Source: Rhabdophis nuchalis (taxonomy: Eukaryota > Chordata > Lepidosauria > Squamata > Natricidae). Taken from it: 64,000 nucleotides of DNA. Of this stretch, positions 1 through 64,000 are shown piece after piece; the stretch's first letter is position 1; each line of letters begins with the position of its first letter. The stretch spans positions 27,469,119 through 27,533,118 of the forward strand of contig CM077648.1 of the NCBI GenBank assembly GCA_039707465.1. Reading direction: 5' to 3'. Under the pieces are notes generated by a model. The model was not told the DNA's origin. It searched no databases and saw nothing but the letters and a program-made list of their open reading frames with translations. The position numbers were made by a program, and so were the translations under genes.

Positions 1-2864
1 AGTAACAACAAAGTGTTTTTAAAACATTTGATTAACTTCTAACTTCTTTTTAATTCCTTCTTTCTCCCAATGATGTATTTTTCATGCAAAGGAATGAATC
101 TTGAATATAATTTCATCAGTAAAATATTTTAACCTTAGAGAATTCAGCAGCAGTAGAGGAATAAAAAAAAAACTTCTGAAGGCCTGGAACAGCTTCAAAT
201 TCAATAGGCTATTGGATCTTCTTCAACTGATCTTTCTAAATATACCAGTTCAATCTTTCAGTGATCATTGAATACATTATCTGCAATAGAGGCTCTTAAA
301 TCCCCAAACCCCACTATTCAAACATTAAATATTACTAAAAAATTTCACAGGCAAGTCTCATCAGCTTATGGGGATGCTGTTTCCATCAAACCATCAAATA
401 ATAAAACAAGAGCACCATTTTGTCGATGGACTTGGTTTGTTTGTTGTTTTACCATTCCTTACCTCCACCCATCTGTCCATATCACCGTACATCTATAAAG
501 GTTACAACATGCTGAGTGGACACAAGGAGTCCCTCCAGCCCAGTATAAACACACAGCAGGAAAGCCAGTATTGCTTTTTTGAGTCTTAGTCATTTTGGGT
601 ACAAGCAGCATTGGAGAAAGAGCAAGAACGTTCATAGAAGTGAATAAGGAAAGATGAAAGAGACAGCAGCAGATATAATGCCAAGGAATCATCTGCCTGC
701 ATGTAATATTTATTAATAGGACATGAGGAATACACAAAGCATTTGTCTTTCAAGTAAAAGGTCAAGGCCTAAAGCCAACTTGTTTTTTTTTTCAAAGTGG
801 AAAGCATTTTTAGCTCTTGATAGAAGGACATGACTACAAACTGGCATGGCATTCTGGTGGTTTACCAAATGTTGTTTTCATTAGTGTACCAAGAAGTACA
901 TTCTTCCATTCTTGACTTTCGGAATGACAAGCTAAAGTATGTATGCCAAGCTTTTTCAAGGCCCATATCCCTGCAGGTTAAAAAGAAGTTCATATTTAGT
1001 GGGAGATTAAGAGTAAACAGAAGTCAATTTCCCTGTTTTCCCTTTCACCTCCCTTTACCTCAGTTTGGCCTTCTGCAGCAAGATTGTTTACCTAGCCTGC
1101 AATCCTTCGTCCCTTTACTTAAGAGCAAACCCCACTGAACTCAATGGAGCAGACTTTTCAATATAAAACTTATTCTTGCACTGTAAATAACCATTTCTTC
1201 TTAAGAGGAAAAAGAAGACAATGGCAGGGATGTTAAAAAGGGGTGCCAGTTCTTGGAGAAAGCAAGCTTTAAATGGAGGATATTTCAACACCTTCCCATT
1301 TTACCACAAGTTCAGTTAAGATGATTTATAGCAACCCAATAAGATATGATGCTTTACATCGGAAAATCCGCTGTGTTCCTTGGAATATCAATGCCAGCTT
1401 TTGCAGAATGAGAAAGAAAAAAATAGAGAGAAACCTGAACTTTCTAGTCTTTCTAAATAAGTCATTCTGACTAAGAAGTGAAATGATGACTCTATACTTA
1501 AAATGAGACTCTTGCCAGTGTCCAATCAGTCATGGCAGGCCTGTTAATGCAAGCAGCCAAGAGGAAAAATCCAAAAGGAATATTATTCACCGTTGAAGAG
1601 AATCTTTTGAAGGAACTCTGTAAATGGAAGATCTCTGTGGTCAAGGAAAGGAAAGGTCATTAAGTGGCATGGATTGTGACCATGTGTCTCCACTTGGTTT
1701 AATTCAAGGACTCATTGTGATAGTCACATTTTGCTCCATAATATTTTCTAAGCCATAAATGGTTGCAGGAACGTTTACATGTGTTTATTTCATTGAGTAT
1801 AAATTTTCAAAACTATGAAATTAATTTGTAGGGAACAAATTAGTAATTTGTAAAGGAACAAAAAATGAAATTTAAGCATAACATTTCCTGGGTAAAAACT
1901 GGAGATAGTATTCTGTGGAAATGGTCTGCCTTCTTAGATATTATGATATTTTTATGATTTGTAATGGGGAAGTAGTGAACCAACAAATGTAAAGTAAGAA
2001 AACTAATTCAAAATATAAAAGTTAAGACAGTCACCAACTGCTCTCAAAGAGGGCTTTGAAATATGAAGATTTCTTAGCTTGAAGACCACCAAGCACCATG
2101 ACATTAATTTGGAAAAAATGGTAGAAGGAACCCTGAATCTTAACTTTTAACTATTTGAAAGTCATTTATATCTTTTCACTGAAATTGACCAATCAACTAT
2201 TAATGCATCAACTGGTCCTTGGGAGCAAGAACTTGGGATTCCAATCTAGCAAATGAATCTTCTGCTAAGTCAGCCAGCACAGTTGAACTCAGCTGTCTAG
2301 TGTCAGAAAACTAAGTTTACTGCCAAGTCTAGACCTGGCACAAAGGCCAGTATTCTTAAGATATATATGCAGGGTAAAGCAGTAAAAAATGAAAGAGGCA
2401 TTGATCCTTCTTTTGAGATTTTTTGATGACATCCACTGAAAAATTGAATATCAGTTATGGAATGGAGACTGTAAGTCAGAAGTGTTGATAGCTAAGATGC
2501 TGAAGAGAAGAAAAGGAGAATAAACCAGAGCAAACCAGAAACTTTTAAGGAATTAATATACCCACATAGATTGAACAATAAATGCATAACAGGTTTTTGG
2601 TTAGTTTCTGTTCAATTGGCTCATCACACTCCCCACTAAAACCACAGCATATAAAATAAACCATTATTATTTAGATCTACACAGCATCTTAAGGCATAAT
2701 TGTAGAATCTGTAATGGCTGGTTTCGCAGCTCATGCTAAGACAAAATGGCTTAACATGGTGTACAAATCAGATAATGTGCAGCTGTGTTCCTTTGGGTTC
2801 TTTCTAACAAATAGAATTGTATTCTATTGAGTGTTTCTAATTTTGAAAACTACTTGTTAGTCAA
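1..2864. other. AT-rich DNA, no gene or repeat recognised
   Basis: Only short open frames with no recognisable protein similarity occur here on either strand. There are short A and T runs but no clear target duplication, tail or inverted repeat. It looks like ordinary unique intergenic or intronic sequence. Confidence 0.6.
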
Positions 2865-2865
2865 A

Positions 2866-3012
2866 TGTCTATGGAGATTCTCAGTCATCCAGGTAATGGT
2901 TGGCCCAAAGGTGTTTTTTTCAAGCTGAAGAAGTTTTTTTGGATGAGAAGCGAAACATCTTCAAAGAAAAACCAGTCCAGTAGACTTGAAAAAAGCACCT
3001 TTGGGACATACT
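2866..3012 (+). repeat. Dispersed retroelement-like fragment (Penelope-like?)
   Basis: The segment contains the phrases ctcagtcatccagg, ggatgagaagcgaaac and aaccagtccagt. I recognise these as part of a very common squamate dispersed repeat. Related strings often sit in the terminal regions of Penelope-like retroelements, but that assignment is from memory and uncertain. No reverse transcriptase is visible. The short open frame through it looks incidental. Confidence 0.35.
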
Positions 3013-3557
3013 TGTTAATTAAAAAAAAGTTTTTTAATACTACAGTGGATATATAAAATAAAATGCTAGTGAAATAAAATATTAAACTTATCAGGCTTTC
3101 GATTTTTTTTCATGAATAATGGATCTGTTTTAATTTAACACAGGTGATCAGGATATTCCAATGAGTGTAAATTTCTAATTAGGATTGGCCAATCCAGTAT
3201 TCTCATTTCTCAATAGCGCCTTGGGGGAACCGACATATTGGTAATAGTGCTAGATAAAACTTTATAAATCCTTACTTCTAAAACTGGCAAAGATTTAGTG
3301 AGAAGTGTTGCATTGTTTACAACTGCAAATGCAGCTTCATAAAAGAGGAAGAGATCCATGTTATTGGCATCAAAAATAATAAACAAAATTCTTAAAATTT
3401 TAATCAGTCTTTTTCTCCCTTCACATTGTCACAATTCATCATAATGGACACATACTTATCTTGTGAGTTATGATCAACCTATGCTAATTAAAAAGGATGC
3501 TATAATTCTAAAACATTCTGGTCAGCCTTAGACTTTCTTAAGTTTCTATATTTTGTT
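3013..3557. other. AT-rich DNA, nothing recognised
   Basis: No coding frame, promoter, tail or inverted repeat could be supported in this stretch. Confidence 0.6.
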
Positions 3558-3565
3558 CTTTAGAG

Positions 3566-3700
3566 CAGGGGTCTCCAACCTTTGCAACTTTAAGTCTGAA
3601 GGACTTCAGCTCCCAGAATTCTCCAGCCAGCAAAGCTGGCTGGAGAAGTCTGGGAGCTAAAGTCCTTCAGACTTAAAGTTGCAAAGGTTGGAGACCCCTG
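3566..3700. mobile_element. hAT-like palindromic MITE, 135 bp
   Basis: The element begins caggggtctccaacc and ends with its reverse complement. The two halves are almost perfect inverted repeats meeting at agccagcaaagctggct, so the element is one long hairpin. It is flanked by a perfect 8-bp target duplication, ctttagag, at 3558-3565 and 3701-3708. An 8-bp duplication plus CAGGGG termini is characteristic of hAT superfamily non-autonomous elements. A sister copy of the same length lies at 13180-13314. Confidence 0.88.
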
Positions 3701-3708
3701 CTTTAGAG

Positions 3709-5639
3709 GCTTCCAAATACTAGTTGCCAGATTATAACTGGTAGTTTATCAGTTCCGGGGAAAAGAAATAATTATTCCATAGTTTACAATATTCAAGTGA
3801 TAATTATATAAAGAAAATAACATTTGCCTTGATTATCAGGAGCAAAACTAAGGTGACAGAGCCAAATACTAGCATCTGTAAACTGAATACATTTTCTAGA
3901 GTAAACAATAGATCCATATACGATGTGGTTCACATATTTATCTTTAAAAAATAATTTATCATGCAATCCCTGAATATTTTTTTCCTATTCTACTGTCTTT
4001 GCTGACCTTCCAATTCAGTATATTAGCATTGCAGGAGGTGTTTTTTTTTAGGATTAAATATCAAAATGTATGTTCATTACATTGGCAGTAATTTGTATCT
4101 AAAAATTCAAAATAATTGAAGACTACTTCTCTGTGTTCAGAATTACCATTAATAAAAAAAAAGACTGACACTCCTAAGCTACAAGTGGGATCAATTTTGT
4201 ACCTTAAGCAAGAGCCTTGAGAATCAATGTAATAAGTCAATTTTTCCAGACAAGGTTTGATTAGGTTCCATTGGTTTCCAGCAGCAAGAGAAAGAGAGTT
4301 TTCTAAATGGAATGAATGCAGAATGGATTGAATTCACTGAACTAAAGGGATACTATCTTTGTCCAATTGATCCTGCAGATTGCTGAGTAGGATGATGAGA
4401 GTATTCTGCACTCAGCAAAGCTGAAGTTTATTGTATGGATTCTGCTATTTCTTACATAAGCACTAAAAGTTCAAGAACTTCACTAACCACAACTACCATT
4501 TGCACTTCTGGGTGCTATCTTGCCCAGAAAAATTGTTAGCCAGAAGTTATTACAATGAACTAATAGCAACCCCATATAACACAATTAAATTGCCTTTCGA
4601 GAACATGTACTACATCCCAAATATCAAATGTTTTTATAATTCTAGTCTTTACCTGTTCAGTCTTATCCGTCTGAGCATTTCCTCCATGCTCTGAACTTGC
4701 ACTGAGATAATAACAAAACTGATTAATATAAATGTATTGGTGACACATATCTCCAAAGTTCAGCTCAATTCCAACTAGATATTGAAAAACTTTGATGATA
4801 AAATAATAATCCTTGAACAACTACATGCAGCAGATCTTGGGATGCTGACCTCATTGGAGTAATAATTTAAAAATATATTTTTGTTTACAAAAATCATACT
4901 ATTATATCTTCAAGTACAATCCTAATACAATCATACTATTATATCTTCAAGTACAATACTAATACTTGCATTAGGTAAGTATATATAGAATTGTAACTAT
5001 TTACTGGTAATGATATATCATAATATTTTCCTTTTCTGATAGTTTCCTTTTTTCAAAAAGCATTTTCTATGTACTTTCTTCTTTTCTTTGACTAGATATG
5101 TTTTTTTCATCATAATTATCTTTTTGTTTTCTTTTCCCCTTTTTTGTCTTTATTTTACAATTAAAAGTAAAAGACTTAATCACACTGCTGAAGAGAAAAT
5201 CTAATAATCTCAAGAAGATATTCTCAGCATCAGAGCAAAATGTTACTGTAAGAATCCAAATTTACCAATAAGGAATAATTTCACAGTCAGCCAGCTGGAC
5301 TACCAAAGCTGTCATAATGCTATTATACAGTATGCAAAATAAGATATGATGAATGGAAAAGAGGTATGCCAGCATTTTTATTAGTTATTCCATTTATGAA
5401 GCCAGTGTTTAATGAGGAGTGTGTCAGGAGACAAATGAAAGATTCAGCTGGAGTCTGACAAAATTAATGTCTATATTTTATTCAGTATTCTGTGTTAAGA
5501 GTTTTAGAATACATTTTAAAGAACTGTGGTTTATTGTAGACAAATTCAAGAATTTACCTGAATCCATTCCATGCTTCAAATCATAAATATTTCAATAGGT
5601 CTACACAGAAGGTTCTAACTATGGGCATATTAACTGGAT
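3709..5639. other. AT-rich DNA with a 37-bp tandem duplication
   Basis: Positions 4892-4928 are repeated almost exactly at 4929-4965 (unit starts aatcatactattatatc). Apart from this local duplication and several homopolymer runs, no gene or known repeat was recognised. Confidence 0.6.
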
Positions 5640-5795
5640 TTTTAGCGCAGGGATAAGGTTTAATTTGTTCTTAATTATATGTGTGTATTTATTGTTTTAT
5701 TTGCCCTGTGCACCGCTCCGAGTCCCTTCGGGGAGAGGGAGCGGTCAACAAATTAAATTTTATTATTATTTTATTAAATTTTATTATTATATTGT
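5640..5795 (+). mobile_element. L2-like LINE 3' end
   Basis: This carries the conserved 3' terminus shared by the L2-like elements in the window: a TTTTATTT lead, then ctgtgcaccgctccgagtc, then ggggagagggagcggt, then an AT-rich tail with (TTA) units. Only the last part of the 3' UTR is present, so it is a severely 5'-truncated insertion. No coding sequence remains. Confidence 0.75.
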
Positions 5796-6377
5796 AGCTT
5801 CCTGCCTACCTTTGCATAGTCTACAGAATTTGAAAGCAGAATTAGACAGACTGAGAAAACTGCCTGTTTATATCACATGATATATGACTTCTCATTATTC
5901 TAGTGATGTAGGAGTTGCCCATTTGAGGTATTCATCAAAGCTATAGACTGCCCAAAGAAAGAAAGAAAAATCAAAGCAATTGTCTCCTATTCAAAAGACC
6001 TGCAAGAATTAGTATTTTAAAAATGGCATTAAATTGTTCAAAAAAAAGCAGGACGCAGGTAGCCCAAGTCCTACTTACCTAAGCTGGTGGAAGACACACC
6101 ACTCCACAACAATTGGCATCTATTCATCAACCTGGTTATCTTAAAGTTTGAACAAATGACAGATGTCCTGATATTTGCTGGTGCTTTTTTGAAGGCAATT
6201 AAGCAGCTTGGAGAGCCAATGCAATAATAGAAAAAGTCACCCAGTAGTAGCTGAGTGGGGTGGAATAGTAACTTTATAATTCTGCCAGGCCAAGAAAATA
6301 AAGGGGTATTACTTGCAACATACTTTTAAAAATGTTGTTTTTAGTTAATTTTGCATTTATATATTCTCCCCAAAAGT
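5796..6377. other. AT-rich DNA, nothing recognised
   Basis: No coding frame or recognisable repeat is visible apart from short A runs. Confidence 0.55.
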
Positions 6378-6385
6378 ATTTGTTG

Positions 6386-6525
6386 CAGTGGTGGGTTTCC
6401 ATCTTTTTTACTACTGGTTCACTCGTGCGCTTGCGCAGAAGCGTCTGGGTGAGTGGGCGGAACCTCCCACCACTGCTACCACTGGTTCACCCAATCCAGG
6501 CTGAACCAGGAGCAACCCGACTCTG
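6386..6525. mobile_element. hAT-like MITE, CAGTGGTGGG family, 140 bp
   Basis: It starts cagtggtgggtttcc and ends caacccgactctg, an imperfect terminal inverted repeat. A perfect 8-bp target duplication, atttgttg, lies at 6378-6385 and 6526-6533. Related copies occur at 19595, 20992, 34932 and 44649. The interior (actggttcac, cgcttgcgcagaagcg) matches the 44649 copy. Confidence 0.82.
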
Positions 6526-6533
6526 ATTTGTTG

Positions 6534-6928
6534 TGATCTTTATATCTCACCTTTCCTCTAAAAGCTCAAGGAGGCACAGATAAAATTTGTCCCTTGTTTT
6601 ATCCTCATCTCAAGAAATCTATATGGTTTGTTACACTGAGAGATAGTAATTGGCTCACAGTCCTTCTACAGTTGAGCAGGAATACAAATTTGAAACTCAC
6701 TAAGGGCTCTCTGGTCTCATTTCACTTCCTCAGTATACTATATTGGAGGAGTTTTTTCCCCCTATACAGAGTTATAACAACACAGTCAAGTCTAAAAATT
6801 AGGAGGAAATCTTCATTCTAAAGGGGACACTCAAAAATCTGACACCCCCCATAATACAAGTTATAATAGAACATATAAATGAGTGGTTCTGATAATATAA
6901 AAACTTTTGAGATCATTGGTACACTTTA
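6534..6928. other. Unique-looking AT-rich DNA
   Basis: No coding frame with recognisable similarity and no repeat boundary could be defined. Confidence 0.5.
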
Positions 6929-7138
6929 GTTTTTCCTTTTTTGCCCCAAGAATTTTATTAAAATATATTACAACATAAATATACAAAAGTTGGGAGAGGG
7001 TTAGGGTTAGAACTAAGAAAAAATAAATAAAAAGAGTGCAGAAAGAAAGAAAACAAAGTAAGTGCAGTAATATACAAAAAAAACCCTCAACATTTTGCTT
7101 TGCATTTCTTCAATATTTCAAGCCATTTCTATATCATT
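6929..7138 (-). mobile_element. Possible L1-like 3' UTR fragment
   Basis: A T-rich lead followed by ttttattaaaatatattac resembles the reverse complement of the AATAAA-bearing 3' ends of the two L1-like copies at 8679 and 40517. No coding sequence is attached and no target duplication was found, so the call is tentative. Confidence 0.3.
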
Positions 7139-7215
7139 TATTTTTTATTTATTTATTTATTTAAATTTATATCCCGCCCTTCTCCACAGAGGACCCAGGG
7201 CGGCTTATAATGATC
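7139..7215 (-). mobile_element. L2-like LINE 3' end (short)
   Basis: A (TTTA)n tract precedes atatcccgcccttctccac and gacccagggcggcttata. This is the reverse complement of the terminal hairpin-like end seen at 17553-17625 and 45105-45182. Only the terminal part of about 75 bp is present. Confidence 0.6.
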
Positions 7216-7735
7216 ATAATCATTATAAGCATCAAAACCTATAAGCATCAAAATCAAGTTTCATTTTTTTTCAGTTTCAGGCAAAAGATCCAAGTAGAAA
7301 CAAAATAAGGTAAACTGTCCTCTAACTAAAGCAATCTATTTTGCCATCTCCATCAACTCCATCATCTTTACCTTCCATTCTTCCATTGCAATATTTTCAG
7401 TAGCTTTTACTTGTACCTTTATACTATCACGTGTCGTCTGTATGAACCTCACCAAGGCACCTAACCTCATTCAACAGGATGCTTATTCCATGTGTATAAT
7501 TTATAAATGAATGTGATATGAACCAAGCAAATGGTAAACATGTCTATTTCTTTTATTGTGTAAATAACCAATTCAGCTATGAAGCATCCTGGTCTTCCAT
7601 AACACCTCAGCAGTGCCACAGGCTGATAGCTTCCATGCCATGCCTCATTGAGGCAGTAATTGCTGCAAAAGGGGCCCAAACCAAGTACTGAGTACATATG
7701 CATGCTTATACTTTTTGGAGGTCCAATATTGTTCT
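7216..7735. other. Unassigned AT-rich DNA
   Basis: Short open frames only, and no recognisable repeat termini. Part may be old L1 3' UTR continuing from the preceding interval. Confidence 0.4.
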
Positions 7736-7975
7736 ATGTACAATCCTTGCTTTCTTGATTGCATGTAATATTCGAATTTTCTGAGATTGTGGATTTGGGG
7801 TTTTCATGAGCTGTACGCCATAATCATCACAATTATGACAAATCACAGCTTGAACTATCTTGCTTTGCATGTAATGAGTCTTATCTCATATATTAGTTTC
7901 ACCTTTTAAGTTGCATTACTGAAATAAATGAACTTTTGAACGATATTCTAATTTTTCGAGTTTCACCTGTATACA
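7736..7975. repeat. Dispersed-element-like fragment, family unknown
   Basis: The phrases ttttcatgagctgta, gcatgtaatgagtc and gaaataaatgaactttt look like a 3' untranslated segment I have seen repeatedly in vertebrate dispersed repeats, but I cannot name the family with confidence. No coding frame is associated. Confidence 0.3.
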
Positions 7976-7984
7976 CCTCTTTGC

Positions 7985-8167
7985 AATGTTTTACAGCCCC
8001 TTCTAAACATTTTACAGAATCAGCCTATTGCCCCCAGCAATTTGTGTCCTCATTTTACTGACCTTGGAAGGATGGAAAGCTGAATCAACCTTGAGCCAGT
8101 CAGGACTGAACTTCTGGCAGTCAGCAGAGCAAGCCTGTAATACTGCAGTCTAACCACTGTGCAACCA
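7985..8167 (-). mobile_element. tRNA-derived SINE, old copy
   Basis: On the minus strand this reads as a pol III-type head (cagtggttagactgcag with a degraded B box near cagttcagtcctgac), then a body with gctcaaggttgattcagc and aaaatgaggacac. The same body occurs at 18360-18577. It is a diverged tRNA-derived SINE distinct from the Sauria-type copies at 10994 and 13530. Confidence 0.6.
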
Positions 8168-8662
8168 TGACTTTTATCAGTTAAGTTCACATCCTCTTTT
8201 GTTCGAATGGCATAGCTATTTTTTTGACATTATACTTATTGAGCCAGCCTGCTTCTCTTGTTTCTGCTAATTACCTAATTAACAAGAAATATTGCCCCAA
8301 AGACACAAATGTAACGCACCATAGCCCCATTCATATAAAGCTTTGGAAACTTTGTCTTGCCAATGTGTTCTGCTCAACTTGCAACAAATTCAGCTTGTCA
8401 CCCAGTTCTTACAAATTCCTGTGACCTGGTGAAGGAGCACGTAAGTGGACAATCTCCAATGACATGATGAATTTAGTACCCATTGAATGCAAATGACAAG
8501 GGACTTCCTTCTAGGACAGGCCAAGTATCTGACAAACTCCAGGGACATCTTCCCATAAAGCCAAGTCACTGGAACTTTTTTAGTGACATGCCCATCAGGT
8601 AAAAACTGAAGTTTTAAATCCTGTGTGAAATTTCTTATTCTAAAATTGGACTGAATTGGTTC
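8168..8662. other. Unique-looking DNA, nothing recognised
   Basis: No gene, RNA or repeat could be supported here. Confidence 0.5.
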
Positions 8663-8929
8663 ATCATGTGCCTTTTTTTATATTGAAAAAGTTTTATTGA
8701 GTTTTACAAATTTTTAAGTAGGGTAGGGTAAGGTGAGTTAAAAAAATATTTTGAGAACTTTCAGGTTGAGATCGTTGGCCCCTCCGGGACTTCTTAACAA
8801 AACATAGATAATACATATTCCAATGGTATTACAAGGTGAAGAGAAGTGCATACATCATTGTAAATTCCAAATTCTATGCTAGCAATCATGAACAAACATC
8901 CAAACAAAAGTTATACTATATTAAAAAAG

Positions 8930-9784
8930 TCATTTTTTAGATCTAAGTCTCTTGGCAATTGTGTCTTCTTGTTCTCCTCCCTGACCCCCAGTGGGCGTGG
9001 CCGTGGCCCCCTTCGCCCCTCCAGTTTCATCCCCCAGGATAGAGGAATATTTTTTAAGAAAGGCTTCCGCCTCAGCAACTGTTTTAATCCTTACTCTTCC
9101 TCCTTCCCAGAACACCAACATCCCTTCTGGCATCACCCACTTGAACCAAATCCCCTGGTTAAACAATTTTGTAGATAAGAAGGAATATTTCCTCCTCACC
9201 TCTCTAATCTTTTTCGGGATCTGCTTCAAGATGGTGACTTCCTTTTGCTGGTACGTTAACGGACCCTCTCTCTGTGCCCTCAATATTCCCTCCCTGGTAG
9301 ACCTTCTAACAAATTTAATATGTATCTCTCTGGGTAATTCATTTATCCTGGCATATGCTGAATTTATTCTATAAGCCAGGTCAATGTCCCCCCTGATCTC
9401 CTCCTTAGGTTTATGTAAGTAATCTGCTAAAATTGTGCTCATAAGATCAGGAAGGCATTCACCAGGTTCTTCCAAAATGTTCTGAAATCTTAAAAAATAT
9501 GACATCCTTTCAAAATCCATCCTAGACATATGACCAGTTAAATCTCCAATTTCAGTATTAACATTTTTAAGTTCTCCCTTTGCCCCAGCCAGCCCCACTT
9601 CCAACTCTTCAGTCTTCTGTGTATTCTACATCAATTTCTTCTGTGTCTCCAAAAGCTCCAATTTAGAACTGCAGTGGTCCTTTCTAAGCTCTTTAATTTC
9701 CAGTACCAAAGAGTGTAACACTTCCTCCATAGCTGTCATCCTTGCTTCAATGCCTAGTTGTTCTGGTTGCTTTTTAGAAGCCAT
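8930..9784 (-). pseudogene. L1 ORF1p-like RNA-binding protein, one internal stop
   Basis: From the ATG at 9784 the frame would be 284 codons, but codon 53 (9626-9628) is TAG. The remaining 224-codon open stretch runs from about 9604 to 8930. Residues 1-80 are polar and heptad-like (LVLEIKELRK, LELLETQKK), consistent with the ORF1p coiled coil. The middle has the RRM-type pattern ending in IHIKFVRRSTREGIL, and the C-terminal domain contains YSFLSTKLFNQGIWFKW and GRVRIKTVAEAEAFLKKY. In L1 this protein trimerises and coats element RNA. The tail is rich in Gly, Thr and Glu and ends with basic residues. Without the stop it would be near the usual L1 ORF1p length. I infer recent loss of function from the single nonsense change. 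Confidence 0.75.
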
Positions 9785-10642
9785 GGTGAGCTGTTTAAAT
9801 CAGTGCCACTAAGATGGCGTTTTTTGGGTCGGCCGCTGGAGCAAGTCCAGAGAAAAAAGTTCAAATCAGAGTTGTAGAAAGTTGTAAAATCCAGAGAGAA
9901 AAGCAATTTTCACAGTCAATTATGAAGACAATGAAGGCACTCCAGGGAAGGAATCAATTAATCACAAAAATCCTCCATTGGTAGAGAGAGACAGTCCAGG
10001 TCACAAAGGAATGTTGGAAATTTTCCATAAAGAATAGTCATTTAGGAACAAAGGGAAGCCATTTTACCCCGCCCAATCTGGCAGCCAGCAGGAGAAAGCA
10101 ACAGAGAAAATTGTTCCAATAAAGCCGGACTTAGATACATTGTAGCTAGAAACAAGCCGCAAGGGACTTTCACTTCTTCAGCAAAGTCCGGATGAGAAAT
10201 ATCCGCTTCCTCGCATTTGAGGAGCCATTTCCAAACGCCGCTGCTGTAAATCCGAGGGGGGGTTTAACAAACACCCCCCTCCGTCATTTCTTTCAGTCAA
10301 AGCTGCCAGCAAAAAAGTCAAAGTCACTTACTCTCCACCTCGCTGCCAAAGCCCCGGCAAAGCCATCCAGCTCGAACGCTCCCGCTCTCTCCGAATCAGC
10401 TATTTGTTACCTTCCTCCGTTGGCGAAGGGAACCAAGCCCCCCGCAGCATGTCTTCTTCCTCCTAGACCGAAGACAAGGGTGTTCCCCGGCCGCCGCCAG
10501 GCTGGAAAGGTCCAGGCAAGCCGATCATACGGGGGGTCCCCCAAAAAAAGGGGTACCCCGTCCCGTTTGGGGCCGAAAAAAGAACAAAATGGCGGACGAG
10601 TCCCAGGACTCGCCCGTCGCCGCCAGAACCCGGAGCAGGACT
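9785..10642 (-). promoter_or_regulatory. CpG-rich 5' UTR/promoter of the L1-like element
   Basis: GC content and CpG density rise sharply over about 10190-10640, unlike the AT-rich flanks. The segment lies directly upstream of the ORF1 start and ends exactly at the target duplication, as an internal L1 promoter region would. The open frame on the plus strand through this block is low-complexity and looks incidental. Confidence 0.55.
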
Positions 10643-10660
10643 ATCATGTGCCTTTTTTAT

Positions 10661-10981
10661 GGGCTGTGTCATGGATTATTTGTACCCTCCTGGACTATCT
10701 TTCCCCATACCATATGCTGTTGCTTCTGCCTTAAAAGAGATTAGGAAAAATATTATAAAAGAATTATTGTAGTGAAATAATTACATATATTCAGTTAACA
10801 CTTCCTTAAAAGGCTATTATATCTTCCCATTTAGTTTCATTTACAGCCATCCCTTCCCCCAAAAGCATCAGCTTCAAGCATACTTTACCACTAGGACTTC
10901 ATGGATGATATTTTTTCCTACTTGCTGCTCAAATTGTGAAGCTGTTTGTATCAAATCAATTTTGACAACAAATCTCAAATC
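10661..10981. other. Unique AT-rich DNA
   Basis: The stretch between the L1-like element and the SINE shows no recognised feature. Confidence 0.5.
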
Positions 10982-10993
10982 AAAACTCAAAGT

Positions 10994-11337
10994 AAAGGTA
11001 AAGGTTCCCCTCGCATATATGTGCTAGTGGTTTCTGACTCTAGGGGATGGTGCTCATATCTGATTCAAAGCCAAAGAGCCACCACTGTCCAAAGATGTCT
11101 CCATGGTCATGTGACCGGCATAATTAAATACCAAAGGCACACGGAACACTGTTACCTTCCCACCAAAGATGGTCCCTATTTTTCTACTTGCATTTTTACA
11201 TGCTTTTGAACTGCTAGGTTGGCAGAAGCTGGGAGAAGTAATGGGAGCTCACTCCATTATGCAGCACTAGGGATTTGAACTGCCAACCTTTCTGATCGAC
11301 AAGCTCAGCATCTTAGCCACTGAGCCACCATGTCCCT
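10994..11337 (-). mobile_element. Sauria-type SINE
   Basis: On the minus strand the element starts ggtggctcagtggctaag (pol III A box TGGCTCAGTGG), followed by a tRNA-like region with a degraded B box. Its unique body includes accatctttggtgggaaggt, and it ends at gaggggaacctttacc. That 3' end resembles the Bov-B LINE tail typical of Sauria SINEs. An 11-bp target duplication, aaactcaaagt, flanks it (about 10983-10993 and 11338-11348). Near full length. Confidence 0.75.
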
Positions 11338-11401
11338 AAACTCAAAGTTAATCATGCACTATTTAAAATTCAAAAAATCTCCAATCTGAAACGAATTAGT
11401 C

Positions 11402-12103
11402 TTGTCTTGCAGCAACCTATGTCATATAAATGTTCTACATTTAGGCAAGAAAAACAAAATGCACAGGTACAGTATAGGTGGTACCTTGCTCAATAGTAGC
11501 AACTGTGAGAGGGATCTTGGAATCCTAGTGGACAACCATTTAAATATGAGCCAGCAGTGTGCAGCAGCTGCCAAAAAAGCCAACACAGTTCTAGGCTGCA
11601 TAAACAGAGGGATAGAATCTAGATCACGTGAAGTGTTAATGCCACTGTATAGTGCCTTGGTAAGGCCACACTTGGAATACTGCATACAATTTTGGTCGCC
11701 ACGATGTAGAAAAGACGTGGAGACTCTGGAAAGAGTGCAGAGAAGAGCAACCAAGATGATTAGGGAACTGGAGACTAAAACATATGAAGAACGGTTGCAG
11801 GAGCTGGGTATGTCTAGTTTGATGAAGAGAAGGACCAGGGGAGACATGATAGCAGTGTTGCGATATCTCAGAAGGTGCCACAAAGAAGAGGGAGTCAAAC
11901 TATTCTCCAAGGCACCTGGGGGCAGGACAAGAAGCAATGGGTGGAAACTAATCAAGGAGAGAAGCAACTTAGAACTAAGGAGACATTTCCTGACAGTTAG
12001 AACAATTAACCTCTGGAACAGCTTGCCTCCAGAAGTTGTGAATGCCCCAACCCTGGAAGTCTTTAAAAAGATTTTAGATAGCCATTTGTCTGAAATGGTA
12101 TAA
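11402..12103 (+). pseudogene. CR1 ORF2 C-terminal fragment
   Basis: An open 233-codon frame containing [81 protein letters not shown] and LWNSLPPEVVNAPTLEVFKK. This is the conserved region downstream of the reverse transcriptase palm in CR1 LINEs. The endonuclease and the YADD-containing palm are missing, so the fragment cannot be active. The first few codons precede the recognisable CR1 similarity and are probably flanking sequence read in frame. Confidence 0.85.
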
Positions 12104-12188
12104 GGTTCTTGCCCACGCAGGGGGTTGGACTAGAAGACCTACAAGGTCCCTTCCAACTCTGCTATTGTATTGTATTGTATTGTATTGT
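11402..12188 (+). mobile_element. CR1 LINE, 5'-truncated, with TTGTA tail
   Basis: The copy includes the C-terminal part of CR1 ORF2, a short 3' UTR ending caaggtcccttccaactct (a hallmark CR1 terminus), and a pentanucleotide tail of repeated TTGTA at about 12164-12188. Similarity to other CR1 copies in the window starts near 11428. It has no frameshift over 230 codons, so it is younger than the copies at 54801 and 62786. Confidence 0.85.
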
Positions 12189-12190
12189 AT

Positions 12191-12660
12191 ATCAGGGAGC
12201 TATAAGCATCTGATACAAATTACATGATGAAAAAGTGATTTTAAAAAAGCGTATACCCAGGTCATAATAGGAACCCCAGTCTTCTGTACTTGCATCACAA
12301 CACTGAATGCAAATATATAAGACACAACATTTGGGTCATGATGTTATGATGCATATCACATTTATTAAAAGGAAATAAAATATTTTTGTTACTGTGATGG
12401 TGTGTGGAAATGACCTGTAGACAGGATGAAGATTTTAAAACTGAACAAATAATGTGTTAAAGGTATCTCAACCACAGAAATGGAGATGTCTTGGGAAACA
12501 TTCCAGAAGAAACCTTCTAGCCAAGAGCTTCCCTAGTTTTCCAGAGAATAAAAGGAAAGGAGGGGGAAAATATTTCTGGTCTTGCAGGTTTCTGATACTA
12601 AACCTACAACAAAAATACAACTAGTAGTCCTAGTTGTACTTCTTGTCCCAAAGTGTACTT
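12191..12660. other. Unique AT-rich DNA
   Basis: No coding frame or repeat recognised. Confidence 0.5.
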
Positions 12661-12679
12661 TGGGAGAAGTACACGTGAA

Positions 12680-12880
12680 GGTACTAAAGTGAAGGTACTA
12701 ACACTTCACGTGATCTTGATTCTGTCCCTCTATTGATGGCTCTTATTTAAGTGATTGATCACTAGAACTCTAAGATCCTTTTGACAGGTACTATTACTGA
12801 GCCAAGTTTCATCTAATATGTACTTGTGCATATGATTTTTCTTGCCTAAGTGTAAAACCTTACCTTTGAAGATTTCATTT
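12680..12880 (-). mobile_element. CR1 fragment, diverged
   Basis: Minus-strand reading gives KVLHLGKKNHMHKYILDE and LRVLVINHLNKSHQ, which align with the CR1 protein segment in the 11402 copy. Both ends are lost and no tail is present. It is an older, more diverged copy. Just beside it, 12640-12710 contains small local direct and inverted duplications of aagtacac/cttcacgtg-type words. Confidence 0.7.
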
Positions 12881-13179
12881 TTCTCTCTCTCTCTTTCTGC
12901 TTCATCTACATGTGAAAAAGAAGTAGCAACTGTCATTTTTTAGAGTTGATACAAATAAAACACACATTTTGGCATATAGAATCCTCTGCTAGTAATCTCA
13001 TATCAGCAAACCTGGTGCTTCTGGGTACTTTCTTCTATCTTTATAGTATCATGAATGATGTTAGCATTTCCATCAGTAAAATCCAAAGGACTATGGAGGC
13101 AAGACCTGTAAAATATGTTCAACATTATAGCTTGAAAGGATAGTAAGAATTAAAAACACTTTAGGCAGATTCTTTGGAG

Positions 13180-13314
13180 GAGGGGTCTCCAACCTTTGCA
13201 ACTTTAAGTCTGAAGGACTTCAGCTCCCAGAATTCTCCAGCCAGCAAATCTGGCTGGAGAAGTCTGAGAGCTGAAGTCCTTCAGACTTAAAGTTGCAAAG
13301 GGTGGAGACCCCTG
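13180..13314. mobile_element. hAT-like palindromic MITE, 135 bp, second copy
   Basis: Nearly identical to the 3566-3700 element and exactly the same length. It is a hairpin with aggggtctccaacc at one end and its complement at the other. A perfect 8-bp target duplication, ctttggag, lies at 13172-13179 and 13315-13322. The first base is G instead of C. Confidence 0.87.
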
Positions 13315-13322
13315 CTTTGGAG

Positions 13323-13517
13323 GATGCTAAAAATTGCTGGATAAAATCATCAGCAGGATGTTCCAAGACTACCATTTAATATTAGGAAGACAATCAGACC
13401 TGAAAATCATTGAGGAGATCCTGAGGCAGCAAAGTTATAATTCTCCTAATATGTCAGAAGCCAAATGCCACCAGAAATAATTTTCATTAATCTTTTCCAT
13501 TTAATTTATAAAAAGCT
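13323..13517. other. Unique AT-rich spacer
   Basis: No feature recognised between the MITE and the next SINE. Confidence 0.5.
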
Positions 13518-13529
13518 ATAGGGACATAT

Positions 13530-13876
13530 TAAAAGTAAAGGTTTCCCTCGCACTAATCATTCCTGACCCTAGGGGGCGATGCTCATCTCACTTTCAAAGC
13601 TGAAGAGTCAGCACTGTCCGAAGACATCTCTGTGGTCATGTGGCCGGCATGACTAAACATCAAAGGCACACGGAATGCTGTTACCTTCCCACCAAAGGTG
13701 GTCCCTATTTTTCTACTTGCATTTTTTACATGCTTTCAAACTGCTAGGTTGGCAGAAGCTGGGACAAGTAACGGGAGCTCACTGCATTATGCGGCACTAA
13801 GGATTCGAACCACCGAACTGCCAACCTTTCCAATCGACAAGCTTAGCATCTTAGCCACTGAGCCGCCGAGTTCCTA
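13530..13876 (-). mobile_element. Sauria-type SINE, second copy
   Basis: Same family and orientation as 10994-11337, with A box TGGCTCAGTGG, a better preserved B box (GGTTCGAATCC at about 13803-13813 on the minus strand) and the gagggaaacctttac 3' end. An 11-of-12 bp target duplication, ataggga(c/g)atat, flanks it at 13518-13529 and 13877-13888. Confidence 0.75.
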
Positions 13877-13897
13877 ATAGGGAGATATCACATAAAT

Positions 13898-13911
13898 GGG
13901 GGGGGGGGGGG
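13898..13911 (+). repeat. Poly(G) tract
   Basis: An uninterrupted run of about 13 G residues follows the SINE target duplication. Confidence 0.9.
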
Positions 13912-14359
13912 AGAACCAAATTATATTAACTGAAGTAGAAATTGGTTATTTAAAAATTGTTTTTTAAACAAAACATTATCCTGAAGATGATTTTGAAAAA
14001 AGTTACAAATACAAAACCTATTAATTGAGAAATGCTACTGCTATTGGCAACATTTAGTCTGACCCCATAAGTTAGTGATCTATGCCTAAATTTATAGATA
14101 TGATTTTAAAAGCAGTTCGGTGATAGCTTCAATGATGGAATTATGGATTAACTCCCAAAATTGAAAGATTCAGTTAAATCTGGCTTATTGTCTGTCTCTT
14201 AGTATATTACATATAATGAGCGAGGGAGACTTTTTTATTTTTGCAAAAGGAACACCTACACCCACACATTTCATTTCAGTAAAAATTCCAAGCCTTGGCA
14301 ATGTAAAACCAATTCATCTAATTACAGATCAAGCCAATCACTTGATATCTTGTAAGGCT

Positions 14360-15340
14360 AGAGGTCACCAGTCCAGTATAAGCAATTAGCTGAGTTTCTC
14401 TGGTATTCCTAATACTTGCACTTCAGATCTGTAGCCCAATTCCCTGGACTGATTTCCCTCTGTCCCATTGCTTCGAGTAATGTAAATTGTATCTTGTCCC
14501 TAGGTAATCGAGATCAGCACTGTCCTGTCCGTCCACTCGTTGTTGATGCCCTCTCAGTGCTGCGATAATGGTTTCGGTGGGCAATCAGACAAGAAGCCTT
14601 CTTGACTCATCTCTCATAATAGGTTGTCCTCCTCAGGCAAAATTGAATAACCCCCGATATGGCCTAGAGGCACGCAATACAAATTCAATAAGTCTGCAGT
14701 GTCAATGCCCTGTCATTTTTTTATTTTGGCAAAGCAAGTAATTCCACACCAACATTCAGTAATAGAAGAAGGAGCAGCTTGAGATAGCTTTGTCAGCCTA
14801 CCTGGAACCGTCACATTAATGGAATATTTCTTTAATAAGAAATAATTCCTTTTTTTTTCAATGCCCCTTTGCTCTCAGATTCCTCTCCTGACCATTTCAA
14901 GTATATGTTTTGTGAAGGCTTTTACTAGCAGCATCTGTGGGAAAGTTTAACAACTTCACTGCTGTTGTTTAATATTTTCCACTTTTATGGGTTGCAGTTG
15001 CGCTGTCTATTTGCTTTTACTGATTTGTCAAAGATTTATTATAAACCAAATACAGCTGTTCTTCCTTTTCCATAAACTGAAGCTGTTTTGGCAAACCTAG
15101 TTTCCACTATGAAAATAAATTTAAAATAGTTTTCCTTCTCGTACAGAGCATCTGCAGCCAGTTGTCATTTAGTGGTCAGCTGGGTGCCAAATTGGTGGTC
15201 ACCTCACTTTAGTGGAAAGCAAATGCCTATGATTTAAAAATAAACAGCCAAAAAGGCAAGCAGATTGACCTCACTCCTTTTCCAGCATATATTTAGTTAA
15301 CTCCCTAAGAGAAATTAAAACATTTCTATATTCTGCAGTT
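14360..15340. other. Repeat-poor island, candidate conserved non-coding DNA
   Basis: About 1 kb without recognisable transposon sequence. It has mixed base composition, several retained CpGs (14470-14680), homeodomain-like and CCAAT-like words, and no long open frame. Such islands between dense repeats are often constrained enhancers, but nothing in the sequence alone proves this. Confidence 0.3.
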
Positions 15341-15673
15341 CTATTTATGTTGGTTAATTGTGCATTTTAAAAAAACACTTTACCTTAAACTAATATTACG
15401 GCTATAGCTTAATAACCTTAAAAAGTTTTACTCCCATATATACTCACAGATATAGCCCTGGAGAATCTTTTAAAAGAAAAAAAAATACTACTTAAACTTT
15501 CTGCAGTAAGACTTAGCGTTGTAAAAACATCCATCTGTAAGTGTGTATGTTTCTCTGTGTGTAATATATACCTTGGATAATTGTCCACTTTTTGCAGTAT
15601 ATGGGAGTCTCTTTAACCAACATTCAATATTATAAATTACTGTTCCACATTATCTTTTTTTTATTATTGTTCT

Positions 15674-15750
15674 GGTTTGGTTTGGTTTGGTTTGGTTTGG
15701 TTTGGTTTGGTTTGGTTTGGTTTGGTTTGGTTTGGTTTGGTTTGGTTTGG
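15674..15750 (+). repeat. (GGTTT)n microsatellite, about 15 units
   Basis: An uninterrupted pentanucleotide array with no visible variants. The low-complexity open frames across it are artefacts of the repeat. Confidence 0.97.
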
Positions 15751-15779
15751 CAGAGGATTCAACAAATGCCTCATTCTTG

Positions 15780-15901
15780 ATAGAATAGAATAGAGTAGGG
15801 TAGGGTAGGGTAGGGTAAGGTAGGGTAGGGTAGGATAGGATAGGATAGGATAGGATAGGATAGGATAGGATAGGATAGGATAGGATAGGATAGGATAGGA
15901 T
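15780..15901 (+). repeat. Compound pentanucleotide array TAGAA/TAGGG/TAGGA
   Basis: The array begins with TAGAA units, passes through TAGGG units (with one TAAGG) and ends in a homogeneous block of TAGGA units from about 15833 to 15900. AATAG-type pentamers are known to be seeded by CR1 3' tails in snakes, which may explain its origin. No CR1 body adjoins it here. Confidence 0.95.
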
Positions 15902-16510
15902 GTTTTGGGGTTTTGCCCAGAAAGTAAATTATTGGTTTATTGATGGTAGGACATAATATTTTCCTCTTCAGAACTAAAAGTGTAATAAAGACCTCTGCAA
16001 AAGGGTAGAACAATCATTCCAGGACTGGTTGATTACTGTGGGATAATTTCCTTTGGAGGTTCATCACTACTCTTATGTTGTTATTGTTCCTTTCCCAAAT
16101 TGAAAAAAAAAAAGTGCTTTTATCCATTTTGGCAATTAGGCTTCAGAATATTGCTGCCCATATTTTAGAAGTGCAAGTTATATTTTATAAGTGCGATTAT
16201 AAACACTAAAAATAAAATATGGTTATTCATATTCCAAGATTTAATGAAAATTTTCCTTATTAAGAAGGCTTTATAGCTAATAATTTCTTTATTTTTCCTT
16301 CTGATTCTGTAACTTGATTAAAATGCCATTTAATGGCAGTCTTATTTGATTTAGTCACAAAAATTTGCTACTCATTTGTTGTGCTGATATTCCACCATAA
16401 AATTAATCTCAGTTTATGTTTTTTTTAACCAGTTAAGCATTACCTTTTTATCCTAGTTTTTTAAAAAATAAAATAAATGAGGCACTGTTAGTAGAACAGC
16501 CCAAATACTA
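15902..16510. other. AT-rich DNA, nothing recognised
   Basis: No gene or named repeat could be supported. Confidence 0.5.
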
Positions 16511-17155
16511 AAGTCTGTCTGTGGTCTTCCGGGTGCGCTTCAAGGTGTTAATTACCATCTACCAGCCGCGCGAGCAATTATGGGAACCACTAGGTTTGCC
16601 CATGTAACACCGCTCTTGCGCGAGCTGCACTGGCTGCCTGTCGTCTTCCGGGTGCGCTTCAAGGTGTTGGTTATCATCTTTAAAGCGCTCCATGGCTCGG
16701 GACCTAGCTACCTGCGGGATCGGATACTGCCTCACACATCCTCACGGCCGATTCGCTCCCACAGAGAGGGACTTCTCCGGGTGCCGTCCACTAGACTTTG
16801 TCAGCGGGCGACGCCCAGGGGAAGGGCTCTCTCTGTGGCGGGCCCGGCCCTCTGGAACGACCTTCCCCCCGATATTAGAACGACCACGGACCTCCGCTCC
16901 TTCCGCCTGAAATTAAAGACACATCTTTTCCGCCTGGCCGGCCTAGGGTAGTCTCTCTCTCTATGGGTTTTTTAATTGTTTATGTATATTGTGGGGATTT
17001 TTAGTTAATGGGATTTTAGCACAGGAGTTTGTTTAATCTGTTTTAAATTGTATGTATTTTTGTATATTTATGGTTTTTATTCTCCCTGTGCACCGCCCCG
17101 AGTCCCTGTGGGGAGAGGGAGCGGTTAATAAATTCAGCTTTATTATTTATTATTA
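16511..17155 (+). mobile_element. L2-like LINE, 5'-truncated and 5'-rearranged
   Basis: Contains the last 124 codons of an L2-like ORF2, a 3' UTR with the ctgtgcaccgccccgagtc terminus, and a (TTA)n tail. Positions 16518-16560 duplicate the internal segment 16637-16679 (tcttccgggtgcgcttcaag), 119 bp upstream. The 5' end therefore carries a copied internal piece, typical of template switching at the end of target-primed reverse transcription. Confidence 0.8.
16580..16951 (+). pseudogene. L2-like ORF2 C-terminal fragment
   Basis: An open frame with LLRELHWLPVVFRVRFKVL, IFKALHGSGPSYL, IRSHREGLLRVP and ALWNDLPPDI, ending KLKTHLFRLAGLG. This is the conserved C-terminal tail of L2-like LINE reverse transcriptases. 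Endonuclease and palm motifs are absent. It remains open, suggesting moderate age. Confidence 0.8.
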
Positions 17156-17156
17156 T

Positions 17157-17632
17157 TATCTTTAAAGCGTTCCATGGCACGGGTCCTGGTTATTTGCGAA
17201 ACCGCCTCCTACCACACACCTCCCTTCGACCTGTCCGCTCCCACAGGGAGGGCCTCCTCAGGGTTCCGTCTGCCGGTCAATGCCGGCTGGTGACTCCCAG
17301 GGGAAGGGCCTTCTCTGTGGCGGGTCCGGCCCTCTGGAACGACCATCCCCCGGATCTTCGCACCATCACTGACCTACGCCTCTTCCGTCGGATGCTTAAA
17401 ACGCATTTTTTCCATCTGGCCGGCCTGGCATAGATTAAGGGTTTAATTTTAAAGTTAGCATTTTAGCGATTTTAATTTTTTAGCACAGATTTTCTATTTA
17501 ATTTAATTTTATATTATATGTATGTGTTGTGGTTTTTACCTTTTTCTGTGCACTGCCCTGAGTCCTACCACAGAGAATAGGGCGGTATATAAATTTGAAT
17601 AAAATAAAATAAATAAAATAAAAAGTCAAATA
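17157..17632 (+). mobile_element. Second L2-like 3' fragment, head to tail
   Basis: A separate, more truncated copy begins at atctttaaagcgttcc, directly after the (TTA)n tail of the preceding L2 copy. It encodes a 79-codon C-terminal frame (17194-17433, with ALWNDHPPDLRTITDLRLF) and ends in a related but different 3' terminus, cactgccctgagtcc with an ATAAA-rich tail. The two 3' UTRs differ, so this is not a simple tandem duplication. Confidence 0.8.
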
Positions 17633-17951
17633 TAATCCAGTAGCAATACATTTTTCAGATTTTTCTTAGAGGAATAGAGGCATATCAGTAACCTTTCTTA
17701 AAAATGTAGATTTCATTATTTCAGTGCAAAGCAAAAAAAAAAAAATTGCAAGAGGAGATCTAGCACGCTAAAGAAGCTAAGAAGATTAACAATGGAATAA
17801 TTCCAGGCTGCTTTTATAGCCCTTATACAACAATGTGATATGAGGAATGATCAGGTTGTATTGGAGCATTCATAAAAGAAGATACAACCATTATATGACT
17901 ATGCTGCCAAATTGTTCCTTTCACTGATATTCTAGTTTTTGCCATCTAGAT

Positions 17952-18121
17952 CAGCAGTCCTCAACGTTTTTGGCTCTGTGGCCCAGCAGCAACAGTGACA
18001 GCAGTAGGGAGAGAGAGGATAGTTTCGTTTATGTAACCTAATTCTAAGCATGTACAAATAAAGATTTTCATCCTTTCATGCTGCTTGCACTGTCCAGTCC
18101 ATGGTCTGTTGAGAACCTCTA
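17952..18121. mobile_element. hAT-like element, cagcagtcctcaacg family
   Basis: It starts cagcagtcctcaacg and ends tgttgagaacctcta, an imperfect inverted repeat. The flanks atctagat and atttaggt match at 6 of 8 positions. Resembles the widespread vertebrate CAG(C/T)GGTCCCCAAC type of hAT MITE. Diverged. Confidence 0.5.
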
Positions 18122-18359
18122 ATTTAGGTTATACTTTGTGAAGATACTGGTAAGATTCTAAATGTAAATAAGGCAAACTGCCTAAAGAAGCTGGAAAATT
18201 TATGTTTGGTTTGAAGTAGCCCTAGATTTCTAAGCAATGCATGGTGTTGTATGTGTAAAGTCAGACAGTTAGTTTTTGACATTAGCAGCCTGAGAACTAC
18301 AAGCCAGCCTGACCTGAAGAGTACTCAGAGTACGAAAAGTGGTGGCATAATTTTTTTTG

Positions 18360-18577
18360 CCTCCTTAATAGCAATACTACTTAAACTTAGATACCACTTC
18401 ACAGTGCTTTATAGCTCTCTCTAAGCTGTCTCCAGAGTCAGCATATTTCCTCCAACAATCTGGGTCCTCATTTTTTGAACCCCCGGAAAGATGGATTCTT
18501 GAGCTGGTAAGAATCGAACTGCTGGCAGTCTGCAGAATTCGCCTGAAATACTACATTCTAACCTCTGTATTACCACA
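18360..18577 (-). mobile_element. tRNA-derived SINE, second old copy
   Basis: Minus-strand reading matches the 7985-8167 copy (gaggacccagattgttgg, cagcagttcgattctta as B box region) and extends into a 3' tail with agcactgtgaagtgg and agtattgctat. Frame-disrupted and old. Confidence 0.6.
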
Positions 18578-19489
18578 GATAAGTTCTTTTTTAAAAACAA
18601 CAACAACACCCTAACTCTCAAAAAATCCAGGAATCCTACTTCCAATCCTGGCCAAAATCCTGGTACCCACCCATTAAGGCTGTGGCCCTCCTAAGATATT
18701 GTAATAAACATAATATTCTAAAAAGAAGCAAAATATTTCTTAATACTTGGCAAAGACAAAGTACAGAATGCATAGGTAGCTCTTTATATAAACCATATGA
18801 TTTGCCACTATTCAAAAACTGAACAGGCCTCTAAAACTAAATAAAATCAACAGTTGGATTGGCTTAATAACAAATATTAATTTTTATTTTGAAGCTTTCA
18901 GCATGTACTTATGATAAAAACATCTGAACAAGAACAAGTGCACTTTTTCAACTTGTTCAAGAAAAATGATTGATGTTGAAAGTTATGTTTATGTGTTTAA
19001 CAAAGTATTGCTTGTTTAATTTCTTATGCATTCATCAATGCCAACAAGCTACAAACTCATCAGCAAACTTGAATGATTATTTTAAGAATTTATAAGTAAA
19101 CGTACTCATTACTGTATTGTATATCTCTGTAAGGCAGAATTATGGTGTGTAGTACAAAATTTTCCAAATAGAAACTCCATCAACAAATAAGTACTATAGT
19201 TATCTTAAGTCATGGTGTTAAGAGTTTCATTTTCCATGTAATTCCTTGGCATATTTATTATACTTAATAGCAGACAGCAGTAATGCAACAGTATTTTTTA
19301 CTTTTCCTCTACAATTTTATAAAATCTTATCCATATTTACTCAAGAGTAAGCATTATTTTGTCTACTGGGATTTACTTTCACTTCTAGGTAAGTGTACAT
19401 AGAATTGTCCCTTTAAAGTGCTTCTCATTTTAATAAAGAAGAGATCTGAAGGTATTCATTTAAATTATTTACCACAAGGTATTTCAGAT
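18578..19489. other. AT-rich DNA, nothing recognised
   Basis: Only short non-specific frames. No repeats assigned. Confidence 0.5.
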
Positions 19490-20100
19490 AATGTAGTCTT
19501 CGACTTACAACAGTTCATTTAGTGACTGTTCAAAGTTACAATAGTATTGGAAAAAGTGACTTATGACCATTGTTCACACTTATGATTATTGCAGCAGTGG
19601 TGGGTTGCTAACTGGTTTACTACAGGTTTGCTCGTGCTCATGCGCGCATGCACAGAAGCATACAGATGGGTGGGCAGAGCCTCCCTCCGCCGCTACTATC
19701 AGTTCAGCCAATTGCATTGCAGCATTCAGATGCTTGACAACTGGCTCATATTTATGAGGGTTGCAGGGTCCCAAGATCATGTGATCACCTTTTGTGATCT
19801 TCTGACGAGCAAAGTCAATGGGGAAGCCAGATTCACTTAACAGCCATGTTCCTAACTTCACAATTGCAGTGATACCCTTAACAACAATGGCAAGAAAGGT
19901 TGTAAAAACTCACTTAGCAACAGCCGTGTTTTGCAATGGAAATTTTGGGTTCATTTGAGGTCATAACTTGTAATTTAACAAGTGCAGTAATTCTCTTAAC
20001 AACTGTGGCAAAAAAAGATCATAAAAGGGGGAAAACTCATTTAATAACTGAGTTAAAGAAATTTTGGGTTCAATTGTGGTCGTAAATCAAGGACTGCCTG
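19490..20100. mobile_element. Old MITE with cagg/cctg termini, interrupted
   Basis: Matches the family at 52800-53185 and 56900-57281: tagtcttcgacttacaacag at the left, aatcaaggactgcctg at the right, and the internal phrases gcttgacaactggctcat and gccagattcacttaaca. It is interrupted by the MITE at 19595-19714. The far end shows an extra partial repetition of the arm sequence at about 19900-20100. Confidence 0.65.
19595..19714. mobile_element. hAT-like MITE nested in older MITE
   Basis: Starts cagtggtgggttgct and shares the gtgcgc/cacagaagc interior with the 6386 and 44649 copies. The right terminus is truncated. Its flanks, tattgcag (19587-19594) and cattgcag (19715-19722), match at 7 of 8 positions, and joining them restores the host MITE sequence. 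This shows the order of insertion. Confidence 0.65.
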
Positions 20101-20187
20101 CAATGATCGGATTAGTCATGGGAGTGTGTGTGCGTGTGTTTGTGTGTGTATACAAATATATATATATTTCTTCTAAGTCATACATTT

Positions 20188-20256
20188 GCGCCGCCCCGAG
20201 TCCCTATGTGGTGAGATGGGTGCAGCTTATAAATTCAATAAATAAATAAAGAAATA
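20188..20256 (+). mobile_element. L2-like LINE 3' terminus
   Basis: The phrase gcgccgccccgagtccct plus an ATAAA-type tail identifies the last ~70 bp of the L2-like family. Confidence 0.65.
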
Positions 20257-20983
20257 AACTGTTGACAAATGTATTGTTTAGGAAACATGATTGAAGCATT
20301 GGGTGAAAGTTGGGCAAGCACCAGCTCTAGCACAAATCTTTTATTTAGTTTATAAAATCCCTTTGTGTGACATCAATTTAAATTTCACTGGGTAGCTTTG
20401 CTTTCTGTCTTCAGTAAATAGATGAACGTCCAGTGAAAGAGCTGTGTAATTATTATTATTTTATAAAAGAGTGGACTGGATTCATTAGCTTTCCGGCACC
20501 ATCTCTTAAAAGTCAGCACCTTCTTCCCACAATAGTAATTATCCGGTTACCTTTTTAGAAATGTACGTAAGAACAAGTTACAGTATGGTGACTAAAGTAT
20601 CAGTTCTAAGTCTGTTGAATTAACTTTTAGATCCCATTCTACACATTAAAAAAGGCATTTTCCCTTTATCCATATTCTCAATGATTCTTGAATTATACAA
20701 GGATCTACATTAATAGGTGACTCTTTGCCTGTTGAAAATCAGAATGATCCCTTTGTCTAAGAGAAGCAGTAGCCAGCTTAGTGCCAAACAATAGGAATGG
20801 GGGATATTCAGAAACTTCATGGTTGGTTGATTACGTAGCAAGGATAACTTAATTCAATACTGTACTAATAACTTACATACTGTAGATAAGGAAAAAAGTG
20901 ACCTTATCATCTTAAAAGAGAATTGCCAAAGCTTGCATCATTTCTTACTGCAGAGTTGGATATTAAATGGAAGAATAGGAAAG
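20257..20983. other. Unique-looking DNA
   Basis: No feature recognised. Two segments inside (gattacgtagcaaggataac near 20830, and 20850-20900) recur at about 21590-21650, so part is a local or dispersed duplication lying on both sides of the 20992 MITE. Confidence 0.45.
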
Positions 20984-20991
20984 GCTTCCAC

Positions 20992-21314
20992 CAGTGGTGG
21001 GATTCAATTTTTTTTACTACTAGTTCTGTGGGTGTGGCTTGATGGACGTGGTGTGACTTGGTGGGTGTGGCTTGGTGGGTGTGGCTTGGTGGGTGTGGCA
21101 GGGCAAGGATACTGTAAAATCTCCATTCCCACCCCTCTCCAGGGGGAAGATACTATAAAATCTCCACTCCCTCCTGATCAGCTGGGACTCGGGAGGCAGA
21201 GAATGAATGGGGGCATGGCAAGTCAGAGATGGTATTTACTGGTTCTCCAAACTACTCAAGATTTCTGCTACTGGTTCTCCAGAACTGGTCAGAACCTGCT
21301 GAATACCACCTCTG
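20992..21314. mobile_element. hAT-like element, CAGTGGTGGG family, 323 bp
   Basis: Begins cagtggtgggattcaa and ends aataccacctctg. A perfect 8-bp target duplication, gcttccac, lies at 20984-20991 and 21315-21322. The interior has tandem copies of ggtgggtgtggctt around 21050-21100 and repeated ctccattccc/tactggttctcc words. Confidence 0.8.
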
Positions 21315-21337
21315 GCTTCCACGATATAGTCCTTAGT

Positions 21338-21520
21338 TTCTAATAATAATAATAATAATATTTTATTTTTATATACCGCGTCCTCTCCCCACGGGGACTC
21401 GGAGCGGTGCACAGGGAAAAAACTTAAAACACATAAAATATATACAATAAATACATTAAACTTGAATAAAAAACAGATTAAACCTAATTGTCCCTGCACA
21501 ATTGTTCTAGGTCTGGAATA
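21338..21520 (-). mobile_element. L2-like LINE 3' end
   Basis: A (TAA)n tract (21341-21360) leads into tataccgcgtcctctcc and gactcggagcggtgcacagg, the reverse complement of the L2-like 3' terminus, followed by about 100 bp of 3' UTR. No coding part. Confidence 0.7.
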
Positions 21521-21589
21521 GATCAACATCACTCTGTATTAAGCTATATTGAAATTCTATTGCAGCACCATACACCAGATTGCTGGTTG

Positions 21590-21660
21590 ATTACATAGCA
21601 AGGATAGCTTAGCTCAATACTGTACTAATAATTCATAAACTATAGATAAGAGGAAAATGA
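21590..21660. repeat. Partial duplicate of 20825-20900
   Basis: The words gttgattacatagcaaggat, ctcaatactgtactaataa and tagataag repeat the order seen at 20825-20890. The two copies flank the MITE and the L2 end, so this is either a segmental duplication of a few hundred bases or two copies of an unnamed repeat. Confidence 0.55.
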
Positions 21661-22099
21661 CCTTATGATCTAAAAAGAACACTCCAATATCTGCATTGCT
21701 AAATAATCTCTTGAGAATAAGAAAATCAGAATTGTTGCATAAATGTTTCAGGAAGAATCTTTATTTTTCCCTTTTCTTTGATGTGTAGCATCAGGAGTAT
21801 AGTATGTTACTCCTAGTATTGGCTCATGAATCATGAAAAGAATTGCACACTCACAGTAGGAAAAAGGTCAAGGCAAGAGTTTAAATTGAATTTGTTACTC
21901 AAATTTTGATTGAGAAAACAAATATCTTATTCCTTTGGTTGTGTAGGATGATTCAGGCTGAATAATGTCACCCAGATGCTCAATAATTAAGAAGTGGTTG
22001 TGCCATTGTTCATCATAAAGAAAATGGTAAACAATGGCAGCTCTTACCAGTTTAAGGTTTTTAATTGTTGTTCTCTTATCTACATTTATAATCTTTCAG

Positions 22100-22155
22100 G
22101 ACTAAATTATTATGGAACAAAAGCAGGACCAACTATCCATAGTAAGAGGATAAAG
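22100..22155 (+). other. Splice-bounded segment, weak exon candidate
   Basis: A pyrimidine-rich tract ends in atctttcag at 22099, and the segment ends AAG followed by gtaagg at 22156. The 56 nt between are open in one frame (2 + 18 codons, reading LNYYGTKAGPTIHSKRIK). I do not recognise the peptide. Chance matches to both splice consensus sites are common, so this is a candidate only. Confidence 0.15.
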
Positions 22156-22327
22156 GTAAGGATTCTGTCACTTCTTTTTATTTGGTCATATGCAAATTAT
22201 TTCTCCCCAACACAAAAGAGAGCAGAAGGCACACATGGAATTCCTAAGGGTGTGTGTGTGTTTGTATGTGCGCACACACACACACACACACACATATATT
22301 TACGTTTGTGCTGATAAATAAATAAAC

Positions 22328-22388
22328 AAGGGAGACTAGTATAGATCTATTTCAAGCTATTTAGCTCTCATCAGCTAGCCATACCCTT
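22328..22388 (-). ncRNA. Hammerhead ribozyme motif (type I), copy A
   Basis: Minus-strand order: outer stem I AAGGG, inner GGCTAG, core CTGATGA, stem II GAGCT with loop AAAT and AGCTT, core GAAA, stem III TAG/CTA with a 2-nt loop, cleavage triplet ATA, then CTAG and CCCTT closing stem I. All conserved core bases are present. Cleavage is predicted between 22340 and 22339 on the minus strand. The stem III helix is very short, as in newt satellite and retrozyme hammerheads that act as dimers. Confidence 0.8.
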
Positions 22389-22524
22389 ACTGGGATTTGA
22401 ACCGGGGCTGTATTACATGTTAGGCAGATGTTTTAGCCACTAAGCCACCAGGTTCTCCTCCTGATCACGTGTGACACAAGTATATACTTATTCCCCTGGC
22501 TCAGTGATCAGGAGGAGAACCTGG

Positions 22525-22579
22525 TGGCTTAGTGGCTAAAACATCTGCCTAACATGTAATATAGCCCTGGTTCAAATCC
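22525..22579 (+). promoter_or_regulatory. Pol III A and B boxes of tRNA-like head
   Basis: TGGCTTAGTGG at 22525-22535 fits the A box, and GGTTCAAATCC at 22569-22579 fits the B box. The start-to-start spacing of 44 bp is usual for tRNA-derived promoters. It lies directly upstream of hammerhead copy B. Confidence 0.7.
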
Positions 22580-22584
22580 CAATA

Positions 22585-22644
22585 AAGGTACAACTAGCTG
22601 ATGAGAGCTAAATAGCTTGAAATAGATCTATACTAGTCTCCCTT
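22585..22644 (+). ncRNA. Hammerhead ribozyme motif, copy B
   Basis: Core CTGATGA and GAAA, stem II GAGCT/AGCTT, stem III TAG/CTA and the ATA cleavage triplet are all intact. The outer part of stem I is weaker than in copy A (acaaCTAG instead of tggCTAG). Cleavage is predicted between 22632 and 22633. Confidence 0.78.
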
Positions 22645-22799
22645 GTTTATTTATTTATCAGCACAAATGGAAACACAAATGGAAACAAAAGGCAATGAAA
22701 CAAATAGCTTTCTGCCTGCATGGCCTCTTGTGATGAGCTGAAAGACAGAAAAGGAAAGCAGCTTGCTTCCTCCCTTAATTGGGTCTTACCAGGGTGTTG

Positions 22800-22800
<1 letters not shown>

Positions 22801-22838
<38 letters not shown>
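22801..22838 (+). repeat. (CA)n microsatellite
   Basis: A pure CA dinucleotide tract at the end of the tRNA-like/hammerhead repeat copy. Similar tracts end other copies of the family. Confidence 0.95.
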
Positions 22839-22840
<2 letters not shown>

Positions 22841-22849
22841 TATATATAT

Positions 22850-24460
22850 AGCTTCTTACTACCCTTTTTGCACAAATGCCAAATATTCTGGACTAGACCA
22901 TTTTTCTTTGGATACATTTTGTACAATCATGATTTAACCGTAGTCATGAATAATGGATGTTGTTAGTGCTATTTGTTTTACTGTTACTCTTAATGATAGA
23001 GTAAAAGGTTTTTTTACTCATTACTTTTAATGATAGCTATTTTGAAAACATTGTGTTGAACTAAAAGAAATTGGAATGTGTACCAAAACCAGTGGTTGAT
23101 AGTTGATCCTCACTCATTTTGTAGCCATGTTGCTCTCCTTTGTGGAGTTTCCTAGAGAGTCAGAAACATTTCATGTAGTTATATCCTGCTACCAATACTT
23201 GAAATTTGTCAAAATTTAAAACTCTATAATTAAGAAATGGTGCATTCTATACTGGCATCATCAATGCATGTTGGAAAACATCTGTCTATGTCATTATCTC
23301 TTATCAGTTATCCTTCTTTCTCTAGTGTTACACTAACTATTAACATTCCAAAACATAGCCACTGATATATAATTCATTCATGGGCAAAGGCCATCCAAAC
23401 TTATTTATCTGCCATGGCGAATTTGATACAACATCATAAATTGCTTAGGCCATTGAAAAACAATAAACTGAACATGTTACAAGAGTGGGCAGTTCCTTTC
23501 ATTGGTATTGCATCTTTCAAGATGACAGGAAACCTCAAGAGACCAGGACATTCTTAGTTGTATGAGTTTGTGACTAATAGGTAGTTTGATGTGACAAGGG
23601 CTAACTGTCTGGGGAAATAGAAGCATCTTTAAACTCAAAAACCTTTGTGTCTCATTCTTCTTCAGGGTTATTGTTTCAAAATCTGTAGGGGCCTCTTTTA
23701 CAGTTTGCATTTACAGACAATATGCAATCAGCAAGAACTCTGTAGTTTTTCTGTCAGTATTGATTTGCTGTCATTCAATTTTGTGGCTAATTTGCTTGTT
23801 AGCAGTACTTTCAAAGGGATATTATAATTTGGTTGTATAAAACTTTTAATGGCTTTAATACATTTACATCTGTATTAAATTGTGTATGATTAAATAATGC
23901 AGTATGTCACAAAATGTTATTGAACTTCTACATCACGTAAAAATATAAGTTACAGAATTAAATTTTATTTCAGTGTGTTTATATGGGAATCTCATGCAAA
24001 TTCCAAATGAAGCTTTTGAATTTTGAAAATTCTCTCATTTTGTATCTGCATGTTTCTATAAGAAACTACAAGGTATCTGAAAATCAGAAATCACATTTTT
24101 AAGAATTTTGAATTTTGAGGTAAAAATGCAGGTAATTCTGTATATCTCAATGTCATCACTGTGAGATGATTTAAATATCAAGGTAGTTAAATAGTTTTAA
24201 AATTCAGAAGCCATCAAATAATTTGAAACTGCTAATTTCAATTGGTGAATAATCTGAGTATTAGTGATATGAAACTGAGAAAGAGTCTTTAACTAAACCA
24301 AGAGACCCAAACTCTCCAGCTTGTCAACCCATTCATAAAGTTTCAGATTGTTCACCAACAAACAGCCAAGGATTTATTATATAAAATAATTTAATCAATA
24401 TTATTGTAATAGTAGTACAAATAATCATTTTAATTTTCCAAACCATGCATTTTTTTCCTC
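22850..24460. other. AT-rich unique-looking DNA
   Basis: No coding frame with recognisable similarity and no repeat termini found. Confidence 0.5.
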
Positions 24461-24469
24461 TGCTTTCTC

Positions 24470-25020
24470 CTCAGGCAGAACAAAGCTCTCTAACGAAAAC
24501 AGAAAAATTAAGCAAAAAATAATTGAGCAACTAGGCCAGCAGAAAACAGTTGAATATGATTGATAGCATTCAAGTTTGTTCCAAAGAAATAGCTACAGCT
24601 AGTATTAAAAGATGTCAATACTGTAATATCAAATATAAGCATCAGCGCACTGCAAGAAACAAACCAATTATGTACAACACAGCTGCAATTGTAACTGAAG
24701 AGTTTGGATGCAAAGTCAACAAACAAACAAAGCCAATGGTGCATCTCCAAAGTGGAATAGATATGAAGCACAAATTGCACATTATAGGTAGAAGAAAGTC
24801 TATAGAGAGATAGTGAACATGAAAAAGAAAAACAGCACAATTCTGGGCATACCTATGGAACAGTTAAAAGAAATACAACAAAAATCTAGCATGGTTAAAG
24901 AAGGTGGATAAGAATAAGAAGAGGAAAAAAAGTAAGATAGCCTATATATAAAATAGTACGGAATAAGAAATATAAGAGAAATATATGTATATAGAAGGAT
25001 ATAAGATGTATTGTATGGAA
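24470..25020 (+). pseudogene. Possible decayed LINE ORF remnant
   Basis: An 87-codon frame (24550-24813) rich in Lys, Arg and Asn (IKRCQYCNIKYKHQRTARNK, EEFGCKVNKQTKPM) is unlike its AT-rich surroundings. It lies upstream of a reverse transcriptase motif A-like segment at 25719. It may be the N-terminal region of an old R4/Dong-like or related LINE. Low confidence. Confidence 0.25.
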
Positions 25021-25082
25021 TTAATATGAGTAGATGAAGATATGTAAAAATGGATGTGTGTGTGTGTGTGTGTGTGCGTGTT

Positions 25083-25400
25083 AGTTTTTATGAACTGATC
25101 AATAAATAAATCAGAGAGACTAGTATAGATCTATTTCGAGATTTTTAGCTCTCATCAGCTAGCCATACCATTACTGGGATTCGAACCAGGGCTGTATTGC
25201 ATATCAGGCAAGAGCCTTTAGCCATTCAGACAAGCCAGACTCTCCCATTGCATCAGCTGAGACAGGAGGATTAGTATCTATAATTGTTCCACAACACCCT
25301 GTTAGGGCCCCAATTACTGTTTCCTTTTCTGCCTTTCGGCTCATCACCAGAGACCATCTAGACAGAAAGCCATGAATTCCGTTGTGTGATTTTTTTTTTT
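25083..25400 (-). repeat. tRNA-like/hammerhead repeat, minus copy
   Basis: Minus-strand order: the gacagaaaaggaaacagt module, a tRNA-like head with B box GGTTCGAATCC (25177-25187), a hammerhead, then the tgatttatttattgatcag tail ending at a TG tract (25052-25082). The module lacks a few bases relative to other copies. Together with 25408-25540 it forms a partial foldback. Confidence 0.75.
25113..25170 (-). ncRNA. Hammerhead ribozyme motif, copy C
   Basis: Core CTGATGA and CGAAA are present, the latter the canonical form with a G-C closing pair in stem II. Stem II is GAGCT/ATCTC with one internal mismatch. Stem III and the ATA triplet are intact, and the outer stem I is weaker. Relative to copies A and B, the closing pair changes from G-U to G-C, which preserves pairing. 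Confidence 0.7.
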
Positions 25401-25407
25401 TATATGT

Positions 25408-25552
25408 GTGTTACGTTTTTGAGCTGATCAATAAATCCCAGTAAGGGTATGGCTAGCTGATGAGAGCTAAAAAGCTCAAAATAGATCTATCCTAGTCCCC
25501 CTGACTTATTTACTGATCAGCTCAAAAACGTAACATACACACACACACACAT
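25408..25552 (+). repeat. tRNA-like/hammerhead repeat, plus partial copy
   Basis: Begins with an inverted piece of the tail (gttacgtttttgagctgatc), then cccagtaagggtatgg, the hammerhead, then the forward tail gatcagctcaaaaacgtaac and a CA tract. The tail pieces on the two sides are reverse complements, so this part can fold back on itself. Confidence 0.75.
25442..25505 (+). ncRNA. Hammerhead-like motif, copy D, core mutated
   Basis: CTGATGA, a perfect 5-bp stem II (GAGCT/AGCTC) and stem III are present, but the conserved GAAA is AAAA (G12 to A). That change is expected to abolish cleavage. The cleavage triplet here is ATC, also permitted by the NUH rule. Confidence 0.65.
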
Positions 25553-25715
25553 AAATACAGATAAAAGGAGTACAATGTATACTTAAAGATGTAGAAATGT
25601 TTATCAATGTTCATATTAAAAAAAAATTTTTTAAAGAATAAAACAGACTCTGAAATGAAAGAATAGGTAGAGAAAAGTGCAAGAAAGATCAAGAATTAGT
25701 CAGTACCAGTAAACT
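25553..25715. other. AT-rich spacer
   Basis: No feature recognised. Confidence 0.5.
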
Positions 25716-25782
25716 TGATTGCAGCTTGGATTGATCACAAGAAAGCATTTAACACCCTATTTCATGATTGAATCATCAAGAA
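25716..25782 (+). pseudogene. LINE reverse transcriptase motif A remnant
   Basis: Translation gives LIAAWIDHKKAFNTLFHD followed by a stop. This matches the AWIDYKKAFDS-type motif A of R4/Dong-like LINEs, including the catalytic Asp. Downstream, 25830-25890 holds a 33-bp direct duplication (acaaccattctagttgagc). The rest of the element is too decayed to delimit. Confidence 0.35.
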
Positions 25783-26149
25783 GTAACATTATTATTCAAT
25801 TTCCAACTCCCATCAAAGTAGAAGAAAAACAACCATTCTAGTTGAGCATATACATATAAAGACAACCATTCTAGTTGAGCATATAACGAAAATGTCAGAA
25901 TCATTTTGAAGTCCTGAATTTTACTGATAGAGAGCCAAAGAAACTACAGAATGAAATCAAAGGTTATTAAATATGGATGAGAATTTGAATTTGTTCCTAT
26001 TTCTGGTTAGCTAATAAAAAAATCATTTTCGATAGAACTAAAAATGGGAAATCAGTAAGGATTTTGTCTTCAATAGATCAGATTTAGGAAGAATTAAAAC
26101 TTAAACTGGCATAATGACTTTTTAAGAAGCCCAACAGTCAATATTTTTT

Positions 26150-27253
26150 TCTTCTGGTACTGTCTATCTATCCTCTATCTATCTCTCCATAAAATAGTGT
26201 AAGCGAAATTATATTAATGGGATTTTTTAAAATTGATGTCATATACCTCTGTATAGGCAAATTAGTACCTGAACTTTAATCCAATATTAAAAATGCTTGT
26301 AAAAAAATAGTGGAGCAAGTGACTTACATTTTCTGTTAAAGATATATTAATCTCATCTCAAAGGAGCTATCAATGTTGCAACTAACCCTGGAGCTGTAAA
26401 ATGAGCTGTAAAATGGATTTGATGTTGGAATATTATAAATTCTGTCATTATGGATAAGATTAACGACACAGCCTGGTGATCATCTATTACTCTTAGTGCT
26501 ATGGCAATGTCTAACACATGTACTGCTTAGTAATTATAGCTGACTTAGTGGAAATAAAGGGCATAAGAGGGATACTCTGGAATAATTATGAATAATAGAG
26601 AGAAATGCTTTGCACAAGTGAATAGGGAGATTGTAATTTCATGGGAACCGATTTCAGAAAGGGTTAAGTCACAAATAAGTTAACAGCTTTAATGCAAGAA
26701 TAAAGTTCGAATTTATTTTCATTCATCTGAATTATAAACCAGAAATTTACATGATTTGTAAGATGTGTCTTTAGGGATCTATTCAAGTTATTGCTGAAAG
26801 CAACATTTAAAGTACGGTATATTGTTAGCTCTCTCTCATGCAGCAGTTACATACACATTTGAAAATATAAAGCTGATATTCAGGTCCACCTTTTCTGTAC
26901 AAGGGATCTGTGCATTGGACAGACAGAGAGATTCTCCAGACTAACAGTCAGTTGTTATCTGTGTTTAGGAAGAACTGATCATAGAATCAAAGATTATTAT
27001 TGTTGTTATTTGTGATGGTTTTAGTCTGCTTTTTGAGTCCAGATTTGCCATATTGGGATATATTATCAAATCTTTTTTTGCTCTTATTATCTGTTTTGGA
27101 ATAAAATACATTTGACAATGACACTAATACTGAAAAATAGGTGATAAAAATATACTATTGGAATGTTTGGGTGGAAGTTGGAATCATGACTTTATGTCAA
27201 TTTTATTAATTACTATTACTAAATTCAAATTAAATATGGTTTTCCCAGTATTT
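26150..27253. other. AT-rich DNA; repeat-poor segment near 26440-26800
   Basis: No gene recognised. 26440-26800 lacks repeats and has several TAATTA-like and TTATTAAT-like words with balanced composition. It could be conserved non-coding DNA, but this is unproven. Confidence 0.35.
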
Positions 27254-27438
27254 TTAATTATTATTTTAATTATTTAATTAAATTTATATCCCGCGGCGCA
27301 CAGGAAATTTAAAAATATACAAAAATAGAAAAAATAAATATATAATTTAAAATATATATTAAATTATCCCGCTCCTATGCTAAAAACCAAATTGTTAAAA
27401 TACCCAATTTAAAACTTTCTAAAAGTCCCCATGGGAGG

Positions 27439-28512
27439 TTAGGCTAGGCCGGCTTGATGGAAAAGGTATGTCTTTAAACATTGGCGGAAGAGGCGGAGGT
27501 CGGTGATGGTGCGTAATTCAGAGGGTAGGTCGTTCCAAAGGGCAGGGCCCACCACAGAGAAGGCTCTTCCCCTGGGTGTCGCCAGTCGGCATTGTCCGGC
27601 CGACGGCACCCTGAGAAGGCCCTCTCTGTGGGAGCGTATCGGTCTAAGGGATGTATGGGGCAGGAGACTGTCTCGCATATAACTAGGCCCCGAGCCATGG
27701 AGCGCTTTAAAGATGGTCGTCAGAACCTTGAAGCGCACCCGAAAGGCCACAGGAAGCCAATGCAGCTCGCGCAGGATCGGTATTATATGGGAGCATCTGG
27801 CGGCTCCCGTAATTACCCACGCGGCTGCGTTTTGGACTAGCTGTAGCTTTCGAGTGCACCTCAAGGGAAGCCCCATGTAGAGAGCATTACAGTAGTCGAG
27901 ACGGGACGTCACGAGAGCTTGAGTGACTGTGCGAAGGGCAGCCCGGTCCAGTAAGGGGCGCAATTGGCGCATCAGGCATACCTGATGAAACGCCCCCTTG
28001 GCCACGGCCGCCACATGGTCCTCCAATGACAGCCGGGAATCCAGGAGGACACCCAAATTGCGCGCCCTCTCCACGGGGGCCAGTGTTTCGCCCCCAATGG
28101 CCAGAGTTGGAGTAATCTGGCTGAACCGGGGTGCCGGAAACCACAGCCACTCAGTCTTGGCAGGGTTGAGCTTGAGTTTGTTGCCACCCATCCAGATCCG
28201 TACGGCCTCCAAACACCGGGACAGCACTTCGGCAGCATCGTTGGGGTGGTCTGGGGTGGATATGTACAGCTGAGTGTCGTCAGCGTACAGATGGTACTCC
28301 ACCCCAAAACCACGGATGATCTCACCCAGCGGCTTCATATATGTGTTAAACAGGAGGGGCGAGAGGACCGACCCCTGAGGAACCCCACATAAGAGGGGTC
28401 TCGAGGTCGACCTCTGCCCTCCCGTCAACACATATTGCGACTGACCAGAGAGGTAGGACGAGAACCACCGCAAAACGGTGCCTCCCAGCCCCAACACCCC
28501 CAGTCGGTGCAA
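27439..28512 (-). pseudogene. L2-like reverse transcriptase, C-terminal two thirds
   Basis: A 357-codon open frame. Residues 44-52 are VPQGSVLSP (RT motif B region), 76-79 YADD (motif C catalytic pair), 111-121 NKLKLNPAKTE, 153-158 LGVLLD and 250-255 LHWLPV; the C-terminal LWNDLP and LKTYLFHQAGLA complete the L2-type tail. It begins just after the motif A position (HRLGVLGLGG), because the preceding part is in another frame. The encoded enzyme would lack the motif A aspartate. Confidence 0.88.
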
Positions 28513-29300
28513 TAGGATACCATGGCCGAGAGGTCTAATAGGACTAGGATAGAGGAATAACCTCTATCCCGCGCCCTCCAGAGATCATCAACCAACGCGA
28601 CCAATGCCATCTCGGTGCTGTGACCGGGTCGGAAGCCGGACTGGCGCGGGTCTAGATAATCAACTTCCTCCAGGTATCGTGGAAACTGTTGGGCTACCAC
28701 ACTCTCAACAACCTTCACCAAAAAGTGAAGGTTGGAGACCGGACGATAGTTCTCCAACAAAGCTGGGTCCAGGGACGGCTTCTTGAGGAGGGGCCTCACT
28801 ACCGCCTCTTTCAAGACGGCAGGTAAGGACCCCTCACTCAAAGATGCATTGACAATGCCCTGGAGCCAGCCTCGGGTCGTCTCCCAGGATGCCAGTACAA
28901 GCCAGGAGGGACACGGGTCCAATAAACATGTGGTCGCCCTAAGTTTCCTTGACAGCCTGTCCATATCCTCGGTGGTAACAAAGTCAAACTCCTCCCAAGA
29001 TGGAACCTCAAGACTAGTCTCGGACAGTCCCACAGGACCACTGTCGATGGGGGGTAGCTCATTCCGAATCCGAGTGATTTTTTCCTGCAGATAAATCCCA
29101 AATTCCTCTGCTCCCCCTTGTAGAGGGGCTTCCCGTGGCCTCTGGTGAAGGAGGGAGCGGGTCATCCCAAACAGGGCGGCAGGGCGGTTATCTGCGGATG
29201 CAATTAGGGTGGCACAATACTCACGTTTGGCCACCCTTATCATCACTAAGTAAGCCCTAATATGGGTTCTCACTAGTGTTCGGAGTGAGAGGATCTCCAT
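28425..29300 (-). pseudogene. L2-like reverse transcriptase, N-terminal part
   Basis: A frame with LPAVLKEAVVRPLLKKP, ENYRPVSNLHFLVKVVE, RQSGFRPGHSTEMALV and ILVLLDLSA, i.e. the fingers and the approach to motif A. Directly after LDLSA the expected AFDT-type residues are missing. The sequence jumps to what would be HGILLHRL in another frame, so roughly 17-20 bases, including the catalytic Asp codon, are deleted at about 28524-28526. The remaining 30 or so codons are out of frame. Confidence 0.85.
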
Positions 29301-29995
29301 CTGCTCTCTAGGCGTCTCTTGTGGCGCTTCATCTCCCGAAGCTCCTCAGTAAACCAGGGAGCCTGGGTGGTTCGTCGCCGCAAGGGTGCGACTCGGTCCA
29401 AGGCCCCCGTGGCCACACTTAACCATGCGGCCACTAGGTCCTCAGTCGAGTCGCGAGGCAGGGTCACAGGAATTGGCCCAAGCTCCTTCTGGAACCTTTC
29501 CGGGTCCATTAAAAGCCTGGGGCGGAACCATATAGGAGTATCCGGTTCCGCCTCCCCGTGGTGAGGTGAAGCGATTGGAAAGTCCAGCTGGAGGAGAGCG
29601 TGATCTGTCCATAACAAGGTAGTGATGACTAAAACCCCTATTCCCAGATCACAGCTCCACAAAGATCAGATCCAGCATGTTTCCCCCCTCGTGAGTAGGG
29701 CCTAAAACTACCTGGGTCAGGTCCATGGCCGTCATGGAGGCCATGAACTCCCGAGCTACTCCAGAGGCTTCGCCCGCCGACGGCAAGTTAAAGTCCCCCA
29801 TGACTACTAGTCTGGGGTCTCAACTGCCGCCTCGGCTATCACCTCTAGGAGCTCGGGCAGGGCTGTTGTTGCATAGCGAGGAGCCAGGTATACAACTAAC
29901 ACGCCCAACTGCCTCCCTAGGCCCCATCTCACGCAGTGAGATTCACACCCGGTTGTCTGAGGGACTGTGGTCTTCTTCGGCTCAACATTTGGCAT
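29273..29995 (-). pseudogene. L2-like endonuclease remnant and linker
   Basis: Two frames remain: 29807-29995 (GRQLGVLVVYLAPRYATT, LPELLEVIAEAAVETP) and 29273-29662 (TDHALLQLDFPIA, APWFTEELREMKRHKRRLE). A GDFN motif (endonuclease) is encoded between them near 29785 in a shifted frame, next to tandem stops. The 5' end lies inside the endonuclease domain, so the copy was 5'-truncated at insertion. Confidence 0.75.
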
Positions 29996-30289
29996 TTTTA
30001 TCTACCTATTGAGTGCTTCCCCAGCAGTCATCTGAGATAGACAGATATTATTATTTCATGGTGTATAAATATCACAGCAGCATGTAAGCTGTTCAAGAAA
30101 TTATGACTGTATCAAGCATATGAGAAGTGGCTAATTGTATTATATTGAGAAATAGAAAAAGTGATATTGTTCCAGATGTTAAAGAATTGCCTTTTGGAAA
30201 TGTGTGACTGATTTGTTTTAGAAAAAGCAATATTTTGTATTAATTAAAGATTAATACATATATATTATATGTACTATATAATTGTTTTC
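29996..30289. other. AT-rich DNA
   Basis: No feature recognised. Confidence 0.5.
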
Positions 30290-30484
30290 ACAACTTCCTG
30301 TTAGGGCCCCATTAAGGGAGGAGACATACTGTTTCCCTCTTTGCCTTTCGGCTCATCACCAGAGACCATCTAGACAGAGAACCATGAAATAACGTTGTGT
30401 AATATATTTTTTTAGATATGTGTGTTAGTTTTATGAGCTGATCAATGGATCAATAGATCGAAATAGATCTATCTTGGTCTCTCA
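30290..30484. repeat. tRNA-like/hammerhead repeat, rearranged copy
   Basis: The minus-strand module (aattaagggaggag... reversed, tttcggctcatcaccagag) is followed by an inverted tail (tgtgttagttttatgagctg) and then a plus-strand half hammerhead at about 30457-30484: cgaaatagatctatc, then ttggtctctc. CTGATGA and stem II are absent. The order minus-module, inverted tail, plus-hammerhead matches the 25240-25505 copy, implying a shared rearranged ancestor or the same foldback mechanism. Confidence 0.65.
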
Positions 30485-30499
30485 AATTTAAATTTATTG

Positions 30500-30870
30500 A
30501 ACAACAGTTCATGACTTAGAACAGTTAATTTAGTGACTGTTAGAAGTTACAACAGCAAGTGACCTATGACCATTTTCACATTTATGACTATTGCAGTTCC
30601 CCATGTTCATGTGATCAATATTCGAATGTTTGTCAACTAGTTCATATTTTTGATGGTTACACTGCCTTGGATCATGTGATACTTCCAACAAGCAAAGTCA
30701 ATAGAGAAGCCAGATTTACTTAACAACTGGGTTACTAATTTAGCAACTTGCAGGGATTCACTTAACAAGTGTGGCAAGAAAGGTCCTAAAATGAGGCAAA
30801 ACTCACTTAACAAATGTCATACTTAGGAACAGAAATTTTGGGCTCAATTCTGGTCATAAATCAAGGAGGA
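30500..30870. mobile_element. Old MITE, cagg/cctg family, degraded
   Basis: Internal phrases ttaatttagtgactgtt, gccagatttacttaacaac and ggctcaattctggtcataaa align in order with the 52800-53185 copy. Both termini are degraded. Confidence 0.6.
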
Positions 30871-32481
30871 ACTCTACTGATTATTCTTTGCTAATTCTAC
30901 AAGGTGATTTGTGAAACTGTAATTGATATCATTTGGAATCAAAAGTTCATCTTTGGTAGTATGTGCAGTTTCAGTGGTATGATTCAATCTAGCCAAGAAA
31001 GTTTTAGTTTTTCCATCTTTCAAGATTTTGCTTTATATCTTTCCATAATTTATTACAATTGTTACTTCAAGCTACAATTTAAGGGAAAATTGGTAGAAAA
31101 TGTTTAACAGATGGTATGCAACTTTTTCAATAATTTCCATGTTAAACAAATCATATAAAATAAATGTTGGAAATGCTACAACCAAGGAGGAACATTTTAT
31201 CATATGTGGTAATCATGTTTTTTAAAAAAAACAACCTCAAAAAAAATATTGATGAAATTTTAAAAGTAAAAATTGATGTGAAACCACAAATATTTCTCTC
31301 TGCTATAATTCCAGAATTAGACAAATGAAAAATATTGCAATTTACTAAGATACCTGCTGACAGCTGTAAGAATGAATTTAGGCATAGCATAGGAAAAAAG
31401 AAATTTTGCTGATGATACAAGATTGGGAGATCAAAACTGGAGGGTATGAAGCAGTGGCAAAACTGACATTATATAGTATATCCACAACAGAAGTCTAACC
31501 AAATTTAAACAGGATTGGCTCTTTATATACTGCACATCATACAACAAGGCAAATTAGACATTTGGAAGACGGTTTTTATGGGGGGAAAAGTTATGAGGTC
31601 AATCAAAAATAATAGATGAAATGACTTCAACAGACACTAGCAATAAACGTCAATGTTCAACATTTGGTGTACAATATGAATATTTATATTGTGGTAAGTA
31701 ATCGGAAGGGCAGGGGAGAATAGATCACTAAAGTTTTTTCCATAGTATTTTACTTATGCTTTCTTAATAGGTATTTTTACTTTACTGTGTTTTTCATCTC
31801 TTTGTTCTGCTGTAACTTTCTTAAAATGTATTAATAGCATAAGTAAAATAAAATAAAATAAAAAATATCAATTTAAAACATGCTGTGCAGGCTGAATTTA
31901 TACATTATGCTAAAAAAGGGGTGTATGATTTAGGACTTTGATCCAATGCAGAAAACTAAATTAAAAACTTCTCAATGCATGAATGTGCAGCTTAAGTGAA
32001 TTAACGAGAAGACCCCTTCTTGCACATAATTGGTTCCTTCTCCAAATCGCCCTAGCTATTCACAATTTTTTTTGCCAACATATAATTAGACTATAGTCCT
32101 TCTTTGTCTTGCATAAAACATTTCTCCTGTGCATTCCTACATATTTCGGGAGAATCCTGGCATATTTCTTTCCTTCTTTTCTTTAGACTAAAATCTGTCT
32201 CTCAAGGTCAGATGCAGACATTCTTAATTAAGTCTAGTCCATTCCAATTAACAAAAGGTAGGAGGAAATTCATTTATTCTAGAGTGGGAGGCCTCGTTAG
32301 CACATTTCATGATAAGCCACATGTCAAAATGATGATACATATGTCATGAAGTTACTGAACAAAGAGCACAATTTAGCACTTTTATCACACACAAAAACTG
32401 TAGGTAACATATAGTTTTGCATCACGAGGATACATAATTTCCATGCACATCCTAAATGGATGTGTGCCATCAAGCTTATTG
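30871..32481. other. AT-rich DNA with (AAAAT) run
   Basis: No gene found. A short ATAAA/AAAAT pentamer run lies at about 31843-31866. No element boundaries could be set. Confidence 0.5.
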
Positions 32482-32489
32482 TACTATAC

Positions 32490-32624
32490 CAGGGGTCTGC
32501 AAAGTCGGCTCTTTTAAGACTGGTGGACTTCAACTCCCAGAATTCCCCAGCCAGCATGGCTGGCTGGGGAATTCTGGGAGTTGAAGTCCACCAGTCTTAA
32601 AAGAGCCGACTTTGCAGACCCCTG
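32490..32624. mobile_element. hAT-like palindromic MITE, second subfamily, 135 bp
   Basis: Begins caggggtctgcaaagtc and ends with the exact complement. The arms are perfect inverted repeats through the gccagcatggctggc centre. Flanks tactatac (32482-32489) and tactatat (32625-32632) match at 7 of 8. It differs from the 3566 subfamily in the outer arm. Confidence 0.85.
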
Positions 32625-32632
32625 TACTATAT

Positions 32633-33189
32633 CAATAGGAAAAAGAGGCCCAATAGCAACACAAATAGACAATTACTGGAATTCTGTCATTCTTATTTCT
32701 TTCAATAAGCTGATCAGAGAAGAGTGTCCTTGAATCACTTCTTGTATGACTTCCAGTTCTGGAAACAGTCAAGAGAATTCTGACAAGAGAAGCCTCTTCC
32801 CTAATTTTCTTCCTGAAAGTCTTAGGACTGGTGCCACAAACTGGGCACAATATTCAAGACTGTATCTTACAAGCATCAAATATAAGAGACCTTTTATAAT
32901 TTCCTAGGGCACAGGAATATGACTCAGTCTTTCTCCATATTTTTATTTTGGTTCTAATCTCGCTGATTATTTGTTTAGCTTGTGGAAACTAGTTTCTATG
33001 GATCCGTGTTATTTACTTCTGGTAGACAGAATGTTAATTCCGTAGCATAGGATTTTACTTTTATGTCTACAAGGTTGCCCCTATCTTAATTGTGATCAGT
33101 AGTGTCTTAATATTTTGGAATTAACTTTCAAATTTAAAATCAAAAGGAAAAAAATGCCACATGAGGACATCCTTTCAAATATCATACTG
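32633..33189. other. Unique-looking DNA
   Basis: No feature recognised. Confidence 0.5.
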
Positions 33190-33470
33190 TTAGTTAGGGT
33201 GAAGGCTCCTTCCGCCAGCAACTAAAAACCTACTTTTTCCAACAGGCCGGCCTGGCCTAACCTACCGTTTTTAGCCTCAGTTGTTTAGTAGAGAAATTTT
33301 AAATTGGGCTTTAGTTTTTAGCACAGGGTGTAATTTAATATAGTTTTAATGTATTTATGTATTTATTGTGATGTATTGTATTTTTTATATTTTCCTGTGC
33401 AACGCCCCGAGTCCCTTCGGGGAGAGGGGGCGGTTAATAAGTCGAATAAATGAAATGAAATGAAATGAAG
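33190..33470 (+). mobile_element. L2-like LINE 3' end with ATGAA tail
   Basis: Starts within the last codons (ctactttttccaacaggccggcct), runs through the 3' UTR to caacgccccgagtccc and ggggagagggggcggt, and ends in a (TGAAA)n-type tail at about 33449-33470. Confidence 0.75.
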
Positions 33471-33472
33471 GA

Positions 33473-33669
33473 TGAGGCAGACTAGGACTTAGGCACAAAC
33501 AGCTCTTTATTGTAACAGATGAACTATGAACAAACCAGCAAGGTTCTGTCTGACAGCAGCCCTTTTATAGGGAGCTGTCAGACCTTTCAGCCAATCAGAT
33601 TAAACCTCTGTTCCCTCCTGAACAGAGAACCTTGGTGGAAACCATTCTGGCAGTTGCTAGGATGTAACA
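33473..33669 (-). mobile_element. LTR-like segment with TATA and poly(A) signal
   Basis: On the minus strand it runs TG...CA over 197 bp, with CTATAAAAGG at 33570-33561 and AATAAA at 33511-33506, about 50 nt downstream, as in a compact U3-R-U5. It lies directly after an L2 tail. I cannot find a matching 4-6 bp target duplication, so it may be a partial or rearranged solo LTR. Confidence 0.45.
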
Positions 33670-34024
33670 GGTACCATGGCTGGTAATTATTAATGCTTAC
33701 CTAGAAGTCTTGAGTATTTGTTTGATGTGCATGCATCATACTTTATTGTATGAGTTTTAAACAGATTTCACTGAAGTATTTTTATCTGGAATCTGGACAT
33801 AAAACTATTTCTGATAATTGGAAAAACAATAAAATGTAAACTTTGGACTTATTTTTTTAAAAAAGCTTAAGGTAGGAGAACTAATCCTCCCCCAAAATAG
33901 TTGTAATTAATAACAAAAATTAAACATTTTTGCCAGATTACATGCCAGCAACTTTCAGTATATTGAGTGAAGGTCTTAACTACTCTGCTATTTTAGTCAG
34001 GTTGATAAAAGAAGATATGGGACA
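33670..34024. other. AT-rich DNA
   Basis: No feature recognised. Confidence 0.5.
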
Positions 34025-34032
34025 TCTTAGAA

Positions 34033-34156
34033 CAGGGATATCAAACTCATGGCCCGTGGGCCAGGTGCATCACACACTGGCCACACGCACCATCAGTTTA
34101 GCAAAAAGTCACGATAAGTCACATGACAACGTGACACCATGAGTTTGATACCCTTG
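34033..34156. mobile_element. hAT-like MITE, 124 bp
   Basis: Begins cagggatatcaaactcatgg and ends ccatgagtttgatacccttg, an almost perfect terminal inverted repeat. Flanks tcttagaa (34025-34032) and ccttagaa (34157-34164) match at 7 of 8. Confidence 0.82.
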
Positions 34157-34164
34157 CCTTAGAA

Positions 34165-34575
34165 GGTCTGATAAGCACTGATTCAACTAGGGTCAAAGGG
34201 TCAATCCTTATTCAGCACGAAGCGATGAATTGTTGAGGCTACTCTGCAGTCACCTCACAGTCTCTAATCCAAGCCAACAGGAGCAATTAAGGCAACATTA
34301 CAGAGAAAAGTAAGCCTAGTAGGAAACCATGAGTTGCAGCACTTTGAAGGTAAGTGTGGGATTAATAGAGGTAGGTGGCTGAAAGGCTAATGCATTTTAA
34401 TGAGAATAATATGTTTTCATGTGTTTATCTAGCTTAGAATTGTATACACTGCTGGCAAAGTGTACAGATTGTCTGTTTGATCTTAATTACCAGATCTAAA
34501 CTACAAATAGTATATAGTATGGTTGCTGAATGCCGCTTGACTTTAGAGGCCACCCAATGTTGGCAAAAGTCAATA
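34165..34575. other. Unique-looking DNA between MITEs
   Basis: Nothing recognised. Confidence 0.45.
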
Positions 34576-34583
34576 CAGTAGAT

Positions 34584-34718
34584 CAGTGTTTCTCAACTTT
34601 GCCTACTTGAAGACAGGTGGACTTCAAGTCCCAGAATTCCCATGCCACCAAGTCTGCCTAGAGAATTCTGGGAGTTGAAATCCACCCATATTCAAGTAGC
34701 CAAGGATGAGAAAAACTA
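34584..34718. mobile_element. hAT-like palindromic MITE, diverged, 135 bp
   Basis: Starts cagtgtttctcaac. The middle has ggacttcaagtcccagaatt and its complement, and the far end gatgagaaaaacta approximates the complement of the start. Same length and palindromic plan as 3566-3700, but older. The flanking 8-mers match poorly. Confidence 0.6.
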
Positions 34719-34788
34719 CAACAAATAATCCAATCTGTTGCCAGAACAAGAATTTTAGTTATCAGTGGAATATGCAAAACGTTTAGAG

Positions 34789-34914
34789 CAGGGGTATCAA
34801 ACGCAAGTCGTCACAGTGGTGTCACATGACGTATCAGGACTTTTCCCCCCTTCACTAAACTGGGCATGGGTATGGCCAGTGCGCGACATATGGGCCAGAA
34901 GTTTGACAGTCCTG
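34789..34914. mobile_element. hAT-like MITE, 126 bp
   Basis: Starts caggggtatcaaacgcaag and ends gtttgacagtcctg. A perfect 8-bp target duplication, gtttagag, lies at 34781-34788 and 34915-34922. The cacatgacgt word is shared with the 34033 relative (acatgacaacgt). Confidence 0.85.
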
Positions 34915-34931
34915 GTTTAGAGGAATAGAAG

Positions 34932-35258
34932 CAGTGGTGGGTTGCAGGTGATACGACCCGGTATGGGTGTACCAGAGCCTGCCCGAAGCACCGGATACCA
35001 TTCCAGTATGGTGCTTCAGAGGTCCCCCTCTGCCTGCCCTCGCTCCTTACCTCTGCTTTAAGCTTTTGGCGCTTCTGCACACACACATGGCACGTACAGC
35101 ACCTGCACAATGCTCGGGCGAGCAGCTGGAGCATCGCAGAGGCTTGCAAAAGCATTGCAGATAGGTACGACGCATACGCATGATGCACACACCCATGTGG
35201 GTGATGCCGGGCCCATTCCAACCATACCGGTTAGAAAAGAATCCAGAACCCACCACTG
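34932..35258. mobile_element. hAT-like element, CAGTGGTGGG family, 327 bp
   Basis: Perfect 12-bp terminal inverted repeats (cagtggtgggtt/aacccaccactg) and a perfect 8-bp target duplication, aatagaag, at 34924-34931 and 35259-35266. The GC-rich interior carries gcttcagaggtccccctctg and tggcgcttctgcacac. Non-autonomous: the open frames inside do not resemble a transposase. Confidence 0.88.
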
Positions 35259-35266
35259 AATAGAAG

Positions 35267-35597
35267 CTATAACTTTCTCTGTGTGCCATGTGCTTGTAAA
35301 TTTCTGCTAGAGACAGATTGAGTGATTTTAGCCCATTTCAGATGGTAATATGTTATACTAGTTACTATTAGCATTCTTTTGTTGTTTTTGTCCTTCAAAA
35401 GTGATTTAGCTTTTTACTTTTTAATATGGTATTTTTGGCTGGTAGGTTTATTTTTGAATGCAATTAGTTTGACTAGCTAATTATTATTGGCTACATGAAT
35501 TTTAAGTCCTGTTTTTATTCACAGGAGTAAGGCTGGTTATTGAATAATTAAGTGGGAAATTTTTTGTTTGACTTTGGAGATAGAACTAATTAATTCT
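35267..35597. other. AT-rich DNA
   Basis: Nothing recognised. Confidence 0.5.
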
Positions 35598-35893
35598 TTC
35601 CACCACGGATCTCCGCTCCTTCCGTCTTAAATTGAAAACACACTTTTTCTGCCTTGCCGGCCTGGGATAACTTCTCCTCTGTTTTTAGGGTTTTTTAGGG
35701 TTTTTTGGGGAATGGGGATTTTTAGTCAATGGTTTTAGTCAATGGTTTTTAGCACAGGAATTAATTTAATCTGTTTTTACATTGGTATGTATTTTGTATA
35801 TTTATTGTTTTTATTTCCCCTGTGCACCGCCCCGAGTCCCTGTGGGGAGAGGGAGCGGTTAATAAATTTAACTATTATTATTATTATTAATTC
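35598..35893 (+). mobile_element. L2-like LINE 3' end
   Basis: Begins in the C-terminal codons (ctccgctccttccgtctta), then a 3' UTR with tttagtcaatggtttt duplicated at 35722-35755, the ctgtgcaccgccccgagtcc terminus and a (TTA)n tail. A possible short target duplication, attaattc, lies on both sides. Confidence 0.75.
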
Positions 35894-36495
35894 ATCTGGA
35901 TTTTTTACCATTTGGAAATGACAGTGATTATTTAAGGTATTCCTGGACTAGTCATTAACCAAAATAAATCTTCTGACTCTGATATGAAATGTTCCTTTAC
36001 ATCTATTCCAGAAACAAAGCACTTGTTTTGGAGTACTTTGTTATGGTGAGATAACAGAACTAGGAAAATATTGTCCAAAATTTAATATAAATGTATCTCT
36101 GTGGTTACGTAAAACAAACAAACACATAACTGATGCACATAATAAGTGAAAAATAATGTATTCCATTAAATTAAAATATTGTTTTCTAAATTTTATAGTC
36201 AAACCATATATAACTTAGGGCGTATCTGTATTTGTTACTGTGTATGTTTATATTTAGAATGTTCTCCAACTTCCTAAGAAAACCAAGAAAATCCCATGTT
36301 GTCAATCCTAAACGTAGGCAATCAACAAGAATATCCTAAAATATTTGTAGCTACAAGCCAGTTGGATGATATAATGAGACTTGGGAAAGGCTTGTTTTGA
36401 TTAGAAATGTTAGTTATAAGTTTCATTTAGGATGCTTTGTGAGATGTTTTGAATGCTTCACATGATGATTAGAATATACTTCCTTCCCCTCCGCA
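35894..36495. other. AT-rich unique-looking DNA
   Basis: Nothing recognised. Confidence 0.5.
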
Positions 36496-36497
36496 CC

Positions 36498-36670
36498 AAG
36501 CACTGGCGGATTAAGGGTTACTGGTGCCCTAAGTACTGACAAATCTGAGTGCCCTTCCTTTGTACATACTGTACAAATCTTCATTGGTTATTTCCCCCCC
36601 CCCCCCCCAACTTTGTGGTGCCCGCTTTGGGCCTGGTGCCCTAAGCACATTCTTAGTCTGCTTAATGGTT
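36498..36670. repeat. Possible DNA transposon fragment (ggtgccctaag)
   Basis: Contains cactggcggattaaggg near the left, ggtgccctaagtactgac, a poly(C) run at 36595-36608, and ggtgccctaagcacattc. The paired ggtgccctaag words and cggattaag/cttagtctg resemble a known vertebrate non-autonomous element, but I cannot name it or define its ends. Confidence 0.3.
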
Positions 36671-36904
36671 AATATACCACTATCGCCAGGGTAAAATTAT
36701 AGTATCTGAACTACTGTAAGCAGGTTTGGGAAATTTCAGTCCTGCCAATTGTAGATTTCTTTCCGATGTAATAACCAGCTGGAATGAGATTTATTTTTTA
36801 AAATTGCGGCAATGAAACTTCCTAATCTAATTCCACCAGTTCCTGTGGTTTTAATAAAGCAGATTTTTAAAAGTTTAAGTCAAATATGCTTAAAGCTACT
36901 TCTT

Positions 36905-37074
36905 CCTCTTTGTGTGCGTGTATGTGTGTTTGTGTGTATGTTATAAATTCCATATATTTGTATTTATGTATATTTATATTTTTTTATATTTTTGCATATA
37001 AATAACATTTGCAAATATGTATATGTAGTAAATGTACTGAATTATATGTGTGTGTGTGTGTGTGTATACATGCA
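36905..37074. repeat. TG- and AT-rich simple sequence
   Basis: Interrupted TG and TAT repeats, with a purer TG tract at about 37047-37066, directly beside the next hammerhead-family repeat. Confidence 0.8.
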
Positions 37075-37081
37075 TATATAT

Positions 37082-37262
37082 AATTGTTCCAGAACACCCT
37101 GCTAGGGCCCCAATTAAGGGAGGACTGTTTCCTTTTCTGCCTTTCGGCTCATCACCAGAGACCATCTAGACAGAAAGCCATGAGTTCCATTGTGTAATTT
37201 TTTTATATGTGTGTTACGTTTTTGACCTGACTTATTTATTGATCAGCTCAAAAACGTAACAT
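37082..37262 (-). repeat. tRNA-like/hammerhead family repeat, no ribozyme
   Basis: Carries the minus-strand module (ccccaattaagggagg, tttcggctcatcaccagag, atctagacagaaagcc), then the tail in inverted form: gttacgtttttga and tcaaaaacgtaac form a small hairpin around acttatttattgatc. The tRNA-like head and hammerhead are absent. Flanked by TG and AT-rich tracts as in other copies. Confidence 0.7.
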
Positions 37263-37313
37263 ACATGCATATGTATATACATACACGTATACGTATATGT
37301 ATATGTCCTAAGA

Positions 37314-37774
37314 CAGCAATGGCAAACCTTTTTAGGCTCGGGTGCCGTAAGAGGGGGGAACGCAGGGGGGTCGTGCGTTCCCCCCTCTTACGGCACCCGT
37401 GCACCCATAATGCAATGCGCCCTCCCCCCAGTGTGCATGCATGCATGATAGGCACTCCCCCCCATTTTTACATGCTTTTTTCGCCCTCCCGAGGCTCCAG
37501 AGGCTTTATAGGAGCCTGGGGAGGGCGAAAACAGCCCTCCTGGAGGCCCTCTGGAGGCTTCAGAAGCTTCCCTAAAGCCTCTGGAGGGCTGTTTTCACCT
37601 TCTCCAGGCTCCTATAAAGCCTGGGGAGGGCAAAAAATGGCTTTAAAAATGGCTGAATCAGCTGGCCAGTGCGTACATGAACGCTGGCCAGCTGACAGCG
37701 CAACGCCTCTCTTGCCCTGCCGAATGGCTCCACGTGCCACCTGTAGCACGCGTTCCATAGGTTCGCCATCACTG
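37314..37774. mobile_element. hAT-like MITE, CAGTGATGGCG family, 461 bp
   Basis: Starts cagcaatggcaaaccttttt and ends ataggttcgccatcactg. Flanks tcctaaga (37306-37313) and tcctaagg (37775-37782) match at 7 of 8. The interior is a long GC-rich imperfect palindrome built from gaggctttataggagcctgg, cttcagaagcttcc and their complements. Open frames through it are by-products. Confidence 0.85.
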
Positions 37775-37782
37775 TCCTAAGG

Positions 37783-39160
37783 TAAGCAGTTGCCCATGCA
37801 TATCATTAATTGCAGTATATATTTTTTTACTTTAAAAGCACATTATTAGGCTGTAAGTTAATTTGAGTCCAATTGCAATCAAAGGGCAGTGAAAACTGAG
37901 AGCCCAGGTTTGATGGTATTATTATATGGCTCTGACGTCACTTGGCAAGTAACTTGAAGGAATGGCCAGTCCTATTAGGCATCTCCACATATTTGCTCAC
38001 CTTCTAGAGAGATGGTTGGGATGACCTTTGGTATAAAGGTTGGGCAGAAGCTCGTAGCTATGTCACAATAGTGATGTGCATCAAGAGGATGAAGTGATTT
38101 ATGCAACTATTGCTTGGACATTTTTTTTTCATTTAATCCAAGGCACCATCCAGTAAAAGAAGGGTAAGGAGTTGTTACAGGTTGAATGGATGATAGAACA
38201 ATTCTCAGGGTGGATGGCATCCAATGAGTTTTGTGCATCAAGAGAGGCTGGAGGAGGGGAGGAAGAAAAAAAGGCACCCAATCTTGGAAATAGCCATTTT
38301 ACTGTACTAACGATCTCACTCTACTTGCCAAATCTGGCTGCTATTAACATAGCTCACTGATTAATGGATAATGTCTTCCATTACTAGTTGCAATCTCACC
38401 CAGTGAGACTACAACTGAATATGCAGAATATGACATCATGAAGAGAAGCTGTTGAATTCAGGAAAATGCCTTCTCAATGTACTTTATAAACAATGGCCAA
38501 TGTGGTATTGGAAAAGATCCCAATTTCTCTTTTTGTTTACCATGACCTTTTCCCTCTTGGCTTCTCTTTCGTCTAGCTGCAAGTTCAGATTTTCTTCTAA
38601 TTAGATGCTGTTGGTCCCTGACTGAACTTCCTCTGGATCTCAGACAATAGAGTGGGTAGACGTTATGACAACAATCCTGCTTTATAAGTACAAACTATCA
38701 GGTTTACACAAAAGCTGCAGATAAAATAAAGCTTTTATAAAGCTATGCAGCTACAGCTATATGTAGTAAATGTCAATCCAAAATAAATATTAGGTGAGAA
38801 GGGAGTGGCTATCTCAAAAATAAAATCCAGCTTTCAGAAACTATGTAAAATTAATCAAGCTTCCTTTTTTCATTTAAAAAGTGGTTTTCAATTTGATTAT
38901 TTTATCATTTTATCATTGGAAAATGTATTACTTTATGAAGTCATAAGGTTGAGGTTGACCATTGTTTAACCTTATTCAGAGAGAAGATACAGAAAAATAG
39001 TCATCTTTATTTCTTACTCAACCTTATACCTAATAAATAGACTTTTCCATAAATAGGGCCACAGATTCTGGTACCACAGATCATTTGGAGGTCACAGTAC
39101 TGCAAAGTTTGAGAAACAACCTCTACCTTAATTCATTTTTTATTGTTTCATTTGTTTGTT
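37783..39160. other. Unique-looking AT-rich DNA
   Basis: No gene or repeat recognised. Confidence 0.5.
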
Positions 39161-39170
39161 TTTCCCTTAG

Positions 39171-39269
39171 GTTTCCAGATTTGAAAGGCAGCAGACTATG
39201 GTTTCCATTGATGCAATTCAATGGCACTAGAAACTTGTATCACTGCATTTTTAAGAGGAACGGCAAAAG
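39171..39269 (+). other. Splice-bounded segment, weak exon candidate
   Basis: A strong pyrimidine tract (tttgtttgtttttcccttag, AG at 39169-39170) precedes 99 nt that end AAAAG followed by gtaatac. One frame is open throughout (FPDLKGSRLWFPLMQF then NGTRNLYHCIF). The length is a multiple of three. I do not recognise the peptide. It may be a real exon, a non-coding exon or chance. Confidence 0.2.
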
Positions 39270-40095
39270 GTAATACACCTTACCTCTTGCTTCATTCAGA
39301 AGTTACAGGAAGCTTACTTTTCTTTCCATTCCTTTGCTAACTTAAACACCTGTTCCTATTGTCTTGGGACAGAAAAAAATAATAAGGATAGCAAATTATA
39401 ATTTTGCCTCTTGGCAAGCGTGACCCTATCTATTTTCTCAATACTGTAAGAACAGGAAATTGCCAATCAAGCAAAATTGTGAGGAAAGACAAACAGTTCA
39501 AGATATGTTAACTATTGCATATGTTTCATCATTTGTTTCTGGCCCAAAAGAACTGCTTTCCTTTGTCTCATTTTTCTTTGTATATTGTCATAGTAGATAT
39601 ATTTTCATTTGAGTCAACGAGCCTTGCTTTCTCTTCCCTCATTCTACTAAATAAGGGGAATTACTTATATCATCCATTTTTGGGAAGCAGTGTTTTCTCA
39701 AAATTGTGATAAATAAACAAGCAAATTAATTAACCAGGAAATAAACAGCAGTTGTATATCAAGAAATCACTATATAGTGTGATTTCAATTAATAGAAGAT
39801 GGGTATTAAAAAACTTGGTGCACCACTGGAAATTGCTTCAAAGTTGCTATAATGCCCCTGTAATCTAGGAAGCTTGAAATCTTATGTGTGTTACATTACT
39901 CCAAAATTCAGCATTAAAATAAGCCACTATATGTGTATTGCAGAAAGTGCCAAGAAATAAATTCTCAGTCTGCACAACTCTTCGTGAAGCTAACAGTGTG
40001 GTGGACTTTTAAATGTTTTAAATGTTTTGCAATCTTTCAAAGCTTAGATCAGTTAAGTGCAAACTTCCTCAAATACTGTAGTATTGCAAAACAGA
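39270..40095. other. AT-rich DNA
   Basis: Nothing recognised. Confidence 0.5.
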
Positions 40096-40103
40096 TCCTA
40101 GGG

Positions 40104-40471
40104 CAGTGATGGCTAACCTTTTTTGGCTTGCGTGCCAAAAGCGGGGGGAGCGCAGGGGGGGTCGTACGTGGGTGTGCTATGTGCATGCCCCCCTGCTTTT
40201 GGCACACATTTTTCACCCTCCCCAGGCTCCAGAGGCTTTCTAGGAGCCTGGGGAGGGTGAAAACAGCCTCCCCACCACCTCCAGAGGCTTCAGAGGCTTC
40301 AGGAGCTTCCCTGAAGCCTCCAGAGGGCAAAAAATGGCCTCAAAAGAAGGCCTAAATCAGCTGGCCAGTGCACACATGCGTGCTAGTGCTGACAGGGCAA
40401 CGCCTCGCGTGCCCTAAGAAATGGTTCCGTGTGCCACCTGTGGCACGCGTGCCATAGGTTCGCCATCACTG
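40104..40471. mobile_element. hAT-like MITE, CAGTGATGGCG family, 368 bp
   Basis: Starts cagtgatggctaacc and ends ataggttcgccatcactg. A perfect 8-bp target duplication, tcctaggg, lies at 40096-40103 and 40472-40479. The inner palindrome resembles the 37314 and 55992 copies (aggctttctaggagcctgg, gcttccctgaagcctcc). The target word nearly equals that of the 37314 copy. Confidence 0.9.
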
Positions 40472-40516
40472 TCCTAGGGTTATCATAAGAAAATTATCAG
40501 TTTCTTATATATTCTT

Positions 40517-41637
40517 TTTTTAAATAGTTTTTATTGAAACATTTTTACCATTAAAAACAAAGGAAAACACAACAAAAAACAAAAAGCAAAACATACATAA
40601 CAATATAGAATAATTGCACAGCTTTCTGTATAGGCATTCATGTTTAGCCTTTATAATTCTTCATTCTCCATTGCCTTCCTATTGATTTTACCTTCTCTAA
40701 TAATATAGCAACAGTAGTACTAACACTTGTAATAATCATATCACCATTACAGTATAGACAATTTACAGTATATCACCATTTACAGTATAGACAATTCTTT
40801 GATAGTGATTAGTAACTTTGGTTAATTTTAATTCAATACTGGTTTAGAAAAAAACCCACAAAGACTTCCATTTCCTGTTTTGGCTTCTGTTTTCTAGCCA
40901 CTTATAAATTCTATTCCATATTTTATAGAAATCCGATTCTTCTCTTTCTTTTAGTTCCATGATCAATTTGTCCATCTCTGCACATTCAAGTACTTTTCTA
41001 ATTACTGTTTCGTCTGCGGGTGTATTGATTTGTTTCCAGTTATGTGCGAAAGCAATCCTAGCTGCAATGAGTATGTATAGTATTATGTACTGAAATTGTT
41101 TGTCCACTTTCGGGTCTATTATTCCTAATAAGAACACTTCTGGTTTCAATTCTATTTTTTGCTCCGTAATTTCTTCCAACCATTTCTGAATTTTTCACCA
41201 GTATTTCCTTGTGATGGGGCACGTCCACTACATATAGTAGAATGTTCCAGACTTGTGGCCACATATACAACATTTGGAGGATAAATTTAGATACATTTTG
41301 GCCAGTGTCGCTGGGGGCAAATGCCATCTATAAAACATTTTATAGAGGTTTTCTTTGTAGGCTACTGCCGGCATAAATTTATAATTTCTTTCCCATAGTT
41401 TATCCCATTTTTCTAACTCTATATTACGGCCAAAGTTTCTTTCCCAGCTAATCATTGTCTCCTTTACTGTCTCTTCCTCCATTTTATATCTTAAAAGAAA
41501 ATTATATAGTTTGGTAATCATTTTTCCTCCCATTCCTAATAATATTTTATCTAATTCCATTTGTTTCTCGTGTATTCCATATTGTTCCCGATCTCCTTTA
41601 AATCTTGTTTTAATTTGTAGATAAGGCCATCATTCCA
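40517..41637 (-). mobile_element. L1-like LINE, 5'-truncated
   Basis: A minus-strand insertion with a perfect 18-bp target duplication (agtttcttatatattctt) at 40499-40516 and 41638-41655. It holds the C-terminal part of ORF2 (to about 40844), then a 3' UTR of about 330 bp ending with caataaaaac and an A run. A small tandem duplication of cagtatagacaatt lies at 40750-40797 in the 3' UTR. Confidence 0.85.
40844..41560 (-). pseudogene. L1 ORF2 C-terminal fragment, two internal stops
   Basis: Reads SWERNFGRNIELEKWDKLW, MFYRWHLPPATLAKMYLNLS, KCCICGHKSGTFYYM, stop, then (after a second stop) ITEQKIELKPEVFLLGI and FQYIILYILIAARIAFAHNW. This is the L1 ORF2 region holding the C-terminal cysteine motif and the helical LxxARxxxAxxWK-like segment. 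Both stops (near 41227 and 41185) are in frame and there is no frameshift, so only point changes have broken it. The endonuclease and RT are absent through 5' truncation. Confidence 0.8.
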
Positions 41638-41655
41638 AGTTTCTTATATATTCTT

Positions 41656-42544
41656 ATATATGATTTCCAATTAAAACCATTACATAGGCGCTTCAGAAGG
41701 TGTCACAGTAAATCACTTCAACACTGAAATAATATCACAACCTGTGTCTGATTTTCACCATTTAGCATACTCTTCCATTTCTGAATCACATTCATGTGTG
41801 ATAAAAACATTGACACGAACATCAACATTTGTGGGGAGACCAAAATTATCTTTTACACAATCACCATAGTTTAATACTCAGGAAGTTCTGTACCTTCACT
41901 TTTTTTTTTCATTTTATATCAGACATCCCCATGAATTGGTGAATCTATTTGTTTGTCTGCTTGTTTATCTTTTAGCAAAGGCCCTTTCCTTTTTTCAACT
42001 TGATGACCCCCTAAGTAAATAACAGAAGGCCTTAGGTAGACTGCACATATCTTTGTGTGATTATTTATAGGCCTACAGTCAATTCTCCACATTAAGGGTT
42101 TTTATTGGTGCTTATTCCTGGATAATCCAACCAGCCAATTTCTTTTCTACAGAAATGTCAAACCCACTGTCCTACCTAGAGTTTGGTTGTGGCACAATAC
42201 TTCTTATAATCAAAATTGTGTTTATATTGTTTACACTCAAAAGGTTTAAATACAGAATTAATTTTTAGTAAATCATAAGAAATGTTCAGATTAGAGAAAG
42301 CACTATTTTTAAATCAATACATTCAAATAAGTATACTACTTCGTGTACTGTATCTTAGTCAAATAAGGTAGCACATTAATAAATATATAATTTTATTAAT
42401 TATACATAATTTTGTGTTATTTTATGTTGTTGGTCAGTATTTTAGAATAATATTACATTGAGAGAGAAAGGGGGAGTAGAGGAAGAATAGCTAGATTGAT
42501 AAATATTACGGTAGATAGATGATAGGCAGACAAACAGATATATA
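41656..42544. other. AT-rich DNA
   Basis: Nothing recognised. Confidence 0.5.
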
Positions 42545-42640
42545 TGATGGATGGATGGATGGATGGATGGATGGATGGATGGATGGATGGATGGATGGAT
42601 GGATGGATAGGTGGATGGCTGGATGGATGGATGGATGGAT
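42545..42640 (+). repeat. (ATGG)n microsatellite, about 24 units
   Basis: A tetranucleotide array, uninterrupted to about 42607, then with a few variants (ATAGG, TGGCT). Its repetitive open frames are artefacts. Confidence 0.96.
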
Positions 42641-42645
42641 TTTTC

Positions 42646-44337
42646 ATCACATTTACTGGAGAAACTTATTGGGGAAATATTGCAGCAAAATTCCTATGTC
42701 TGAAATAATATTCTTCCCCCTAACTTATTGATGATCTGGTTCAAAGCTAGTATATATTTTGCTGTGCTTGGGCTATGTAACACTTCAGATCAGAAGGCAA
42801 AATATATATATATCTTTCGAATACACAGGGGACAAATGTAGCACCTGTCCATCATGTTCTGCCTGCAGTGCAGCTGTTTGAAGGTCTTGCAGACAGGTGC
42901 TTTGTCCATGGCCCTGTGTGCTCCAGAGCAGCTGTTGAACTTTGAATCCAAAGTGCTGCACAGCCCTTCACTGTACACCCATTCATATCCAGACTAATCT
43001 TTGGCAACCCGTCCCTTCCAACACTGCAATTAAACCCCAAAGGGAGATATCTGGAGGGAACTCCAGCTATAGTGACTTTTCTCTGATTGTGAAAGTTGCA
43101 GAGTGGTGGAGGAATATGCGAAGGGAACAAAACCAAACCAGAAGCTTTTGCTATTTTTCATTCTGCTTTATATCAAAATAAAGTTCCAAGGTATCCTATG
43201 AGTGATACAGAAAAACGAATTCTCATTTTGAAGGAGAGGAAAGCTTTTCAACAATTGCTTTCAGAATAATGCATTCTGATAGAGCAATAATTCGAGTCTG
43301 ATTTGTGTGTGATTTTTTACGAGGTGGATGAAATATACTACTACATAGGCAATACGTAAGCGAAATGCTGTGATGTTTGCCTAGTATGAGGAAAGCTACT
43401 TCCCTTTCTAAAGTTCTCTCTGAATTTGTGATCTGTATAATCTAGTCACATGTGTTTTTTCTTCTTCATTGCCTAAAGTACTTGAGATAATGAATCCATT
43501 TATGTATGCTAGGTTCTGTTTATTTGTTTATTTATTATTTATCATATTTAAGAACCACCCATCAGAGGGGACTGTATATCAGTGTACTACTCATATTCAG
43601 GTTATAGATTTTTGTAGTCCTCTTTTAATGATGCATAATTTCTTCTGCATTGATTGAACCGCTTTCTTCTGCAAGAAAAAGCAAATACATATTCATTTTA
43701 ATATTCTAAAATTGGTTTTTGTCTCTCCACATTTTTTGGGTGACTATAAAGAGACAAACGTTGAAATTTTCTTACTTTCCCCCTCCCCAGGATATATTTG
43801 AAATATGCATTAGCTAAAACCAAACATGTTAAACTAATTAGACTATGCAAATGCAGCTCAGCAGGACTGCTTTTAAAGTCAATTATATTTACCAAATGTT
43901 CAAATAAAAGAAAATCTGTTTCAATAACAACCTAACAACCATGTGGAACAAATAAGGCCTCTAATTAACTTTTCAGAATGTGGTTTAGAGTTCAGCTTTC
44001 CAGTGATGAAAATGTAACTAAATCTGATTCTCTTTTAGTGTCCTGTTTAGCATTGATGAAATTCTGTTATCCAAAGTTCAGACAAGATTCTGGTGTGTGA
44101 TCTTCCTTTGAATGTAGCACCCCTCAATGACCAGCTGTTGAATCCAAAGAAAAGAATTTTTTTTTCAATTATAGCATCTTTTCTTTAGAACTTCTTCCCT
44201 GGGGAAGGACAACAGCCTACATCAGTGTTGACTTACATGCAGGTGGGGAAAACTTTTTTGTCTTTCAATGTATTAAAAGAGATGTTTCTGTTTTTGATAG
44301 TTTTAATTATAGTTTTCTGTTCTGGTAATATTTAATG
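42646..44337. other. Mostly unique DNA; candidate conserved segments
   Basis: No gene supported. 42830-43180 is more GC-balanced with no repeat. 43780-44060 holds CTAATTAG, ATGCAAAT and TCTAATTAAC within 150 bp, words typical of homeodomain/POU-bound conserved non-coding elements. Function is not shown by the sequence. Confidence 0.35.
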
Positions 44338-44400
44338 CAGCCTTCCTCAACCTGGTGTTCCACAAGATGTATTAAATTACAATTTCCATCCAACATGCCC
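44338..44400 (+). mobile_element. hAT-like terminus, cagccttcctcaacctgg type
   Basis: Matches the start of a common reptile hAT-like element (cagccttcctcaacctggtg, then aaattacaatttccatc). It continues into a G-rich GGGA tract (44411-44440). The other end was not found. Confidence 0.5.
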
Positions 44401-44648
44401 ATGTTTTGAGAGAGGGGGGAGGGAGGGAGGAAGGGAAAGGGAAAAAGCACCATGGGTAACAGTTCTTACAGGAGATTACCATCTCAGACAAGCATGGCTG
44501 TCAGTTGAGATGGTGCTCATAAGTACATTTACCATTATAAAAAAACCTAGCTAGCAGATCAGTGGGAATGGAGACGGATATAGCTGAAGCATCATCAACA
44601 TATCTTTCTCACACAACCTCTTCCTATGAAGTAGGGATGCTATTATAT

Positions 44649-44776
44649 CAGTGGTGGGCTTCCATTTTTTTTACTACCAGTTTTCTCGTGCATGTGCTCA
44701 TGCACAGAAGTGTCCGGGTGGGTGGGCAGAGCCTCTCACCGCTGATCTGGACCAAACTGGGAGCCACCTACCTCTG
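44649..44776. mobile_element. hAT-like MITE, CAGTGGTGGG family, 128 bp
   Basis: Starts cagtggtgggcttcc and ends ccacctacctctg. A perfect 8-bp target duplication, tattatat, lies at 44641-44648 and 44777-44784. Close relative of 6386-6525. Confidence 0.85.
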
Positions 44777-44784
44777 TATTATAT

Positions 44785-45104
44785 CTAGGAGTGGAGATGT
44801 CAGTGAGCTGTTGGAGAATGAGGCAAAGAGTGGACCAGGCTTGCAGGCAGATAAAGAAATCTTCCCATTAGTGCAATGACCTTCCCATTTCCATGGACTC
44901 ATCAGCCAGGTATTTTGTAGGTGTTTGTTTTTAGCATGTAGATGTAATCACAAATAAAGTTATCATGAGCCTATAATTAAACACAGTGCAAATAATAGTG
45001 ATAGAAGAGAATATTTATAGCTCAGGGTTCAACTGTGGGATCTCCTCTGAAGGGTCTCCTAGCATTGAAGATGTTAGGGAGTTTGATAATGAAATGTCTG
45101 AAAG
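44785..45104. other. Unique-looking DNA
   Basis: Nothing recognised. Confidence 0.45.
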
Positions 45105-45182
45105 AAAACCGCCCTGGGTCCCTCGTGGAGAAGGGCGGGATATAAATCGAATAAAAATAAAAATAAATAAAATAAATAAAAA
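45105..45182 (+). mobile_element. L2-like LINE 3' terminus
   Basis: accgccctgggtccctcg, gagaagggcgggatataaat and an ATAAA-rich tail identify a terminal fragment of about 75 bp. Confidence 0.6.
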
Positions 45183-46842
45183 CAACCAAGCCCAGAAAAC
45201 ACAAAGGACCCACCACACAGATAGGATAAAAACAGTGTTTAATATTATAACATACTACAAACTATTATGAAATCATTGTTTTATTTTAAATTTTAAAGCA
45301 TTCTAGAGTAAAAATATTTTTAGCTTTATATTTATTTCAGGAGATCCGATGCTGAACAAATTTTGTTGGGTATGCTGATCCCCTTTGAAAGATCAGCATT
45401 CATTTGAACAGCTATCTGAATGCTGATATGTCCATGTCAATAGCAGGCAAGGTTGCAAAAAGAAAAGCATAGTGTAGATAGGTACATTTCATTCATTCAT
45501 TTAATCATTCATTTATTCATTCATCTAAATTTGTATGGCTGCTTATCTTAAACAAAGTGCCTCTTGGGAATGAACAATCATATGATCAATGAAAAACAAT
45601 TGAAATACAATACCAAACAAATTAAATACATATAGCAACCAAGAAATACTGAAGTCTCTAGAAGTTAGCATAACAGATAACAAGGCCCTTCACACATTCA
45701 GGACCGCAGTTCCAGCAACATAGACAGACAGATGAATGGATGGACAGACGGAAGGACGGACGAACGGACAAATAGACATAGATTCTTCCAACAAAAATGA
45801 CTGTTTTTTTTCCCTGTGCTGTGTTCCAACTTGGTAGATGAGCTCAACATAGACGCAAGTGTGGTGAACTCAGGGGATTTACTAAGCATCAATGAAAGCA
45901 TTTTATTGTGCTCTCAAATGCTGTCGTATGTAATTAGCTAACAAATATGATAGGTTTTTCAATTAATCCACCGTGTCCTTCCCAAAGCTCCTTGTGTGTT
46001 ACATCATCCTTCTTTGGGCCAAGAGTTTGTTTCCCCCAGATGATTATCATGGAGCTGCTGACAGGTCTTCTGACTTAGACACAGGAGTAGAGGAACTCTC
46101 CTGTTTATCTAGCACTACTGACAAAGGGAGCACAGGCTGCTGATATGCTTATGCAAAGCACTCTATCAGGCATTACATAGTGTCTGTGTGCTCTGAATGT
46201 TTGGGGTGTGATAAATCAAAGCACATACTTTTTGACATCTTCCTGCTTTCGCTGCAGTGTCAAGTTTCTCCTGGTTGAAATCAGGGTGACAGAAAAATAA
46301 ATGAAAAAGGCCAAATGTGACATCACCAGCCAACTGGCAATAGTCACAGAACAATAAATAATACTTTGTTGGCTTGTACAAATGAACCCCAGATAATATG
46401 CAGTTCATAATTCCTCTAATCTGTACATTAAACCTGTTATGCAATCTATACTATTAAGTATCAAATATTCTATCTAATATGAAGGCTGTTTGGTATGTAA
46501 AAAATGGCAAGACAACGATAGCAAATTATTGTCTTGCATTTAATTGCATTTAATAAACTGTCATAATATTAGCATTGATATTTACTTATTATATATTTTG
46601 AAAATCCCAAACTGTCTATGATGCTACATGACTATGACAAGCAAAAAGGAAGGCTCCTCATATAAATAAGTTATATTTATAATTTTCTCGGGTAGTGAAT
46701 GAAGGTAAAGTTAAAATATTTTCTTGTGGATGGAGCTATATAGATTATACCACCTGTCCCAAACTTCGAAAGTGATTGATTCTAGTTTATTACCAGCACT
46801 GAAATATGATTCAACTGACAATTCAGTTCTCTTCCACAAAAG
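45183..46842. other. Unique DNA with a short ATTC-type repeat; repeat-poor island
   Basis: 45485-45525 is an imperfect (ATTC)n tract next to an LINE-tail-like word (aaatttgtatggctgc). 45720-45775 is a degenerate GACA/GATG run. 45940-46480 is repeat-free, with POU-like (ATATGCTTATGCAAAG) and TGACAG words, and could be regulatory. No gene found. Confidence 0.35.
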
Positions 46843-46844
46843 AT

Positions 46845-46910
46845 CAACTGATAGCATTTTCCTCTCTGGATAACCAAATGCTTTGAGATAGCACAGAAAA
46901 AGAATATTTT

Positions 46911-46957
<47 letters not shown>

Positions 46958-47020
46958 AAAGACTCTTTTTCTGTGCTACCTCAAAGCATTTGGTTATCCA
47001 GAGATGAAAAATGCTATCAG
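46845..47020. repeat. Long inverted repeat around a (TG)n tract
   Basis: The arm 46863-46902 is the reverse complement of 46964-47003 at 39 of 40 positions. Similarity extends outward another ~18 bp on both sides with one indel. The 61-bp spacer is mostly (TG)n (46913-46955). This can form a large hairpin or cruciform. It is not related in sequence to the hammerhead-family foldbacks. Confidence 0.9.
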
Positions 47021-47052
47021 TTTATCCTTTGTGGAGGATATATCTCTATGTC

Positions 47053-47053
<1 letters not shown>

Positions 47054-47141
<88 letters not shown>

Positions 47142-47220
47142 TTTTCTTTCTTTCTATCTATCTATCTATCTCTATAAATTTCTATCTATGTCTGTCTGTC
47201 TTTCTATCTATCTATCTCTA
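47054..47220 (+). repeat. Compound (TATC)n/(TTTC)n array
   Basis: TATC units to about 47114, TTTC units to about 47154, then TATC again with CTGTC and TCTCTA variants. On the minus strand this is GATA repeat, the Bkm-type motif. Confidence 0.95.
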
Positions 47221-47307
47221 TCTCTATATATTTCATATATATGTATATGTTTATGTTCTATCCTGATCAGCTGAGACAGGGGAATAAGTATATGCTTGTG
47301 TCACAAC

Positions 47308-47497
47308 ACCCTGTTAAGGCCCCAATTAAGGGAGGAAGCATAAGGCTTTCCTTTTCTGTCTTTCGGCTCATCACCAGAGACTATCCAGACAGAAAGCTAT
47401 TAGTTTGGATGGTCTCTGGTAATGACCCGAAAGACAGAAAAGGAATGCAGTATGCTTCCTCCCTTAATTGGGGCTTACCAGGATGTTGTGACACAAG
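47308..47497. repeat. Foldback of hammerhead-family module
   Basis: The module without tRNA head or hammerhead occurs twice in opposite orientation. cttgtgtcacaacaccctgt at the left pairs with aggatgttgtgacacaag at the right, through aattaagggagga/tcctcccttaatt and ctttcggctcat. Arms are about 90 bp around agaaagctattagtttgg. A TG tract follows at 47498-47521. Confidence 0.8.
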
Positions 47498-47521
47498 TGT
47501 GTGTGTGTGTGTGTGTGTGTA

Positions 47522-48131
47522 TAAATAAATATTTTGATATCATTTTCCATGGTATTTTAAAAGCATAACTATTTTCCATTTTGTGAACATACAGAAATGA
47601 ATGGTGGTGAAATACATCTTGTTTCATTATTTATATTATTAGACTTAATCATAGGGTGAAGATCTATCAGAACCACCATAGGAAAAGATGAATTGGGAGA
47701 AGTGAATGGAAAATCATGTAAAGTTTTGTACCATAATTCCAAGCAATGCCTGTTTCTCTGGTGAGCTTGCTTCTTCAGTAAAATTATACCAAACCTAGAA
47801 AAATGTCGTAAGTATCCATATGTTTTACAAAAAACAACAACTGCTCTTGGGATTCCTACTTGACCCCTTCAAGATAAGGGATTAGGGAACAAACAAAGAA
47901 GAACTTTTCAAAACTTTCCCGAAATATACAAACAGAAATTGAACATTTTGTCTTTCTTTTAACTGCCTATCCAATTGGGCTATCCATTGAAGGGTACTAA
48001 AATAGTCAAGATGAAAGATTTGACCATGAGTTCAAAGCTTTTAAATATGTGTGCCATGCATTGCAAATGTCTAAAAAAGGGTTGGGCCCAATGATCTATC
48101 TACCATCTTCATATTTCTGACACTCTTCTCT
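47522..48131. other. AT-rich DNA
   Basis: Nothing recognised. Confidence 0.5.
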
Positions 48132-48400
48132 TGTAAAGGGGAAAGTTAAGGTTTCCCTGTTAGTTGTGACCAACTCTAGATGCTCATTTTGTTTCTTGGC
48201 CGAGGGAGCTAGTGTTGTCTGAATACAATTTCCGTGGTCATGTGGCCAACATGGCTATATGCCAAAAGTGCACAGAATGCTGTTACCTTCCCACTGCTAG
48301 CTGGGCAGGAGCTGAAGCAAGTGATGAAAGCTTACTCCACTGCACCGAGCTCGAGTCTTGAACCACGACTGTAAGATGCCCAACTGACCACCTCGTATCT
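48132..48400 (-). mobile_element. Sauria-type SINE, diverged
   Basis: Contains the degraded 3' end (taaggtttccctgttagttg), the ggtcatgtggccaacatgg and acagaatgctgttaccttcc words shared with the 10994 and 13530 copies, and a decayed head. Part of the middle is deleted. Confidence 0.6.
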
Positions 48401-49861
48401 TATAGATATCCCTAAAGATGCCCAATAGAAGGTTAATTCTGAAACAAGGCTGGGAATAGTTTCCCTAGCCTATGTATGGTGGGACTACTCTAGTTATAAT
48501 CCACATCTTTATACTAGCATTAAAAAAAATCCCAAAAGATCAGCAATGTATAAATTTAGTATGTAAACTAATGTCGAATGTTTGTACCATATGAATAGTG
48601 TTGGAAGGATACAATGCAGCTGCATATAAAGAGGCTGAAGATCATCCTACGGTTTATGATCTACACTTATGGAGAACTGTATTTGAAAAAAAAAGTTATG
48701 TATTATAATGTGCACATAAGAATCTTCCTGTAATATTCTCTATAAACAATTGATGTTAGATGTACCCTTTCAAATTTATCTCATCTGTGTTCCAATCAGC
48801 AGAGTTTAAAGCGGGTGAGAGACAGTGGTAATATTTTTAAAAGTCTGCCCTATCACAAGAGACCATCAAACATTGGATATACTTATTGGGCTTTGCCTTC
48901 ATATTAAAGGGCAGCTGAAACAATCTGCCTCATTTTATGGAAATTAGTTGCAGCTGTTGCACTTCTGGCAAGTCGCTTCCTCAGAAAAATTGGATATCCC
49001 TACTCTATAAATATTGCTGCCAATGTATATTTAGTTATATCTTTGTTTATTTAAAACAAACATAAATGGAAGAGTCTTCCCCACCCCTTGGAAATCTTTT
49101 GGAAAGATGAACTGTTGAGTATGTCTCATTCATTCCCTTTCTCTCAACTTGGCCTGCTGCAGCATTTTTCAATTTTGGGGGAATTCCTTGTTTGAAACGT
49201 GCATGCTAATTTAACGGGTTGTGGTGAAGATGAGAGACACTCAGCAAAAGAAGAAGCACGAAAAGTCTACATGGAATCTCTCTGAAGACTACAATTTGGG
49301 AATAAAAAAATAGCAACTATGCAAAGCAGTTGGGATTCATCTCAGCAATATAATGCATGTCAAGGTGATGATATGTGTGTCCTCTGTGGCAAAAAAAATT
49401 GTGGTTGTCTTCAAAAAAGACTTCTGTGTTGCTTTGCAATCTTGGATTTGCACCTCTAACAGCGTGGTGGGTTGAAGCTATAAGACCATGTAAGTGAAAC
49501 AATACAGTCACAAAACTTTACTTTTAGGTACAATCAAATTAAAACACCCTAATGAACATTTGTTCAGGCTATTTGATCATTCTTAACACCATACACATCC
49601 CACAATAAATGAATAGTAGCTGGGCTAGTCTTAATTTCTCTGCTCTGAACTCAGAAAACACAGAGTTCAAAGGAGGTTTCTTCATTCTGTGGCTCAGATT
49701 GTTGTAGGAATTCTGCCATTGGCTTGATAGATTATGTAAATATGATATAAACTTAATCCATAAATGGTTTATTTGTGCATAGCATATTATGTAATTACAG
49801 AAAGCAGCTTTCTAACACAGATTAAGGACTTAGCATATTGGATGGACTTAACCATATAGTA
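48401..49861. other. AT-rich unique-looking DNA
   Basis: No gene or repeat recognised. Confidence 0.5.
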
Positions 49862-50631
49862 CCATGATGGCGAACCTATTTGTCATTTCTCTGGGCCATT
49901 TGTCAGGGCACACGCATTGCCCTGTGAGCTGGCCAGCTTGCATGTGTGCACTGGCCAGCTGACTTAAGCCTTCTTTTGAGGCCATTTTTGCTTTCCCCCC
50001 CCCCCCGGAGACTTCCTTGAAGCTTCCAGAGCACAAAAAAACAGCCTTATGGGTAAACCAGAAGTTTGGGAATGGACTTCTGGTTTGGCCATAGAGCCGT
50101 TTTTCACTCTCCGGAGCCTTCAGGGGCCTTCAGGAAGCTTCCCTTACAGCTCCAGAGGAGAAAAACTGGACCTATGGGGAATCCGGAAGTAACTTCCGGT
50201 TTGGTTTAGGGCTGGTTTGGTTTAGGGCCTTCAGGGAAGTCTCCTGTAGGCCCATAAAGTCTCCAGAGAGTGAAAAACGGCCCTACAGCCAAACCGGAAG
50301 TCATAATTCCTGAACTTCTGGATTCCCCATAGGGCCATTTTTTGCTTTCCAGACCCTTCAGGGGCATTCAGTAGGTTTTCCTGAAGGCTCAAGAGGACAA
50401 AAAAAACAGCCCTACGAGCAAACCGGAAGTGACTTCCAGTTTGTCCATAGGTCCATTTTTGCCCTGCTGACCCTTCAGGAGGGAATGGGGATTTTGCAGT
50501 AACTTTCCCCTGGATTGGGGAAGGAATGGAGATTTTAGAGTATCGTTTCCCTGCCACGCCCACCAAGCCACACCACACCCACCTAGTCATGCCCACAGAA
50601 CCGGTAGTAAAAAATTTGAATCCCACCACTT
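49862..50631. mobile_element. Composite hAT-like repeat block
   Basis: The left part begins ccatgatggcgaacctattt (CAGTGATGGCG family). From about 50040 the sequence changes to tandem-like units built on accggaagt...acttccggtttg and ccttcaggaagcttcc. The right end, gaatcccaccactt, is the complement of the CAGTGGTGGGATTC terminus seen at 20992. Two families are therefore fused or nested. No single flanking duplication fits. A poly(C) run lies at 49997-50006. Confidence 0.6.
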
Positions 50632-50661
50632 GCATTAAAGGAACATGTAAGGGGAACTCTA

Positions 50662-50918
50662 ACATTTATTTATTTATTTATCAAATTTATATACCGGGCC
50701 TATCTCCCAATGGGACTCAGGGCAATGCACAGGAGAGAATAAAATATAAAAAGCAATAAATACAAAATATTAAAAATAAATTAAATTAAGCTGAGCCCGT
50801 GCTAAAATTGTCAATTTAACACCCATTTAAAAATAAGATTAAAATTAGAGTTATGCCAGGCCGGCCTCTTGAAAAAGGTAGTTTTTTAGAGCCTGGCGGA
50901 AGAGGCGCAGGTCCATGA
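50662..50918 (-). mobile_element. L2-like LINE 3' fragment
   Basis: A (TTTA)n lead, then ataccgggcctatctcc and gggactcagggcaatgcac (complement of the L2-like terminus), 3' UTR, and the last codons (gccaggccggcctcttg...ggcggaagaggcgcagg). Confidence 0.75.
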
Positions 50919-51362
50919 TCGGGACCCAGGGCGGCGCACAGAAATTTAAAGATCTAAAAATACAGACAATACAAAATTCTACAAAAGTTAAAACTAAAAT
51001 TAAACAATTTAGCCCGTGCTAAAAAACAATTAACTTAAAAACCCAACTCTAAAAATAGAAACCCTTAAAAATCCAATGTTAAAATCTAACCCAAAATATA
51101 GGCATACACTAACTCTAAGCAAGGCCAGCGAGATGGAACAAATGCGTTTTTAATGAGCGGCGGAAAAGGCGAAGGTCCGTGATGGTACGAAGTTCGGGCG
51201 GTAGGCCATTCCAGAGGGCAGGCGCTGCCACAGAGAAGGCTCTCGCTCTGGGGGCCGCCAGCGAGCATTGTCCGGCAGATGGCACTCTGATGAGGCCCAC
51301 TCTGTGAGAGTGGACAGGTCGAAGGGAGGTAGGAGGTAGGGGGCGGTCTTGCAGATACATTA
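50919..51362 (-). mobile_element. Second L2-like 3' fragment, same orientation
   Basis: Starts directly at gggacccagggcggcgcac, with its own 3' UTR and the last ~80 codons (minus strand: LPPTSLRPVHSHRVGLIRVP, ALWNGLPPELRTITDLRLF, LKTHLFHLAGLA). The 3' UTR differs from that of the neighbouring fragment, so these are two insertions joined head to tail, as at 16511-17632. Confidence 0.78.
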
Positions 51363-52799
51363 ACTTTGGAGCTTTTAATTTAAGTAAAAAAAAATATTTA
51401 ATTTGAAAAAAATATTGTTCCATGTTATCACTTTACATATGAAACCATGTTCTTTCCAAGTATGGGGCCTTAGGCACAATATTCGGTGAAACACTTAACC
51501 ATGGGCAATCCCCTTGTCTGTATGCTCCAAAATATAAAAAAACAAAATTAGCGGAGCTTTTTATTTAAAAGAATCTGAATCTCAACATTTGTTGCATGGA
51601 CCTGTATGCTATTTAAGATTAGAGCCCAAATGGCTTATTGGGAAATGGGATTGTCATGGAAGTCCATTTTGTTGGAAATCCAAGCTTAGGGTGTTTGTCA
51701 TGCTTCTGTTCTCTTTCCCCCTTCTGTTTTATTGCCTGTATAGATGTGTGTGTGTGCGGGGGGGGGGGGTTCAGATGAAATGCTAGATTGTAATTGAGTC
51801 CCTTAGGTTAGCAAGTATCACCTTAGATTAGAGTTACAGCATTTCATGGGTAGGGATTTTTTTTCTTCTTTTTTTGCTCCACAGTTGAGAATCTTGAAAA
51901 GAAGACTGGAATTCTTGGGTGGTCACTGCTGAGGTAGTTTCAAGCATACAAAATATAAAAAGTATGCATGAAATATGCCAGTATATTAAATTAACATCCT
52001 GCAAAAGCTCTCTTTTTAAAATCCAGATGCTTATATTGCTTTTGACAGACTCTCAGCAGTAAAGTTTTAACTTTAAAGAAGGCGCTTTCTGTTTCTGTTT
52101 TCAAGTTAAAAATAATGAAAGGAAAACACACTGAAATTCCCACATTATTAAATAAAACATTTAAATGGCCCAGGGCCAATAATTGTCACGCCATGAACAA
52201 ATGCCTTACGGTAATATGTTCCATAACTGTTTGCTAAAAACTACCAATTTTAACACATTTGCACATGATTAGACACAATAAAAAGTTACTTATTGAAGTT
52301 AGTGAGACAGTAGACTTATGCCCAGGGGAAGGAAAACTTCACTGAATAACTGAATGAGCGAAGTAGTTCAAAATAAGTTCCATGCTGTGAAAACAGATCA
52401 TAAATATGCAGCCATCAAATGATTGCCTTTGTTCTCATAGTCAGGAGGTCAAAATGCTGCTACTTTTCAATGCCATCCTGAGGGATTTAGGCAGAGCCAC
52501 ATTCCTAACAGTAGATACTGGACAAATCCATCCAGATAACATTCAAAAGTAAAACATTATTTAGCAACTATAATAGATACCAGCAGGGAACACAGCTTAC
52601 TCAAAACAACAGATTCAATAGATAAAATGGCATTCTCCCCACTTCATGGAATGTACACTTTATCAAAGGTTCAATTTCCCCCCCACCTCAAGATATATTA
52701 TTAATTTCTCACAATTGCATATCTTCCACCTTTCAAGACGTAAATTCTCTCAAAATGGTGTTCGAGCAATAATAGATAAAATCAGCATCATAATTGTTA
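51363..52799. other. Unique DNA; repeat-poor island 51840-52660
   Basis: A poly(G) run lies at 51759-51769. Over 51840-52660 no repeats are seen, and composition is mixed with CATTTAAATGGCCC and CCAATAATTGTCACG words. This is a candidate for constrained non-coding DNA. No gene supported. Confidence 0.35.
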
Positions 52800-53185
52800 C
52801 AGGCGAACCTCGACTTACAACAGTACATTTAGTGACCCTTTGAAGTTACAACTTCACTTTTAAAAAAGTGACTTCTGACCATTTTTCACAACAGCTCCAT
52901 GGTCATCTGAACAAAATTCAAATGCTTGGCAACTGACTCGTATTTATGACAGTTGTAGGGTCCCAGGCTTATGTGCTCCCCTTTGACAAACCTTCTGACA
53001 AGCGAAATCAATGGGGAAGTCAGATTCATTTAACAATCTCATCACTAATTTTACAAGCGCAGTGATTCACTTAACAACTGCGGCAAGCAAGGCTGTAAAA
53101 TGGAGCAAAACTCACTTAAAAAAGTAGCAACACTTAGCAACAGAAATTTTGGGCTCAATTGTGGTCATAAGTTGAGGACTACCTG
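52800..53185. mobile_element. MITE with TA flanks, 386 bp
   Basis: Starts caggcgaacctcgacttac and ends cataagttgaggactacctg, with TA on both sides. Interior words gcttggcaactgactcg, gacaagcgaaatcaatgg and cacttaacaactgcgg recur at 19490, 30500 and 56900. TA duplications suggest a Tc1/mariner-type non-autonomous element, inferred from two copies. Confidence 0.65.
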
Positions 53186-54504
53186 TATTATCCCCTAGCT
53201 GATAATAATGGTTCAGTGATTCAGCCTTCTGACTGGATCACTGTTCGGGTTGCTTCCCTCCCTCTTTATTGATACTACTGAGAAGGGTAGATATACATTT
53301 TTAAAAACATGTGGATTTCATTGCTATCCTGTCCTTCCTTCAAGGAACAGATAATTTTAGTTTTCATCAATCCTATGTATATTTGTTTTATTTTTCATCA
53401 ATCCTATGTAGCGCATTAGGCTGAAAAGCCATAATTTGCTGAAGTTACCTAGGGAATTTCATTTTGAAAAGGGGATTTAACGCCAAAGGGTCATAGGTCA
53501 AATCGAACTTTATTCACTATGGGCCACTGGTTTCTCTAGCTCTTTGATAAATATTTCACAGAACTGTCGTGTAAACCCAAATGCCCCCAGTCTTATTTAA
53601 GGTTTAAGGATACATTATCATGGATATGTACGTAGAACAGTCCAGATATTGTGTGTTACAAACTTTCACATATTATTGCATATAAACTGTCATTTTTTAA
53701 AGAAATATACAGTATATGAAAAATCAACACTGTAGACATCGTTTTCACTTTCGACAACATAATACAAAGATAGTCTTAACTCCAATATTAATCGTTTCAC
53801 TCTGCCACTCCATAAACAAATCATATCTACATGAACAAATTTATCTATATTTTAATATTTCTATATATAATCTGAATATTATATGTACACCTGCAGCCTT
53901 ACCCTATTTCAGTATTTCCACAACATTTATATCTTCCCTTTTTCTTGAATAAAAACATTATTATATGGTTTTATATGTTATTTTATAAAACATTATATGT
54001 TATTCATTATATGAATAACATGTTATTCCTTGTTCTCTTTGTCTATATTCTCCTCAATTAACTTTTGTCTTATACACATAATATATAGCTACCATCTTAT
54101 TTACAAAGCAATCAGTCTTATATACAGGGTCTTATTTTTATTTATAGACCCTTTCATTTTACTCTTCACCAAAAACTCTTTTTCCAACCCATCAAATATA
54201 TAACTCTACCCACCTCCATACCACTTTGAAATATAATCATTTTCTCCATTCCCAAGCTACAGTTGAATTTTCTTTCTTTATATACAGCTATTCATTCAGA
54301 TGTAAGGTTAATCTATATTCTATTACTAGCTCATATAAGAGTCATCACCTTTTTATATAATTCAAATGTCACTCTTAATTCCTTTAAGTTTCTTTCACTT
54401 CTTTCTTTTTATTTACTGATTATGTTTTTCCTGAGATTCATTCTTGATAATCAAATTAACCATGCTTTTTTCTTTGTGTACATGCGAATAGTCATGTTTA
54501 AATC
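53186..54504. other. AT- and pyrimidine-rich DNA
   Basis: 53700-54500 is strikingly pyrimidine-rich on the plus strand (tctttgtctatattctcctc-like runs), which recalls an old minus-strand L1 3' UTR, but no tail or duplication was found. A direct repeat, tttcatcaatcctatgta, occurs near 53355 and 53390. Confidence 0.4.
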
Positions 54505-54670
54505 ACCTATTACCATGATAGCAAACCTATGGCACGCATGCCAGAGGTGACACACAGAGCCCTCTCTGCTGCACATGTGTTGTCATCCCAGGCCAGATCT
54601 CTCTGGCGCTTCTTTCATGAGTTTCTGTTTCTCTGAAAACTGTGAAAAAGAAGTTCACAAAAGAAAAAGA

Positions 54671-54800
54671 TGCAATGCAATGCAATGCAATGCAATGCAA
54701 TGCAATGCAATGCAATGCAATGCAATGCAATGCAATGCAATGCAATGCAATACAATACAATACAATACAATACAATACAATACAATACAATACAATACAA
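54671..54800 (-). repeat. CR1 pentanucleotide tail: 16 TGCAA + 10 TACAA
   Basis: Plus-strand units: TGCAA from 54671 to 54750 (16 copies), then TACAA from 54751 to 54800 (10 copies), with a sharp boundary. The units next to the CR1 body match the usual tail (TTGTA on the CR1 strand). The distal block is a derived, homogenised variant. Confidence 0.95.
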
Positions 54801-55500
54801 TAGCAGAGTTGGAAGGGACCTTGAGGGTCTTCTAGTCCAACCTCCTGCCTAGTCAGGAAACCCTATACCATTTCAAACAAATTTCTTGTTCTACCCTCAG
54901 GTGCCTTGGTGAATAGCTTGACTCCCTCTTCTTTGTGGCAACCCCTGAGATATTGGAACATTGCAATCATGTCTCTAGTCCTTCTTTTCATTAAACTAGG
55001 CATACCCAGTTTCTGCAACCATTCCTCATGTGTTTTAGTCTACAGTCCCTTAATCATCTTTGTTGCTCTTCTCTGCACTCTTTCTAGAGTCTCCACATCT
55101 TTTCTACATCGTGGCAACCAAAACTGAATGCAGTATTCCAAGTGTGGCCTTACCAAGGCCTTATACAGTGGTATTAACACTTCCCGTGATCTTGATTCTA
55201 TCCCTCAGTTTATGCAGCCTAGAACTGTGTTGGCTTTTTCTGCAGCTACAGCACATGGCTGGCTCATATTTAAATGATTGTCCACTAGGACTCCAAGATC
55301 CCTCTCACAGTTGCTACTATTGAGCAAGGTACCACCTATACTGTACCTGTGCATTTTGTTTTTCTTGCCTAAATGTAGAACCTTACTCTTGCCTAAATGT
55401 AGAACCTTACTCTTTTCACCATTGAATTTCATTTTATTAGATAGTGCCCAATGTTCAAGTTTGCCAAGATCCTTCTGTATCTTAAGCCTATCTTATCGCT
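54801..55500 (-). mobile_element. CR1 LINE, 5'-truncated, pseudogenised
   Basis: From tagcagagttggaaggga (3' end) back to about 55500. The minus-strand frame 55205-55432 gives ERDLGVLVDNHLNMSQP and ANTVLGCIN, with a local in-frame duplication of a KSKVLHLG-type segment. Downstream the frame is broken by stops and small deletions, and an internal part of the C-terminal region is missing compared with the 11402 copy. Inserted into the MITE above. Confidence 0.82.
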
Positions 55501-55785
55501 TGCCATGTTGCCGGTGTTGTGATGCCCCCCCTCCTGCCAGCCAGCTGATCTTCCGGTGTCTTCTGCACAAGAATGCATGTCAGTGCATGTGCATCTTCTC
55601 ACATGCTTGCATATGTCCATGCATGCGCGTGTTTTCACCTTTCAGTTTGGGCATGTGCACATGTGCACTTTGAGCACCCAGTGTCTAAAAGTTTCGCCAT
55701 CACTGACCTATTAAAACAAACAAATATTTCTTTTCTAAAGAAGTCTTTTCTGAATTTTTTTTCCATTCTTTCCTATCACCTAGTC

Positions 55786-55870
55786 CAGGGGTCTGCAAAG
55801 TTGGCTCTTTTAAGACTGGTGGACTTCAACTCCCAGAATTCCCCAGCCAGCATAGCTTTGCAGACCCCTG
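55786..55870. mobile_element. hAT-like palindromic MITE, internally deleted
   Basis: Begins caggggtctgcaaagttgg like the 32490 copy and ends ctttgcagacccctg, but most of the second arm is missing. Flanks acctagtc (55778-55785) and acctaggt (55871-55878) share 6 of 8 bases. Confidence 0.75.
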
Positions 55871-55991
55871 ACCTAGGTTACCCCTCCCCTTCCTGTACTT
55901 CTACTCTTGAATTCCATTAATTCAGAATATTTCAGTTTTTCTGGAAATTCATTTCTGTTTTTTTCAGTATCACTATTTCTACTATTTATAA

Positions 55992-56367
55992 CAGTGATGG
56001 CGAACCTTTTTTGGCTCGTGTGCCAAAAGTGGAGGGAATGCAGGGGAGTTGTGCGTGGGCGTGCCACACCCATAATGCTATGTGTGCGACCCCTTGCTTT
56101 TGGCATGCTTTTTTCGCCCTCCCCAGGCTCCAGAGGCTTTCTAGGAGCCCGGGGAGGGTGAAAACAGCCTCCTCCCCCCCCACCTCCAGAGGCTTCAGGA
56201 GCTTCCCTGAAGCCTCCAGAAGGTGAAAAACGGCCTCAAAAGAAGGCCTAAATCAGCTCGCCAGTGCACACATGCGCGCTGGAGCTAACAGGGCAATGCT
56301 TCACGTGCCCTAAGAAATGGTTCCGCGTGCCACCTGTGGCACCCGTGCCATAGATTCGCCACCACGG
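55992..56367. mobile_element. hAT-like MITE, CAGTGATGGCG family, 376 bp
   Basis: Starts cagtgatggcgaacc and ends atagattcgccaccacgg. Flanks atttataa (55984-55991) and acttataa (56368-56375) match at 7 of 8. Same subfamily as 40104-40471 (gtgccaaaagtgg, aggctttctaggagcc). Confidence 0.85.
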
Positions 56368-56375
56368 ACTTATAA

Positions 56376-56897
56376 CATTGCACATATAAACTATCATCAG
56401 TTTATGTACCATTAATTTCATTGGCTTCCCACCAACTAGACAACATATGCATGTTTCCCAAATGTATGCAGTTTCAGCAAATATATTTCATTTACTATGT
56501 AATTTATAATCTATGCAGTTGGGTAAATAAATTCACGGCTTTAATAAATGCATGCATTTTGGCATACGTACAGGACTGTTATGTTAAGATAATACTGGTA
56601 AATTGCACAAATTCCATATTTAATTATCATGATTAATTTTCTAATGCCAAAAAAAGCTATAATGGATTTTCCCAGCGTCCCTCTTTCAGTGTCCCACTGC
56701 TAATATTAACAACAATTTCACTAACGGTTAAGAGTTATTTATTTGCCCAGGCATTCCTGAAGTACCTCATCATTTAAATGGATTTTGTGTATGTATATAC
56801 AAACATACATATTATATTGTAACATATTTAATATCACTGTGCAGAAGTTTAGTGCATGTGGTTGCCTATGAACAGTCTATCTCAGTAGCCAAGAGCC
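56376..56897. other. AT-rich DNA
   Basis: Nothing recognised. Confidence 0.5.
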
Positions 56898-56899
56898 TA

Positions 56900-57281
56900 T
56901 AGGTAGTCCTCAATTTACAACAGTTTGTTTAGTGAACATTCAAAGTTACAGTGACCCTGAAAAAAGTGACTTATGACCATTTTTCACATTTATGCCTTTT
57001 GCAGTATCCCCATGTTATCAAAGTTCAGATGCTTGGCAACTGGTTCATATTTATGACGGTTGTAGCATCTGAGGGTCATGTGATCAACTTTTGTAGCCTT
57101 CTTAAAAAAGCAAAGTCAATGGAGAAGCCAGATTCACTTAACAACTGGGTTACTAATTTAACAGCTGCAACAGTCACTTAACAACTATGGCAAGAAAAGT
57201 TGTAAAATGGGGCAAAACTACTTAAACTATGTCTCACTTAGCGACATAAATTTTGGGCTCAGTTACGGTCATGAAGACCTG
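56900..57281. mobile_element. MITE with TA flanks, 382 bp
   Basis: Starts taggtagtcctcaatttac and ends ttacggtcatgaagacctg, with TA at 56898-56899 and 57282-57283. Interior matches 52800-53185 throughout. Supports a TA target site for this family. Confidence 0.65.
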
Positions 57282-57763
57282 TACTTGGATAGAACCAACA
57301 CTTGAAACTTGAAGAATCACAGCTGTTAGCTAAACTGCAGAGTTGCGAAATATATCAGGAAAAATTAGGAAATAATTAAAAAATTAATTCGTATTGCCTT
57401 TTGTTCCTCTTCACAGTTAGGTCACTGTTAGCTATATATCAGTATACTTCTATTTCAATTTCAGGTTAACACATAGCACAATCTAATAGCAAATCATTTT
57501 ACAGAGTTTCTTCTCCTAGACATAGCTGACAATGTCCAAACTGCTTGAGATATTAAGTAAAATTCAAAAACAGACAGATATTTGATAACACAGATTTGGA
57601 CAAGTTGTCCAATATCAGTTAAATATGTGATATTTGCTAGTCTGAAAAGGTGGAGCAAAAACATGCACATTCGTTTTTACCAAAACAAATAAAGTATATA
57701 ATGCTTGCTTTCTGCTATACAACAGCAAGTTAAGGGTTAGGGTTAGGATTTTAAGAAGACCCT
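57282..57763. other. AT-rich DNA
   Basis: Nothing recognised. A gttagggttagg word at 57735 is too short to be telomeric. Confidence 0.5.
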
Positions 57764-57835
57764 GGACATTCACTTTTCTCGAATACTATAGATCCTCCTG
57801 CTTGAGCAGGGGGTTGGACTAGAACACCTGCAAGG
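57764..57835 (+). mobile_element. CR1 3' UTR scrap
   Basis: gagcagggggttggactaga followed by acacctgcaaggt matches the CR1 3' end seen at 12117-12150. Only about 70 bp remain. Confidence 0.6.
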
Positions 57836-58244
57836 TGGCGGCCTGGTGCACATGTGCACACAGCTTCACTCGCACAAGTGGTAGCACAGCGTGCACATCC
57901 ATTCGTATGCGCGTGCACACCAGAGGATAGCCATTGTTTACTGTAAAAACTTGACTGTAAAAAATATAATTTCCGTAACAGAATTGTCAAAGTCTGGAAT
58001 GCCCTACCCTGATTCAGTTGTCTCGGCTACAAATGTTCACAGTTTCAGTCACAAACTGACTTCTGTGGACCGTACTTTATACTTAAGTGGTCAGTAGAGG
58101 GGAGGCATGCATAAGTGCACTAACATGCCTATCGTCCCTGTCACTGTATTTTTATTCTCTTCTTCATGGTTTTATTGACAATATTCCATGCTATCCAAGT
58201 CCAAATAAAAGTTCACAATAGGATCACAGAATAGACAAAATGTA
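57836..58244. other. Unique-looking DNA
   Basis: GC-richer with GTGCAC/TGCGCG words at 57850-57915. No element boundaries found. Confidence 0.4.
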
Positions 58245-58516
58245 GTACAATACAATACAATACAATAGCAGAGTTGGAAGGGACCTTGTAGGTCTTCTAG
58301 TCCAACCCCCTGCATGAGCAGGAACCTTATACCATTTCAGACAAATGGCTATCTAACATCTTTTTAAAGACTTCCAGGGTTGGGGCATTCACAACTTCTG
58401 GAGGCAAGCTGTTCCAGAGGTTAATTGTTCTTACTGTCAGGAAATTTCTCCTTAGTTCTAAGTTGCTTCTCTCCTTGATTAGTTTCCACCCATTGCTTCT
58501 TGTCCTGCCCCCAAGT
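58245..58516 (-). mobile_element. CR1 LINE 3' fragment with TACAA tail
   Basis: TACAA units (58246-58265), then tagcagagttggaaggga and the complement of the C-terminal codons through cattgcttcttgtcctgc. High similarity to the 11402 copy, so relatively young. About 270 bp. Confidence 0.85.
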
Positions 58517-60660
58517 GATTAGTAATTATTTTTGTTTCCCAAATGCTGCAGTGTTACACATAAAGAAATATTGGTAACTGTACCTTCATAATATGCTGTT
58601 TTCATAACACCTCTAAATAACTACGCCTCTGTCTTCTGATTCGGGGGAGGGGGGATGCCTCTTTGTTTTTGGCATCTTACACTAAGAAATAATGTGATCA
58701 GAAAATACTTCATGTATGGAAAAGTAAACAAAGACCAAGTTGTGACTTTAAATTGGACATTAAACTAATCCAGGTCTATACCTTAATAAAGGCTAGAGCT
58801 GGGAATTCTTATGGATTTTCTAGCTCATTGCTGAGATGACAAAGAAATGCAATAAATGTTCTATTACTTACACAAGCTGTTAGTTTTCAGAAAATTAGTC
58901 ACCAATAACCTTTTACCCTCTATACTGCTCTCTTCCACAGTAAAAGGACCTGACCTGAATCAAATGCAACCCGTGGTTTATTTGATTGCTTTCCCCCCGT
59001 CCGTCCCGTCCCCCGCCCCCCCCGATTTATGCTGTTAAATTATGATGCTATTAGATGTTTTAGCCCAAACGCTGCATTTTTTTGGAGCTTTTTGCAGATA
59101 AACATTGAAGTTTTTGATCTTCACTAAAGCCACAATAAATCAAAATATTCCATTATAAGAAATAAACTGCCGTAAGTGTAGATATAAATTTTTGCTACAT
59201 GCTGGGGTTTCAGTCTATTGTATTTAACAAATGTGGGATACGTGTGTGAATGTATATGTGAACTTTAACATTTATATTCAGTTGAATGAAACGACACCAA
59301 CAGGGATGGAGATGGGGAGCATTTACATTATGTAGCCCACCCCAACTCCATGGTGGAATTATATTGATTAGTTTTCCAGTTAGCATGTAGACCTCCTTCT
59401 GACCCTATTTTCAGGGTCACTAGATCATAATGTGATAGTACTGAGAGACTGATGTCCCTCCCATATTGGTTTCTGAGAAAAGTATGGAAGTGGACAGAAG
59501 AAATCATGCTCTCGTTTATATATTTATTTCAATATTTGGAAGATATAAATGCATACATAAATTGCATGTGGAATGTAATATCAGGGGGCAAGCGAACAGT
59601 CTCTGGCTCAACCCAGAGAGACCTTTAAAAATTAAATTGTGGACATAACACACATCGTCAGATCCAACAGTATTTGAGCAAATCTTTCCCCAGGTGGTAA
59701 TATTTTAAGTGCAGGATGTTTCTTGAACTACTGTTATATACCATCAAATAATAAATCAGATTAAAACTACTTCATTTGTATGGTGATAGAAATGCTTTCT
59801 GCTGAACTGAAAAATAAAATTGTAACTGGGTCCTGACAATTTGGAGGCCTTTGGGAGAAGACCTTTATTAAGCAAAAGGGGGAAAAGGAGGGTGGAAATC
59901 CCATGTAACAAGCAAATTCTAGCTTTAAATAATAACCTGACCTGTCTTTTAGTATCATAGAATATGCACTATATACTATGTAAAATTTAATTTGTTAAAG
60001 TTACATGGAAACCTCATAACTAATATTTTCCATGGCAGGGGTGCAACACTGCAGAAAAGACCAAGAGTAAGAAAATAAAGCACTTAAAGAATGCTTTCAA
60101 TACTATTTTTAATTGTTATTTGAAGCTTACTGTTGACCTGAGTTTTGTAAAGCCATGAAGTCTGGACACAAGGACTCAAATATCCTCCTCCTAATGTTGG
60201 ACTTTTCAGTATGCCTTTGAACTCAGTCTTCTCTGAAAGTGTTGTAACTGTAGGAGAGCACATGGAGGGTTGGTAGGAGTGGATTTTTTTTTAAAAAAAT
60301 GAAAAGGGCTTAGTTTCCAGCAGTTGCAGCAGCTGTTACATCTGTCCCTGGGCTGAAATACAAGTAGGAAGAGAACAATGTTTTAGTACATGCTACTAGT
60401 ACAATTAATAGTGTGTGTGTGTGCAAAGAGCTCACCTTCGCTCAACTGCAGCATGAACTAATCCATTTCTGAAAAGTAGCAAAAGGAAAATGTTAGGTGG
60501 AAGATATATACTTTGCCTAAGGTGACCATCACACTCTGCTATTAAGGAGACTTCAAAAATCATCATCATCAAATGAACATACACAAAAATTAACAGTGGA
60601 AAAAATGTTAGCATAATAATTTTGTTTCTTTTTTTCTTGTCATATGCATTTCCCTGAGAA
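58517..60660. other. AT-rich unique-looking DNA
   Basis: No gene or repeat recognised, apart from a C-rich run (cccccgtccgtcccgtcccc) at about 58993-59025 and a G-rich run near 58645. Confidence 0.45.
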
Positions 60661-60839
<179 letters not shown>

Positions 60840-60909
60840 TTTACTGGGATTCGAACCGGGGAAATATTGCATGTGAGGCAGTTGTAATTGCCACCAGACC
60901 TTCCTAGTC

Positions 60910-60968
60910 AGGGTATGGCTAGCTGATGAGAGCTAAATAGCTTGAAATAGATCTATACTAGTCTCCCT
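60910..60968 (+). ncRNA. Hammerhead ribozyme motif, copy E
   Basis: Stem I AGGG...GGCTAG with CTAGTC...CCCT, core CTGATGA, stem II GAGCT/AGCTT with loop AAAT, GAAA, stem III TAG/CTA, and cleavage triplet ATA at 60955-60957. All core positions are intact. Cleavage is predicted after 60957. The TAGATCTA stem III stretch is self-complementary, so two RNA copies could pair into a more stable double hammerhead. Confidence 0.82.
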
Positions 60969-61220
60969 TGTTTATTTATTTATCAGCATAAGCGTAAGAC
61001 AAATGTAAACAAAGGCAATGAAACAAATAGCTTTCTGTCTGCATGGTCTCTTGTGATGAGCCAAAAAGACAGAAAAGGAAAGCAGCTTGCTTCCTCCCTT
61101 AATTGTGGCTTACTAGGGTGTTGTGACACAAGTATATACTTATTCCCCTGGCTCAGCTGATCAGGAGGAGAACCAGTGGTCTGGTGGCACTTACAACTGC
61201 CTCACATGTAATACTTCCCT

Positions 61221-61230
61221 GGTTCGAATC
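61221..61230 (+). promoter_or_regulatory. Pol III B box of the tRNA-like head
   Basis: GGTTCGAATC fits the B box. The corresponding A box (tggtctggtgg, about 61178-61188) is degenerate compared with TGGCTTAGTGG in the 22525 copy. Confidence 0.6.
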
Positions 61231-61235
61231 TCAGT

Positions 61236-61295
61236 AAGGGTATGGCTAGCTGATGAGAGCTAAATAGCTTGAAATAGATCTATACTAGTCTCCTT
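61236..61295 (+). ncRNA. Hammerhead ribozyme motif, copy F
   Basis: Same structure as copy E with outer stem I AAGGG/TCCTT. Core CTGATGA and GAAA, stem II GAGCT/AGCTT, stem III TAG/CTA and the ATA triplet (61282-61284) are all intact. Cleavage is predicted after 61284. Confidence 0.83.
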
Positions 61296-61339
61296 TGTTC
61301 ATTTATTTATCAGCATAAATGTAACATGTATATGTATAT

Positions 61340-61447
61340 GTATATGTATTCTATACATACATATACACACAAATATATAATTACACATAAATCTCAACAT
61401 GTGTGTGTGTGTTTGTTTGCGCATGCAGATATATATATATATATTGT
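61340..61447. repeat. AT/TG simple sequence
   Basis: Mixed TATG, TG (61401-61412) and AT (61430-61444) tracts follow the array, as at other family copies. Confidence 0.85.
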
Positions 61448-61712
61448 ATGTTTTAGTAGATTTTCACAGGTGTAGGTATGCTGGTCTTGTTGTATTCAGG
61501 TCTTTTCCCATGTAAGATTGAGATTGTCTTTGCAACATTTCGGCGAGGTCTCATTCGCCATCTTCAGGCTGGTGTCGGTGGCTTCGCAGCTGCCGTCTTT
61601 CTATAAATCTTGGGGGAGGGAGGGGTGGAGTGCTGGCTTTGTTGCTGTGAATGTGTTGATTGGCTGTGTAGTTGTATCATGATTGGTAGATTGGTGCTGA
61701 TTTGTGCTATCT
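61448..61712 (-). mobile_element. Penelope-like fragment, right of the array
   Basis: Contains attttcacaggtgtagg, tatgctggtcttgttg, cccatgtaagattgagattg, tttcggcgaggtctcattcg and tcttgggggagggaggg. This is a recurrent squamate repeat that I associate with Penelope-like elements. No reverse transcriptase or GIY-YIG coding sequence is present. Confidence 0.4.
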
Positions 61713-62785
61713 CTATATGTATTACTGCATACAGAAGCACACACACACACACACATGTTGAGATTTTTGTGTAATTTTTGGGGATATGAGATGCAAATGT
61801 ATAGCAATATATGAGCCAAATACAGCTCTAGTACTGCTAAATTCAGTACTAGTGACTACAATGATCCAATTTATAACATTGTTTCTGATATATTGAGTGT
61901 ATTTTGAGTACAGGAAGATAAATTTGCTTCTAGTATTCTGCTCCAACAAGTAAAATCTCTATCATTTTTCTATCTTTCTCCTTATTAAACTAGTTTTGAA
62001 ATTTCACACAGAAGCTGCTTTTCCCCAATTCCTACAATGTTATATGAGTATCTAAACTGGTAAGATACATCTGGCAAAATAATATACTGTACATGCCTGG
62101 TGAAGTTTAAAATAAAATATACGAAAATTAATAATTCAGCCCTCCACTGAAGCACAGCTAACCTTATTTTTTAACTTAATATCCCCCATGGCTTCCCTGT
62201 GTGCTTTTTATGCAGTAAATAATGTCCTCACTCCCCTCCTCTTCTAATACACTCCACTTCTAATACAATCTTTCCTTTTCTACTTAAGAAAGATGTATTA
62301 GGTTTATTAGCATTAGTATAGCTGTCAGCTTTGCACTCTGCATATTATTAACAAGACCAAATTAATTTTGATGAAAAGCCAAATGTGTTACCATGTTAAC
62401 AATGCCCAAATTTATTCAGTCTGTAGGCAAACAGCTGGTCCTTCTCCAAACTTTACACAATACAGGTATCACCAAGCAAGCTGTCATTACACCCAGCATG
62501 TGTGCCTTCAGTGATGAAAGCAGAGATCCAGCTGTTCAATAGCTATAGTATATATAATATATTCCAAATACAGAACCACACACTGGACACTGGAATATAC
62601 AAGGAGTGTTGTATACATTAATTATTGTTAGCCTAGATTACCCATCAATCCATCTCATCGTGACTAGCAAAAGAAACTTACAATTTGGTAGGTAACTATA
62701 GAACAGGTTAGTTTGAGTTAGCCCAATTTACTGTGTAGTTAAATTCCTAAGCACGCTACCTAATCCGAAAGAATAATTATTTAGA
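61713..62785. other. AT-rich DNA
   Basis: A (CA) tract lies at 61738-61756. Nothing else recognised. Confidence 0.5.
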
Positions 62786-63134
62786 TTCAAATAGAAGAAT
62801 AGAATAACAGAGTGGATGGCAAGGTCATCTAGTCCAACCCCCTGCTCAAGCAGGAGGCCCTATACTATTTCTGACAGATGGCTGTCCAGTCTCTTCTTGA
62901 AAGCCTCCATTGATGAAGCTGCTGCAACTTCTGAAGGCAAGTTGTTCTATTTGTTAATTGTTCTGTTAATTGCCAGAAAATTTCTCCTTATTTCTATGTT
63001 GAATCTCTCCTTGATCAGTTTCCATCCATTATTCCTTGTCTGGCCTTCAGGTGCTTTAGAAAATAGGTTGACCCTCCTCCTCTCTGTTATTTTCTCTTCA
63101 AATATTGGAACTGCTATTATTTCTTTCTGGTTAT
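62786..63134 (-). mobile_element. CR1 LINE 3' fragment, older subfamily
   Basis: An AATAG-type tail (atagaagaatagaataac) precedes agtccaaccccctgctc and the complement of C-terminal codons with many changes (for example cttgatcagtttccatcc). It is more diverged than the TACAA-tailed copies and its tail motif differs, so it belongs to another CR1 lineage. Confidence 0.75.
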
Positions 63135-63498
63135 AGATAGTGTATATTCACAAGGCCCCAAAAGCATTATCTGTCACAAGAAAAAGACATTTGCTGATCT
63201 CAAGGGTACCTAGCTTTCCTCTCCAAATCAGAAGCTTCCAAAAGCTAAGACTAATTCTGGTGCAACAACAATATACTGGCAAGTAATCTGCTTTGTTAAG
63301 TAATCTGCTTTGGCAACAATCAAATCAGCAATCTAATAGAACATGATTATATGAGTTCACATGGCAATGCTATTAACCCACAGGGCAATATGCCACTGGA
63401 ACGGCTTACAAAATGTGCTCCTTTATTATCTCTTCTGAACCCTTCCTCCCAGCATTTCTATAGCATATAGAATGTATCTGTTCTATAAACAACAATTG
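63135..63498. other. Unique-looking DNA
   Basis: Nothing recognised between the CR1 fragment and the LTR. Confidence 0.5.
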
Positions 63499-63875
63499 TG
63501 ATTACGGGACCGTGCGGTGTCTGCGGGACCCCAAGCCGGTGTGCACCTAGTCGGGGATTAGGCGGGCTCCGAGGAAGAAGGCAACGACACGTTATATGGT
63601 TTACACGAGAACGCAGGTGGTGAGAGGCTCTGTGATTCACAAGAAACCTCAGAAGGCCTCGAGACCCACCCGACGGTCTCTTTTATTAACTGCAAACAAG
63701 GAGGTAACATACGTGGTCCAATAATATACATTGTTACCTTATATGGGCATAACTTTTGTACTTGGTCCCATGTGACATGGCCTACGTCACATGGGGGTGT
63801 TGCCCTTGCAGGGAAATAGAAACATAAGCAACTCTTTACAGTAAGTGGAAAATCATGGACACCATTATCGCAACA
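63499..63875 (-). mobile_element. Retroviral-type LTR (3' LTR of a minus-strand element)
   Basis: A 377-bp segment bounded by TG and CA. On the minus strand: U3 with a short palindrome, CCCATGTGA...TCACATGGG (63767-63795), holding a CRE-like TGACGTAG; a CCATATAAGG box (CArG/TATA-like) at 63746-63737; AATAAA at 63687-63682; and a CpG-rich U5. Many intact CpGs suggest a young copy. The purine-rich tract just beyond 63875 shows the polarity. Host promoter and terminator functions for the element are inferred from the layout. Confidence 0.7.
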
Positions 63876-64000
63876 TCTCCTCTGTTTTTGTTTTTTATTG
63901 GAACTGGAAGCATGGAGCTCTTACGTCCATGGTATGAAGTGCTATTTCAGGTTGCAAGTTGTCCTTCGACCCCAAGCTTCCTCTGTCCACACTTGTTACT
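63876..64000 (-). mobile_element. Internal 3' end of LTR element, runs off window
   Basis: Starts with a purine-rich tract on the minus strand (caaaaacagaggaga, 63890-63876), fitting the polypurine tract used to prime plus-strand DNA next to a 3' LTR. The following ~110 bp are internal sequence with no recognisable domain. The rest of the element and its 5' LTR would lie beyond 64000. Confidence 0.55.

Follow-up and report, generated by a model that had tools for sequence, protein, structure and literature searches.

The locus examined here raises the question of what kind of mobile element carries two hammerhead ribozymes 327 nt apart in a snake genome, and of how such an element is copied. 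The locus lies within a 64,000-nucleotide stretch of the Rhabdophis nuchalis genome (the whole of this stretch is called the window below), and an earlier note, made from the letters alone, had read it as a retrozyme-like dimer of two head-to-tail hammerheads with intact cores and, with reference to metazoan retrozymes, whose dimeric RNA is cut and circularised, had proposed a squamate retrozyme family. The physical part of that description is borne out: the coordinates are correct; each copy contains, on inspection, CTGATGA, a 5-bp stem II, GAAA, a 3-bp stem III, an ATA triplet and a stem I with an internal loop; the cut sites placed after 60957 and 61284 agree with our predicted cuts; and the pol III B box said to lie inside the 327-nt monomer is present (table 1).

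Positions 60906–60997 and 61233–61324 are direct copies (87 of 92 nt identical, offset 327 nt). Each hammerhead is laid out as stem I (4 bp, an internal loop and an outer helix), CUGAUGA, a 5-bp stem II with loop AAAU, GAA, and a 3-bp stem III (ATAGATCTAT in both copies) closed by the palindrome GAUC, with cleavage after AUA. In the window copies, stem II is closed on the core side by a G.U wobble. The Rfam covariance model that the earlier note had named as a check gave a divided answer: both window hammerheads fall under the RF00163 gathering cut-off of 34 bits (table 1), and a family copy elsewhere in the genome (L103) exceeds it at 35.1 bits, the sole passing hammerhead in the 20 loci scanned. 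A covariance model built from 38 genome copies, none of them from the window, recognises each hammerhead of the dimer with an E-value of 8.3e-19 and the six good window copies at 72.5 to 78.7 bits (E <= 4e-17), a seventh, decayed copy at 30436–30482 (+) reaching 29.6 bits (E 1.4e-5; E-values from the covariance-model tool are rough throughout). The hammerhead core is intact in five of the six good copies. Single-strand folding of either window copy was no better than that of shuffled sequences (z −0.63 and −0.76).

The truncation of unit 1 falls immediately 5' of its hammerhead, which leaves the sense-strand head between the two hammerheads, with the B box 3' of hammerhead 1. Hence the sense-strand promoter of the locus itself would yield only hammerhead-2 RNA and would be unable to make a dimer transcript, which could come from copies whose truncation lies further upstream.

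Table 1. Copies of the hammerhead element and its neighbours in the window, with positions counted from the first letter of the window.
Feature	Position	Strand	Remarks
Head-to-head pair of family copies	22300..22806		hammerheads 22331-22380 (-) and 22592-22641 (+)
Inverted pair of family copies	25088..25533		hammerheads 25115-25164 (-) and 25451-25500 (+; G12 changed to A)
Decayed family copy	30275..30482		body fragment 30275-30378 (-), hammerhead remnant 30436-30482 (+)
Family body fragment	37077..37224	-	
Inverted pair of body fragments	47261..47498		without hammerhead; one side enters TG repeat
Penelope-like 3'-end piece	60776..60842	-	91% to 61473-61539; abuts inverted tRNA head
Inverted tRNA-like head piece	60841..60900	-	head-to-head with unit 1; 92% to 61178-61237 inverted; exact B box 60847-60857, minus strand
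Unit 1, 5'-truncated	60906..60957	+	upstream part of hammerhead 1 to predicted cut
Hammerhead ribozyme 1	60917..60966	+	window-free model 78.7 bits; RF00163 22.3 bits
327-nt monomer between predicted cuts	60958..61284	+	41.6% GC; TTTT absent; ATG frames of at most 34 aa
Tail region, unit positions 1-40	60958..60997	+	AC-rich stretch; most sampled copies end nearby
Body	60998..61160	+	hairpin-forming (fold z -2.14 for 60958-61107); second 3'-end class near unit position 170
A-box-like site of tRNA head	61177..61188	+	two mismatches to consensus used; looser A-box matches numerous
B box	61221..61231	+	one mismatch; 64 nt before cut, like most sampled copies
Hammerhead ribozyme 2	61244..61293	+	predicted cut after 61284; window-free model 78.7 bits; RF00163 22.3 bits
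3' tail	61285..61324	+	element ends in GTAA, then TATG-type repeats
Penelope-like element 3' end	61456..61730	-	tail-to-tail with dimer over simple repeats, ~130 bp off

The window's own genome (1.92 Gb) contains 1,976 occurrences of the exact 35-nt core and 0 of the reversed pattern, and a looser hammerhead pattern (free loop II, free positions 11.1 and 12) matches at 15,506 places, again with 0 for its reverse; with position 12 free, part of these 15,506 matches are not intact. Cores are intact in 194 of the 231 sampled hits, and in 40 of 53 in what we call the positional sample, which comprises the 20 loci listed first, all in the initial 12 Mb of a single contig. Across subfamilies the stems vary in a compensating manner, stem I reading CTAG/CTAG, CCAG/CTGG or CCAA/TTGG, stem II GAGCT/AGCTC, GGGCT/AGCCC, AGGCT/AGCCT or GGACT/AGTCC, and stem III TAGATCTA or TGGATCCA; the one subfamily that has five differences came to light in a search permitting any five. 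Among 38 distinct sequences (hand-chosen among 102 distinct core-intact ones, with at most 11 per subfamily pattern), 97.1% of cells are paired, as against 20 to 38% in slid controls; 44 cells are changed on both sides, as against 13.6 in shuffled data (a count reached by 0 of 500 shuffles); covariation scores 0.319, as against 0.178 after shuffling; and compensatory changes affect six pairs, shared among the three helices as 2, 3 and 1. The count of pairs changed on both sides (6 vs 4.3 shuffled, 22 of 500 as high) and that of further pair types (11 vs 13.2 shuffled) are not outstanding in these 38 sequences. When 140 distinct sequences were considered, broken cores included, 47 cells had changed on both sides, where 1,000 shuffles averaged 7.2 and reached at most 15. 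Because related sequences share changes, these figures reflect only a handful of events, yet the events fall in each of the three helices. A chance motif is ruled out by the forward and reversed counts together with the compensatory changes; the family is real, abundant and structurally conserved, and it is retrozyme-like and SINE-like together.

Unrestrained co-folding of two copies produces a double hammerhead with a shared 10-bp stem III (−40.0 kcal/mol, vs 2 × −15.8 kcal/mol for the singles), and for a single copy the hammerhead fold lies well off the optimum (−2.5 when only the three core helices are counted). This modelling suggests that the hammerhead could act as a dimer through the shared stem III, a mode reported for axolotl retrozymes in the sections of PMC7229834 consulted here.

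Numbered from the cut, the unit consists of a tail (1–40), a body (41 to ~206), a tRNA-like head (~207–290) and the hammerhead. A match to RF00005 in L103 scores 29.0 bits (equal to its cut-off) and ends 1 nt upstream of the RF00163 match, the two being the only matches when both models were run over the 20 loci; ARAGORN called no tRNA gene in the window or in 25 loci. In a survey of 124 distinct copies with at least 120 nt upstream, a B box is present in 119, always 63–67 nt before the cut (shuffled rate 0.2%), and an A-box-like site is likewise present in 119, lying 107–109 nt before the cut in 92 of them; its shuffled rate is 30%, and the A box is weak evidence save for its fixed place. The 5' ends of copies are widely spread, with an excess at ~104–121 nt upstream of the cut that is too mild to claim a pol III start from it. 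Of 153 copies, 3 have a TTTT run between the head and position 40, and the 327-nt unit has none, so transcripts would be expected to run through tandem units. Judged by these features, the element would be a SINE of tRNA origin that carries a type I hammerhead 3' of its tRNA head, its transcription being predicted.

The positions at which copies end bear on what was copied. In the positional sample (51 hammerheads), 3' ends lie 21–62 nt past the cut in 32 cases, 155–223 nt past it in 12 and at least 388 nt past it in 5 (dimers), and 2 lie within 3 nt of the cut, one of these being followed by masked letters; in an exact-core sample (62 hammerheads from 30 loci, some overlapping), the corresponding ranges are 18–54 nt (41), 138–208 nt (13) and 342–390 nt (6), with 2 ends before 18 nt. 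Copies of the first 3'-end class typically terminate in an AACACA-type sequence, and those of the second in a GTTGTGACACAA- or GTTGTGGAACAATTA-type sequence. Simple repeats are present within 50 nt around or after the 3' end in 55 of 78 distinct cases of the first class and 11 of 22 of the second, and in 21 of 115 stretches of 40 nt before the 5' end, a control that is imperfect in being shorter and in that many 5' flanks are another copy. Since most 3' flanks consist of simple repeats, any target site duplications would be hidden. Since the 3' ends lie past the cut, the insertion templates spanned it, and a cleaved linear monomer is unlikely to be the usual template. Such use of cut-spanning templates resembles the behaviour of the Penelope-like enzyme of Anolis, which cuts and extends both target strands, starts inside its own RNA at an AC-rich stem-loop with two adjacent sites, and mainly uses unprocessed RNA in vitro (PMC11167929).

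Copies of the element are also arranged in a characteristic way relative to one another. Adjacencies of less than 100 bp between elements (118, a number that includes overlapping and duplicate loci) are head-to-head in 73 cases, tail-to-tail in 32 and in the same direction in 13, the head-to-head gaps being centred on zero; a head-to-head pair is present in 11 of the 17 positional-sample loci that are left when near-duplicates are removed. The 3' ends of the neighbouring, Penelope-like repeat adjoin one another head-to-head 10 times, tail-to-tail once and never in the same direction. Such a 3' end is present in 14 of 80 non-duplicate loci that were chosen independently of that repeat, and in those 14 loci it meets the element tail-to-tail within 100 bp in 8 contacts, where 1.6 are expected (0 of 5,000 random placements gave as many); head-to-head (2, 0.8 expected) and same-direction (4, 2.4 expected) contacts make up the others.

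The neighbouring repeat is labelled through a related copy (L079), which contains a 105-aa frame of GIY-YIG type with two protein matches from the lizard Phrynocephalus (64 and 76% identity); Pfam GIY-YIG scores 22.1 and 21.9 bits on these two proteins, just under its cut-off of 22.6, and neither Pfam on the 65- and 105-aa neighbour pieces nor PDB on the 105-aa piece returned a match. From this short frame, and from the general make-up of such elements, we take the neighbour to be probably Penelope-like. The frame belongs to the neighbour; the element itself is non-coding and, lacking an ORF with reverse transcriptase and GIY-YIG, is not itself a Penelope-like element. The Penelope-like 3' end has no sequence match with the element, so that the link to the enzyme rests on insertion architecture and proximity, a pattern that might equally arise from nested insertion or from a preference of both elements for targets in AT/CA repeats. 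In the window, the Penelope-like piece runs directly into the inverted tRNA-like head (table 1). Of 2,486 candidate places for this junction, 40 were scored; among their 49 matches the window's own is the only one to span the 130-bp join, so that by its look this is a one-off chimera, such as template switching or nested insertion would give; a recurrent SINE with a Penelope-like tail is rejected on the same count.

We consider it quite probable, as the best explanation of these observations, that the element is a non-autonomous hybrid of SINE and retrozyme that is moved by Penelope-like enzymes from cut-spanning RNA. Pol III would start at the tRNA head, and its transcripts would run through tandem units. 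Two hammerheads on one transcript would then pair through the palindromic AUAGAUCUAU into the predicted double hammerhead and cut, releasing a 327-nt RNA for which circularisation is possible. A putative Penelope-like GIY-YIG/reverse-transcriptase enzyme would take cut-spanning RNA, either an uncut multimer or a circle, and start inside it at the AC-rich sites ~40 or ~170 nt past the cut, where copies are observed to end. Priming by both target strands would leave two 5'-truncated cDNAs head-to-head, with their tails outward in AT/CA repeats, and switching by the enzyme between element RNAs and its own RNA would produce the chimeras and heterodimers whose junctions are observed. More tentatively, and as a possibility that falls somewhat short of being probable, we suggest that Penelope-like enzymes start at the two internal AC-rich sites on cut-spanning RNA and prime both strands at once, and that the hammerhead works only as a dimer and would sort multimeric transcripts rather than make the template.

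A classical retrozyme cycle, in which released monomers are circularised by a host ligase and rolling reverse transcription of one circle gives head-to-tail dimers, is in our judgement unlikely. Dimers of full 327-nt units are indeed common (756 direct-order pairs of stem III strands lie 312–342 nt apart in the genome, counted at this spacing), metazoan retrozymes are reported as circles in the consulted sections of PMC7229834, a 3' end past the cut also fits a circle, and the units of two loci (L027 and L011) have rare variants in common by eye. An origin from a single circle would make twin units. Same-locus units are slightly more alike than others, but the excess is small: for 38 dimers, 1,150 of 20,000 permutations did as well (850 when two duplicate loci are dropped), and for the 15 long dimers the likeness is 0.908 vs 0.905 (2,679 of 20,000 as good). 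A star-like family would also give such an excess; it would blur the likeness test and leave the heterodimers standing. Units with different tRNA head types are joined in 4 of the 15 long dimers (L022, L025, L035 and L042, by eye), and in one dimer (L045) units of two subfamilies, A-type and B-type, are coupled. These heterodimers speak against rolling-circle copying for their loci and are explained by transcripts of mixed tandem loci or by jumps from RNA to RNA. The weak likeness excess and the heterodimers together rule out a one-circle origin of every dimer, a circle origin being possible for other dimers, and the relative from Anolis works on unprocessed RNA in vitro (PMC11167929). The cut-and-circularise cycle that the earlier note cites for metazoan retrozymes is to this extent not upheld here, heterodimers and 3' ends past the cut being unlike the copying of one cleaved monomer.

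Were the element an ordinary tRNA-SINE moved by a LINE, which we regard as improbable, the hammerhead would be a passenger, the head-to-head pairs would be a product of twin priming and the simple repeats would be the SINE's tail. The tRNA head, pol III boxes, 5' truncation and simple-repeat tail are all SINE-like, and the window does contain pieces at 27442–29345 (−) that we read as LINE-type reverse transcriptase (Pfam RVT_1 68.9 bits on 27442–28563 and 25.9 bits, below the cut-off, on 28428–29345). However, a passenger hammerhead is at odds with the maintenance of three helices by compensatory changes across diverged subfamilies, head-to-head is the commonest adjacency, and the tail-to-tail contacts with Penelope-like ends exceed chance. 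Hammerhead satellite DNA that is dispersed through recombination, the arrangement originally reported for newt repeats, is very improbable, since, for all the similarity of the ~330-nt head-to-tail units with a tiny stem III, the 40 best places are spread over 13 contigs, the sampled loci contain single, paired or few units, and among the matches listed for the 312–342-nt pairs two pairs overlap as trimers and no run is longer, leaving no long tandem array in the sampled loci or among the listed pairs. The squamate retrozyme family proposed in the earlier note survives in part: type I hammerheads, a minimal stem III and ~330-nt dimer units are retrozyme-like, whereas the sampled loci present a dispersed, mostly 5'-truncated, tRNA-headed element, often head-to-head, and not a satellite.

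Returning to the hybrid element moved by Penelope-like enzymes, its parts have precedents in several known systems. It possesses the features by which metazoan non-LTR retrozymes are delimited (a unit of ~170–400 nt, a hammerhead, no ORF and less than 50% GC, with tandem copies). In the sections consulted, axolotl Rtz331/353 (PMC7229834) are described with a type I hammerhead, minimal stem III, palindromic tetraloop, ~330-nt non-coding unit of less than 50% GC, coexisting Penelope-like elements and an expected dimeric ribozyme, all as in the snake; they form tandem arrays, whereas the snake element has a tRNA-type head with A and B boxes, dispersed 5'-truncated head-to-head copies, and heterodimers. 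The nearest precedent found for a hammerhead combined with pol III boxes is schistosome Sm-alpha, a SINE-like element of ~335 bp with boxes A and B and a type I hammerhead; it belongs to another phylum, and the parts of its descriptions used for this comparison (PMC2576457, PMC8490949) mention neither a palindromic 10-nt stem III strand nor two 3'-end classes. Poseidon PAc of Anolis, a Penelope-like element (PMC11167929), likewise has a hammerhead upstream of an internal AC-rich start, two start sites, extension of both strands and AT-rich targets; unlike it, the snake element has no ORF, its 3'-end classes are ~130 nt apart rather than 30–40, and in place of the minimal PLE form its hammerhead shows a complete loop on stem II and a bulge in stem I. 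Squamate tRNA SINEs are dispersed and non-coding as well, and the portions of their descriptions used here (PMC7983390, PMC10702118) do not contain the term "hammerhead ribozyme". The intronic hammerheads of amniotes, reptiles included, are also type I but are single conserved motifs and not mobile, according to the consulted part of PMC6155905. Hammerheads in reptiles are thus already known, both in these introns (PMC6155905, same part) and in Anolis Penelope-like elements (PMC11167929); in the literature searched, which left most subscription journals outside its scope, we found no squamate retrozyme or hammerhead SINE, and an earlier description is possible.

With this family, reptiles gain a hammerhead retroelement of pol III type and, in its subfamilies, a natural series in which hammerhead structure is maintained through compensatory change. 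The mover of animal retrozymes is an open question for which PMC7229834 names Penelope-like elements as no more than a strong candidate. Here the insertion scars suggest Penelope-type copying, which, if true, would answer who moves such elements. The family offers thousands of such scars, of which the sampled ones provide a common architecture, tail-to-tail neighbours and one chimeric junction, and because a related enzyme has already been purified (Anolis PAc, PMC11167929), the question of mobilisation is open to a test at the bench.

Several further observations concern the window and the sampled loci. CA, TA, TATG or TATC repeats often begin exactly at copy ends (L048–L107); either new microsatellites may be seeded by the element, or slippage may occur as the enzyme copies the AC-rich start site. 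In the window, a long GATA tetranucleotide array (60660–60780) starts at the outer end of the chimera's Penelope-like piece. Four long frames (8933–9625 (−), 11390–12100 (+), 41231–41629 (−) and 16481–16948 (+)) gave no Pfam match and by eye resemble retroelement coding fragments. A second CTGATGA-like stretch (GTGATGA GCC GAAA GGC A GAAA, by eye) occurs in the element body at 25300–25373 (−) and its equivalents; with G at position 3 it is probably not a ribozyme, being perhaps the remnant of a decayed hammerhead or a hairpin that binds protein. Lastly, positions 22299–22673 are 90% self-complementary and form a near-palindromic inverted pair of the family, and in another locus (L089) inverted copies alternate with CA repeats between them; transcripts of such near-palindromic pairs (that of 22300–22806 and those of L089) would fold into long hairpins and might in this way supply double-stranded RNA.
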